Positions 1 through 38,815 of a stretch of DNA of 38,815 nt are shown here, piece after piece. A model generated the notes under the pieces. It had not been told where the DNA came from. It did no database searches and was given only the letters and a program-made list of their open reading frames with translations. Position 1 is the stretch's first letter. Every line of letters starts with the position of its first letter. The DNA is from Methanosarcinales archaeon (GTDB taxonomy: Archaea > Halobacteriota > Syntropharchaeia > Alkanophagales > Methanospirareceae): positions 1 to 38,815 of the forward strand of contig JAUWQN010000008.1 in NCBI GenBank assembly GCA_030611045.1. The letters are read 5' to 3'. The position numbers and the translations under genes were made by a program.

Positions 1-2
1 AT

Positions 3-503
3 CTGATTACCAAAAAATCAGTACTTGGACAGATAAGACCAAATGCGGTTATAGGAGGGCGAATCGCAGCAAAAAACGCGCTGGGCTATAAAATAAAATT
101 CCCAAAGTTGTTGAACAGTTTCGCAGCTAAGTTGTTCGATAAGTCAATTGCGTCGGTTGGTGTAACAGAAGCGATAGCGAAAGATGAAGGGTTTGATATT
201 TTCGTTGCAAAACAAGCAGCAAAGAGCAAGCACGTGATGATGGAAGGCGGAAAACCTTATACCGTTAAATTGATCTTTGATAGAGATACAAAAAGGGTCA
301 TTGGAGCACAGATAATCGCGGATGATGAACGTTCCGTCAGATATATAGACGTGATTGCGCTTGCGATAAGGAACGGCTGGACTGCTTTGGACTTGACAAC
401 GCTAAGGTGTGCAGGCCAACCAGAGCTATCTCCGGAGCCCAGTGCAGAGCCAATAGCAATAGCAGCAGAGGGCGCATTTAAAGAGCTCTATCCGCTACCG
501 TAG
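3..503 (+). CDS. Pyridine nucleotide-disulfide oxidoreductase, C-terminal dimerisation domain (5' truncated by window edge)
   Basis: Open frame continues upstream of the first Met (LITKKSVLGQIRPNAVIGGRIAAKNALGYKIKFPKLLNS...); VIGAQIIADDERSVRYIDVIALAIRNGWTALDL is typical of NADH oxidase/CoA-disulfide reductase dimerisation domains. Confidence 0.75.
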   Translation: MITKKSVLGQIRPNAVIGGRIAAKNALGYKIKFPKLLNSFAAKLFDKSIASVGVTEAIAKDEGFDIFVAKQAAKSKHVMMEGGKPYTVKLIFDRDTKRVIGAQIIADDERSVRYIDVIALAIRNGWTALDLTTLRCAGQPELSPEPSAEPIAIAAEGAFKELYPLP

Positions 504-663
504 CCTGAATGAGTGCAGAGCAGTACAGTACCTTGTTTATCCATAACTTCCATCACGATAGAAAACACGCATAAGTGGAAGAAGTAAAAAGAGTAGTTTT
601 TATAAAGATGTATAAATAAAAGTAAGTTGTAGTAAAATATGAATAATACGGGGGTATGAAGAG

Positions 664-2307
664 ATGGGCAAAGAAACTGAGCCGTTCATAAAAATCTCTG
701 GTGTGTCTAAAGAGTTTGAGGGAAAATCGGTTCTGAAGAACGTGAACGTGGTGATTAATGAAGGCGAGGCGTTAGGTCTGCTTGGACGGAGCGGTTCAGG
801 TAAATCTGTTCTGCTTCACATGTTGCGTGGGACAGAGGATTACGCACCGACAAGTGGAGAGGTGATTTTCAGGGTGGCCATTTGCCCACATTACTTGGGA
901 AAAGCAGACTCGCGGGAAGGAGAGCATCCCCCTCTTGGAACGGTAGAGCCCCCGAGCAAAGTAGGTTCGGTGTGTCCCAAGTGCGGGAGCAAGTTAGAAT
1001 TACGGGAAGTGAATTACTGGAAAGACCGAGATGCACGTAAAAAGGTAAAGAAGCGCGTGGCCATCATGTTACAGCGCACATTTGGATTATACGGCGAAGA
1101 TACAGTGATGTATAACATATTACAGGCGTTGGAGAGCAGAAACTATCCGCTTGATTTACGGTTTAGAAGGGCGTATGAGCTGCTGAAAGCCGTGAATATG
1201 ATTCATCGGGTAACCTTTCCCGCGATGGATCTGAGCGGTGGCGAGAAACAACGAGTGGTGCTTGCGCGGCAACTGGCGTTGGATCCTTTCGTACTGTTAG
1301 CTGATGAGCCGACGGGAACATTGGACATAAAAACAGGGAAGGTGGTGCATAAAGCACTGATAGAGAGCTCAAAGGCTGGAATGACTTTGATAACCACGTC
1401 GCATTGGCCCCCGGTCATCGAAGAAATAACAGAGAAAGCATTATGGCTCGATCATGGTGAAGTCGTTGCCTATGGCGACTCAAAGACCGTAGTTGAAGCG
1501 TTTGAGAAGCAAGTGGAGGAAACAGAACGCGAGGCGCATGTTAAGCTTGGCGAGCCGAAGATAATGATAGAGCATTGCAAGAAGCATTATTATTCGGTAT
1601 GGCGTGGGATGGTAAAGGCGGTAGACGATGTCTCGCTTACGATCTATGAGAACGAGATATTCGGGCTCATAGGCGTGAGCGGCGCGGGAAAGACGACATT
1701 ATCACGCATTATATGCCAGGTAGATCCTTTAACTGGTGGCTCGGTTAAGATACGAGTCGGAGATCGGTGGATAGAGGTAGGACGGGTAGCAGAGACCGGC
1801 GTGTGGTTGTCCTGGGCGACCAAGACGGAAGGCACCGGAGAGCAAACGGCAACACGGGTGGCGATGTTACACCAGGAGTTCTCGTTATATCCCGAGAAGA
1901 CGATCCTGGAGAATCTCACCTCCTGCCTCGGCTTGCAGTTGCCCATGGAGCTGGGGAGCATGAAAGCAAAGTTCATGCTGCAGGGTGTCGGGTTTACTGA
2001 AGAGGAGGTAGAGGAGATACTCAAAAAAACGCATGCTGAACTGAGCGTTGGAGAACGGCAGCGTATCGCGCTCGCCCAGATCTTGATGAAGGAGCCGGCA
2101 ATTGCCATTCTCGACGAGCCAACCGGAACCATGGACCCGATAACAAAGAAGTTCGTTGCAGATTCGATACGTGCAGTGCGTGAGAATTTAGGCATGACCT
2201 TCTTGATCGTCTCCCACGACCTTGATTTCGCTTACGATGTCTGCGACCGGATAGCGCACATGCAGGATGGCAAGGTAACGAAAGTAGAGGATTTGAGAGC
2301 GATTTAG
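664..2307 (+). CDS. atwA: Methyl-coenzyme M reductase component A2 (AtwA-like, double ABC ATPase)
   Basis: Two Walker A motifs (GRSGSGKS, GVSGAGKT) and two signature motifs (LSGGEKQR, LSVGERQR); Cys-containing insertion CPHYLG...VCPKCG; next to mcr operon. Confidence 0.88.
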   Translation: MGKETEPFIKISGVSKEFEGKSVLKNVNVVINEGEALGLLGRSGSGKSVLLHMLRGTEDYAPTSGEVIFRVAICPHYLGKADSREGEHPPLGTVEPPSKVGSVCPKCGSKLELREVNYWKDRDARKKVKKRVAIMLQRTFGLYGEDTVMYNILQALESRNYPLDLRFRRAYELLKAVNMIHRVTFPAMDLSGGEKQRVVLARQLALDPFVLLADEPTGTLDIKTGKVVHKALIESSKAGMTLITTSHWPPVIEEITEKALWLDHGEVVAYGDSKTVVEAFEKQVEETEREAHVKLGEPKIMIEHCKKHYYSVWRGMVKAVDDVSLTIYENEIFGLIGVSGAGKTTLSRIICQVDPLTGGSVKIRVGDRWIEVGRVAETGVWLSWATKTEGTGEQTATRVAMLHQEFSLYPEKTILENLTSCLGLQLPMELGSMKAKFMLQGVGFTEEEVEEILKKTHAELSVGERQRIALAQILMKEPAIAILDEPTGTMDPITKKFVADSIRAVRENLGMTFLIVSHDLDFAYDVCDRIAHMQDGKVTKVEDLRAI

Positions 2308-2327
2308 TTCAGGTATCTATCAGAAAA

Positions 2328-2450
2328 AATTAGCTTGACATTGCCAGATTAACCGCAGAGTTCACGGAGAGCACAGAGGATATAGAGGGGAGATATGTCC
2401 TTTTATTTTCTTCACAACCTTAACATTACCTAATCAAAGTCAAGCTAATT
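2328..2450. repeat. Possible MITE-like element with 16-bp terminal inverted repeats (15/16 match)
   Basis: aattagcttgacattg (2328-2343) vs reverse complement of caaagtcaagctaatt (2435-2450); interior contains ccgcagagttcacggagagcacagagga. Confidence 0.4.
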
Positions 2451-2568
2451 CGGGTTTTTAGTTTTGGCTGGCAGTTGTAGCTCTGTCTTTTGCTATTCAA
2501 TATGATCTTACATGTAGTCCTGAAGCAAAACGCATTGAATAAAGGAAACAAAAATAGTAACCCGCATC

Positions 2569-2599
2569 GAAAAAATAAAGGGAGGGGGGAAAAGCCCCC
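2569..2599 (-). terminator. Putative terminator of mcrBGA: G/C hairpin followed by T-rich tract on minus strand
   Basis: GGGGG-aaaag-CCCCC at 2585-2599, with cgaaaaaataaag (T-rich on minus strand) at its 3' side. Confidence 0.4.
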
Positions 2600-2662
2600 A
2601 TCTACCTTTTTACCGTTTTGTTTTGTTTATTTTGTCTTGTTTGGTTTGTTCGTTGTGCTTGC

Positions 2663-4354
2663 TTACGGTATGATGAGATCTCTCTCACCTGCCGGCTTGA
2701 ACTCACGCAGCGCACCTCTTCCGAACTCCCGGGTTATGTAGCCCCAGTCGAACGGCAGGTCTCTGTCCGCGAACGCAACCTTGATCAACGGCGACAGCAC
2801 CCAGGCATCTTTACTGGAAAGATGCGCACCCGCGTTTATTCCCGCGTATGCGCTCTGGTGCCCGACGTTCATCGCGAAGTTCGGATAGTTCACGCCTCGC
2901 ATCTCGAACGGCAGCCCCTCGTCGCTTCGGTATGCAAACGAAGTCGAGGAGGTACACTGGTCTTGCAGATCGTAGCCATAGAACCCTAACCTGCCTATGG
3001 TACCGTAGTGCAGCAACTGAGCAAGTCCCCAGCCGTTCAGCCCACACTGTGCGCATCCGGTCGCACTCACGACCGCGGTTGCACACCCTGCAGAGGTACA
3101 GCAAGCCCTAACAGACCCGCCGAAGTGAGACTCCGCAGTCGTTGGGTACGCATCGTACTGCGTCAGGGCGTAATCGTTCTCGGCTCGTACCAACTTCTCT
3201 ATGTTCTCCATGGTTGGCTCTGCCGCACACCTATCACCGAACATGTCTATTGCAATCTCATCCGCTTTGTAACAGAAGTCCTCCAGAATGTTGTCCGTGT
3301 AGGTAGCCGACGCGTATTGCGTGAATCCAACACCACCCGACATGTACGTTCCGAACCACAACTGGTCGTAAATCAGAGCGGCGGCTGCAATAGCCTCTAA
3401 CTCCGCCCTTATCGGGTCATTCGGGAACAGTGCGGGTGATCTCGTCATGTCATCACAGATACCCAGTGGCATTCCGCCTGGCTCGTTGGGCGCTCTCGCT
3501 CTCCTTACTGGCATATAGTTCGCCATCATCACGACGGACGCATGCTTCGCCATGAATGCGAACTCACCGGTTGCCGATTCACCAGCACACATCTTGTATG
3601 CATTGATGAACGACATCCCGACCTGCATGCCGACCCATCGGTACATCGTTCCACCATCTGACTGCCTGCCGACGATCGTTGGCATCCTCATGATGCTCCA
3701 TAACTTCTTGCCGATCGCTCCTTTCAACTGCTCTGCCTGCTCACCCGGCTTCTCCCAGCCTGCTGGGAACTCCTTGTTGATGTCTAACAGGAACCTCCTG
3801 TCAATTGCATCCGCAAGGTCGTCATCACCGGTGAATACCTTTGAGTACGAATCCGAGACTAATGCGGGCTTGGTCTCCACCATGTGCTCCTGAATGGTTG
3901 CACCACCAGGTAAGGCGTGGTTTACCACTTCCAGGTAATTGCTTATGGTATCCGGCGTGACTTCCTTACCCAATCTCGTCTCCAGAATCGCATGTGCGTC
4001 ATCCATTCCTAAAATAATTGTCCTCCTCATGTCGTCATGGCACTGTTGCATCGCGGCATTGTTCACCCAGTGCAGGTCGTCCATGTTCACCATCATGTCC
4101 GTGTGGTTCAGCATGTAAGGCATCAAGAATCGCTGCCCTTGCGGCATCCCCACGTCTGGATTATATGCTGGAGTTCCAGAAACACGACTATCTACGATCT
4201 TCTTCGCGTCCTCTACGAACTCTCTCTTCCTCAATCCTCCTTTCTGCGCGATACCGCCGTACACGTAAAACTTCGTCTTGGTGCCCTCTGGCTTCTCGGC
4301 GAACTTATCCGACATCGCTTTCATGAAACTATGTTGTACATCTCCATATGGCAT
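2663..4354 (-). CDS. mcrA: Methyl-coenzyme M reductase alpha subunit, ANME-1 type
   Basis: GFTQYA, PVRRARAPNEPGG, LGFYGYDLQDQC, NYAMNVGHQ-like motifs; GGSVRACC shows Val at the methyl-Gln position and a Cys-rich stretch. Confidence 0.98.
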   Translation of the reverse strand: MPYGDVQHSFMKAMSDKFAEKPEGTKTKFYVYGGIAQKGGLRKREFVEDAKKIVDSRVSGTPAYNPDVGMPQGQRFLMPYMLNHTDMMVNMDDLHWVNNAAMQQCHDDMRRTIILGMDDAHAILETRLGKEVTPDTISNYLEVVNHALPGGATIQEHMVETKPALVSDSYSKVFTGDDDLADAIDRRFLLDINKEFPAGWEKPGEQAEQLKGAIGKKLWSIMRMPTIVGRQSDGGTMYRWVGMQVGMSFINAYKMCAGESATGEFAFMAKHASVVMMANYMPVRRARAPNEPGGMPLGICDDMTRSPALFPNDPIRAELEAIAAAALIYDQLWFGTYMSGGVGFTQYASATYTDNILEDFCYKADEIAIDMFGDRCAAEPTMENIEKLVRAENDYALTQYDAYPTTAESHFGGSVRACCTSAGCATAVVSATGCAQCGLNGWGLAQLLHYGTIGRLGFYGYDLQDQCTSSTSFAYRSDEGLPFEMRGVNYPNFAMNVGHQSAYAGINAGAHLSSKDAWVLSPLIKVAFADRDLPFDWGYITREFGRGALREFKPAGERDLIIP

Positions 4355-4372
4355 TTTTTTATTCCTCCTTGT

Positions 4373-5209
4373 TTACTCCACTCCTCCTCTCGGAGTATAA
4401 AGCTTCATCCCCTTTACGCCTACGCCTTTATTTCCCGGTAGATCCGCTCTATTCTTGAATGGCTGGAATCCGCCCCAGGTTCTGTTCCAGTGTATCTCTG
4501 ATATGACGTCACCCACTTCGGGGTCGTCTCCTTCCAACCAGACACCGCCCTGAGCATTTCTGAACATCGTTGTCCTCTTCCTTAATTCGTCCTCTGACAG
4601 TGGCTTTCCTAATACCACTTCCTTGTCCATTGCACCGCCGACCATATCCTTAACGTATTTTATGTCGCCGTTCGGGTCACGTGACCATCTCCTCAGCGCA
4701 TCGAACATTACTCCGTCCTGATCCAATCGAACAGAATGCCCGTGAACAGTCCTTCCTCTCAGTCCAGTCCTTGCAGTGTCATACGTCTCATTGTCCATGT
4801 ACTCTTTTGCGATCGCCTCGACATCTCTTTCTCGCGCTTCTACAATCGTCCTCCCTGACAACACACCGGGGTCCACACCTCTATATCTGGTGAACCACAT
4901 CATCGGTCTGATTCTCGGTGTTGCAGGTGCGAAGAACATCGAGTCGGTGAATTGCACGTATCGAATCCTGTCGCCTGCCGCTGCTCCTGGCGTTGGCTTT
5001 ACCATCTCGCGAACAGAGCATTCCGGCTCTTCCAGCTCCTCTATTGGCGGATGAATGCTCTTGTAAGCTTCTCCAGGTGCGCGGTGTCCGAGCATTCTCA
5101 CTATATCTTCCTCTGCTATATCCCGCAACTTCTCTAACTTCTTGGAGGGATCCATGAACTTTCTGCGGTTATCGCCTATAATACTACTTCCAGGTGTATA
5201 TTGTGGCAT
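4373..5209 (-). CDS. mcrG: Methyl-coenzyme M reductase gamma subunit
   Basis: LGHRAPGEAYKSIHPPIEE, GRTVHGHSVRLDQDGVMFD, TLFRN-like motif; between mcrB and mcrA. Confidence 0.97.
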   Translation of the reverse strand: MPQYTPGSSIIGDNRRKFMDPSKKLEKLRDIAEEDIVRMLGHRAPGEAYKSIHPPIEELEEPECSVREMVKPTPGAAAGDRIRYVQFTDSMFFAPATPRIRPMMWFTRYRGVDPGVLSGRTIVEARERDVEAIAKEYMDNETYDTARTGLRGRTVHGHSVRLDQDGVMFDALRRWSRDPNGDIKYVKDMVGGAMDKEVVLGKPLSEDELRKRTTMFRNAQGGVWLEGDDPEVGDVISEIHWNRTWGGFQPFKNRADLPGNKGVGVKGMKLYTPRGGVE

Positions 5210-5225
5210 TTTTTTCTTTCCTCCT

Positions 5226-6545
5226 TTACATTATCTCCTTTGCGCCTTCCGCGACTGCTTTCATTGGCTCTGCAAACTCAGGTATCGAACCCAGCACTTC
5301 TCCATACAGGCCTGACGTCCTTGTCGGGGTGAAATACTGCGTGTCCGCGTCTATGCACATCGCAGCGCAGAAGCACGGTATGAACTGCCCCTTAGCATGC
5401 CTTGTAACGATGTGGTTTCCGTGGAATACTCCCGGTCCGCCGCCTCCATAAATGGAGTGCGAGAAGAACGAACTCGATACAGATGCTCCCTGTGCTTTTC
5501 CATAATCAACGCCCGGAAGTCCGGTCTCATGCTCCAACAGCTCGTTGAAGTACATGATGCTCGATGGAACCGGCTGGCCAGCACGCATTGCAGCACAATT
5601 CACCATCACCGCGGCAAGCATTCCCGTTGAGGCGTATGCATTCCACATCTGCAAATCGTCCACACCAAAGACCGTATAGCCCGATCCCAGCTTCGTCTTC
5701 GGCTTTGCCACGCCATCCGCTTTTGCCTTCTCCACCAGGGCATACACGACATCTCCAAGCGTTCCGTCCTGTCCATTCTCCTTTATCAGGGTGTAAAGCA
5801 TGTTGTTCGCATTCAGTCCCTCGTATGCAAAGTCTAAGAGATGACCACGCTCAAAAGGACCAACTGCATCACCCATCTCATAGCACGCTGACTCTTCCAG
5901 TATCATGGACAAACATGCTCCGGGCATCGCTCTCTTCCGTACCGTTGCTGCAATGTGGTTCACCGGGATATTCCTCAGGGTATATCCTGGCCCCTCATTA
6001 CTTATCGGCACGTCCACCAACGTTGCCACGACAGTTCCGGTCATTGCTGGATCCTGCGGGTACATCCCCCATACGGCCGCCTTAATGTCAGGCGCCTTCC
6101 ACATGTCCACATTAAAGGTGTCAATGAGGGCTTGCGTCAGTGCCGCACAGACGTTTGTCCTGGCAGCCGAGTAGTCCGCAAGGATTCTCGCTGAAGGCAC
6201 TTCGACCAATAGCCGCTTTCCACCACCAATTAAGTCCGCTCGGGTCTCGTCTCCTGCTTCGACCTCGATCATGTCCTTCACTCGAGCCGCTATCTCGCTT
6301 CCTTTCCCCACGATGTCCAGATCCATGCTCTTGTTGCGTATGACCATCTGTTTCCCTGCGATTGCGCCAGATGATAGCTTCTTCTCCAGTCCTGCTAAGT
6401 CAACAGCCGCTAACCGAGCCACCATGCCGCAGATCTTCCTTATCGCGGGGTTTCTCAGAGGGCTGAGCGCAGTTAGCGGTACGTCGCCCAATAGTTTGTT
6501 GCCTCTATCGTCGTATAAGTCTACTTTATCCTCTATCTTAGCCAT
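5226..6545 (-). CDS. mcrB: Methyl-coenzyme M reductase beta subunit
   Basis: KIEDKVDLYDDRGNKLL..., SSFFSHSIYGGGGPGVFHGNHIVTRH motif; first gene of mcrBGA. Confidence 0.98.
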   Translation of the reverse strand: MAKIEDKVDLYDDRGNKLLGDVPLTALSPLRNPAIRKICGMVARLAAVDLAGLEKKLSSGAIAGKQMVIRNKSMDLDIVGKGSEIAARVKDMIEVEAGDETRADLIGGGKRLLVEVPSARILADYSAARTNVCAALTQALIDTFNVDMWKAPDIKAAVWGMYPQDPAMTGTVVATLVDVPISNEGPGYTLRNIPVNHIAATVRKRAMPGACLSMILEESACYEMGDAVGPFERGHLLDFAYEGLNANNMLYTLIKENGQDGTLGDVVYALVEKAKADGVAKPKTKLGSGYTVFGVDDLQMWNAYASTGMLAAVMVNCAAMRAGQPVPSSIMYFNELLEHETGLPGVDYGKAQGASVSSSFFSHSIYGGGGPGVFHGNHIVTRHAKGQFIPCFCAAMCIDADTQYFTPTRTSGLYGEVLGSIPEFAEPMKAVAEGAKEIM

Positions 6546-6569
6546 AACTTCTTTATCCTCCCATTTTTA

Positions 6570-6586
6570 TTACCCACATAGGGTAA
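6570..6586. promoter_or_regulatory. Inverted repeat TTACCC-acata-GGGTAA in the mcr leader/TSS region
   Basis: 6-bp perfect arms located 25-40 nt upstream of the mcrB start. Confidence 0.4.
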
Positions 6587-6606
6587 GTATAGGATAACAT
6601 AACAGG

Positions 6607-6616
6607 TATTTATAAG
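6607..6616 (-). promoter_or_regulatory. TATA box of the mcrBGA promoter
   Basis: Minus strand reads gcgaaaagcttataaatacctg about 65 nt upstream of mcrB. Confidence 0.5.
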
Positions 6617-6766
6617 CTTTTCGCTTTATCGCAGCTATCCAAAAATGATAATTACTGGATATTACAATTAATATAAAATTAATATTTATTCGTACTAATT
6701 ATGGCGGTCGTATGAAAAGTGTGCACCGCACTGATTTTTAACTTGCCGTTCAAGGAGCATCGAGTA

Positions 6767-7321
6767 TTATGCACTTATCTTCTCCCCTTCGCATAACATC
6801 AATTCCCCCTCTTTATTGGGTTTGATGCTCAGATTGACAAAGCCTGCTTCTGAAAGCGCTTCTTTTAGCCGTTCCGAACTGAAATATTTCTTCGCATGCG
6901 CGTGACTGCTTGTTTGCACGACACCACCTACCCAGTCAACAATAACAATCTTCCCTCCCTCTTTCAGCACACGTCTCGCCTCTCTCAAAGCTTCTCGAGG
7001 TTTTGGGAGTTCATGCAGCGCTTTGAGCGAAATCGCAAAATCGAATGTATCATTCGCAAAAGTCAGTTCCTCCGCAGATTGAACCTCAAACGTGACTGAA
7101 GACGATTTCGTTCGTGCTTTTTCTACGTTCACTCGCACCGGATCAATCCCGGTTACAGCACAGCCCGTCCCCTCGCTTAAATACACCGCAAGTTTTCCCG
7201 TGCCACAGCCAATATCCAGTATCTTCAAACTCGCTGTCTTCGACTTTATCTTCTCTTTCTCTCGTTTTAGCCGCTCACATAATTCTGATACCAGTTCCAC
7301 CTCATTCGCTAATAAGTCCAC
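6767..7321 (-). CDS. Class I SAM-dependent methyltransferase
   Basis: ILDIGCGTGKLAVYLSEGTGCAVTGIDP motif I; overlaps fdhD 3' end by 13 nt. Confidence 0.85.
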   Translation of the reverse strand: MDLLANEVELVSELCERLKREKEKIKSKTASLKILDIGCGTGKLAVYLSEGTGCAVTGIDPVRVNVEKARTKSSSVTFEVQSAEELTFANDTFDFAISLKALHELPKPREALREARRVLKEGGKIVIVDWVGGVVQTSSHAHAKKYFSSERLKEALSEAGFVNLSIKPNKEGELMLCEGEKISA

Positions 7322-8076
7322 CGTATCCTCTCCGTATTCGTATAGACATTCATCTTATCGCCCCTCACGAATCCGATAATGCATAAACCCGTCTTCTCCG
7401 CAAGCTCAACCGCCAAACTCGTTGTCGCACCACGCGATGCGAGAAGAGGAATATTTGCTGCTGAGCACTTCAACGCCATCTCCGACGAGATTCGACCGGT
7501 GCTCGCAACAAATGTCTTTTCAAATTGGATATCCTTGATTAAGCCGTAGCCGACAACTTTATCAAGTGCGTTATGCCGTCCTATGTCCTCTGCTATGCAA
7601 ATCGGGACGTATTTGTGAACGTATTTGTCAAATAATCCGACCAGGTGCACACCACCGGTTATATCGTGCACCTGAGAATGTAAAATGGATTTTACCCCTG
7701 CAGTTATATCGCCAACGTCAATTTTCACGCTGGAACGTATCTTTGGTAATTTTGATTCGTCCAGGAACGAAGACCCGGTGCCGCATCCACTCACAATGAT
7801 TTTTCTTGCCGCTAATACTTTTAGAGGATGGGTTATTATCACGTTTGCAGTATTATCCGCGAGCTGCAAGGACTCTATTTCATCAATACTTTTTATAATA
7901 CCTTCTGCGAAGAGATGCCCCATGACAAATTCTTTCTTCATCTGCGGGCTTATCATTGCGGTTACATAGTGCCGACCATTAATGGAGATGGATAACGGCT
8001 CTTCCTTTATGACCTTATGCTTCGCCTCTGCGAATGTATCTTCGTGGAATTTTAAGCATTTTACCTCTTTTAACAT
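7309..8076 (-). CDS. fdhD: Formate dehydrogenase accessory sulfurtransferase FdhD
   Basis: EEPLSISINGR, FVMGHLFAEGII, EDIGRHNALDKVVG, STGRISSEMALK motifs. Confidence 0.93.
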   Translation of the reverse strand: MLKEVKCLKFHEDTFAEAKHKVIKEEPLSISINGRHYVTAMISPQMKKEFVMGHLFAEGIIKSIDEIESLQLADNTANVIITHPLKVLAARKIIVSGCGTGSSFLDESKLPKIRSSVKIDVGDITAGVKSILHSQVHDITGGVHLVGLFDKYVHKYVPICIAEDIGRHNALDKVVGYGLIKDIQFEKTFVASTGRISSEMALKCSAANIPLLASRGATTSLAVELAEKTGLCIIGFVRGDKMNVYTNTERIRWTY

Positions 8077-8081
8077 TTACA

Positions 8082-9263
8082 TTACACCACCTTTGCGACC
8101 CCCTCAACCATCTCTAAAAACGTGTCAACCTCCTCTTCCGTATTGTATAAATATAAAGAAGCCCTGACCGTGCCATCCTCCAGTCCTAAATAGTGCATCA
8201 ACGGCATGCAGCAGTGATGTCCCGACCGCACCAGTATATCCGAGGCTTCGTCGAGCATTAACGCAACCTCATGTGGATGTAAGCCGTTAATAGTGAAGGA
8301 CACCACGCCAATCCTTTCGCTCAGATTCGTGGAGCCGTAAACCTGCACCTTATCAATACCCTGCAGCCCTTCCAAAAGTATCTTTGCCAAGCTCTCCTCG
8401 TGAACTCTTATCTTCGCCATTCCCACCTCATTCAGATAATCAACCGCCCTTCCAAGACCAATCCCACCTGCGATATGTGGTGTACCTGCCTCAAATCGCT
8501 CATAGCCACCTGTTAGGGTGTAATCGTCCCGGGATACCGTTTCGATCATCCCCCCACCAAAAAAGGTAGGCTCAAGTCCGTCGGGATCCCTCATCCAGAG
8601 GACGCCTGTTCCGGTAGGCCCAAGCATTTTATGTCCTGAAAATGCAAGGAAGTCACAACCAAGCTCTTTTACATTTATCGGGATGTGGGGCACGGACTGA
8701 GCACCATCAACGAGGAATAAAGTATTATTCTCTTTGCAAATCGCTGCTATCTCTTTAATTGGCGAAATCGTACCCAGAACATTTGAGACATGCGTTACCG
8801 CAACCAATCTTGTTCTGTCGCCAATCGCCTGCTCAAAATCAGAAATGTCAAATATCCCACTCTTGGAGGGCTTCACGATCTTCAAACTCACGCCTTTCTC
8901 TTTCAATCTCAACCACGGGAGGAAATTAGAATGATGCTCCAGCAACGTTGTTACTATCTCGTCACCTTTCGCCCATCGAAGCCCGTATGCAACCATATTT
9001 ATGGCTTCCGTGGTATTCTTTGTGAATATAACCTCTCCCTCTTTAGCACCAATGAATTCCGCTACTTTGCGGTGTGCGTTTTGATATTTCTGTGACACAA
9101 CCTGTGATAAGCGGTGAACGCCACGCCCTACATTCGCATTATACTCACGGTAATAGCTCAAAACTGCTTCTAAGACCGGTTCAGGTGTGAGGCTCGTTGC
9201 TGCACTGTCCATGTAAATTATATCCTTCAGTATAGGAAAGTCAGCTCTTATTCTTTCGTTCAT
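8082..9263 (-). CDS. Cysteine desulfurase (SufS/CsdA class)
   Basis: YMDSAATSLTPEPVLEA, PLP-Lys region FLAFSGHKMLGPTGTGVLW, VRSGHHCCMPLM. Confidence 0.93.
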   Translation of the reverse strand: MNERIRADFPILKDIIYMDSAATSLTPEPVLEAVLSYYREYNANVGRGVHRLSQVVSQKYQNAHRKVAEFIGAKEGEVIFTKNTTEAINMVAYGLRWAKGDEIVTTLLEHHSNFLPWLRLKEKGVSLKIVKPSKSGIFDISDFEQAIGDRTRLVAVTHVSNVLGTISPIKEIAAICKENNTLFLVDGAQSVPHIPINVKELGCDFLAFSGHKMLGPTGTGVLWMRDPDGLEPTFFGGGMIETVSRDDYTLTGGYERFEAGTPHIAGGIGLGRAVDYLNEVGMAKIRVHEESLAKILLEGLQGIDKVQVYGSTNLSERIGVVSFTINGLHPHEVALMLDEASDILVRSGHHCCMPLMHYLGLEDGTVRASLYLYNTEEEVDTFLEMVEGVAKVV

Positions 9264-9426
9264 GTCATGGATACCATCCTTACACTATTATTGCCCGCTA
9301 TCTTTATCTATAATAACATACAACTATCCGTACGTACATAGTAAAAGTGGTAAACTTTAGATTGCCTCATACTCGAAGGAGATGCTTCTGGTATGGTATA
9401 ATACACACAAAAGGGAGCTGGTATGT

Positions 9427-9666
9427 ATGAAAGTTACGGTAAAATTCTTTGCGCAATTCCGTGAAATTGTTGGGGAGAAACAGAAAGAGGTAGAGATAGA
9501 GGACGGTATGACGCTGCACGATATTATATTCCGTTTGAGAAATGAGTATCCTGACTTAAAGAAACAGAAGATAATAGTATCGCTGAACCATAAATATGCT
9601 CACCCGGAAGAGATACTAAAAGATAACGATGAGGTTGCCGCTTTTCCGCCGGTAAGTGGAGGATGA
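9427..9666 (+). CDS. moaD: MoaD/ThiS-family sulfur carrier (C-terminal GG); ORF track start 9382 is probably too early
   Basis: MKVTVKFFAQFREIVGEKQKEVEIEDG...DEVAAFPPVSGG. Confidence 0.9.
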   Translation: MKVTVKFFAQFREIVGEKQKEVEIEDGMTLHDIIFRLRNEYPDLKKQKIIVSLNHKYAHPEEILKDNDEVAAFPPVSGG

Positions 9667-9673
9667 TGAGAAG

Positions 9674-10033
9674 ATGATTACGAAAGAGGAGTTCTCGATT
9701 GATGAACTTGTACAGAAGATGAAAACGCCGGAGATGGGTGCTATCGTAACGTTTTTAGGCGTTGTGCGAGCCGAAGGGGAGATAAAAGGGATGAACGTAG
9801 AGATATACAGTGAAATGGCGGAGAACGAGCTGAAGAAACTGGAGCGAGAGGCTCACGAGAAGTTCGAGGTCGAAGCAGTGGAAATCGTGCATCGAGAAGG
9901 TTCACTCAAAGTCGGTGAGAACATCGTTGTCATTCTGGTGGGTGCGAAACACCGAAAGGAAGCTTTTAGAGCTTGTGAGTGCCTGATAGACGAGTTAAAG
10001 AAGAGAGTGCCTATCTGGAAGAAAGAAGTGTAG
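9674..10033 (+). CDS. moaE: Molybdopterin synthase catalytic subunit MoaE
   Basis: GAIVTFLGVVR, EIVHREGSLKVGENIVVILVGAKHRKEAFRACE, VPIWKKE. Confidence 0.92.
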   Translation: MITKEEFSIDELVQKMKTPEMGAIVTFLGVVRAEGEIKGMNVEIYSEMAENELKKLEREAHEKFEVEAVEIVHREGSLKVGENIVVILVGAKHRKEAFRACECLIDELKKRVPIWKKEV

Positions 10034-10090
10034 TGTTGGATAATCGAAACAGATGCTAATACATTTGATATCATATCCAAACTGTACATT

Positions 10091-10936
10091 GTGGATGTCA
10101 CAAAAATGAGAGCCGAGAAGATAAAGGAAGCGGTAAGAGATGGCTATGCTAAGATAGCCAAGAAGGAGAGTTCTTGCTGTGCTACCGAGAATTTCTGCTG
10201 CGGAAGCACTGACTTGGCAGAGGATATCAGCAAGAAAATAGGTTACAGTGAAGAAGACCTGAAAGCGGTTCCTGAAGGTGCGAATCTCGGTCTTGGATGT
10301 GGTAATCCTGTCGCTCTTGCCTCTTTAAAAGAAGGAGAGACCGTTCTTGACCTTGGTTCAGGTGCTGGGTTTGATTGCTTTCTCGCGGCCGATAGAGTGG
10401 GGACGGAGGGCAGAATCATTGGTGTTGATATGACACCAGAGATGCTCGCGAAAGCCAGAGAAAACGCTGAGAAAGGCAATTACGATAATGTAGAATTCAG
10501 GCTGGGAGAGATTGAAAATCTACCTCTTGCCGATAATTCCGTTGATGTTGTTATTTCAAACTGTGTGATCAACCTTTCACCTAAAAAAGCAAGAGTCTTT
10601 AAAGAAGCTTTCCGGGTGCTAAAATCCGGCGGAAGGATGATGATATCCGATGTAGTCCTGTTGATGGAGCTTCCTGATTTCATAAAAGACTCCGTCGAGG
10701 CGTATATCGGTTGCCTTTCAGGTGCAATTATGAAAGATGAGTACCTGAAATTGATAGATGCGGCAGGCTTTCAGGATGTCGGGATACTGGATGAGACTTC
10801 GTTTCCTATCGAGTGTATGGCAAATGATCCGACCGCAAAGGCAATCATTGCGGATTTGAAGATACCCGTTGAAAAAGCAAAAGAGGTTGCAGGTTCCGTG
10901 ACGAGCATAAAAGTCAGAGGCGTAAAGCCAAGATAG
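10091..10936 (+). CDS. arsM: Arsenite methyltransferase (ArsM-like)
   Basis: SSCCATENFCCG, GLGCGNPVALASLKEGETVLDLGSGAGFDCFLAA, SNCVINLSPKKARVFKEAFRVLKSGGRMMISD. Confidence 0.9.
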   Translation: MDVTKMRAEKIKEAVRDGYAKIAKKESSCCATENFCCGSTDLAEDISKKIGYSEEDLKAVPEGANLGLGCGNPVALASLKEGETVLDLGSGAGFDCFLAADRVGTEGRIIGVDMTPEMLAKARENAEKGNYDNVEFRLGEIENLPLADNSVDVVISNCVINLSPKKARVFKEAFRVLKSGGRMMISDVVLLMELPDFIKDSVEAYIGCLSGAIMKDEYLKLIDAAGFQDVGILDETSFPIECMANDPTAKAIIADLKIPVEKAKEVAGSVTSIKVRGVKPR

Positions 10937-10986
10937 ATAAGTTGAAAGAGAAGGTACCAATATGGAAGAAGGAGAGGTTGCAATAA
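10936..10986 (+). pseudogene. Remnant of a MoaE C-terminus (DKLKEKVPIWKKERLQ*)
   Basis: 10/13 residues match the moaE tail DELKKRVPIWKKE at 9989-10027. Confidence 0.5.
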
Positions 10987-11005
10987 AAAAGATCGTCATC
11001 CGTAA

Positions 11006-11707
11006 TTATATAAAATAATAAAGACCAATTACCACAAAAATTACACCGATGACTTTCCGTAACACCTTCTCAATCTTCTGAACATTCTGGATGTGTTTAT
11101 TAAGTTCCTGCACACCGAGGTAAAACAGAATCGAGAATAGAATGACGGGGATTCCGGTTCCAAGTCCGTAGAATGCCGGGAGTATTATGCCGGATTCCGA
11201 AGCGAGTCCGAGCGGAATCAAGCCACTGAAGAATAACACTGCGCTGTAAGGACAGAACGCTAAGGCGAATAGCATCCCGATGAAGAATGCACCCCTCAGG
11301 CCAAAGTCCGCGGCTTTTCTGCTCAGCTTCTCTGTAAGACGCCCGCTACCAAAAGTAAAGCTAAAAGGTATAACACCCATCATGAAAAGCCCGGCCACAA
11401 TCATGATAATACCTAAAATTTCACCGTGGATGCTCTGAACTGCAAGCGATAGGTCTATCACATTCATGCCAATTAAAATTATACCGACACCCAATGCAGA
11501 ATAGGTGAATATGCGCCCCAGAGTGTACGCGAGCCCATTTAACGGGGTATGATGGGGATCCTTTATATCTCGTGAAATATATGCGATTGCTGCTATGTTC
11601 GTTGCCAACGGACAGGGACTGATAGATGTTAAAACGCCGAGTAGAAACGCAACGAGTATCACGAATTCGGTGTTCGCTATCAAATCCTGTACGATCGATT
11701 CAAACAT
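11006..11707 (-). CDS. ArsG-family / CcdA-like membrane permease
   Basis: LTSISPCPLATNIAAIAYISRD and multi-TM DsbD/CcdA-like fold; adjacent to ArsF-like and redox-disulfide genes. Confidence 0.75.
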   Translation of the reverse strand: MFESIVQDLIANTEFVILVAFLLGVLTSISPCPLATNIAAIAYISRDIKDPHHTPLNGLAYTLGRIFTYSALGVGIILIGMNVIDLSLAVQSIHGEILGIIMIVAGLFMMGVIPFSFTFGSGRLTEKLSRKAADFGLRGAFFIGMLFALAFCPYSAVLFFSGLIPLGLASESGIILPAFYGLGTGIPVILFSILFYLGVQELNKHIQNVQKIEKVLRKVIGVIFVVIGLYYFI

Positions 11708-12233
11708 TTTCGTATCCTTTTAGTATATCATCCAATTTATTCTTAAACACGTTCATGTATTCCTCTTTATTGCCAACATAACTCCACATGCCATTTGCAT
11801 TAATTATCTCTTCGTCGCCGTCGTTTTTAACAGTAATAACGAGAGAAGAACCGCTAATACCATACTTCTTTACTAGATCGATGTTTTTAGGATCCTGATA
11901 ATTAACTGTCTCATAACGTATTTTCCCTGATTGATATTCTTCCTGGAAGTATAGCTCTATTGTCTCTTTTGCAAAATTACCGAGAAGCGTGCATGAGCGA
12001 CACGGGCGTGCTGGTTCGAATTTAACAACCCGTATCGTTATATTTGCGGGCTCTTTGATTGAAGACGTCGTTTGGATGTCCTGCGTTGTATTTTGCAGGG
12101 ATTTGTTTGTCACAGCGTCTGCTTCTTTTTCAGGTTCAATACAGCCGCAAGAAAGAGTGGCGAGTATTATACCCGTTATTATAAGTCCTGCAACCAAAAA
12201 TGATTTTTTATTAAGTTTCATTCCTGTATCCAT
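11700..12233 (-). CDS. ArsF-family lipoprotein with thioredoxin-like domain
   Basis: Lipobox-like LSCGC; VKFEPARPCRSCTLLGNFAKETI...; overlaps the permease start by 8 nt. Confidence 0.7.
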   Translation of the reverse strand: MDTGMKLNKKSFLVAGLIITGIILATLSCGCIEPEKEADAVTNKSLQNTTQDIQTTSSIKEPANITIRVVKFEPARPCRSCTLLGNFAKETIELYFQEEYQSGKIRYETVNYQDPKNIDLVKKYGISGSSLVITVKNDGDEEIINANGMWSYVGNKEEYMNVFKNKLDDILKGYENV

Positions 12234-12451
12234 TTTTTAATTTCGCCAGTACTTGGAATTCTTCCGCTCGCTTTAACTTTGCCATTGATAACTACTGCTG
12301 GCGTCATCATTACGCCAGAACTGATTATTTGCCCGATATCCTCTACTTTCTCAACTTCTGCATCCACACCGAGTTCCTCTATCGCTTTCTTTACATTTTC
12401 GTATACTTTTCCACATTTTGCGCATCCTGTTCCTAAAACTTTAATTTCCAT
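12218..12451 (-). CDS. Small redox-active disulfide (thioredoxin-fold) protein
   Basis: MEIKVLGTGCAKCGKVYENV...MMTPAVVINGKVKASGRIPS. Confidence 0.88.
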   Translation of the reverse strand: MEIKVLGTGCAKCGKVYENVKKAIEELGVDAEVEKVEDIGQIISSGVMMTPAVVINGKVKASGRIPSTGEIKKWIQE

Positions 12452-12489
12452 TTTTTGCTTCCTAAATAGTGTGTCGTATCATAGCATAG

Positions 12490-12894
12490 TTAAATAGGGA
12501 TATCCCCCAAACAATTGACCTTCTTCTCTCCAGACCCTGTCAGGTGGTATATCAAGAAGTTCCCGTCTTTCGTGCACTCTATTAGTCCTGCTTCTTTCAG
12601 CCGCTTCAAATGGTAAGAGAGCTTCGAGTATTCACAATCCATAAGTTCAGTTAAGACACAGACACACAGGTCTTGTATACGCAATGCCTTCAGTATCCGT
12701 ACTCTTATAGGGTCTGAAAGAGCTTTAAAAAGCGCAACCGTATCACTGACATCCTCGCTCATAACCTCCTTTACTTTTTCTAAGGTCTCCGTAGATATTG
12801 TGTAAGAAGGCGGGATTTTACAGGGGGTATTTTGACTGCACGATGCTGAACGGCTATTGTTTACCTTTGCTTTACGGTCAAATACTTGCACCAT
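12490..12894 (-). CDS. arsR: ArsR-family winged-helix metalloregulator (paralog 1; likely start Met 12894)
   Basis: ALFKALSDPIRVRILKALRIQDLCVCVLTELMDCEYSKLSYHLKRLKEAGLI. Confidence 0.9.
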   Translation of the reverse strand: MVQVFDRKAKVNNSRSASCSQNTPCKIPPSYTISTETLEKVKEVMSEDVSDTVALFKALSDPIRVRILKALRIQDLCVCVLTELMDCEYSKLSYHLKRLKEAGLIECTKDGNFLIYHLTGSGEKKVNCLGDIPI

Positions 12895-13417
12895 TTTCAC
12901 CTCCTGTAGATTTGCTGGAATTCTTCTTATCACTCAACCCAATCATCCATTCTATGAACACTCCCATGATAGCTACAAAGATAATCGTCAAAACAAGTCT
13001 CGATACCATAAATTTTGGCCCAAGGAATTGGAGTTCCACCAGCTCTTGCGGGATCTTTATACACGCCCATGCCGAAAGGAAAATAACGATATTGGAGATG
13101 CGAGCACCTTTTTTGATCAGTGACGATGCCATAGGAAAAGCCACATAAAGGGGACCTGTTGGCAATGTACCAAAGAGTATGGCAAGGAAAATACCTTTGA
13201 TTCCCGAAGTTTTTCCCAGGTATTTCACAACCGTTTCTTTTGACACCCACACCGTAAAAAGCCCCATGACCACCATTACCGCAGGTAGTATCACCATCAT
13301 TTCAAGAAAATAATCCCAGGAGGTTGTAGTTACAATATCCACTCTATCCGGGAAGATCAATAGAATGGTTGCTGCAACAATCAGAGTTGCTCCTAACAGG
13401 ATATAATCCCTTATCAT
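12878..13417 (-). CDS. Half-size permease (ArsP/DUF318-like)
   Basis: Hydrophobic; KYLGKTSGIKGIFLAILFGTLPTGPLYVAFPMASSLIKKGARISNIVIFLSAW. Confidence 0.75.
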   Translation of the reverse strand: MIRDYILLGATLIVAATILLIFPDRVDIVTTTSWDYFLEMMVILPAVMVVMGLFTVWVSKETVVKYLGKTSGIKGIFLAILFGTLPTGPLYVAFPMASSLIKKGARISNIVIFLSAWACIKIPQELVELQFLGPKFMVSRLVLTIIFVAIMGVFIEWMIGLSDKKNSSKSTGGENGASI

Positions 13418-13469
13418 TGCTTTTATTTCCTCTGCTTTTCTTTGCTTTGCTTTCCTCTTTCTTCCATTT

Positions 13470-13952
13470 TCATAGAATCACACCCATGATAAGCGCAATT
13501 ACAATTGCAATTACGAAACTTATTCCGTTCCGAAGCAGCGCTATTTTCTTACCCAGCTCCTTTACTTCCAATGGCAACGTAGCCGTTCCGACCATAGTCA
13601 GTGTGGTGATGAAAGCGGCAACCGCAGAAATTGATGCCCCGCTCTTAAGAAGAGACCCGGCCAGCGGAAATGAAATGATTGCTGGCATATGCAGTATTGC
13701 ACCCAATAATGCGATAAATAGTACTCCGTCAAACCCCGATTGCTCACCTATAACCTTAGAGATTTCGCTCGGCGGCACGAAGCCTAAAAGCAGACCTATA
13801 ACGATTATAATAATGAGAACAGGGGGTAGAATGCGGAAGAATGATTTTACCGCCACTTTTACTGATTGCTCCGTTTTTGCTCTGTCCTTAGTAAAAGCGA
13901 GAATAAGGCAGCCGAGAGCGAAAAGATTGATGAAAATAATTGTTGGATTCAT
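13470..13952 (-). CDS. Half-size permease (ArsP/DUF318-like), second half; start re-set to MNPTIIF
   Basis: GFVPPSEISKVIGEQSGFDGVLFIALLGAILHMPAIISFPLAGSLLKSGASISAVAAFITT. Confidence 0.75.
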   Translation of the reverse strand: MNPTIIFINLFALGCLILAFTKDRAKTEQSVKVAVKSFFRILPPVLIIIIVIGLLLGFVPPSEISKVIGEQSGFDGVLFIALLGAILHMPAIISFPLAGSLLKSGASISAVAAFITTLTMVGTATLPLEVKELGKKIALLRNGISFVIAIVIALIMGVIL

Positions 13953-13954
13953 TT

Positions 13955-14830
13955 TTATCCCTTCTCCCCCTTCAGCATCTCTGCCAGATATTCCCCTTCC
14001 TCTGTTATCATCACCACATCCTCGTATATATCCACGAAATGCCCTTTCTTCAGCATACCGAGATGAAAATTCAATTCCCACTCTGAAAGAGCGAAAATAT
14101 CCTTCAACTCTCCTTTATGTGCCTGCATAACTCCACTCAGGTATTTTATAATACTCTTCCTCCTCTTGTTCCTCCTTACATCCATCACGTCCTTCATCGC
14201 AAGAGTAGGCTGTTTTCTTTCTCCCTGTGCCAGCCACGGCTTCTTCACCGTCCAGATAATTTTATGAAGTAAAGGCTCTCCAAAAGCTCCCGGATCATAG
14301 AGCCGATATTTCTCCCCCTTATACGAAAAGTCCGTTGGATTCTCTTGGTAACAGCACTTTATTGCTTCTGAAACTATCTCCTTGTCCATGCAGTCCACCA
14401 GGTCTAAAACACTTATCTGCTGTCGGAATCTCTCGATTACTTCTAATGGTAGATTGTACAAGTAGGGTGTGGGTGCTTTAGCCCCGATAATATTCTTCTT
14501 CTCATTTACCCCGTTTTTCGCTAACGCCACGACTGCATCACCTACTAAGTGACCCGGCGACTCCTCGCCACAGACCACCAAATATCTGATGTTCGGGTTC
14601 GCAACCACATTACACACCATCTTTTCTATCCCAATGTTTTCGGTCTGCAACAACCCTGCCAAAGCCGCTCCGGCATCTAAAGCTGTCATCACAAGCTCTT
14701 CAAGCTCATTTGGTATCTTAAAATCAAAAGTATTGAGTATAACGCATACCGCAACAGGTGAATAGTCATTCCCTCTTGCGTATCTCCCCTCCTCTGGTGG
14801 GTACTCCTCAGGCAGCTTTACTTTTAGCAT
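13955..14830 (-). CDS. MtrA-like corrinoid protein fused to C-terminal winged-helix domain
   Basis: EYPPEEGRYARGNDYSPVAV, QTENIGIEKMVCNVVANPNIRYLVVCGEESPGHLVGDA, IGAKAPTPYLYNLPLEVIERFRQQ as in MtrA; C-term RRKSIIKYLSGVMQAHKGELKDIFALSEWELNFHLGMLKKGHFV wHTH-like instead of the MtrA TM helix. Confidence 0.85.
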   Translation of the reverse strand: MLKVKLPEEYPPEEGRYARGNDYSPVAVCVILNTFDFKIPNELEELVMTALDAGAALAGLLQTENIGIEKMVCNVVANPNIRYLVVCGEESPGHLVGDAVVALAKNGVNEKKNIIGAKAPTPYLYNLPLEVIERFRQQISVLDLVDCMDKEIVSEAIKCCYQENPTDFSYKGEKYRLYDPGAFGEPLLHKIIWTVKKPWLAQGERKQPTLAMKDVMDVRRNKRRKSIIKYLSGVMQAHKGELKDIFALSEWELNFHLGMLKKGHFVDIYEDVVMITEEGEYLAEMLKGEKG

Positions 14831-14938
14831 TTTTCACACCATCACCAAAAGATTAAACGAACCAATATCCCCTCTGTGCTTTGTCAACCCATTGACCACA
14901 TCTTTGCGCACTTCTACTTTTATATTCATTCTCATCAC

Positions 14939-15088
14939 TTATCTGCAGCAACAACCGCTGCTAGAGGGAAGCAAATTATGCCATTCATTTTCCCGGCACT
15001 CGATGCATATCTTTATAATTCCAAGTTCCCGGTGGTTTGCTCGAAGCAGCGCCACACCGTCCTTACCACATATCTCGCATTTGGTCAT
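14939..15088 (-). CDS. 49-aa zinc-ribbon-like protein with Cys-rich C-terminal tail
   Basis: Hand translation MTKCEICGKDGVALLRANHRELGIIKICIECRENEWHNLLPSSSGCCCR*; CxxC...CxxC plus GCCCR end; similar to ORF 26183-26326; below ORF-track size cut-off. Confidence 0.7.
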   Translation of the reverse strand: MTKCEICGKDGVALLRANHRELGIIKICIECRENEWHNLLPSSSGCCCR

Positions 15089-15089
15089 A

Positions 15090-15173
15090 TCAATACACCC
15101 CGATATGTTTTAGCTCCTTTTGCCTTCGTAATATCTCTACTGAAATATTCGCGTAAGAATTTTTAATGAGCAT
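15090..15173 (-). CDS. Possible 27-aa ORF between exporter and zinc-ribbon gene
   Basis: MLIKNSYANISVEILRRQKELKHIGVY*; stop and next ATG almost abut. Confidence 0.3.
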   Translation of the reverse strand: MLIKNSYANISVEILRRQKELKHIGVY

Positions 15174-15196
15174 ATTTTTCACCTCTTTACCGATCT

Positions 15197-16168
15197 TCAC
15201 GCCCCCACACTCATCTCTGATGGTAGCCGCATCTTCAAGAAGATTTGATAGAAAGCGACAGCGGTGAGCATCTGGAAAGCGAAGCCGACAGCCACTGGTA
15301 GCATCACCAACCCCTTAAAGCTCATCACCGCTATGCCCAGTGCGATCGGCAGGTTCTTCATTCCGGAAGCGTAAGTGATGGCTATGTTCTTCCCTCGCGG
15401 TAATAACTTTGCGCTCACCAGATATGCCACGATGAACAGAATAGGGAAAACGAGAATGGTGGAAGTTACCAGAGGCGCTATTAGCCCCAGATTATTCATG
15501 ATAGCGGGAACAGCGGTATTTATTGCCATGAACATGAGGAGCACGGCGGTTGTTGCTGAGATGGCGGGCATTACCGGTAGGTGTTTTCTCACGTCCACCA
15601 TCCTTTGCACCAGCTCTCTTAATGCTATACCGCCGAGCACGGGCAGAAGCACGGTATACATGACCATTTTGAACATTTCAAAGGTGTCAATGGTTACAAA
15701 TGTCCCTGCGAAGAGGAGCATCAGGAGAGGTATGAGAAAAGGTGCCAGTATCATGGTAGCGGCATTGATTACTGTTGCCAGTGGCACGTCACCCTCAAGT
15801 AGTCCCGCCCACACCAGAGCCATCCCCGCACAGGGGACAACGCCGATCAATATCAAGCCCGTAGCCAGGTCTGGATAATTTGAAAGGAGCAATAGGGCTA
15901 AAAGCCAGCAGAGAAGGGGGGCAAAAAGGAAGTTCAGCAGGAGTCCAAAGGAAAAGCATTTCCAGTCCTTCGCAGCCATGCCCAGGCTCTTAAAGGTGAT
16001 GGTGAAGCCCATCGCGCCTATCATGATGATGATCAAGGGGGCGCTGAACTTGCGAATGAAAATGCCTGGTGCGGGCGTGATTAGCCCCACGATTATCGCC
16101 ACAGCAAGCGTGCTGATGATTACGTATGCATACTTCTCCCGCATGAAGCGAGCATAGGCGAGTATCAT
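15197..16168 (-). CDS. ACR3/bile-acid:sodium-symporter (BASS) family exporter
   Basis: GLILIGVVPCAGMALVWAGLLEGDVPLATVINAATMILAP; YASGMKNLPIALGIAVMSF. Confidence 0.85.
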   Translation of the reverse strand: MILAYARFMREKYAYVIISTLAVAIIVGLITPAPGIFIRKFSAPLIIIMIGAMGFTITFKSLGMAAKDWKCFSFGLLLNFLFAPLLCWLLALLLLSNYPDLATGLILIGVVPCAGMALVWAGLLEGDVPLATVINAATMILAPFLIPLLMLLFAGTFVTIDTFEMFKMVMYTVLLPVLGGIALRELVQRMVDVRKHLPVMPAISATTAVLLMFMAINTAVPAIMNNLGLIAPLVTSTILVFPILFIVAYLVSAKLLPRGKNIAITYASGMKNLPIALGIAVMSFKGLVMLPVAVGFAFQMLTAVAFYQIFLKMRLPSEMSVGA

Positions 16169-16254
16169 GATTTAGTGTTTAACCTGTCACCGTCACACAA
16201 CCATTCCCAAAAAGGCTTGAAAGCAAATGTTAGCATATCTTCCGAGCTTTTCAT
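16165..16254 (-). CDS. Putative 29-aa peptide gene with ATGA overlaps at both ends
   Basis: MKSSEDMLTFAFKPFWEWLCDGDRLNTKS*; ATG overlaps DUF169 stop (ATGA) and its stop overlaps the exporter ATG (ATGA). Confidence 0.55.
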   Translation of the reverse strand: MKSSEDMLTFAFKPFWEWLCDGDRLNTKS

Positions 16255-17009
16255 CTTTCACCCTTCCTCTCACCGAGTCTCGCTTTCACATAGCCTATCC
16301 TTGGCAGATTCTCCAGCACTTCCCCGAGCATCTCCGCCGGCAAGCCAACCAACACAGCTTCATCAAGGTATTCGCATCCAACCCCACGAGCAACCATCCT
16401 TGCGGACTCGCAGGCTATTGTGAGGTTAAGCTCACCAGATAGATATGGTCTTACAGTAGCATAGGCGCAGACCTGCCTTGGTGTAGAAATCCAGTTCTCT
16501 GTTCTTCCGCCAACGTCGCATAGGGAAGCGTGAATGAGTTCAAATGCCCTCCTCGGTATAGCCTCTATAAGGATTACGTCGGGTTCCACAGGTGTTTCTG
16601 CTAAAGGCGCTAAGAGCGTGGCGTATATTCTTCCGGGCTCAAGGCTGGGTGAAGCTTCCACAAACTCCCGCCCTGCTCTGAGGCTGCTACAAGACGCCTT
16701 GTCCAGATAGAATTCTCCGGTTTCCTCCTCCTCTGGAATTTCGCATAGACCTAAAGCGGAAGCACCTCGCTTACACTCGTGCACAGCCTCTCTCGCATAG
16801 AACACATTACCGAGCATCGCATACTTCACCATTGCGCAGTAAAACATCGGTTTTTCAAGCTCTTCCACACCCTCTGGAATCAGTTCCTTATGCCTGATCA
16901 GTCTAACCGCCACAGGGGGGTACTTCAAATCCAGAATGTTCATCAGTTTTTCCTGTACTTCTGAGTGATCCATGCTTCCATAATCCTCATTCTCTTTTTT
17001 CTCTTCCAT
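16251..17009 (-). CDS. DUF169 family protein
   Basis: LDLKYPPVAVRLI, PMFYCAMVKYA, PDVILIEAIPRRAFELIHA, IACESARM. Confidence 0.8.
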   Translation of the reverse strand: MEEKKENEDYGSMDHSEVQEKLMNILDLKYPPVAVRLIRHKELIPEGVEELEKPMFYCAMVKYAMLGNVFYAREAVHECKRGASALGLCEIPEEEETGEFYLDKASCSSLRAGREFVEASPSLEPGRIYATLLAPLAETPVEPDVILIEAIPRRAFELIHASLCDVGGRTENWISTPRQVCAYATVRPYLSGELNLTIACESARMVARGVGCEYLDEAVLVGLPAEMLGEVLENLPRIGYVKARLGERKGER

Positions 17010-17022
17010 CTTTCTTTTCCTC

Positions 17023-17868
17023 CTAAATTGGCAGCCCCAGCCACGAGAATACCCCGATCATCTTCAATCCCATGTAGATCATCACCACAATGAAGACGTA
17101 TTTTAATTCTTTTGCCGGCAGTTTATGAGCAACTCTGACGCCAACTTGCGCCATCGGAACGCTCGTTACAGCAAGGGCAAGCCAGGATTCCGGGTTCACA
17201 TATCCTATCAGATGTCCAATGGGATAGGCACCATACACGCCTGCCACCAGGCCGTTATAGATATAGCCAGCTAATCCGCCTATGGAAGTGAATATCATCA
17301 GTGCGGTTGACGTCCCGACTGCCTGATGCATCTTGAATTTTAATGCAAGCACCATTATTGGTATCATGAGCACGCCGCCACCAATACCGATTATTCCTGT
17401 CACAATTCCAATTGGAATGCCCCATGCGGCCCATATCCAGGGATTATCTTTTGGTTTTTCTTCAATCTTTGGTGGCTTTGCTGTAAGCATCCTGACGCCA
17501 CCCGCAAGAATCGCAAGACCAAAAGCTACGGTCAATATCTTTGCAGGCAGATGTGCCGCGATTGTCGCTCCAATTACCGCCCCAACGGCCCCAGTTAGAC
17601 CTAAAACGATTCCCGCTTTCCACCATACCGCTCCCTTTTTCGTATGCCCGTAAGCGCCACTTGCCGCAGTCGGAAGCACCACGAACAGGTTCGTGCCGAA
17701 AGCAATCAAGATAGCCGCATTAGGGTCCATGCCCATCCCAGTATATACCCAATACTGAACAGGAATCATGATGAAGCATCCGCCGACACCGAGAAGCCCG
17801 CTTGCGAAGCCCACGCCGAGACCTGTAATCAGCAACACAATTATCGCAGTCAAAAAGCTGATAGGCAT
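17023..17868 (-). CDS. TauE/SafE family sulfite/anion permease
   Basis: GVGFASGLLGVGGCFIMIPVQYW, GIPIGIVTGIIGIGGGVLMIPIMV repeated motifs. Confidence 0.9.
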   Translation of the reverse strand: MPISFLTAIIVLLITGLGVGFASGLLGVGGCFIMIPVQYWVYTGMGMDPNAAILIAFGTNLFVVLPTAASGAYGHTKKGAVWWKAGIVLGLTGAVGAVIGATIAAHLPAKILTVAFGLAILAGGVRMLTAKPPKIEEKPKDNPWIWAAWGIPIGIVTGIIGIGGGVLMIPIMVLALKFKMHQAVGTSTALMIFTSIGGLAGYIYNGLVAGVYGAYPIGHLIGYVNPESWLALAVTSVPMAQVGVRVAHKLPAKELKYVFIVVMIYMGLKMIGVFSWLGLPI

Positions 17869-17972
17869 CACGCGCCACCTCTTTTACCCATTGCATCCTT
17901 CAACGCTTCCTTCTTCGGAACCATACCAAAAAACTTCAACTCTTTATTCATTACGCTTATTTTCATACTCAT
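17868..17972 (-). CDS. Putative 34-aa peptide gene, first ORF of the TauE-ars operon
   Basis: MSMKISVMNKELKFFGMVPKKEALKDAMGKRGGA*; TGATG overlap with TauE start; directly downstream of TATA-palindrome. Confidence 0.45.
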   Translation of the reverse strand: MSMKISVMNKELKFFGMVPKKEALKDAMGKRGGA

Positions 17973-17978
17973 CAACTC

Positions 17979-18004
17979 AGTATTTCAAATATATTTGAAA
18001 TACT
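17979..18004. promoter_or_regulatory. Perfect 26-bp palindrome, probable ArsR operator
   Basis: AGTATTTCAAATATATTTGAAATACT between a TATA-like tract (minus cctttttatag) and the first ATG. Confidence 0.75.
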
Positions 18005-18039
18005 ATAAAAAGGTTTATGGTTTTAGACTAATTGAAAGG

Positions 18040-18375
18040 TCAATCTGCTATCTCAGCAATGAGCCCCAGTATCTTTCTTCCCAAATCGGTTAGCCCATAA
18101 ATCAAAAAGCTACCTTCTCTTCTAAAATCCACCAAATCCGCTTCCTTCAGTAGTTTCAGATGATAAGATAATGCAGAATATTTGTAATTCGTTACCTCGA
18201 CAAAAATGCATACACAAAGATCTTCTATCCCCAACGCCTTTAATATCTTTATCCTCCCGGGATCGGATAAAGCCTTGAAAATGGATGCTATACGCTCAAC
18301 ATCTTCCTTTACCAGGTCTCTTACTTTTTCTAAGGTCTCTGATGATATATTATATGAAGGCGGTATAGTTGTCAT
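18040..18375 (-). CDS. arsR: ArsR-family winged-helix metalloregulator (paralog 2)
   Basis: SIFKALSDPGRIKILKALGIEDLCVCIFVEVTNYKYSALSYHLKLLKEADLV. Confidence 0.92.
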   Translation of the reverse strand: MTTIPPSYNISSETLEKVRDLVKEDVERIASIFKALSDPGRIKILKALGIEDLCVCIFVEVTNYKYSALSYHLKLLKEADLVDFRREGSFLIYGLTDLGRKILGLIAEIAD

Positions 18376-18391
18376 ACTTCATCCCCATCTC

Positions 18392-19462
18392 TCAACCAAA
18401 GAAACCCCTCGTGCGTTTGCATAGCCATACGAGGAAGAGCATGATGGGAACCTCTGTGAGAACGCCAACGACTGTCGCAAGTGCCGCACCGGATGTCACG
18501 CCAAACAGGGTAGTGGCAACTGCTATTGCAACCTCAAAATGGTTACTGCCTGCGATGATTGCAGTCGGTGCGGCATCCTCATAGCTCAATTTTAAGGGCT
18601 TTGAGATGAGATACGTGATTGCGAAAACTACTATAATGTTAACAAAGATACCGACTGTGATCATACCGATTATCGCAGGAAGTTCAACTATCTTCTCGCC
18701 CTGATAGGTGAAGAGCACGACTAATGTGAACAACAGCGCTATTATCGACATATTACCTAAACGAGGAACAAGTTTCTCTTCAAACCAGCCCATACCTTTT
18801 CTTTTAATTGCTTGGTCCCGCGTAATCCACCCGGCTACCAAGGGGGTGCAGATGTAAATGAGCACCGCGAGAGCTATAGTCTTCCAGGGCACCACTATAC
18901 CAGAAACACCGATGAGGAACGTAGCCAGAGGCGCAAATAAGAAAACCATTGTCAGAGAGTTTATCGCAGTCATCACAAGCGTGTGACCCATGTTCCCTTC
19001 AGCCAGATAGCTCCACACCAAGACCATTGCCGTACAAGGTGCAACGCCTAACAGAATCAAGCCCGCTATGTATTGTTGGATAAGCGGTATCTCACCGAGG
19101 GGTGTTAGCGTTGCTTCTTGCGGCAAATACGGTGAAAAGACCACGCCTAAAAAGAACCATGCGAAAAAAGCCATGGTGAATGGTTTTATCGCCCAGTTCA
19201 TGAACAGGGTAGTGGCTATTGGTTTTGGCGTGTAAATCGCTTTTTTCACCTCTCCAAAGCTAATTTGGACCATTATTGGGTATATCATGGCAAACAGGCA
19301 GATGGCGATGGGGATGGAGATATGCGCCACCTCCAATATTGCCAGAAGCTCAGAGAGTTGTGGAAACACTCTGCCAATGGTAGTGCCTGCAAGTATGCAG
19401 AGTATAACCCATACATAGAGATATTTTCCCCAGATTCCTAGTTTTCTTTCTTTGTTTCCCAT
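18392..19462 (-). CDS. acr3: Arsenite efflux permease ACR3
   Basis: MIYPIMVQISFGEV, GLILLGVAPCTAMVLVWSYLAEGN, AIIAGSNHFEVAIAVATTLFG. Confidence 0.94.
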   Translation of the reverse strand: MGNKERKLGIWGKYLYVWVILCILAGTTIGRVFPQLSELLAILEVAHISIPIAICLFAMIYPIMVQISFGEVKKAIYTPKPIATTLFMNWAIKPFTMAFFAWFFLGVVFSPYLPQEATLTPLGEIPLIQQYIAGLILLGVAPCTAMVLVWSYLAEGNMGHTLVMTAINSLTMVFLFAPLATFLIGVSGIVVPWKTIALAVLIYICTPLVAGWITRDQAIKRKGMGWFEEKLVPRLGNMSIIALLFTLVVLFTYQGEKIVELPAIIGMITVGIFVNIIVVFAITYLISKPLKLSYEDAAPTAIIAGSNHFEVAIAVATTLFGVTSGAALATVVGVLTEVPIMLFLVWLCKRTRGFFG

Positions 19463-19465
19463 TTC

Positions 19466-19882
19466 TCACTCTCCCCTCTTCTTCTCGCAATCGAAGCAAT
19501 AATCCTTCTGCACATTGCCTGAAAACTCCTTTCCACATCCTTTGCACGTTACCTTGTACAAGGGATATGGTTTCTTCTTACTCATCTTCGCCTGCTCTTG
19601 GAGGTAATACAAGCATGCACATGGCGCTTCTGTCTTATTGTTTACTGCTCTTCCCGAAATCCAGCCCTCCACATCCCCCTTAGAGGGAACTCTACCTGTG
19701 CTTTTGAGCTCTCCATCCACGAAGACCGCAGGTGTTACCATAACGCCACGGTCTACAATTTCGTTGATATCAGAGACCGCAACAACCTCTGCATCCGTCT
19801 GCAAATCCCGAACTGCTCTCTCTATCAACTTTTTTGTTGCCCTGCACTTAGCACAGCCAACTCCAAAAACTTCTATTTTCAT
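19466..19882 (-). CDS. Redox-active disulfide (thioredoxin-fold) protein fused to Cys motif and C-terminal zinc ribbon; start re-set to MKIEVFG
   Basis: GVGCAKCRATKKLIERA...MVTPAVFVDGELKSTGRVPS + APCACLYYLQEQA + CKGCGKEFSGNVQKDYCFDCEKK. Confidence 0.85.
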   Translation of the reverse strand: MKIEVFGVGCAKCRATKKLIERAVRDLQTDAEVVAVSDINEIVDRGVMVTPAVFVDGELKSTGRVPSKGDVEGWISGRAVNNKTEAPCACLYYLQEQAKMSKKKPYPLYKVTCKGCGKEFSGNVQKDYCFDCEKKRGE

Positions 19883-20994
19883 CCCACTATACCTCCATAA
19901 ATCATCCCCGTTACTGTAGAGAAGAGCACAACCAAAACTATATAAACGGAAGCCTTCTTCCAGCCGATTGTCCTCCATATCACGACCATACACGGAAAGC
20001 TCAAGGAAGGCCCCGCGAGTAGAAGTGAGAGCGCGGGTCCCGCAGCCATCTGTCCGGTGGTGAACCCGAAAAGATCACCGACAATCGGAACTTCCAATAA
20101 TGTCGGCATATAAAGTATCGCACCGATTATGGAGGACAGGAAGCAAGAGAAAAAGGAATTAGTTCCAAAATAAGGTTTCATTAGCTCTCCAACTGCGATT
20201 TGAGGATTATGGGACGGCGCATAAATCGCTGCAAAACCGCCTATTAGCCCTATGACAAACACACCAGCCAAAAGAATTGGGAATATCCGCTTTGCGAGCC
20301 ACAATGTCTCCTGCCCCCATTCTTTGATCTCATCTCTCGAATAGTAGAAAATCAGGATAACGGCAACCCCTATCGTCATGAAATAGATGGCTGTTAGTTT
20401 CGTGACCCAGGAGATAAGCCCAGACGCGCCAACGAGGAGTATCGCCACCATAAGAGAGAAAAACAGTAGTACTATATACCAGGGTCGTTCCACCTCTGTA
20501 TTATCCACCATAGCAACCTCAGGAGCTTTGTGCTTCGCCCCCTCCTTCTTCACACCACGCTCAAATATCGTTGCCATAGTCAAACCGATTACCACGGCCA
20601 GTAAAACAGCACTCAACGCCCTCGCGATCCCTATACTCAGACCGAGAACGCGTGCAGTAAGAACAATGGCTAAGAGGTTTATCGCCGGCCCAGAATATAA
20701 GAAAGCAGTAGCGGGGCCTATGCCCGCACCCCGCCTGTAGATACCTGCGAACATCGGCAGTACAGTGCAACTGCAAACCGCGAGAATAGTGCCAGAGCAG
20801 GAAGCAACGCTGTACGATAGCCATTTCTTAGCTTTCGCACCGAAGTATTTTAGCACTGCATCCTTTGATAATAGCGCTGCTATCGCGCCAGCTATGAAAA
20901 AAGCAGGCACTAAACAGGTCAGAACATGGAGTGAGAGATATTCCATCAGCGTATCCAAACCAGCTTCCACAATTTCAGTTAGCATCGCCAGCAT
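19879..20994 (-). CDS. Two-domain permease (ArsP/DUF318-like)
   Basis: KYFGAKAKKWLSYSVASCSGTILAVCSCTVLPMFAGIYRRGAGIGPATAFLYSGPAINLLAI. Confidence 0.88.
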   Translation of the reverse strand: MLAMLTEIVEAGLDTLMEYLSLHVLTCLVPAFFIAGAIAALLSKDAVLKYFGAKAKKWLSYSVASCSGTILAVCSCTVLPMFAGIYRRGAGIGPATAFLYSGPAINLLAIVLTARVLGLSIGIARALSAVLLAVVIGLTMATIFERGVKKEGAKHKAPEVAMVDNTEVERPWYIVLLFFSLMVAILLVGASGLISWVTKLTAIYFMTIGVAVILIFYYSRDEIKEWGQETLWLAKRIFPILLAGVFVIGLIGGFAAIYAPSHNPQIAVGELMKPYFGTNSFFSCFLSSIIGAILYMPTLLEVPIVGDLFGFTTGQMAAGPALSLLLAGPSLSFPCMVVIWRTIGWKKASVYIVLVVLFSTVTGMIYGGIVG

Positions 20995-21015
20995 TACAAA
21001 TATATTTGAAATAGT
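20993..21015. promoter_or_regulatory. Second copy of the operator (core CAAATATATTTG 20997-21008)
   Basis: ATTACAAATATATTTGAAATAGT next to TATA-like minus ctttaaataac upstream of permease. Confidence 0.65.
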
Positions 21016-21067
21016 TATTTAAAGGTCTTCGCTTTTCATTATGATATTTGCATTTTGCTGTGGTGCC

Positions 21068-22324
21068 CTAACCGCCACTCACCCACGAAAGGATAATGAT
21101 CTCATCATTCCCGTGGACTTCGGTCTTTATACCCTTCCGGTTTTTGATATTCATCCCGTTAAGGTAAACGTTGAATGAACGTTTGATTTTTATGCTGCCT
21201 GTGTCGCGGTCCGTGGCCATCACCGTCTCCCTGAATTTGTCCCCATATTTATCTGTCAAGCTCTTCATCACGTCTTCTATAGTTGCCTCGCCGTCACAAT
21301 CGAGTTCTGTCCATCTCGTTTTTGTCAATTCATGTAAAGAAAGCGGGAATTTTACTTTTATCGGCTGCACTTCCTTCTCCTCTTTTAGCCCGGATTGGTT
21401 CACCGGTGATTCTGAGATTCCGACCAAGCTATGCCGCAGTGTGAAGTCCCACTCTTCATTCTGCCAATCCTTCACCACGCTTTCACGCGGTCTAATGCCA
21501 TTCAGCCAGGACAGACGGTCCTCTTTCTGGTCTTCCATGCCTCTTCGCTTGGCGGTTAAATCGGGATAAACGGTTATCCACGTTTTTTGCGGTGGTGGCG
21601 TGGGATACTCTCGATAACAACTACGGCTTATGATAGCATTCGGAAGATACCTCGAAGCGATTTCATAAGCTCGTTCAATTTCTTCCAGCGTGGGACGCCT
21701 CGTTACCTGTTCATAAGCGAAGATCGGCACGAACGGATTTATGCGGTATTTTATATCTTTGTTTACGGACGCGAGAAACTTTGCTATTTGCTCTATTTCT
21801 GTAGCATCAACAATCCCGGGCATGTAAACCGTCTGAATAAGCAGCTCTATCCCGGACGCGTTCAACTTCTCGATTGCGCTCAACACCGGTTTATTCGATT
21901 TTCCCGTGTACGAGTTATGAACGTCCTCGGAAAACGCTTTCACATCTACATGCGCCTCTGTCAAACCCGCCTCTTCCAGCTCAGTAACATAGGTCTCATC
22001 CTCACCCAGCGCATAGCCGTTGGTCATCAGCACGATTTTCTCAAAGCCCTTTTCTTTTAACCCTTTGACCAACGTCAATAGGTACTCCTTATCAAGCGTG
22101 GGCTCACCACCAGTAATCATCGTCTCAGCAGGCACCTTCCCATAGTAGTTCAGGCATGCCTGCTCCATTCGCTCGAGGGTCTCATCCGCAGTGAGCAGTG
22201 TGCCTCCCCCATCTCGTGCGGGTCTGAAACAACCTTTACAGTGGAAATTGCAGCCTGTAAGCATGAACCATACTCGCGGTTCGATCTCAGAAAGCGTGAA
22301 ATACTGCAACCCTCTTTTATTCAT
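21068..22324 (-). CDS. Radical SAM protein fused to C-terminal ubiquitin-like (MoaD/ThiS-type) domain ending in GG
   Basis: FMLTGCNFHCKGCF (CX3CX2C), ITGGEPTL; C-term KVKFPLSLHEL...DGEATIEDVMKSLTDKYGDKF...VYLNGMNI...HGNDEIIILSWVSGG. Confidence 0.87.
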   Translation of the reverse strand: MNKRGLQYFTLSEIEPRVWFMLTGCNFHCKGCFRPARDGGGTLLTADETLERMEQACLNYYGKVPAETMITGGEPTLDKEYLLTLVKGLKEKGFEKIVLMTNGYALGEDETYVTELEEAGLTEAHVDVKAFSEDVHNSYTGKSNKPVLSAIEKLNASGIELLIQTVYMPGIVDATEIEQIAKFLASVNKDIKYRINPFVPIFAYEQVTRRPTLEEIERAYEIASRYLPNAIISRSCYREYPTPPPQKTWITVYPDLTAKRRGMEDQKEDRLSWLNGIRPRESVVKDWQNEEWDFTLRHSLVGISESPVNQSGLKEEKEVQPIKVKFPLSLHELTKTRWTELDCDGEATIEDVMKSLTDKYGDKFRETVMATDRDTGSIKIKRSFNVYLNGMNIKNRKGIKTEVHGNDEIIILSWVSGG

Positions 22325-22371
22325 ACTTCAAATTGTAGATATACCGATTGTTAATAAAAAGGTGAGAAAAC

Positions 22372-22857
22372 ATGGTAAACGTGCTCGTAGTCTATTATAC
22401 AAGGACAGGAAACACGGAGACGATGGCAAAAGAAGTGGAACGAGGAGCGCAAGAGGGTGGTGCTGATACAAGGTTGAAAACGGCAACGGATGTTGAAATG
22501 GAGGATATTAGATGGGCTGATGGTATAATTATCGGTTCACCAACGTACTTCGGATTACCCGCGCAAGAAGTAAAAGCGTTAATTGACAGATCAATTGAGA
22601 TACGAGGTGAGTTAGAAAACAAGGTGGGTGCTGCATTCTCTTCTTCCGCGCACAGGGCAGGAGGCAGAGAAACAACCATGCTATCTATTTTACAAGCAAT
22701 GTTAGTGCATGGAATGGTTGTGTGTGGTGACCCTTTGAGTAGTGGTGGGCATTATGGTGCCGCATCAAATGGAGCACCGGATGAGCAGGCGAGGAGAGAA
22801 TGCAAGGCTCTTGGGGAACGGGTAGCATTACTGGCTGAAAAGCTATACACCGGCTAA
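22372..22857 (+). CDS. Flavodoxin/WrbA-like flavoprotein
   Basis: VLVVYYTRTGNTETMAKEVERG, IIIGSPTYFGLPAQEVKALID. Confidence 0.88.
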   Translation: MVNVLVVYYTRTGNTETMAKEVERGAQEGGADTRLKTATDVEMEDIRWADGIIIGSPTYFGLPAQEVKALIDRSIEIRGELENKVGAAFSSSAHRAGGRETTMLSILQAMLVHGMVVCGDPLSSGGHYGAASNGAPDEQARRECKALGERVALLAEKLYTG

Positions 22858-23042
22858 CTATCTTTTGAGCTGTTTGGTTAGGCTAAAGATACATCTGTCA
22901 GTTCTGCTGAGTTATAAACACACGTGTGGCAATGTTTTGAATGCAGCGTCTCTGTCCCCACTGCATTTACCAGAGATAGTATCTTGCCATCCCCTTTTAT
23001 GTTTATTAATAGTTGATATAGAAGATTGGAGAGGTATGTGAT

Positions 23043-23951
23043 GTGAAGAAGAAACGACTCTTGGTAGTTTTAACGGTGGTAGTGCTGCTTTCGGCTTTCG
23101 CAGGTGCCGGCATGCAAAACGCATTTGCCTCCACGCCTTCAGCATCAGCGGATGATGGGATAAAGATTGTTTCTTTTAGCACGGATAAGGACGTATACAG
23201 TGCGAAGAAAGAGATGACAATTTTCTTATCGGTGTATTCACCTGAGGACATAAGTGATGTTTCCATCAAAGTTTCGGGCGTGAAGAGCAGAATGGGGGTA
23301 TATTACGTATCATATTCGAGTAAACAAAATTTGACCGCCGGCGAGAATAATGTGTCGTTCAACAAGACACTGCCATCATGCTCTAAATGTGCTGGGATAA
23401 GCCAGGGGACGTATGTTATTGAGGCCTCGGTAACTCATGACGATGAAGTCGTGACTGCAACGCACAGTATAGCTATCACGTCTAAGTCCGACCAAATAAT
23501 CACTGTAAACATCGATGTTGAAGAAGCAAAGCGATTGATTGATTCTGAATCCGAAGATCTCATTGTACTGGATGTGAGAACCGAGGAAGACTATGACCCA
23601 GCACATATTCCCGGTGCTCTCTCGATCCCACTTTCAGAGTTGAGTAATAGAACTGAAGAGCTGAACACGAGCACAAAAATCGTCGTGTATAGCGCAAACG
23701 GGAGTAATAGCACCATAGCTTGTGATATACTCATAAAAAATGGATCGGGACGGGTTTATAATGTGCTCGGTGGACTAAACGCTTGGAACGAGAGTGGATA
23801 TGCTGTCGTCTCTACCGCACAGTCAAACTCCGATTTGCCAGGCTCTAACGCAACCTCAATCCTTGAAGAACCGGGTTTTGGAGCAGTTCTTGCAATTGCG
23901 GCATTGCTTGTCGTTGCTTATCGGGTAAGACGGCGAAGGTTAGATGAGTGA
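23043..23951 (+). CDS. Secreted rhodanese-domain protein with PGF-CTERM-like anchor (GTG start)
   Basis: N-terminal signal peptide; [29 protein letters not shown]-term [25 protein letters not shown]. Confidence 0.82.
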
Positions 23952-24291
23952 AAAAATTAAGATCACGATTGAGATAGAAGAAGAGGTTTTTGCGGCGACG
24001 CTTACGAAGGACTTCTCGCCGGAGACCGTAGAGAAGATAGTGGACTCGCTACCAATACCAATAGAATCAGAAGTGATGACCTGGGGTGATGAGATGTACT
24101 TTGATGTCCCGGTAGAGATGGGAGAAGAGAACGCGAAGGAGACTGTAAGCAAAGGCGATGTTGGGTATTGGCCAGAGGGGAAGACACTATGCATTTTTTA
24201 TGGGAAGACGCCTCTAAGCGAGTCTGAGGAGAATATAATACCAGCTTCGGCCGTCAATATCGTGGGAGAATTGAGGAACCTGATAGGCTGA
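23944..24291 (+). CDS. Cyclophilin-like domain protein (archaeal DUF369-like)
   Basis: [56 protein letters not shown]. Confidence 0.75.
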
Positions 24292-24354
24292 AAAAGATAG
24301 GCCCTAAAGAGGGGGAAAAGATCAGGGTATCCGAATGGTAATGATCACAAATAT

Positions 24355-24633
24355 ATGAAAGAGAGGAAATATCATGTAACTTTCAGGCCTGAGGATATTG
24401 CGTGTACGCCACCCTGTGGAATGGAAGCTACTCTTAACACTATTGATGAGATGATCAGAAGCATACTGAGCCGATATGCAGATGATGCCCGCGATGAGAA
24501 GCTAAGGTTTGGTCGCAATGATGTCGAAATTAAGAATGGCTTAGTCAAGATTTACCAAGATAGTGAGGAGGACACAGAAAAAGTCGTAAGCATATTGAAG
24601 CAGTACTTCAGAGTGCGTGAAACGCACGAATAG
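24355..24633 (+). CDS. Hypothetical protein
   Basis: 92-aa ORF, good coding character, no family recognised. Confidence 0.55.
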   Translation: MKERKYHVTFRPEDIACTPPCGMEATLNTIDEMIRSILSRYADDARDEKLRFGRNDVEIKNGLVKIYQDSEEDTEKVVSILKQYFRVRETHE

Positions 24634-24664
24634 GCTTCAGCTCATCAATTGCGGTTATGGGCAG

Positions 24665-25768
24665 CTAAACAACTCCAAGAAGCATCGCGATTACCAGTGC
24701 AAGCATCACCAAACCGCCTATTAGCTTCATGTATCTTCTCTTTCCCTTACGCCATTCTTCGGCCTCTTCCAGTGAGGTACCTTTATAAACGATGGCAAGG
24801 ATTACAAACAGCGGTAGGGCGTAGAACAGGTTATAGAGTAAGAGATAAAGAACCGTTTTTGACGGTACATCGGCAATCAAATCCAGCATCGTAAGGTACA
24901 GCGGCCCGGTACATGGCAGTCCCGCAATCGTGGATAAGAAACCTAAGAGCATAGCTGCAGGTAGTGATACGTAGCTGGCGAGTTTACCGAGTTGGGGCTT
25001 CAGAAATGCAGGGATCGCTAACGTAGGCTTATCACGCCAGAAGTCCAGCACATTTATGATACCTGCTGGTATGACTATCACGATTACGATAGCCCTCATG
25101 ATGGGCGACATGCCTGAAAGGAGGTAAAACTCCATAATACTGAATCCCACGAATAAATGCGTGACAAAAACGCTCGCAATGAATGCCAGACCCACATAGA
25201 GAACTCTTCTCTTCGAGCTCACAAGGAGCAGGGATGCAAGCAAAACGATCAAGACTGCGAACCCACACGGGTTGATGCCCTCTATTAATGCCGTTCCAAT
25301 AAGCATGATCAGCAGCGAAGATTGTCGTTCTTCCTTGCCCTTTATAATTGAAAGCGGATCGGAGCATTCATTCTGCAAACAGAACTCTATTTCATTTTCA
25401 AGCTTCTCTTCTGTCAGTTCATAGCCGATTAAGGACTTATTGCCAATGAAAACAGCGGGTATGTCCACTGCTGGAGGATTATAAGCTTGAATAAAGGCAT
25501 TAAAAAGTTCGCTGTTCGTTGCATTGTAAGAGATCTCAAGTTTATGAACTTCAATTTCCGGGAACTTCTCTTCGAGTTCCTCCATCGAAACCATAACCTC
25601 TTTGCAGTGCGAGCAATCCTCTCCATAAAAATAATACAGCGATACGGAACTCTGTGCATCGGCAATAGGAATGAAAAAGAGAGCAGCAAGAAGGATAAAC
25701 AGAACAAAAAAGGATAGTAAGGATGACGATGTTGCCTCATAGGCACGCAAATTCTTGACTCGCCACAT
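24665..25768 (-). CDS. Thioredoxin-like domain fused to CcdA/DsbD-type membrane protein
   Basis: SLYYFYGEDCSHCKEVMVSMEELEEKFPEIEV then GTALIEGINPCGFAVLIVLLASLLL...GLPCTGPLYLTML. Confidence 0.87.
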   Translation of the reverse strand: MWRVKNLRAYEATSSSLLSFFVLFILLAALFFIPIADAQSSVSLYYFYGEDCSHCKEVMVSMEELEEKFPEIEVHKLEISYNATNSELFNAFIQAYNPPAVDIPAVFIGNKSLIGYELTEEKLENEIEFCLQNECSDPLSIIKGKEERQSSLLIMLIGTALIEGINPCGFAVLIVLLASLLLVSSKRRVLYVGLAFIASVFVTHLFVGFSIMEFYLLSGMSPIMRAIVIVIVIPAGIINVLDFWRDKPTLAIPAFLKPQLGKLASYVSLPAAMLLGFLSTIAGLPCTGPLYLTMLDLIADVPSKTVLYLLLYNLFYALPLFVILAIVYKGTSLEEAEEWRKGKRRYMKLIGGLVMLALVIAMLLGVV

Positions 25769-25921
25769 CTTTTTTACCTCTTTTACTTCTTACTTTATTT
25801 GCCTTACGTAGGTAAAAATCACGCGACAGTATTCTGCCATCACAAATTAAATGATCTGGGACTTTATATTATAGATTTTAATTAATTATCATCAGTTAGA
25901 AAGTAGCAGGTAGGTGATGAA

Positions 25922-26182
25922 ATGCTCGAAAAGGTAAAAGAAGTAATAGAGAAGGAGATAAAACCGCTCTTAGCGCTGGAAGGCGGCAGTATAGAACTGG
26001 TGAGCGTGGATGACGGCGTAGTGAAGGTGCGATTGACTGGTGCGTGTGCAGGATGCCCGATGAGCCAATACACACTGGTGAACTTTGTGGAGGCGACACT
26101 GAAGGACAGAGTGCCGGAAGTGAAGTCGGTAGTTTCGGCAAGTGACCAAAGGGCACAGTGGACGGATATGATGTGCAGGTGA
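25922..26182 (+). CDS. NifU C-terminal-domain Fe-S scaffold protein
   Basis: IKPLLALEGGSIELVSVDDGVVKVRLTGACAGCPMSQYTL. Confidence 0.92.
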   Translation: MLEKVKEVIEKEIKPLLALEGGSIELVSVDDGVVKVRLTGACAGCPMSQYTLVNFVEATLKDRVPEVKSVVSASDQRAQWTDMMCR

Positions 26183-26326
26183 ATGAAAATGGTGAAGTGT
26201 GAATTATGTGGGACGGAAACGGATGCTGCGCAGGAACTGTACGGGCGAATGATGTGCCGGGACTGCTATGAGTATTATAAGGCGTATGATGAGAGACGTT
26301 CCAGAGGATGCTGCTTCTGTAGATGA
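26183..26326 (+). CDS. 47-aa zinc-ribbon-like protein with Cys-rich C-terminal tail
   Basis: Hand translation MKMVKCELCGTETDAAQELYGRMMCRDCYEYYKAYDERRSRGCCFCR*; immediately follows nifU stop and overlaps the thiF 5' end; same architecture as ORF 14939-15088. Confidence 0.7.
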   Translation: MKMVKCELCGTETDAAQELYGRMMCRDCYEYYKAYDERRSRGCCFCR

Positions 26327-27047
26327 AGCAGAATTGAGGAAATACGCGAGACAGATAAAGATATTTGGGGAAGAGGGACAGAAGAAGCTTAAAAAAGCGA
26401 AGATTACAATTGCTGGCGCTGGTGGGCTCGGTTCTGTATCCGCCACATATTTAACGGTTGCTGGGGTTGGGAGGATACGGATCGTTGATGATGATGTTGT
26501 AGAGCTGAGCAATTTGAACCGCCAGATACTGCATTGGGAGAAGGACATAGGTAAGAAGAAGACGGAATCGTTTGAGGAGAAGCTCTCGCAGATGAATTCC
26601 GAGGTGGAAGTAACGGTGCTGAGTCAGCGAATAGATGAAGATAACGTTGCGGAGATCGTCAGAGATTCTGATGCGATAGTAGACGCGATGGACAACTTTC
26701 AAACGAGATACTTACTCAACAAGGTGGCGTTGCAAAAGAATATTCCTTTTTTTCATGGGGGTGTGTATGGTTTTGAAGGTCAGGTGACCACGATAATTCC
26801 CGGGAAGACCGCTTGCTTAAGATGCATATTCCCGGAAGAGCAACCTCCAGAGACGTTCCCTGTAATAGGTGCCACATGTGGCGTTATAGGCAGTATTCAA
26901 GCAACAGAGGTGGTGAAATGTATAGTAGGCGTGGGAGAGCTGTTGACCAATAGACTTCTGGTCTGGGATGGCATGGATACAAGGATGGATGAGTTTGTGG
27001 TTGAAAGGAACCCGACGTGTGAGGATTGTGCAGATTTAATATCTTAG
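26289..27047 (+). CDS. E1-like ThiF/MoeB/HesA adenylyltransferase (start 26286 or 26289 preferred over 26268)
   Basis: YARQIKIFGEEGQKKLKKAKITIAGAGGLGSVSATYL, RIVDDDVVELSNLNRQ, GATCGVIGSIQATE, paired CxxC. Confidence 0.93.
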   Translation: MRDVPEDAASVDEAELRKYARQIKIFGEEGQKKLKKAKITIAGAGGLGSVSATYLTVAGVGRIRIVDDDVVELSNLNRQILHWEKDIGKKKTESFEEKLSQMNSEVEVTVLSQRIDEDNVAEIVRDSDAIVDAMDNFQTRYLLNKVALQKNIPFFHGGVYGFEGQVTTIIPGKTACLRCIFPEEQPPETFPVIGATCGVIGSIQATEVVKCIVGVGELLTNRLLVWDGMDTRMDEFVVERNPTCEDCADLIS

Positions 27048-27071
27048 AGCGGTAAACAGCTATTTAACAAA

Positions 27072-28304
27072 ATGAAACTCAAGCCATGTATCAAGGGTTA
27101 TAAGAAGGGCACGCATCGTGCAGTTCCCCCAGAGGATACTTTTACTCGCGTGGATCCAAAGATGCCCGCCGCTGGTGTTACACGCGTTGCGGACATAACC
27201 GGGCTTGATAGGATAGGGATACCGGTATTCTCAAGCATACGACCCACCGCGGAGGGCAGTGCAATATCAGTGTATAATGGTAAAGGGACGACAGCAGATG
27301 AAGCGAGAGTTTCCGCAATGATGGAGGCGATAGAACGATACTCCGCGGAAGTCGGTGACAGCGAACTTTTAGTGGATAGTTATTCAGGGCTTAGCGAGAA
27401 GGAGAACGTGTTAAACCCCAAAGATTTGATTCTTCCGGATTATGTGAAGGATGTCGAGGATGTTCGTATCCCGTGGGTGGAAGGTTATGATTTGATGAAA
27501 GAGGAGGAGATATATGTGCCTGCAAATGCGGTATTCCATCCATTACCATCACGATACGATAGGGTCAGACTGTTCCGGTCGAATACGAACGGTTTGGCAG
27601 GTGGTAACGAGCTGGAAGAGGCTATTTTTCACGGGCTTGCGGAAGTGATCGAACGCGACGCATGGTCGTTGGTGGAAATAACACGGAATACAGGCCCTTA
27701 TGTGAGAATAGACGGGGGAGAGATTCGTAACCTTATAGATAAATTCCTGGATGCTGATGTTTCCGTGCTTATACGGGATATAACAAGTGACATCTGTGTA
27801 CCGACTTTCGCGGCCGTTTCGGATGACCAGATGTTGAGGGACCCTACACTGCTCACTATTGGGATGGGTACACATACGAATGCGAGCGTTGCGATAAAGA
27901 GGGCGGTTACAGAGGTTGCACAGAGCAGACTCACGCAGATACATGGTGCGAGAGAAGATACCACGACCGCGGACGTAAGAAGGATAATGGGGTACGAGTG
28001 GATGCGAAAGCAGAACGAGCACTGGTTTGAAACCTCGGAGGATGAAGATTTAGAGAGCGTGGAATCCTTTTCCGTGGATAATGACGATTTCCTCGATGAT
28101 ATAAAGCACGTAATGGCACGGTTAAAAGCGGGGGGATTAGAGCGAGTGATCGTGGTGGACTTGACGAGAGAGGAGATAGGCGTGCCCGTGGTGCGGGTAA
28201 TCGTGCCGGGACTGGAGATGTACGGTGTTGATGGTGAACGGATAGGTAGGAGGTGCAGGAATGCAAGAAAGAAAAGTAGTCGTGTTCCTGGGACCGAGTC
28301 TTGA
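27072..28304 (+). CDS. ycaO: YcaO-domain protein (methanogenesis marker protein 1; McrA thioglycine formation)
   Basis: [77 protein letters not shown]. Confidence 0.94.
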
Positions 28305-28908
28305 TGCTGACGCTGCAAAGGAGATATTTGATGCTAATTATAGACCGCCTGCGAGTCGAGGAGATATTTTCAGGGCGGTACAAGAAGGAGCAGGGGTAAT
28401 TGGATTGATAGATGGCGTATTCTTTCAAGCCTGTGCAATAGCGCATCGTGAGATACTGTACGCGTTGGAAGAAGGCGTGAAAGTGATAGGTGCCTCGAGC
28501 ATGGGCGCTTTGAGAGCTTCTGAACTTGATGTTTATGGTATGGAGGGTGTTGGTAAGGTATATGAACTTTATAAGAATGGCGAGCTGGTTTCGGACGATG
28601 AGGTTGCATTACTTTTTGATCCTGAGACATTTAAGCCGTTATCCGAGCCGTTGGTAAATATACGGCACAATCTTGAACTCGCGGAAGATAAGGGGATAAT
28701 AACTAAAGTGGTGGAAGAGAAAATATTGAAGGTTGCGAAATCGTTGTATTACCCGGAGAGGGATTATGAAATAATTTTATCAATTGCGGAAGAAGAACTA
28801 AACTTGGATTTGAAGCGGCTCAAGGAGTTCTTGCGAGAGGAAAGAAGAGATTTGAAGCGCGAAGATGCGATTGCGGCGTTGAAGCGGATAAGGGAGATAA
28901 TGGAATGA
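28261..28908 (+). CDS. tfuA: TfuA-family protein
   Basis: [72 protein letters not shown]; overlaps ycaO. Confidence 0.94.
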
Positions 28909-28909
28909 G

Positions 28910-29386
28910 ATGAATAAAAATGCTTTACTTCTGTTAGGATGTCCGGAACTGCCCGTTCAGACGGGCATTGCACTATACCTTGCGAGCAAGCTAAAAGAAG
29001 CAGGACTGGAGGTATTTGTCGCGGGCACAGATGCCGCGCTCCACCTATTAAAAGTCTCTGACCCGCAAGGGCACTATGTAGATGCAGAGAAGATGATGAA
29101 CTTGGATAAATGCATAGAATATCTCGCGGAAAAGAGAATTGATTTCGATCTGTGCACCGTTTTCGTGCATAACGATGCCGGGATATCGTATCTCGCGACT
29201 GTGCAAAGCATATCAAACGCAAAACTCTTCGCAATCATTTTCGGTAGCGATGCCGAGTCCATCTCTGGGCAGATCAATTTCAAGTGCGAGAAGATTGTTG
29301 CCAAAGCGGTTCATAATCCAATGCCATTGAAGATGATTATAGACGCCATGATGAAGGAGGTAAAGAGATGGGCTGTATCGAATTGA
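28910..29386 (+). CDS. DUF1890 family protein
   Basis: LLLLGCPELPVQTGIALYLASKLKEAGLEVFVAGTDAALHLLKVSDP; followed by DUF1894-like gene. Confidence 0.75.
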   Translation: MNKNALLLLGCPELPVQTGIALYLASKLKEAGLEVFVAGTDAALHLLKVSDPQGHYVDAEKMMNLDKCIEYLAEKRIDFDLCTVFVHNDAGISYLATVQSISNAKLFAIIFGSDAESISGQINFKCEKIVAKAVHNPMPLKMIIDAMMKEVKRWAVSN

Positions 29387-29649
29387 TGGATTATACGATT
29401 TTATTATCGAACATTTCGTTTAAAGAAAGCCGAGAATATATAAAGGGGAATTTTAAAGAGGTTTACGAAGTAGAACCCGGATATAAACTGTTTGATGTTT
29501 ATTTGATTGGTGTTTCACCGATTTTTGTAGGAGTAGAAGACGGTTGTGTAATATTCCCGTATGTGAAGCCATGTCATGGAACTTTCGTATTGAAGATTGA
29601 AGGTGAAGAAGAGATTGATAGGTTGAGAACAACGCAGAGAGTTGTTTAG
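29368..29649 (+). CDS. DUF1894 family protein
   Basis: MGCIELMDYTILLSNISFKESREYIKGNFKEVYEVEPGYKLFDVYLIG; overlaps preceding gene. Confidence 0.7.
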   Translation: MGCIELMDYTILLSNISFKESREYIKGNFKEVYEVEPGYKLFDVYLIGVSPIFVGVEDGCVIFPYVKPCHGTFVLKIEGEEEIDRLRTTQRVV

Positions 29650-29715
29650 ATGGTAGTTGTTTGTATAGCTGGAGAAATAATCCCAATTGCCAAATCTCAA
29701 GAGTAAAGATTGAAC

Positions 29716-30306
29716 TCACTCTAACAGCAGCAAGCCGAAGAAGGTTATCTTTTCACTAGGAGACCTGAGCACTTCCAGCTCATAGCCTACATTCCTGACC
29801 GTCTTGAAAACGTCTATCCCACACGCCTCCATACTGGGTCTCATTTTATGCTGATGCTCACAAAATCGCTTCGGTGCTTGATCTAAAACTGTTTTTCCCC
29901 TCTCAGGAATGCAGTCATCGCAGTACGCACAGCAAAGTCCAACCATTGCAAATGCTTTGTAATAGCCAGCCAGGAAGGCATGCCTCTCGAACTCGAACAT
30001 CGTGTTATACAGCTCTTTTATCGCATCCCAGAGAAAGTGATGGATGTGCGAATGAGGAACATCGGGGTTTGGTTTAGCGTCAAATCGCGCAACTATCGCC
30101 TTCTCATAACACTGTATCAGTTCTCTCGTCTCTTCCACCGCGGGAACATAAGGCGGGCAGTTCAGATGCTTGCCATAAGCTTTACAGCCATACCTGCATT
30201 TCCACCGCACCCACTCCGCTACTTCAATCTTATCGGCGGAAATGAGTTTAAAATCCGAATGAATCTGCCTCAATTCCTCTAACAACGTATCTAAATTCTC
30301 CTTCAC
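29716..30306 (-). CDS. DUF2284 predicted metal-binding protein
   Basis: VRWKCRYGCKAYGKHLNCPPYVPAVEETRELI, GLCCAYCDDCIPERGK...CEHQHKMRPSMEACGIDVFKTVRNVG. Confidence 0.85.
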   Translation of the reverse strand: MKENLDTLLEELRQIHSDFKLISADKIEVAEWVRWKCRYGCKAYGKHLNCPPYVPAVEETRELIQCYEKAIVARFDAKPNPDVPHSHIHHFLWDAIKELYNTMFEFERHAFLAGYYKAFAMVGLCCAYCDDCIPERGKTVLDQAPKRFCEHQHKMRPSMEACGIDVFKTVRNVGYELEVLRSPSEKITFFGLLLLE

Positions 30307-30405
30307 CTTTGCTCCTCCGTTTTTTATTACATAACGATGACTACAGTGCTATCTATGCACCAGCAGCATCTTATCTTGTTACTAGAGAACACCGAGCTTT
30401 ATACG

Positions 30406-30558
30406 TTATATTTTTACAACGTTCTCCGACTGGCATGACGGACAGACCACTTCCTCGCCCATCCCGCCAAACTTGTTGCCACAGTCATTGCACTTGTATC
30501 GCTCGAGTTCTAACCCCTCAACCTCAAGGTTGAAATCGCCACCCCCAACACTACACAT
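30406..30558 (-). CDS. 50-aa zinc-ribbon protein
   Basis: Hand translation MCSVGGGDFNLEVEGLELERYKCNDCGNKFGGMGEEVVCPSCQSENVVKI*; absent from ORF track. Confidence 0.7.
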   Translation of the reverse strand: MCSVGGGDFNLEVEGLELERYKCNDCGNKFGGMGEEVVCPSCQSENVVKI

Positions 30559-30672
30559 CACAATCACCCCCTTTATTTATTCTACTTAACTTACAGATAT
30601 GATAGATAATTGTCACATAAAAAGTTGACGGTGTTACGCACCGCAAAGCTTGAATACGCGTAGAAACGAACT

Positions 30673-31229
30673 TCAGCTCTGGGACACCCCATAGCCCCCT
30701 CCACCGGGCGTTTCGATTACCACTATATCTCCCTCTTCGAGCGGCATGGTGACCTTTGAAGGCAAGTTTAACCGCTTTTTGCTCCTAATCAAATAGTTCT
30801 TCCCTGCTCTCCCGTTTCCTCCACCACACAAGCCCTTTGGCTGGTATTTTCTCCGTTCCGATTGGAGCGAGAGCGTGGCATTAGTTATCAACACCTTAAT
30901 CGCTCTTCGTATGCCCAACCCACCTCTGAACCTGCCACCCCACCAGAATCTGTAATGAGCCCATACCGCTCCACCTGCAATGGTCTCGTAGTAAGTGAAC
31001 TTCGCTCTGGAATTGTCAGTTTGACCTCCTATTGCGATATTGTTCATGGTGCCCTGAGATTGAGCCGGGATCCTGTCAGGAAGTGCTTCATGCAAAGCAA
31101 GGAGTAGCACATCCACTATTCTTTGTGAGGTCTCCACATTACCGCTGGATACCGCTGCTGGTGACTTAGGATTCAAAACAGTCCCTTCAGGCGCGTGAAT
31201 GTGCCACCAATATCAGTACTAACCGGCAT
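30673..31229 (-). pseudogene. Hydantoinase relic: HyuA start fused out of frame to the HyuB C-terminal part, internal deletion
   Basis: MPVSTDIGGTFT in one frame merges into HIHAPEGTVLNPKSPAAVSSGNVETSQRIVDVLLLAL in another; ends VIETPGGGGYG; HyuB part lacks residues between FTYYETIAGGA and GGRFRGG. Confidence 0.75.
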
Positions 31230-31351
31230 CGTTTATCTCTACTCACATATACTCACATATAGTATAGCTAAAGTTTAGTTTTGCCCTAAAGACCTTTTTG
31301 TAACGCACCCATTAAGCTCGATTTTCATAGCATCACCGCCTTTTATATGAA

Positions 31352-31600
31352 ATGAGCGCCATTTATAAATCAATGCGTGACGAAGAACCAGAGGAGGAGA
31401 CCGCAGAAGAACGAAGAAGAAGGTGGATTGAACGAGAAGTGGCGAAAGCGGAATCTAAGACCGTGCGATGTTCAAAGTGTGGTAAAGAAGTGGAGGAATT
31501 TGCGGATAGAGCCGGACGAATCCTCTGCCTGGATTGTTATGCAGAAGAAGAAACGGCCGAAGGTGGCGGTATGCCTGAAATAGGCGGAGGTGCAGGATAA
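31352..31600 (+). CDS. Small zinc-ribbon protein
   Basis: VRCSKCGKEVEEFADRAGRILCLDCYAEE. Confidence 0.6.
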   Translation: MSAIYKSMRDEEPEEETAEERRRRWIEREVAKAESKTVRCSKCGKEVEEFADRAGRILCLDCYAEEETAEGGGMPEIGGGAG

Positions 31601-31605
31601 AAAAA

Positions 31606-31911
31606 ATGGAAGAGAAGAAATATGCAATACGCATTCCCAGAGGTATAGCAACGGGCATAATATTAGAAGCTGCAGAGAATTTCGAGTTAGAAGTAGAACA
31701 AGAGAAGCCGCCTGAAGATGCTTTTGATATGGTTACTGGATTGCCAACAAAGGATTATGTGCCTCAGACAGTATTACGAGGAGATTCGCCCGAGAAATTG
31801 ATAGCAGCCCAGGAATACATCTACAAGAAGCACGAGGAATGGGTAGAAGGAGTAGAGGAGTGGCGTAAGATGCGCCGCGAGCAAATTCAACGGAAGATAC
31901 GGAAAAAATAA
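31606..31911 (+). CDS. Hypothetical protein
   Basis: 101 aa, charged; closely follows zinc-ribbon ORF. Confidence 0.55.
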   Translation: MEEKKYAIRIPRGIATGIILEAAENFELEVEQEKPPEDAFDMVTGLPTKDYVPQTVLRGDSPEKLIAAQEYIYKKHEEWVEGVEEWRKMRREQIQRKIRKK

Positions 31912-32052
31912 AACTCCTCTTTAGTTTTCAACTATATCACTTCTCAGATGGATAAGGGCCCGCCGTGGGTAAACTTTTCCCTAAAACGAGTGAGTCTGTA
32001 TTTTCACGACACAACGTAGGGATACAGAACATTTTATGCAATGTAACTGTTC

Positions 32053-32371
32053 TCAAAGTGTTCGATTTACGATCCACTGATTCTCAGCCTTCCGTACAAT
32101 CTCACGTCGGACTAAGAGCTGCTCTAACACGCGTCGGACGTTTTGGCTTGAAAGATCGTCTGCTACAAGGGTAATCGACTCGCCTGCGGATAAATAAAGC
32201 TTTCCCTGAACAAATTTGAGTACATATAAACGCACATCCCTCTTTGTAAGATACTGCTCTCTCCAATATTTGTTCCCCCGACTCCTGTGTTCCAGTCATG
32301 TACGCTTTGATCCTATGTTGCAAATCATCTGTCTCCCGTATAAGGACTAAGGACTCCAACTTTTCCAACAT
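32053..32371 (-). pseudogene. Frameshifted ORF of unknown family
   Basis: MLEKLESLVLIRETDDLQHRIKAYMTGTQES (frame 1) continues plausibly as NKYWREQYLTKRDVRLYVLKFVQGKLYLSAGESITLVADDLSSQNVRRVLEQLLVRREIVRKAENQWIVNRTL (frame 2) after a GGGGG tract. Confidence 0.45.
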
Positions 32372-32552
32372 TGCTACCCAGAGTAATTTTCCCTTACCAC
32401 TTGTAGACAGCGGCTCCCAAATGGCTGCATTTGGGTTTTAACAGTCGAGTATTAATGAACTCGAACAAACCGTGGGGATAAGAAATAAGCGTGAGTAAAG
32501 CATTTGATTCGTATTCTCATCTGAAATCTTTTCCCCTATGCTTTACGGAACT

Positions 32553-33692
32553 TTACCTGAACCTCTTCATATACCTCCGCTCCACAAACTTCTTTATTCG
32601 GTACGCAAAAACCTTAAACGTTATTTTACTGGAATACGCCACTGCTTTATCATCACCGAGCGATATAAAAGCTCTTGGGTTCTGCATTGTATTCTTTGGT
32701 TTATATTCCCTCAATTTTCGCCCTTTTATCGTGCTCTGTACATTCGCTGCGGCTACTTTACCCTGTTTTTCCGCCTCCTCAACATTCTGACCGGAACGAA
32801 CACCGGCACGTTCGAAGTATGCCGTATCCCCAACTGCAAATACATCATCCATGCCTTCTACACGGAGATAAGAATCCACCTTTAGCCAGCCTTTCAGCTT
32901 TGGAACATCGAGCTTCTCCAGGAGGCTGTTTGGTTTTACTCCAGCCGTCCAGATAATAATATCGTATGGGAGTTTCCTTCCATCTTCGAATAGTATTTCG
33001 TGTTCGATCACTTCTTGCACCGCTGTTTCAGTCATTATCTTAACACCGCGAGCAGAAAGGAATTTTGCAACGTAGTTCGCTACGCTTTCGTGAGGAAACG
33101 CAGGTAATATCCGTGGCATCATCTCTACAAGATATATTCGTGCGGTTGCTCCCTTGTCCGCGAGATAATCAACCAATTCGCCGGCTACTTCCACGCCGGT
33201 CAATCCGGCACCTATAACCAGAATGCTAAGTTCCTTTGAGTTATCGAGTTTATCAAGTGCATTTTTTGTCCCCCTCGCAGCTCCCATGGTATTAACAGAA
33301 TATGATCGCTTCTCAGCTCCGGGAATACCAAAAAAAGTCTGTTCCGTACCGATGGACAGCACGAGAAAATCGTACGGTATAGCCCTTACCTTGTCTTCGG
33401 CTTTGGATTTGGATTTGTCCTTGATCTTTACCTCTTTATTCCGAAAATCAATATTTACAACTTCCGCATGGATGAATTCCGCACCTATTTTCGTTGCGAA
33501 GTCGTTTAAATCGCCGGATATATCTTCAGGTGTAACTTTCCCACTTAATAACTCGGGATACGAAGGCAGGTAACCAAATCGTGTGCTGCGGTCAATCATA
33601 ATGATCTCGATCTCGAGTTCTTTCGCCTGTTTTCGTAGCGTGCGTGCGACTTCCACGCCGCCAAATCCGCAGCCCAGCACAACAACCTTCAT
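32553..33692 (-). CDS. NAD(P)/FAD-dependent oxidoreductase (NDH-2-like)
   Basis: MKVVVLGCGFGGVEVARTLRK, GYLPSYPELLSG, ILVIGAGLTGVEVAGELVD, VFAVGDTAYFE. Confidence 0.92.
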   Translation of the reverse strand: MKVVVLGCGFGGVEVARTLRKQAKELEIEIIMIDRSTRFGYLPSYPELLSGKVTPEDISGDLNDFATKIGAEFIHAEVVNIDFRNKEVKIKDKSKSKAEDKVRAIPYDFLVLSIGTEQTFFGIPGAEKRSYSVNTMGAARGTKNALDKLDNSKELSILVIGAGLTGVEVAGELVDYLADKGATARIYLVEMMPRILPAFPHESVANYVAKFLSARGVKIMTETAVQEVIEHEILFEDGRKLPYDIIIWTAGVKPNSLLEKLDVPKLKGWLKVDSYLRVEGMDDVFAVGDTAYFERAGVRSGQNVEEAEKQGKVAAANVQSTIKGRKLREYKPKNTMQNPRAFISLGDDKAVAYSSKITFKVFAYRIKKFVERRYMKRFR

Positions 33693-33768
33693 AGTAAAAC
33701 AATATCAACGCCCAACTATCTATAATTTAATGTAAAAAACTCCGTTTCCGACAAATTTACAGCACCGC

Positions 33769-34872
33769 ATGAGCATGACCATCGAAGAGGATATCAAAAG
33801 CATAGAGGACGAAATAAGGAAAACATCTTACAACAAGGCGACAATGCATCACATTGGGCGGCTCAAAGCAAAACTTGCCAGACTAAAGGAGGACCTGCAG
33901 AAACGTGCAACCGCAAAATCCGCGGGTAAAGGCGAAGGATATGCGGTAAAAAAATCGGGTGATGCAACTGTCGTAATGGTAGGGTTTCCATCAGTCGGCA
34001 AATCCACGCTGCTCAACTGCCTTACTGGCACCGCTGCTGAGGTTGCGGACTATGATTTCACCACGCTCGAGGTGATCCCGGGTACGCTCCTCTACAAAGG
34101 TGCACGGGTGCAAATTCTTGACGTCCCGGGGCTTATCGCGGGTGCAGCATCAGGACGAGGGCGCGGCAAAGTGGTACTATCGGTGATGCGAAACGCGGAC
34201 CTCATTCTTATCCTCGTGGACGTCTTTCATCCGCAGCAGTACGATATATTGACAAAGGAGTTATACGATGCCGGCATTCGAATCAATACCCGACCTCCGG
34301 TGGTTGTCATTCATAAAGCAAGCAGAGGCGGAATCACAGTAAACAGCACCGTTAAACTCGAATTCGATGATAGAATGATCAAAGCGGTGTTAGCGGAATA
34401 CAAAATACACAACGCAGAGGTTCTCATTCGAGAACGCATCACCCTCGATGACCTTATTGACGTGGTTATTGGAAACCGGAAATACATCCGTGCACTCACG
34501 GTCATTAACAAGATAGATCTGGTAAGTTCTGAGCAGCTTATGACGCTCATGGAGCGTTTCCCCGACGCCGTGACGATCTCCGCAGCCACCAGCACGAATA
34601 TTGAAGCACTGAAAGAAAGAGTCTATAACGAACTCAAATTCATCTGCATATATATGAAGCCGCAGGGTGGATTAGCGGATATGGAGAATCCACTGGTGAT
34701 AAAACGGGATTCTACGATGGCTGACGTCTGCTCTACCATTCACCGCGATTTCGTTGAGAAATTCCGATACGCACGTATCTGGGGTAAGTCCGCGAAGTAC
34801 GGTGGCCAGCGTGTCGGGCTTTTGCACGTGCTTGCAGACGGAGACGTGGTGAGCATCGTGACGCGGAGATAA
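33769..34872 (+). CDS. DRG-family GTPase with C-terminal TGS domain
   Basis: MVGFPSVGKSTLLNCLTGT, DYDFTTLEVIPG, ILDVPGLIAGAASGRGRGKVVLSVMRNADLILI, INKIDL. Confidence 0.95.
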   Translation: MSMTIEEDIKSIEDEIRKTSYNKATMHHIGRLKAKLARLKEDLQKRATAKSAGKGEGYAVKKSGDATVVMVGFPSVGKSTLLNCLTGTAAEVADYDFTTLEVIPGTLLYKGARVQILDVPGLIAGAASGRGRGKVVLSVMRNADLILILVDVFHPQQYDILTKELYDAGIRINTRPPVVVIHKASRGGITVNSTVKLEFDDRMIKAVLAEYKIHNAEVLIRERITLDDLIDVVIGNRKYIRALTVINKIDLVSSEQLMTLMERFPDAVTISAATSTNIEALKERVYNELKFICIYMKPQGGLADMENPLVIKRDSTMADVCSTIHRDFVEKFRYARIWGKSAKYGGQRVGLLHVLADGDVVSIVTRR

Positions 34873-34904
34873 AAGTAAAACCCTTGACTAAAAACATTCT
34901 CTTT

Positions 34905-34949
34905 GTTTTTCTTTTAGCACAGGTTTTCTTTTTGTAAAAAAGAAAAAGT
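34905..34949. repeat. Palindromic dispersed repeat, intergenic copy
   Basis: gtttttcttttagcacaggttttctttttgtaaaaaagaaaaagt; near-identical to 37299-37341. Confidence 0.55.
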
Positions 34950-35019
34950 GTTGTGTAATCTTGTGGTTGCTATAACTACACCTTATAAACAAAAACGAGC
35001 AATGTTTAATTGACTAACC

Positions 35020-35826
35020 ATGGCAATAAAACTGAAAGTGGCGGTAGCAGGAGCAAAGGGGCGAACGGGCAATCAAGTAGTGCGGGGCATTTTAGAAAAC
35101 GACAATATGGAATTGGTTGCGGGGTTCGACCTACACGACGTGGGAGAAGAGCTAACGCCGGGAATAAAAGTATCAAGTCCTGATGAGATGGAGAACGTGT
35201 TAAAAGAGGTTAGACCTCATGTGCTCGTGGATTTTACTAACGCTACGGCAGCAGTGGGAAACGTTAAAGTCGCCGCTCGTAACAACGTGAAACTCGTGGT
35301 TGGCACAACGGGATTTTCAGCATCGCAGTTCAAAGAGCTGGAAGACGCTATAACAGACTGCGTCCCCGCCATTATTTCCCCCAACTTCTCTATCGGTGTG
35401 AACGTCTTCTGGAAGTTGATTGCAGAAGCCGCACGACAGCTTCAGGCATATCAGTATCACATGGAAATCATAGAGATGCATCACTCGCATAAAAAGGACG
35501 CGCCGAGCGGAACGGCGGTAAAAGCCGCTGAGATCCTCTCTGAGTACATAAAAGGGAAAACGGCTTTCGTCTACGGCAGGCAGGGCATAACCGGAGAGCG
35601 AACGGATGACGAGATTGGAATACACGCAGTGCGAGCTGGCGACATCGTCGGCGAACATACAGTATTATATGCGGGCAAAGGAGAGCGTTTGGAGATAACA
35701 CACCGTGCACACAGCCGAGAAGCGTTCTCTCAGGGTGCGATAAAAGCCATTGAATGGATTAACGGGAAAGAAAGAAGTGGGATATATTCAATGGACGAGA
35801 TGATGATGGAGCTGGAGCAGAGATAG
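35020..35826 (+). CDS. dapB: 4-hydroxy-tetrahydrodipicolinate reductase
   Basis: VAVAGAKGRTGNQVVRGI, VVGTTGFS, SPNFSIGVNVFWKLI, EIIEMHHSHKKDAPSGTA. Confidence 0.97.
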   Translation: MAIKLKVAVAGAKGRTGNQVVRGILENDNMELVAGFDLHDVGEELTPGIKVSSPDEMENVLKEVRPHVLVDFTNATAAVGNVKVAARNNVKLVVGTTGFSASQFKELEDAITDCVPAIISPNFSIGVNVFWKLIAEAARQLQAYQYHMEIIEMHHSHKKDAPSGTAVKAAEILSEYIKGKTAFVYGRQGITGERTDDEIGIHAVRAGDIVGEHTVLYAGKGERLEITHRAHSREAFSQGAIKAIEWINGKERSGIYSMDEMMMELEQR

Positions 35827-35871
35827 AATTGCACTGACCGATTTGTAAGTAATTGCAGATGGGGCTGGAAA

Positions 35872-36873
35872 ATGAGTGAAACAAAAAATAAAAGGATAAG
35901 GGATTTAAAGGCTGGTAGCACCGTAGATTCCTCTTTCATAGTCATGGAGAAGGAGTTAAAGGAATTTATCACGAAAGAAGGTTACTACCTGCAGGTGAAA
36001 TTGGGCGACAGCACGGGCAGTATATGGACGAAGTGCTGGGAGAACGCTGAGGCAGTCGCAGCTCTATTCGAGCCCGGCGACGTCGTTCGTGTAAAGGGCG
36101 TGGTGGAATCCTTTAGAGGTCGCTTACAGTTAATCTTCGAGCCCAGCGGAATCGGAATAAGCACCGAACCGTACGACCTCGCGGAATTTTTGCCAATGAC
36201 GTCGAAAGATATAGACTTTCTGTTCGACGAAATATTGAGAACGGCAGAGAGTATGGAGAACGATTATTTAAAGCGTGTGGTTCTTTCGTTCCTCAACGAC
36301 CCCGAGTTTGTAAGTTCCTTTAAAAAAGCACCTGCCGCTAAAATTCACCATCACAATTATATCGGCGGACTGATAGAGCACACTCAGTCTGTTATGGTGG
36401 TATGCGAAACCGTCTGTAAGCTCTATCCCGAACTTGACCGTGATCTGCTGCTTGCGGGTGCCATCCTGCACGATGTAGGGAAAACGGCAGCGTATGAATA
36501 TACATTCCGGATAGACGTAACAGAAGAAGGCGGGCTTATAGACCATATCGTCTTGGGCTATCGAATGGTGGACGATAAAATAAAAGGGATAACGGGTTTC
36601 CCGGAGGAACTCAGGCTTAGATTGCTGCATCTCATCTTGAGTCATCATAGGTACGGTGAATGGGGCTCCCCGGTGAAGCCCCTGTTTGCAGAAGCCGAAG
36701 CTTTATGTTATGCGGATATGCTCGATGCTCAGCTCAGGGAATTCCTGCAGGTACAGAAGCATGAGGCGGCAAAAGGTAAAGAGGGGGTATGGAGCGATTT
36801 CAGCAGGAGATTAGATCGGTTCGTCTATCTGGGCAGGGATAAGGGAAAAGCGCATCATAAATCAAAAAAATGA
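35872..36873 (+). CDS. OB-fold + HD-domain 3'-5' exoribonuclease (YhaM-like)
   Basis: KEGYYLQVKLGDSTGSIWTKCW; HHHNYIGGLIEHTQSV...LLLAGAILHDVGK. Confidence 0.88.
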   Translation: MSETKNKRIRDLKAGSTVDSSFIVMEKELKEFITKEGYYLQVKLGDSTGSIWTKCWENAEAVAALFEPGDVVRVKGVVESFRGRLQLIFEPSGIGISTEPYDLAEFLPMTSKDIDFLFDEILRTAESMENDYLKRVVLSFLNDPEFVSSFKKAPAAKIHHHNYIGGLIEHTQSVMVVCETVCKLYPELDRDLLLAGAILHDVGKTAAYEYTFRIDVTEEGGLIDHIVLGYRMVDDKIKGITGFPEELRLRLLHLILSHHRYGEWGSPVKPLFAEAEALCYADMLDAQLREFLQVQKHEAAKGKEGVWSDFSRRLDRFVYLGRDKGKAHHKSKK

Positions 36874-37679
36874 ACAAAGCTGATTATTCTGATGATAGTA
36901 TCATAAAGCAGATAAAACTGCCCGATTTATTCTCCATACTCAATGCGTTATTCGGCTTCTCAGCGATATTATTTGTAATCTCGGGCACTAATATAACCGA
37001 AAAGGCGCTTAAAAACGCGAGTATATTGATCTTACTCGCGGTAGTTGCTGATGGATTGGACGGTATGGTGGCGAGAAATGTAGAAAGCTCCCCATTAGGT
37101 AAATATCTCGATTCGCTTGCCGATATGCTCTCTTTTGGCGTTGCACCCGCGATTATTATCTATGTACTTATTAAGGACTATTTCGCGGTTCCCGCTATGT
37201 ATATTAACGTTGTACTGGCATTCTGCGGCGCGTATGTAATATGCGGGATGTTAAGGCTTGCGCGGTTCGACGCTAAAGAAAGCGTTACCAAAGAAACCAG
37301 GTTTTCTTTTAGCACCGGTTTTCTTTCGGAAAAAGAAAAAGGGTATTTTGAAGGATTCCCAATTACCGGCAGCGCGATTTTTTTAGCTTCGTTCCTGCTC
37401 CTGACTCTCGAGTTGCCGTTGCCGTTTCCGTCTTATTCCAGCGCTTCCCTTCTGATTGGTCTAATGGGCATCTTATGCTTCTTGATGACCAGCAGAATAA
37501 GGTATAGAAATATAAGGGATAAGCGGATAGTGATACCGGCAGGGCTCATTTTTTTCACGCTGTTCTTCTTCTATCTCTTCTCTCTGCCGTTTGTTTATCC
37601 CGTAGCCATTATCGTTGCGTCAATAGCAGTTTATATTTGCAGTCCTCTTGTGCGTGTGTTTGTACCTGCGCTTCGTTAA
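36870..37679 (+). CDS. pssA: CDP-diacylglycerol-serine O-phosphatidyltransferase
   Basis: CDP-alcohol phosphotransferase motif DGLDGMVARNVESSPLGKYLDSLADMLSFGVAPA. Confidence 0.92.
   Translation: MNKADYSDDSIIKQIKLPDLFSILNALFGFSAILFVISGTNITEKALKNASILILLAVVADGLDGMVARNVESSPLGKYLDSLADMLSFGVAPAIIIYVLIKDYFAVPAMYINVVLAFCGAYVICGMLRLARFDAKESVTKETRFSFSTGFLSEKEKGYFEGFPITGSAIFLASFLLLTLELPLPFPSYSSASLLIGLMGILCFLMTSRIRYRNIRDKRIVIPAGLIFFTLFFFYLFSLPFVYPVAIIVASIAVYICSPLVRVFVPALR
37299..37341. repeat. Palindromic dispersed repeat, copy inside pssA coding sequence
   Basis: aggttttcttttagcaccggttttctttcggaaaaagaaaaag; TTTTCTTT/AAAGAAAA stem. Confidence 0.55.
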
Positions 37680-37680
37680 G

Positions 37681-37727
37681 TTCATACCTATGAAACTTTT
37701 ATATAGTAATTTGTTCATAGTACAAAT
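37681..37727. promoter_or_regulatory. Promoter of wHTH gene with two inverted repeats flanking a TATA-like tract
   Basis: TTCATA-cc-TATGAA (37681-37694), cttttatatag, ATTTGT-tcatagt-ACAAAT (37709-37727). Confidence 0.5.
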
Positions 37728-38114
37728 ATGGAAATGGCAAAACGGAGTGCTATCGCGGATATAGAAAAGTCACTGGAAGAAGGGAAGAAGCCGATAGAAT
37801 TATTGAGTGCTATTTTGAGCTTTCTCAATTTTAAGCCAATAGAAATCAAAATTTACGATCTTTTACTGAACTCGTCGTTGACGATAAAACAGATTGAAGA
37901 CCGGATAAATCTCTCGGAACGAACAATCCGGAAGTATATCCGGGGATTAGACCAGAAAGGGTTCATAATTAAACGGGTAGAACAGGGCAAAAGGCTTAAA
38001 TACGTTTATACCGCGGTTCCGATTCGGGAGGCATGGAAGAAAGTAAAAGGTAAAATGCAGGGAATACTGGATGAAGTCACTAAGGTTCTGGAAATAAAGG
38101 CTGGGCTCTTTTAG
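37728..38114 (+). CDS. Winged-helix transcriptional regulator (TrmB-like)
   Basis: EIKIYDLLLNSSLTIKQIEDRINLSERTIRKYIRGLDQKGFIIKR. Confidence 0.82.
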   Translation: MEMAKRSAIADIEKSLEEGKKPIELLSAILSFLNFKPIEIKIYDLLLNSSLTIKQIEDRINLSERTIRKYIRGLDQKGFIIKRVEQGKRLKYVYTAVPIREAWKKVKGKMQGILDEVTKVLEIKAGLF

Positions 38115-38140
38115 TAGATCGCGAGATTACAAAACACTTT

Positions 38141-38221
38141 CTTTCTTTTCCAAAGAAATATAAACCCTTACCGGGTTTTCGGGGGCGTGGGGCGGAGCCC
38201 CACACTGTGCTAAGAAAGAAA
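38141..38221. repeat. Nested inverted-repeat element (perfect GTGGGGC-gga-GCCCCAC hairpin 38187-38203 inside A/T-rich arms)
   Basis: Outer arms ctttctttctt...aagaaagaaa; inner hairpin perfect. Confidence 0.5.
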
Positions 38222-38299
38222 CATTATTTTCCGCAAAGCGTTTTGCATAAAACGTTTCTATTATTACGCCCTTTGTCATAATTAAAGGGGGTAGAAATC

Positions 38300-38815
38300 A
38301 TGGAAGAAAAAGAGAGTGAGGTAACAAAAGCCGTTAGAGAAGCGGTGGTGAACGCGGTTGAGAAGGGAGAAGACGTAAAAGAGAAGGCGGGGGAGATTAC
38401 CCGAGACACCGTTAAGAATGCTCTGGAAGGAGCTGAAGTAACAAAGGAAAAAGTGGAATCCGTGGCTAAGGACGCCATGAAAGGCGCAATCGAAGGCGCA
38501 CGGAAGGCAAAGGTGGAGACTTCTGAGATTGCCAAAGGAGCGGCCGAGGGCATAATTGAAGGTACGAAACAGGCGGGTGCCAAAGCCGCTGACCTGACAG
38601 AACACGCTGCGGAAGCAGCTCTGGACGCCACAAAAGAAGCGGGCGATAAGGCAGTGGAAGCGGTGAAGAGTGTCGTAAAAGGCTTTCTTGAAAAAGAGAT
38701 TGAGGAAACAACAGCCGTTAGAGAAGCAGTGGTGAAAACTGTCGAGAAGGGAGAAGACCTGAAAGAGAAGACGGGTGAGATTACCCGAGACACCGTTAAG
38801 AATGCTCTGGAAGGA
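38300..38815 (+). CDS. Amphipathic-helix repeat (LEA/apolipoprotein-like) protein, 3' truncated by window edge
   Basis: MEEKESEVTKAVREAVVNAVEKGEDVKEKAGEITRDTVKNALEGAEVTKEKVESVAKDAMKGAIEGARKAK...; frame open to window end; 34-aa unit recurs at 38330-38431 and 38714-38815. Confidence 0.85.
   Translation, partial: MEEKESEVTKAVREAVVNAVEKGEDVKEKAGEITRDTVKNALEGAEVTKEKVESVAKDAMKGAIEGARKAKVETSEIAKGAAEGIIEGTKQAGAKAADLTEHAAEAALDATKEAGDKAVEAVKSVVKGFLEKEIEETTAVREAVVKTVEKGEDLKEKTGEITRDTVKNALEG

Follow-up and report, generated by a model that had tools for sequence, protein, structure and literature searches.

Cysteine-tailed microproteins form a conserved family in archaeal arsenic operons and are candidate trivalent-arsenic chaperones or buffers

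An arsenic gene cluster of a Methanosarcinales archaeon encodes a 49-residue protein that belongs to an undescribed family, distinguished by its own cysteine tail and found near arsenic genes in two archaeal phyla. In our judgement, there is about an even chance that this is a translated arsenic-resistance microprotein that acts as a chaperone or buffer for trivalent arsenic, ArsD-like in role, yet unrelated. The DNA analyzed here, i.e. the window, is the whole stretch of 38,815 nucleotides at positions 1 to 38,815 of contig JAUWQN010000008.1 (assembly GCA_030611045.1).

Read on the minus strand, positions 15088 to 14939 encode the peptide MTKCEICGKDGVALLRANHRELGIIKICIECRENEWHNLLPSSSGCCCR; the plus strand at the same positions gives a different translation, and an earlier reading made from the sequence alone (the sequence-only reading), which had noticed a small protein here, named no strand. 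The gene is real: it has an ATG start, a TAA stop and a Shine-Dalgarno-like sequence (GGGGTG) immediately 5' of the start, and is presumably translated in the cell. Its cysteines are at positions 4, 7, 28, 31, 46, 47 and 48, with no others, so arranged that CEICG (4–8), His19 and CIEC (28–31) are followed by a terminal SGCCCR. Against a hidden Markov model (HMM) built without this peptide, it scored 73.1 bits; the highest score among 1000 shuffles with every cysteine held in place was 17.9 bits with the same model.

When 99 related genomes were searched with the single sequence, approximately 25–30 copies were found in the window's own taxonomic family, and matches as good as E = 1e-8 came from a different family within the phylum. 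Profile matches at E ≤ 1e-6 were present in approximately 62 of the 397 genomes of the phylum and in 37 of the 251 genomes of Thermoproteota; with the looser threshold of E ≤ 0.01, 84 of the 397 phylum genomes matched, the weakest of these matches probably being N-terminal, MBF1-like ribbons of longer frames. Family records include Methanosarcina, Methanosaeta, Methanophagales and ANME-1 as well as Thermoproteota and Bathyarchaeota.

The family alignment consists of a C-x2-C motif, a His-x3-Gly block (NHxELGxIK), a second C-x2-C, a variable linker and the cysteine tail. Within the core, CxxC-x(8-16)-H ... CxxC, the histidine (H19 in the window peptide) is present in 76 of 77 distinct homologues, and all 77 have at least two cysteines among the last eight residues. 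The tail itself is thus conserved, as the sequence-only reading had supposed, although its proposed family form, GCCxCR, has to be replaced: in the arsenic-type alignments the tail is mostly [G/S]CxCC[R/K], the commonest form being [G/S]-C-x-C-C-[R/K] or a terminal CxCC, and GCCCR of the window is one residue shorter. Homologues across two archaeal phyla, evolving under purifying selection (median dN/dS 0.13–0.17), bear out the earlier suggestion of a real small-protein family below the usual length cut-offs; the outcomes that reading had named against itself, an absence of homologues elsewhere and an unconserved tail, were examined and neither holds. Searches of Pfam, NCBIfam and PDB sequences yielded no family match, only sub-threshold zinc-finger noise, and no publication on the family was found in the main texts of the open-access literature.

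In the window, the small-protein gene lies in a tightly packed minus-strand run of frames from the SBF/ACR3-like gene to the downstream ArsR gene, flanked by gaps of 0–3 bp (Table 1). Read along the minus strand, the order is ACR3, ArsR, TauE-like, DUF169, SBF/ACR3-like, small protein, MtrA-HTH, two half ArsP genes and ArsR. The substrates of the permeases are those suggested by family membership. The 27-aa frame that separates the small-protein gene from the SBF gene may encode a leader peptide or a second microprotein. The pair of half-size ArsP genes (window 12878–13952) recurs in the same gene order in a Methanosarcinaceae genome, G068 (L031:510–1579). The fusion of an MtrA corrinoid domain with a winged-helix-like domain within an arsenic operon (window 13955–14830), in which the assignment of the HTH part is weak, is possibly a corrinoid-based sensor or a methyl carrier for methylarsenicals. 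Elsewhere in the window, putative genes for methyl-coenzyme M reductase subunits were recognized by eye in the order McrA, McrG, McrB (2663–6545, minus strand).

Table 1 Features of the arsenic gene cluster and associated small proteins (window positions unless a locus is given).
Feature	Position	Strand	Evidence or remark
ArsM arsenite methyltransferase	10091..10936	+	NF008823 6e-109, above cut-off
ArsR/SmtB metalloregulator	12490..12933	-	NF033788 above cut-off
Half-size ArsP_1 permease (b)	12878..13417	-	PF03773
Half-size ArsP_1 permease (a)	13470..13952	-	PF03773; start at 13952
MtrA-domain corrinoid protein with C-terminal winged-helix-like domain	13955..14830	-	PF04208 1e-44; NF002126 above cut-off
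34-aa reading frame, doubtful gene	14834..14938	-	Zero gap after small protein; MtrA-HTH gene 3 bp on
Arsenic-type small protein, 49 aa, CxxC-His19-CxxC core and SGCCCR tail	14939..15088	-	Translation, alignments, HMM
27-aa reading frame, strong Shine-Dalgarno GAGGTGA	15090..15173	-	Sequence; ends 1 bp 5' of small protein
SBF/ACR3-like transporter	15197..16168	-	PF01758 5e-28; TIGR00832 acr3 3e-18, under its cut-off
DUF169 protein	16251..17009	-	DUF169 also in relatives' arsenic loci L031, L126, L178
TauE-like gene	17023..17871	-	In the same minus-strand run
Second ArsR/SmtB metalloregulator	18040..18375	-	NF033788 above cut-off
True ACR3 arsenite exporter	18392..19462	-	TIGR00832 2e-108, above cut-off
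MTH895/ArsE-family thioredoxin-like protein	19466..19993	-	TIGR00412 above cut-off
Full-length ArsP-type permease	19879..20994	-	PF03773 2.5e-63; best NCBIfam SaoE, below cut-off
Other small Cys-tailed protein, separate family upstream of ThiF-YcaO	26183..26326	+	Own family; profile-profile comparison
101-aa CCCC protein	L052:5593-5898, L135:4898-5203, L145:4818-5123		Upstream of small gene

The association with arsenic and thiol genes claimed in the sequence-only reading extends to relatives, in which the neighbourhood with ArsR, ArsP and ACR3 is conserved. Among the Methanosarcinaceae, an ArsP_1 permease gene was found within 3 kb of 28 of the 34 copies, compared to 0.23 expected by chance; because the genomes are related, the Poisson estimate treats them as more independent than they are, although several genera show the same tie. 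Two of the six exceptions (L121 and L122) are near ACR3, and another (L031) adjoins an ArsR-ArsM fusion and, like the window, has DUF169 and split ArsP genes. Of 37 loci scanned with one reference set, 28 have ArsR/ArsM, ArsP or ACR3 within 3 kb, and in genomes of other families (G383, G239, G203, G378, G115, G216 and G224) the sole ACR3 gene above the cut-off lies within approximately 3 kb of the small gene. The recurrent layouts are [small]-[ArsR]-[ACR3] and [101-aa CCCC protein]-[small]-[ArsR]-[ArsP]. In Thermoproteota (L178, L180 and L184), the small gene directly precedes ArsP with a gap of approximately 50 bp. Some distant members, notably the short-tailed copies in L131, L147 and L154, have no arsenic genes nearby.

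In the arsenic operons of Methanosarcinaceae, the gene directly 5' of the small one encodes the 101-aa protein, in which CCCC/CGCCG occurs close to the N-terminus. This protein has no Pfam or NCBIfam match and was not found in the window; in the three Thermoproteota loci, the small proteins are extended at the N-terminus by a CCD-bearing segment that may be related to it. A common exact operator palindrome was considered and rejected, given that a single genome, in two overlapping loci, accounts for every occurrence of the exact 18-mer.

Two subtypes of the family are distinguished by their sequences and surroundings. The window peptide scored 72.4 bits with the arsenic-type HMM vs. 36.9 bits with the Mrp-type HMM and so, by sequence, is clearly of the arsenic type, despite coming from a genome of the same family as the ANME-1 records. 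The ANME-1 copies, mostly 55 aa long, are usually found behind DUF5320, beside Mrp/NBP35, MinD-ferredoxin and NifX-like genes, and some adjoin an NrdD-like gene. Because this sister subfamily adjoins genes of the Mrp/MinD/NifX type rather than arsenic genes, the fold is not arsenic-specific. In three ANME-1 loci (L039, L044 and L088), the Mrp-type protein is encoded between DUF5320 and MinD/Mrp/NifX-like genes, an arrangement that resembles orange-protein (ORP) loci.

The small-protein gene is absent from seven genomes of the window's genus, several of them incomplete, and therefore the protein may have arrived together with the arsenic genes, which suggests that the arsenic island was acquired horizontally. 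A search of plasmid records with a Methanosarcina copy found no homologue.

The peptide at 26183–26326, which the sequence-only reading had placed in the same family as that at 14939–15088, belongs to a separate one. It lacks the conserved histidine, has 15 residues between its CxxC pairs vs. 20, and on its own did not match either model (E = 2.2 with the arsenic-type HMM and 0.39 with the Mrp-type HMM). Its protein family is conserved just 5' of ThiF-YcaO in ANME-1 relatives from the window's own archaeal family (L156–L174), as opposed to the ArsR/ArsP/ACR3 context. The part of the claim that stands is the relationship: profile-profile comparison of the two families gave a probability of 95.9%, whereas 60 shuffles that kept the cysteine columns of the alignment reached at most 30% and half the score, so that the two are probably distant homologues and not one family.

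The structure predicted for the small protein with AlphaFold2 (alignment A3; mean pLDDT 83.8, approximately 90 for the core and 57 for the tail) comprises a beta hairpin and a short helix in the core, followed by a loose tail. A Foldseek search of the PDB returned no match at E ≤ 0.001, the best matches being ZZ/PHD-like zinc fingers (E of approximately 0.8, TM of approximately 0.47), and we read the modelled fold as no more than zinc-knuckle-like. AlphaFold is unable to tell whether such cysteines hold a metal (PMC11241148).

Under the chaperone or buffer hypothesis, C4, C7, C28 and C31, possibly together with His19, would fold around one structural zinc, and the resulting core would serve as a small docking domain. 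The flexible tail (C46, C47 and C48; CxCC in relatives) would supply two to three free thiolates. Such ligands are preferred by As(III), and the known As(III) sites consist of three thiolates. Within the cytoplasm, the tail would capture trivalent arsenic, whether inorganic or methylated, thereby reducing the free pool, and pass it to the exporter encoded alongside, of the ArsP or ACR3 type, comparable to the service of ArsD to ArsA-ArsB but by means of an unrelated fold. An As(III)-binding chaperone for the exporter was also put forward in the sequence-only reading, and this part of it is plausible. Methylarsenite or another thiophilic metal, e.g. Hg, is a possible alternative ligand. Arsenic-type members have two to four cysteines C-terminal to the core, and the 20 of 49 with only two count against an As(III) role because the known sites use three.

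Three other roles have to be weighed against this one. The small protein could be a zinc-finger co-regulator similar to Brz that tunes transcription of the arsenic operon, perhaps with ArsR, with the tail as a sensor of As(III) or redox state, a reading that we consider unlikely even though several observations fit it. In 11 of 37 loci the next gene downstream is an ArsR gene of the same orientation, the small gene or its pair heads the operon in L152 and L135 after an AT-rich, palindrome-like stretch, the peptide conforms to the published CPxCG-related motif rule, relatives show weak similarity to the aMBF1 zinc ribbon, and Brz of Halobacterium, a microprotein encoded just 5' of its target, sets a precedent (PMC2253796). 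However, the regulatory role is already filled by ArsR, the copies in Thermoproteota, ANME-1 and the window are inside operons, next to transporters or enzymes rather than a regulator, and conserved free thiols in the tail are needless for a plain DNA-binding finger. Rather improbable, in our estimate, is a general carrier of thiols, persulfide or metal clusters that serves several anaerobic pathways (arsenic, Fe-S and Mo/Cu cofactor assembly). Several contexts speak for it: the sister subfamily adjoins Mrp/NBP35, MinD, NifX and DUF5320 genes, and MrpORP acts in Fe-S biogenesis (PMC6345978); the distant relative at 26183–26326 precedes ThiF-YcaO, a sulfur-chemistry operon; and thioredoxin-like, DsbD, DsrE, DGC and rhodanese genes are also present in the arsenic loci. 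Nevertheless, the commonest neighbours of the arsenic subtype are ArsR, ArsP and ACR3, the sulfur-type genes being rarer.

The remaining possibility is that the small protein supplies a cysteine ligand to the cobalt in the neighbouring MtrA-like corrinoid protein, in the manner of MtrI, which is small, has a zinc ribbon and coordinates the cobalt of MtrA through Cys40 (PMC12774963). The next large gene downstream indeed encodes an MtrA-domain protein, and MtrA-like genes were identified in five related arsenic loci (L055, L124, L136, L146 and L153). These five are the only loci of the scan with such a gene nearby, whereas ArsR, ArsP or ACR3 is near most; most family members have no MtrA-like neighbour, and the corrinoid partner offered by the sequence-only reading is a weak option. 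Furthermore, the 68 residues, 15-residue N-terminal ribbon and four helices of MtrI are unmatched by the small protein, for which the prediction gives a ribbon of 28 residues, two strands and a single short helix, and no Mtr chain was found when PDB sequences were searched with the peptide and the family profile. We regard this explanation as very unlikely.

What is known of arsenic handling by methanogens and anaerobic methanotrophs concerns chiefly enzymes and pumps, and the publications consulted name no chaperone for ArsP or ACR3. A widespread protein of approximately 50 aa, encoded at the head of or within many archaeal ars operons, provides a way to ask whether the pumps need one, and the family illustrates how cut-offs on short genes hide conserved operon members. 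Both sister contexts, that with Mrp/NifX and that with ThiF-YcaO, point tentatively to a common mechanism for the transfer of soft metals or sulfur. A broader proposal, which is tentative and in our view doubtful, is that these proteins are a new class of arsenic metallochaperones, unrelated to ArsD and present in methanogens, ANME-1 and Thermoproteota, that load ArsP or ACR3 via a flexible CxCC tail and, together with sister families serving Fe-S/Mo cofactor assembly (Mrp/NifX) and ThiF-YcaO sulfur chemistry, would constitute a superfamily of cysteine-tailed zinc-knuckle microproteins that pass on soft metals and sulfur.

Several known small proteins share individual features with the family. 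MtrI is a small archaeal protein with a zinc ribbon, a functional cysteine and MtrA as the partner, with the differences in size and fold given above. MtrR, a small protein of the Methanosarcina Mtr complex that binds MtrA, is also 49 aa long, but identity with it was rejected given that MtrR lacks aromatic residues and is restricted to Methanosarcina, whereas relatives of the small protein have in common a Trp C-terminal to the second CxxC; neither MtrI nor MtrR was found as a homologue. The N-terminal ribbon of archaeal MBF1 (TIGR00270), with its CxLCG...CxxC pattern, is what relatives match best, although weakly (E = 0.003; a homologue scores 17.3 bits vs. the curated cut-off of 110, and the window peptide has no match); the small protein, however, has no HTH domain, and MBF1 has no cysteine tail. 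CPxCG-related zinc fingers (Brz, HVO_2753 and HVO_0758) are similar in size, in the paired CxxC motifs, in being archaeal and in having been overlooked in annotation. The rule that defines them, i.e. CxxCG with a second CxxC 7–40 residues away in a protein of less than 100 aa (PMC2253796), describes the window peptide, which differs from them in the conserved histidine, the cysteine tail and the tie to arsenic genes; no common sequence family was shown. Five of the 14 tested Haloferax members of this class are zinc-free (PMC11241148), and hence zinc binding cannot be assumed for the small protein.

In ArsD, As(III) is bound by three N-terminal cysteines (12, 13 and 18), and C-terminal vicinal pairs are present in repressor ArsDs, where they are important for regulation (PMC4562236); the small protein does not show this combination of cysteines, and PF06953 (ArsD) matched neither the peptide nor anything else in the genome. 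The Pfam model of ArsD spans 123 positions, and the protein works with the ArsA ATPase, whereas the small protein has 49 aa, a zinc-knuckle core and ArsP/ACR3 neighbours. What the two have in common is that both are small, soluble, cysteine-rich ars-operon proteins with vicinal C-terminal cysteines and a proposed role in As(III) capture and hand-off.

Follow-up and report, generated by a model that had tools for sequence, protein, structure and literature searches.

What does a very short protein with a cysteine-rich end contribute to an operon whose other genes point to thioamidation of McrA? McrA is the methane-activating enzyme of the methane-consuming ANME-1 archaea, and its thioamidation is, to our knowledge, among the very few protein backbone thioamidations known. 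The question is raised by a 47-aa open reading frame (ORF), referred to here as the ribbon, on a 38,815-nt stretch of DNA from a Methanosarcinales archaeon that was analysed as a whole and is called the window. Where the initial annotation had placed it, the ribbon ORF is indeed present, its first base lying directly after the stop codon of a gene for an Nfu-type NifU protein and followed in order by a ThiF/MoeB-like E1, YcaO, TfuA, DUF1890 and DUF1894 (Table 1). The E1 and YcaO genes are both single-copy in this genome. The YcaO protein scores 481.9 bits against TIGR03266 (cut-off 365) and the TfuA protein 295.6 bits against NF033432 (cut-off 235.2), so that both pass the NCBIfam thresholds, and the earlier proposal that the pair acts in thioamidation is supported by the predicted identity of the operon as a McrA-glycine thioamidation locus.

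Table 1. Features of the window discussed in the text, with the residues and motifs that make up the 47-aa ribbon.
Feature	Position	Strand	Remarks
MoaD/ThiS-type ubiquitin-like protein ending SGG	9382..9666	+	candidate thiocarboxylate carrier for E1
MoaE	9656..10033	+	
Second Cys-tailed ribbon, 49 aa, tail SSGCCCR	14939..15088	-	arsenic/thiol operon
Rhodanese-domain protein	23043..23951	+	apparently exported (PGF-CTERM), active Cys replaced (VYSANG)
NifU C-terminal-domain (Nfu-type) protein, CAGC motif	25922..26182	+	Pfam NifU E=1.3e-27
Cys-tailed mini zinc finger (ribbon, 47-aa ORF)	26183..26326	+	conserved ORF; unclassified family
Parts of the ribbon			knuckle C6/C9; second pair C25/C28; helix 26-41; tail GCCFCR
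ThiF/MoeB-like E1	26268..27047	+	ThiF E=3e-79; closest structures ThiF, MoeB
YcaO, McrA-glycine thioamidation equivalog (methan_mark_1)	27072..28304	+	TIGR03266
TfuA-related McrA-glycine thioamidation protein	28261..28908	+	NF033432
DUF1890	28910..29386	+	closest solved structure MTH0777, 1kjn
DUF1894	29368..29649	+	closest solved structure MTH0776, 1z9v
Third ribbon, 82 aa, Gly-rich tail	31352..31600	+	relatives adjoin second YcaO clade

The translation of the ribbon ORF, MKMVKCELCGTETDAAQELYGRMMCRDCYEYYKAYDERRSRGCCFCR, matches the window letter for letter and overlaps the E1 ORF by 59 nt. Homologues start at MV[KE]CE with a GGAGGTG or GGTGA ribosome site upstream, and in the window the stretch AGGTGAATGAAAATGGTG contains such a site, normally spaced for initiation at Met3. 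Translation therefore probably begins at Met3 (26189) and yields a protein of 45 aa encoded by 26189-26326. Of 51 ANME-1-family genomes, 21 carry orthologues with both core and tail, as does one genome outside the family, and all of these orthologues share a CxxC-x15-CxxC core. Across codons 1-27 of 18 sequences the median pairwise dN/dS is 0.15 with no pair above 1, and pooled pS is 0.67 versus a pN of 0.19; the core is evolving under purifying selection. The residues C6, C9, G10, E12, T13, C25 and C28 and one tail cysteine are invariant in the alignment. One copy, in the 56%-complete assembly G004, is frame-broken. The initial annotation had staked its reading on conservation of the ORF and of its tail cysteines and on dN/dS, and the reading survives on each of these points.

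At least three tail cysteines are retained in nearly all orthologues, including those at loci that lack E1, and the tails are otherwise varied (GCCFCR, GCCSCW, CGGCCCR, GCGCCSCGYTK, CCCCR, GGCGCLCE, GGCGCRCGCGWR and YCKCQGSCW). The number and spacing of the cysteines drift between orthologues, as in CCFC, GCGCLC and CKCQGSC, a pattern unlike that expected of a fixed catalytic site or of the core of a ribosomally synthesized and post-translationally modified peptide (RiPP). A cysteine tail is present in the absence of E1 (G003, G006) and at loci where DUF1890 is the gene that follows the ribbon (G066, G067, G072, G025), and since it is kept where no E1 overlaps, the frame of the E1 gene does not account for the tail. 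The ORF is short and overlaps the start of E1, as a chance ORF or frame-overlap artefact might, but such an origin has a negligible probability in view of the purifying selection, the conserved ribosome site and start, and the tail kept without E1, its conservation being enough to refute it. Furthermore, the combination of CxxC-x10-20-CxxC with at least three cysteines in the last eight residues occurs in no ORF of 200 random windows (first-order Markov), compared with two ORFs in the real window, the ribbon and the second Cys-tailed ribbon of Table 1.

The ribbon gives no match to any Pfam or NCBIfam family with matches up to E=1 allowed. Its AlphaFold2 model has a mean pLDDT of 82 and consists of strands, a helix that starts at the second CxxC, and a tail of low confidence (53). 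A search with this fold returns generic treble-clef, LIM and RING matches, all with E >0.2 and none significant, and candidate known families for the ribbon were therefore set aside, by sequence and by fold alike. With fewer than 70 aa and two CxxC motifs the ribbon has the size and motifs of a zinc-finger micro-protein, a class in which some archaeal members do not bind zinc and for which AlphaFold2 cannot separate zinc-binding from zinc-free knuckles (PMC11241148). Taken together, these data indicate that the ribbon is a real, conserved and unclassified protein of 45-47 residues with a predicted zinc finger and a Cys-rich tail.

The steadiest neighbour of the ribbon is Nfu, the NifU gene lying directly upstream at 18 of 22 ANME-1 ribbon loci and also in G081, and the order Nfu-ribbon-E1-YcaO-TfuA(-DUF1890-DUF1894) recurs across ANME-1. 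At the other four loci the ribbon precedes DUF1890-DUF1894, with Nfu absent and no YcaO alongside. The tailed ribbon occurs in 20 of the 28 genomes that carry clade-A YcaO, defined as at least 70% identical to the window YcaO, versus 1 of 23 others (Fisher p=7e-7, phylogeny ignored), and in the mixed genera g5 and g12 it is found only in genomes with clade-A YcaO. It is not a constant part of the McrA-thioamidation locus, as shown by the four loci without YcaO and by eight clade-A genomes without a tailed ribbon (G007, G008, G009, G013, G017, G033, G063, G068), several of whose assemblies are incomplete. Outside the ANME-1 family, G081 (L125) has a NifU-ribbon pair with the tail GGSCGGCYGCR, flanked upstream by MoaE and downstream by pieces resembling ArsM and ArsP, and in G036 NifU is followed by a ribbon ending RFCM.

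The census divides the initial annotation's picture of the locus: the placement of the ribbon in a thioamidation block and the preference for a sulfur or metal role stand, but the E1 does not appear to be its dedicated partner. Seven genomes (G003, G005, G006, G025, G066, G067, G072) carry a Cys-tailed ribbon without intact E1 or TfuA, and G009 has NifU-E1 with no ribbon. In G015 (MoaE-NifU-ribbon-E1-MoaD) and G017 (NifU-ribbon-E1) the ribbon tail ends ISGSYE and is free of cysteine. As the ribbon also accompanies TfuA-less YcaO, it is not bound to the trio of E1, MoaD/ThiS and TfuA. Two loci, L040 (G003) and L034 (G006), have the order NifU-ribbon-YcaO-NifU, in which a second NifU follows YcaO; E1 and TfuA are absent there.

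The paralogue that had been assigned to an arsenic operon exists; its tail ends GCCCR, and it sits between an Acr3-like SBF transporter and an MtrA-like gene in a region with ArsP, ArsR, thioredoxin and DsbD. Its 55-aa relatives, with the tails CAFCK, CAVCK, CPFCK and CPCCR, are conserved in FrhB-NifX-ferredoxin-IscU-Mrp clusters (L059-L065), gene names that were read from the sequences and tblastn matches, not from Pfam. These sulfur, Fe-S and arsenic contexts are in keeping with the earlier preference for a sulfur or metal role over a RiPP core. The relatives of the third, Gly-tailed ribbon adjoin a second, divergent YcaO clade (~45-52% identical) that is TfuA-less (in G008, G016, G017, G018, G023, G024, G027, G032, G035, G060 and G061). 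With the tailed ribbon beside clade A and the Gly-tailed ribbon beside the second, both ANME-1 YcaO clades neighbour mini treble-clef genes. The Gly-tailed ribbons, present in at least 11 ANME-1 genomes at loci including L156, L157, L158, L155, L161, L047 and L048, are ~50-100 aa long and end in GGGAG, GAGAG or GGGG. TIGR04165, a Cys-rich peptide of methanogens, does not match the 47-aa ribbon and matches the Gly-tailed paralogue trivially. Other archaeal short ribbons, in G389 (L126:3922-4050), G225 (L128) and G380, G320 and G354 (L130-L132), have C-terminal cysteines (SCCCF, NCCQCT, SACI), and one of them adjoins flavodoxin, rubrerythrin-like and ferritin-like genes.

TfuA hydrolyses thiocarboxylated ThiS and thereby supplies sulfide to YcaO (PMC8153245, PMC13063428). 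E1 and TfuA occur together in 17 genomes, TfuA alone in two and E1 alone in two, and strong MoaD matches are found in eight of nine TfuA-positive versus none of 11 TfuA-negative genomes tested. This co-occurrence matches the known ThiS-thiocarboxylate/TfuA/YcaO relay and suggests MoaD/ThiS and TfuA as the partners of the E1. The protein has an E1 fold and co-occurs with a MoaD/ThiS protein ending in GG, its activity being predicted; judging from the co-occurrence, it most likely makes thiocarboxylated MoaD/ThiS for both TfuA-YcaO and MoaE. MoaE is present in 44 of 51 genomes irrespective of E1, whereas strong MoaD tracks E1 and TfuA, so the E1 probably serves the whole thiocarboxylate pool, and a role as MoeB only was rejected for the same reason. 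A radical SAM protein at 21068-22324 (minus strand) carries at its C-terminus a ThiS-like domain that ends in GG and is kept in many ANME-1 genomes, including some in which no ThiF/E1 was detected.

At ten ribbon loci, the 5 kb upstream of the ribbon include a rhodanese domain on the same strand, and no rhodanese other than the window copy was found in this genome, which is 99% complete. The window protein has a signal-like N-terminal stretch and a C-terminal PGF-CTERM anchor, and the active cysteine of the domain is replaced in G000, G005, G006, G010 and G022. These export features and the missing cysteine make it unlikely to feed a cytosolic E1, and it was discarded as the cytosolic sulfur donor of the relay. 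The motif is VYSANG in some ANME-1 genomes and VYCRSG, with the catalytic cysteine kept, in others.

Most likely, then, the ribbon helps to handle sulfur or metal in its operon rather than being a peptide product, and the reading that fits best is that of an accessory polythiol protein acting on sulfur or soft metals, through a mechanism that we infer from sequence and gene context. Our favoured but tentative proposal, to which we give somewhat less than even weight, is that the ribbon is a translated accessory of an archaeal sulfur-delivery operon whose tail thiols take part in the sulfur relay to McrA thioamidation. A single putative zinc site of the treble-clef/LIM type would fold and dock the protein, followed by the helix and the flexible Cys-rich tail, and the tail thiols could reversibly carry soft ligands, either sulfane sulfur or a thiophilic metal. 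Such a ligand might come from Nfu or another sulfur source and pass to the E1 that makes thiocarboxylated MoaD/ThiS or to the sulfide-consuming TfuA-YcaO that thioamidates McrA, with the ribbon acting as an auxiliary and not as a core catalyst. The proposal draws on the conserved gene order, the tracking of clade-A YcaO, the retention of the tail and the co-occurrence of E1, MoaD/ThiS and TfuA, together with the Nfu-ribbon pair near MoaE outside ANME-1, the Cys-tailed relatives in IscU/Mrp and arsenic operons, the hydrolysis of thiocarboxylated ThiS by TfuA, and a sole rhodanese that looks exported and lacks its active cysteine. It is weakened by the clade-A genomes without a tailed ribbon, the Nfu-E1 pair of G009, the four loci with only DUF1890/DUF1894 beside the ribbon and the Cys-free tails beside E1 in G015 and G017, and sulfur supply could do without a carrier in sulfide-rich habitats. 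A broader version, rather improbable as it stands, is that Cys-tailed mini treble-clefs form an undescribed class of archaeal sulfane-sulfur carriers, with paralogues serving E1/ThiS-TfuA-YcaO (McrA, in ANME-1), IscU/Mrp Fe-S assembly and arsenic detoxification; here the ribbon would replace a cytosolic rhodanese, which the genome appears to lack.

In a second reading, which we regard as doubtful, the ribbon would serve Nfu and Fe-S assembly as a metallochaperone or metal buffer; its metallothionein-like tail would bind Fe, Cu, Ni or As(III), and its link to YcaO would reflect shared regulation of sulfur and metal genes only. In favour of it, Nfu is the most constant neighbour, a second Cys-tailed family accompanies NifX, IscU and Mrp with its window copy near Acr3, ArsR and ArsP, and the variable number and spacing of cysteines are more in keeping with soft-metal binding than with a catalytic thiol in a fixed place; the statistical link to YcaO clade A and the four loci where DUF1890/DUF1894 replace Nfu as neighbours count against it. 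It is unlikely that the ribbon is a zinc-finger micro-protein like the C(P)XCG proteins of haloarchaea, with a regulatory or scaffolding role and a tail for protein contact or redox sensing only. Archaeal zinc-finger micro-proteins share the size and two-knuckle layout of the ribbon and have diverse regulatory phenotypes (PMC11241148, PMC6562870), Brz regulates the neighbouring bop gene (PMC2253796), and the generic LIM, RING and treble-clef fold matches would agree with such a role, which nevertheless leaves unexplained why the tail holds on to at least three cysteines yet varies at its other residues. Far less probable is a RiPP precursor, or a substrate thioamidated or persulfidated by the adjacent YcaO-TfuA, even though a short ORF with a Gly/Cys-rich tail next to YcaO/TfuA is the usual RiPP layout. 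Instead of a leader, the conserved part of the ribbon forms a predicted folded domain of the CxxC-CxxC kind; no leader precedes a core with a conserved site, and the position of such a core is not fixed. We saw no export or tailoring genes linked to the ribbon, the scores of YcaO and TfuA are those of McrA-specific equivalogs, and the ribbon also occurs away from YcaO. The earlier speculation that the GCCFCR tail is itself modified thus gained no positive evidence, given the drifting cysteines and the lack of a leader peptide.

Encoded in a McrA-thioamidation operon and with sisters in operons of Fe-S and arsenic genes, the ribbon is a concrete candidate for a missing component, and it adds to the archaeal micro-proteome an unclassified family that standard annotation can miss. 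Even if it were only a generic zinc micro-protein, it would be a good annotation catch.

Among known systems, the best fold match to the ribbon is the C-terminal zinc domain of FmdE (TA1109, 2gvi; 32 columns at 1.3 A within a matched chain of 201 residues), which at E=0.24 is not significant. The N-terminal zinc finger of TtuA/Ncs6 has a similar CxxC-x15-CxxC and belongs to a thiocarboxylate/E1 sulfur system, and the profile match to the [4Fe-4S] U34-tRNA thiolase (6scy), at E=0.18, is likewise not significant. Unlike TtuA/Ncs6, the ribbon stands alone, has no PP-loop domain and carries a Cys tail; the Gly-tailed paralogue matches Pfam TtuA_LIM_N with E=0.0039, whereas the 47-aa ribbon has no Pfam match. 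The likeness to the archaeal C(P)XCG micro-proteins HVO_2753 and HVO_0758 of Haloferax volcanii and Brz of Halobacterium, drawn by description only, lies in a single archaeal domain of <70 aa with two knuckles, and the ribbon departs from them in its extra Cys tail, in a CELCG...CRDCY core without CPxCG, and in being repeatedly linked to genes of sulfur, Fe-S and thioamidation functions. The window YcaO and TfuA are members of the methanogen YcaO-TfuA-ThiS module by the curated cut-offs, and E1 and MoaD/ThiS co-occur with TfuA in ANME-1; the published descriptions of that module that we consulted include no Cys-tailed ribbon. ArsD-type As(III) metallochaperones and metallothioneins have a vicinal cysteine cluster able to bind soft metal. 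The ribbon differs from these in its zinc-finger core and resembles them, by description, in its own vicinal cysteine cluster and in having a paralogue within an arsenic operon.
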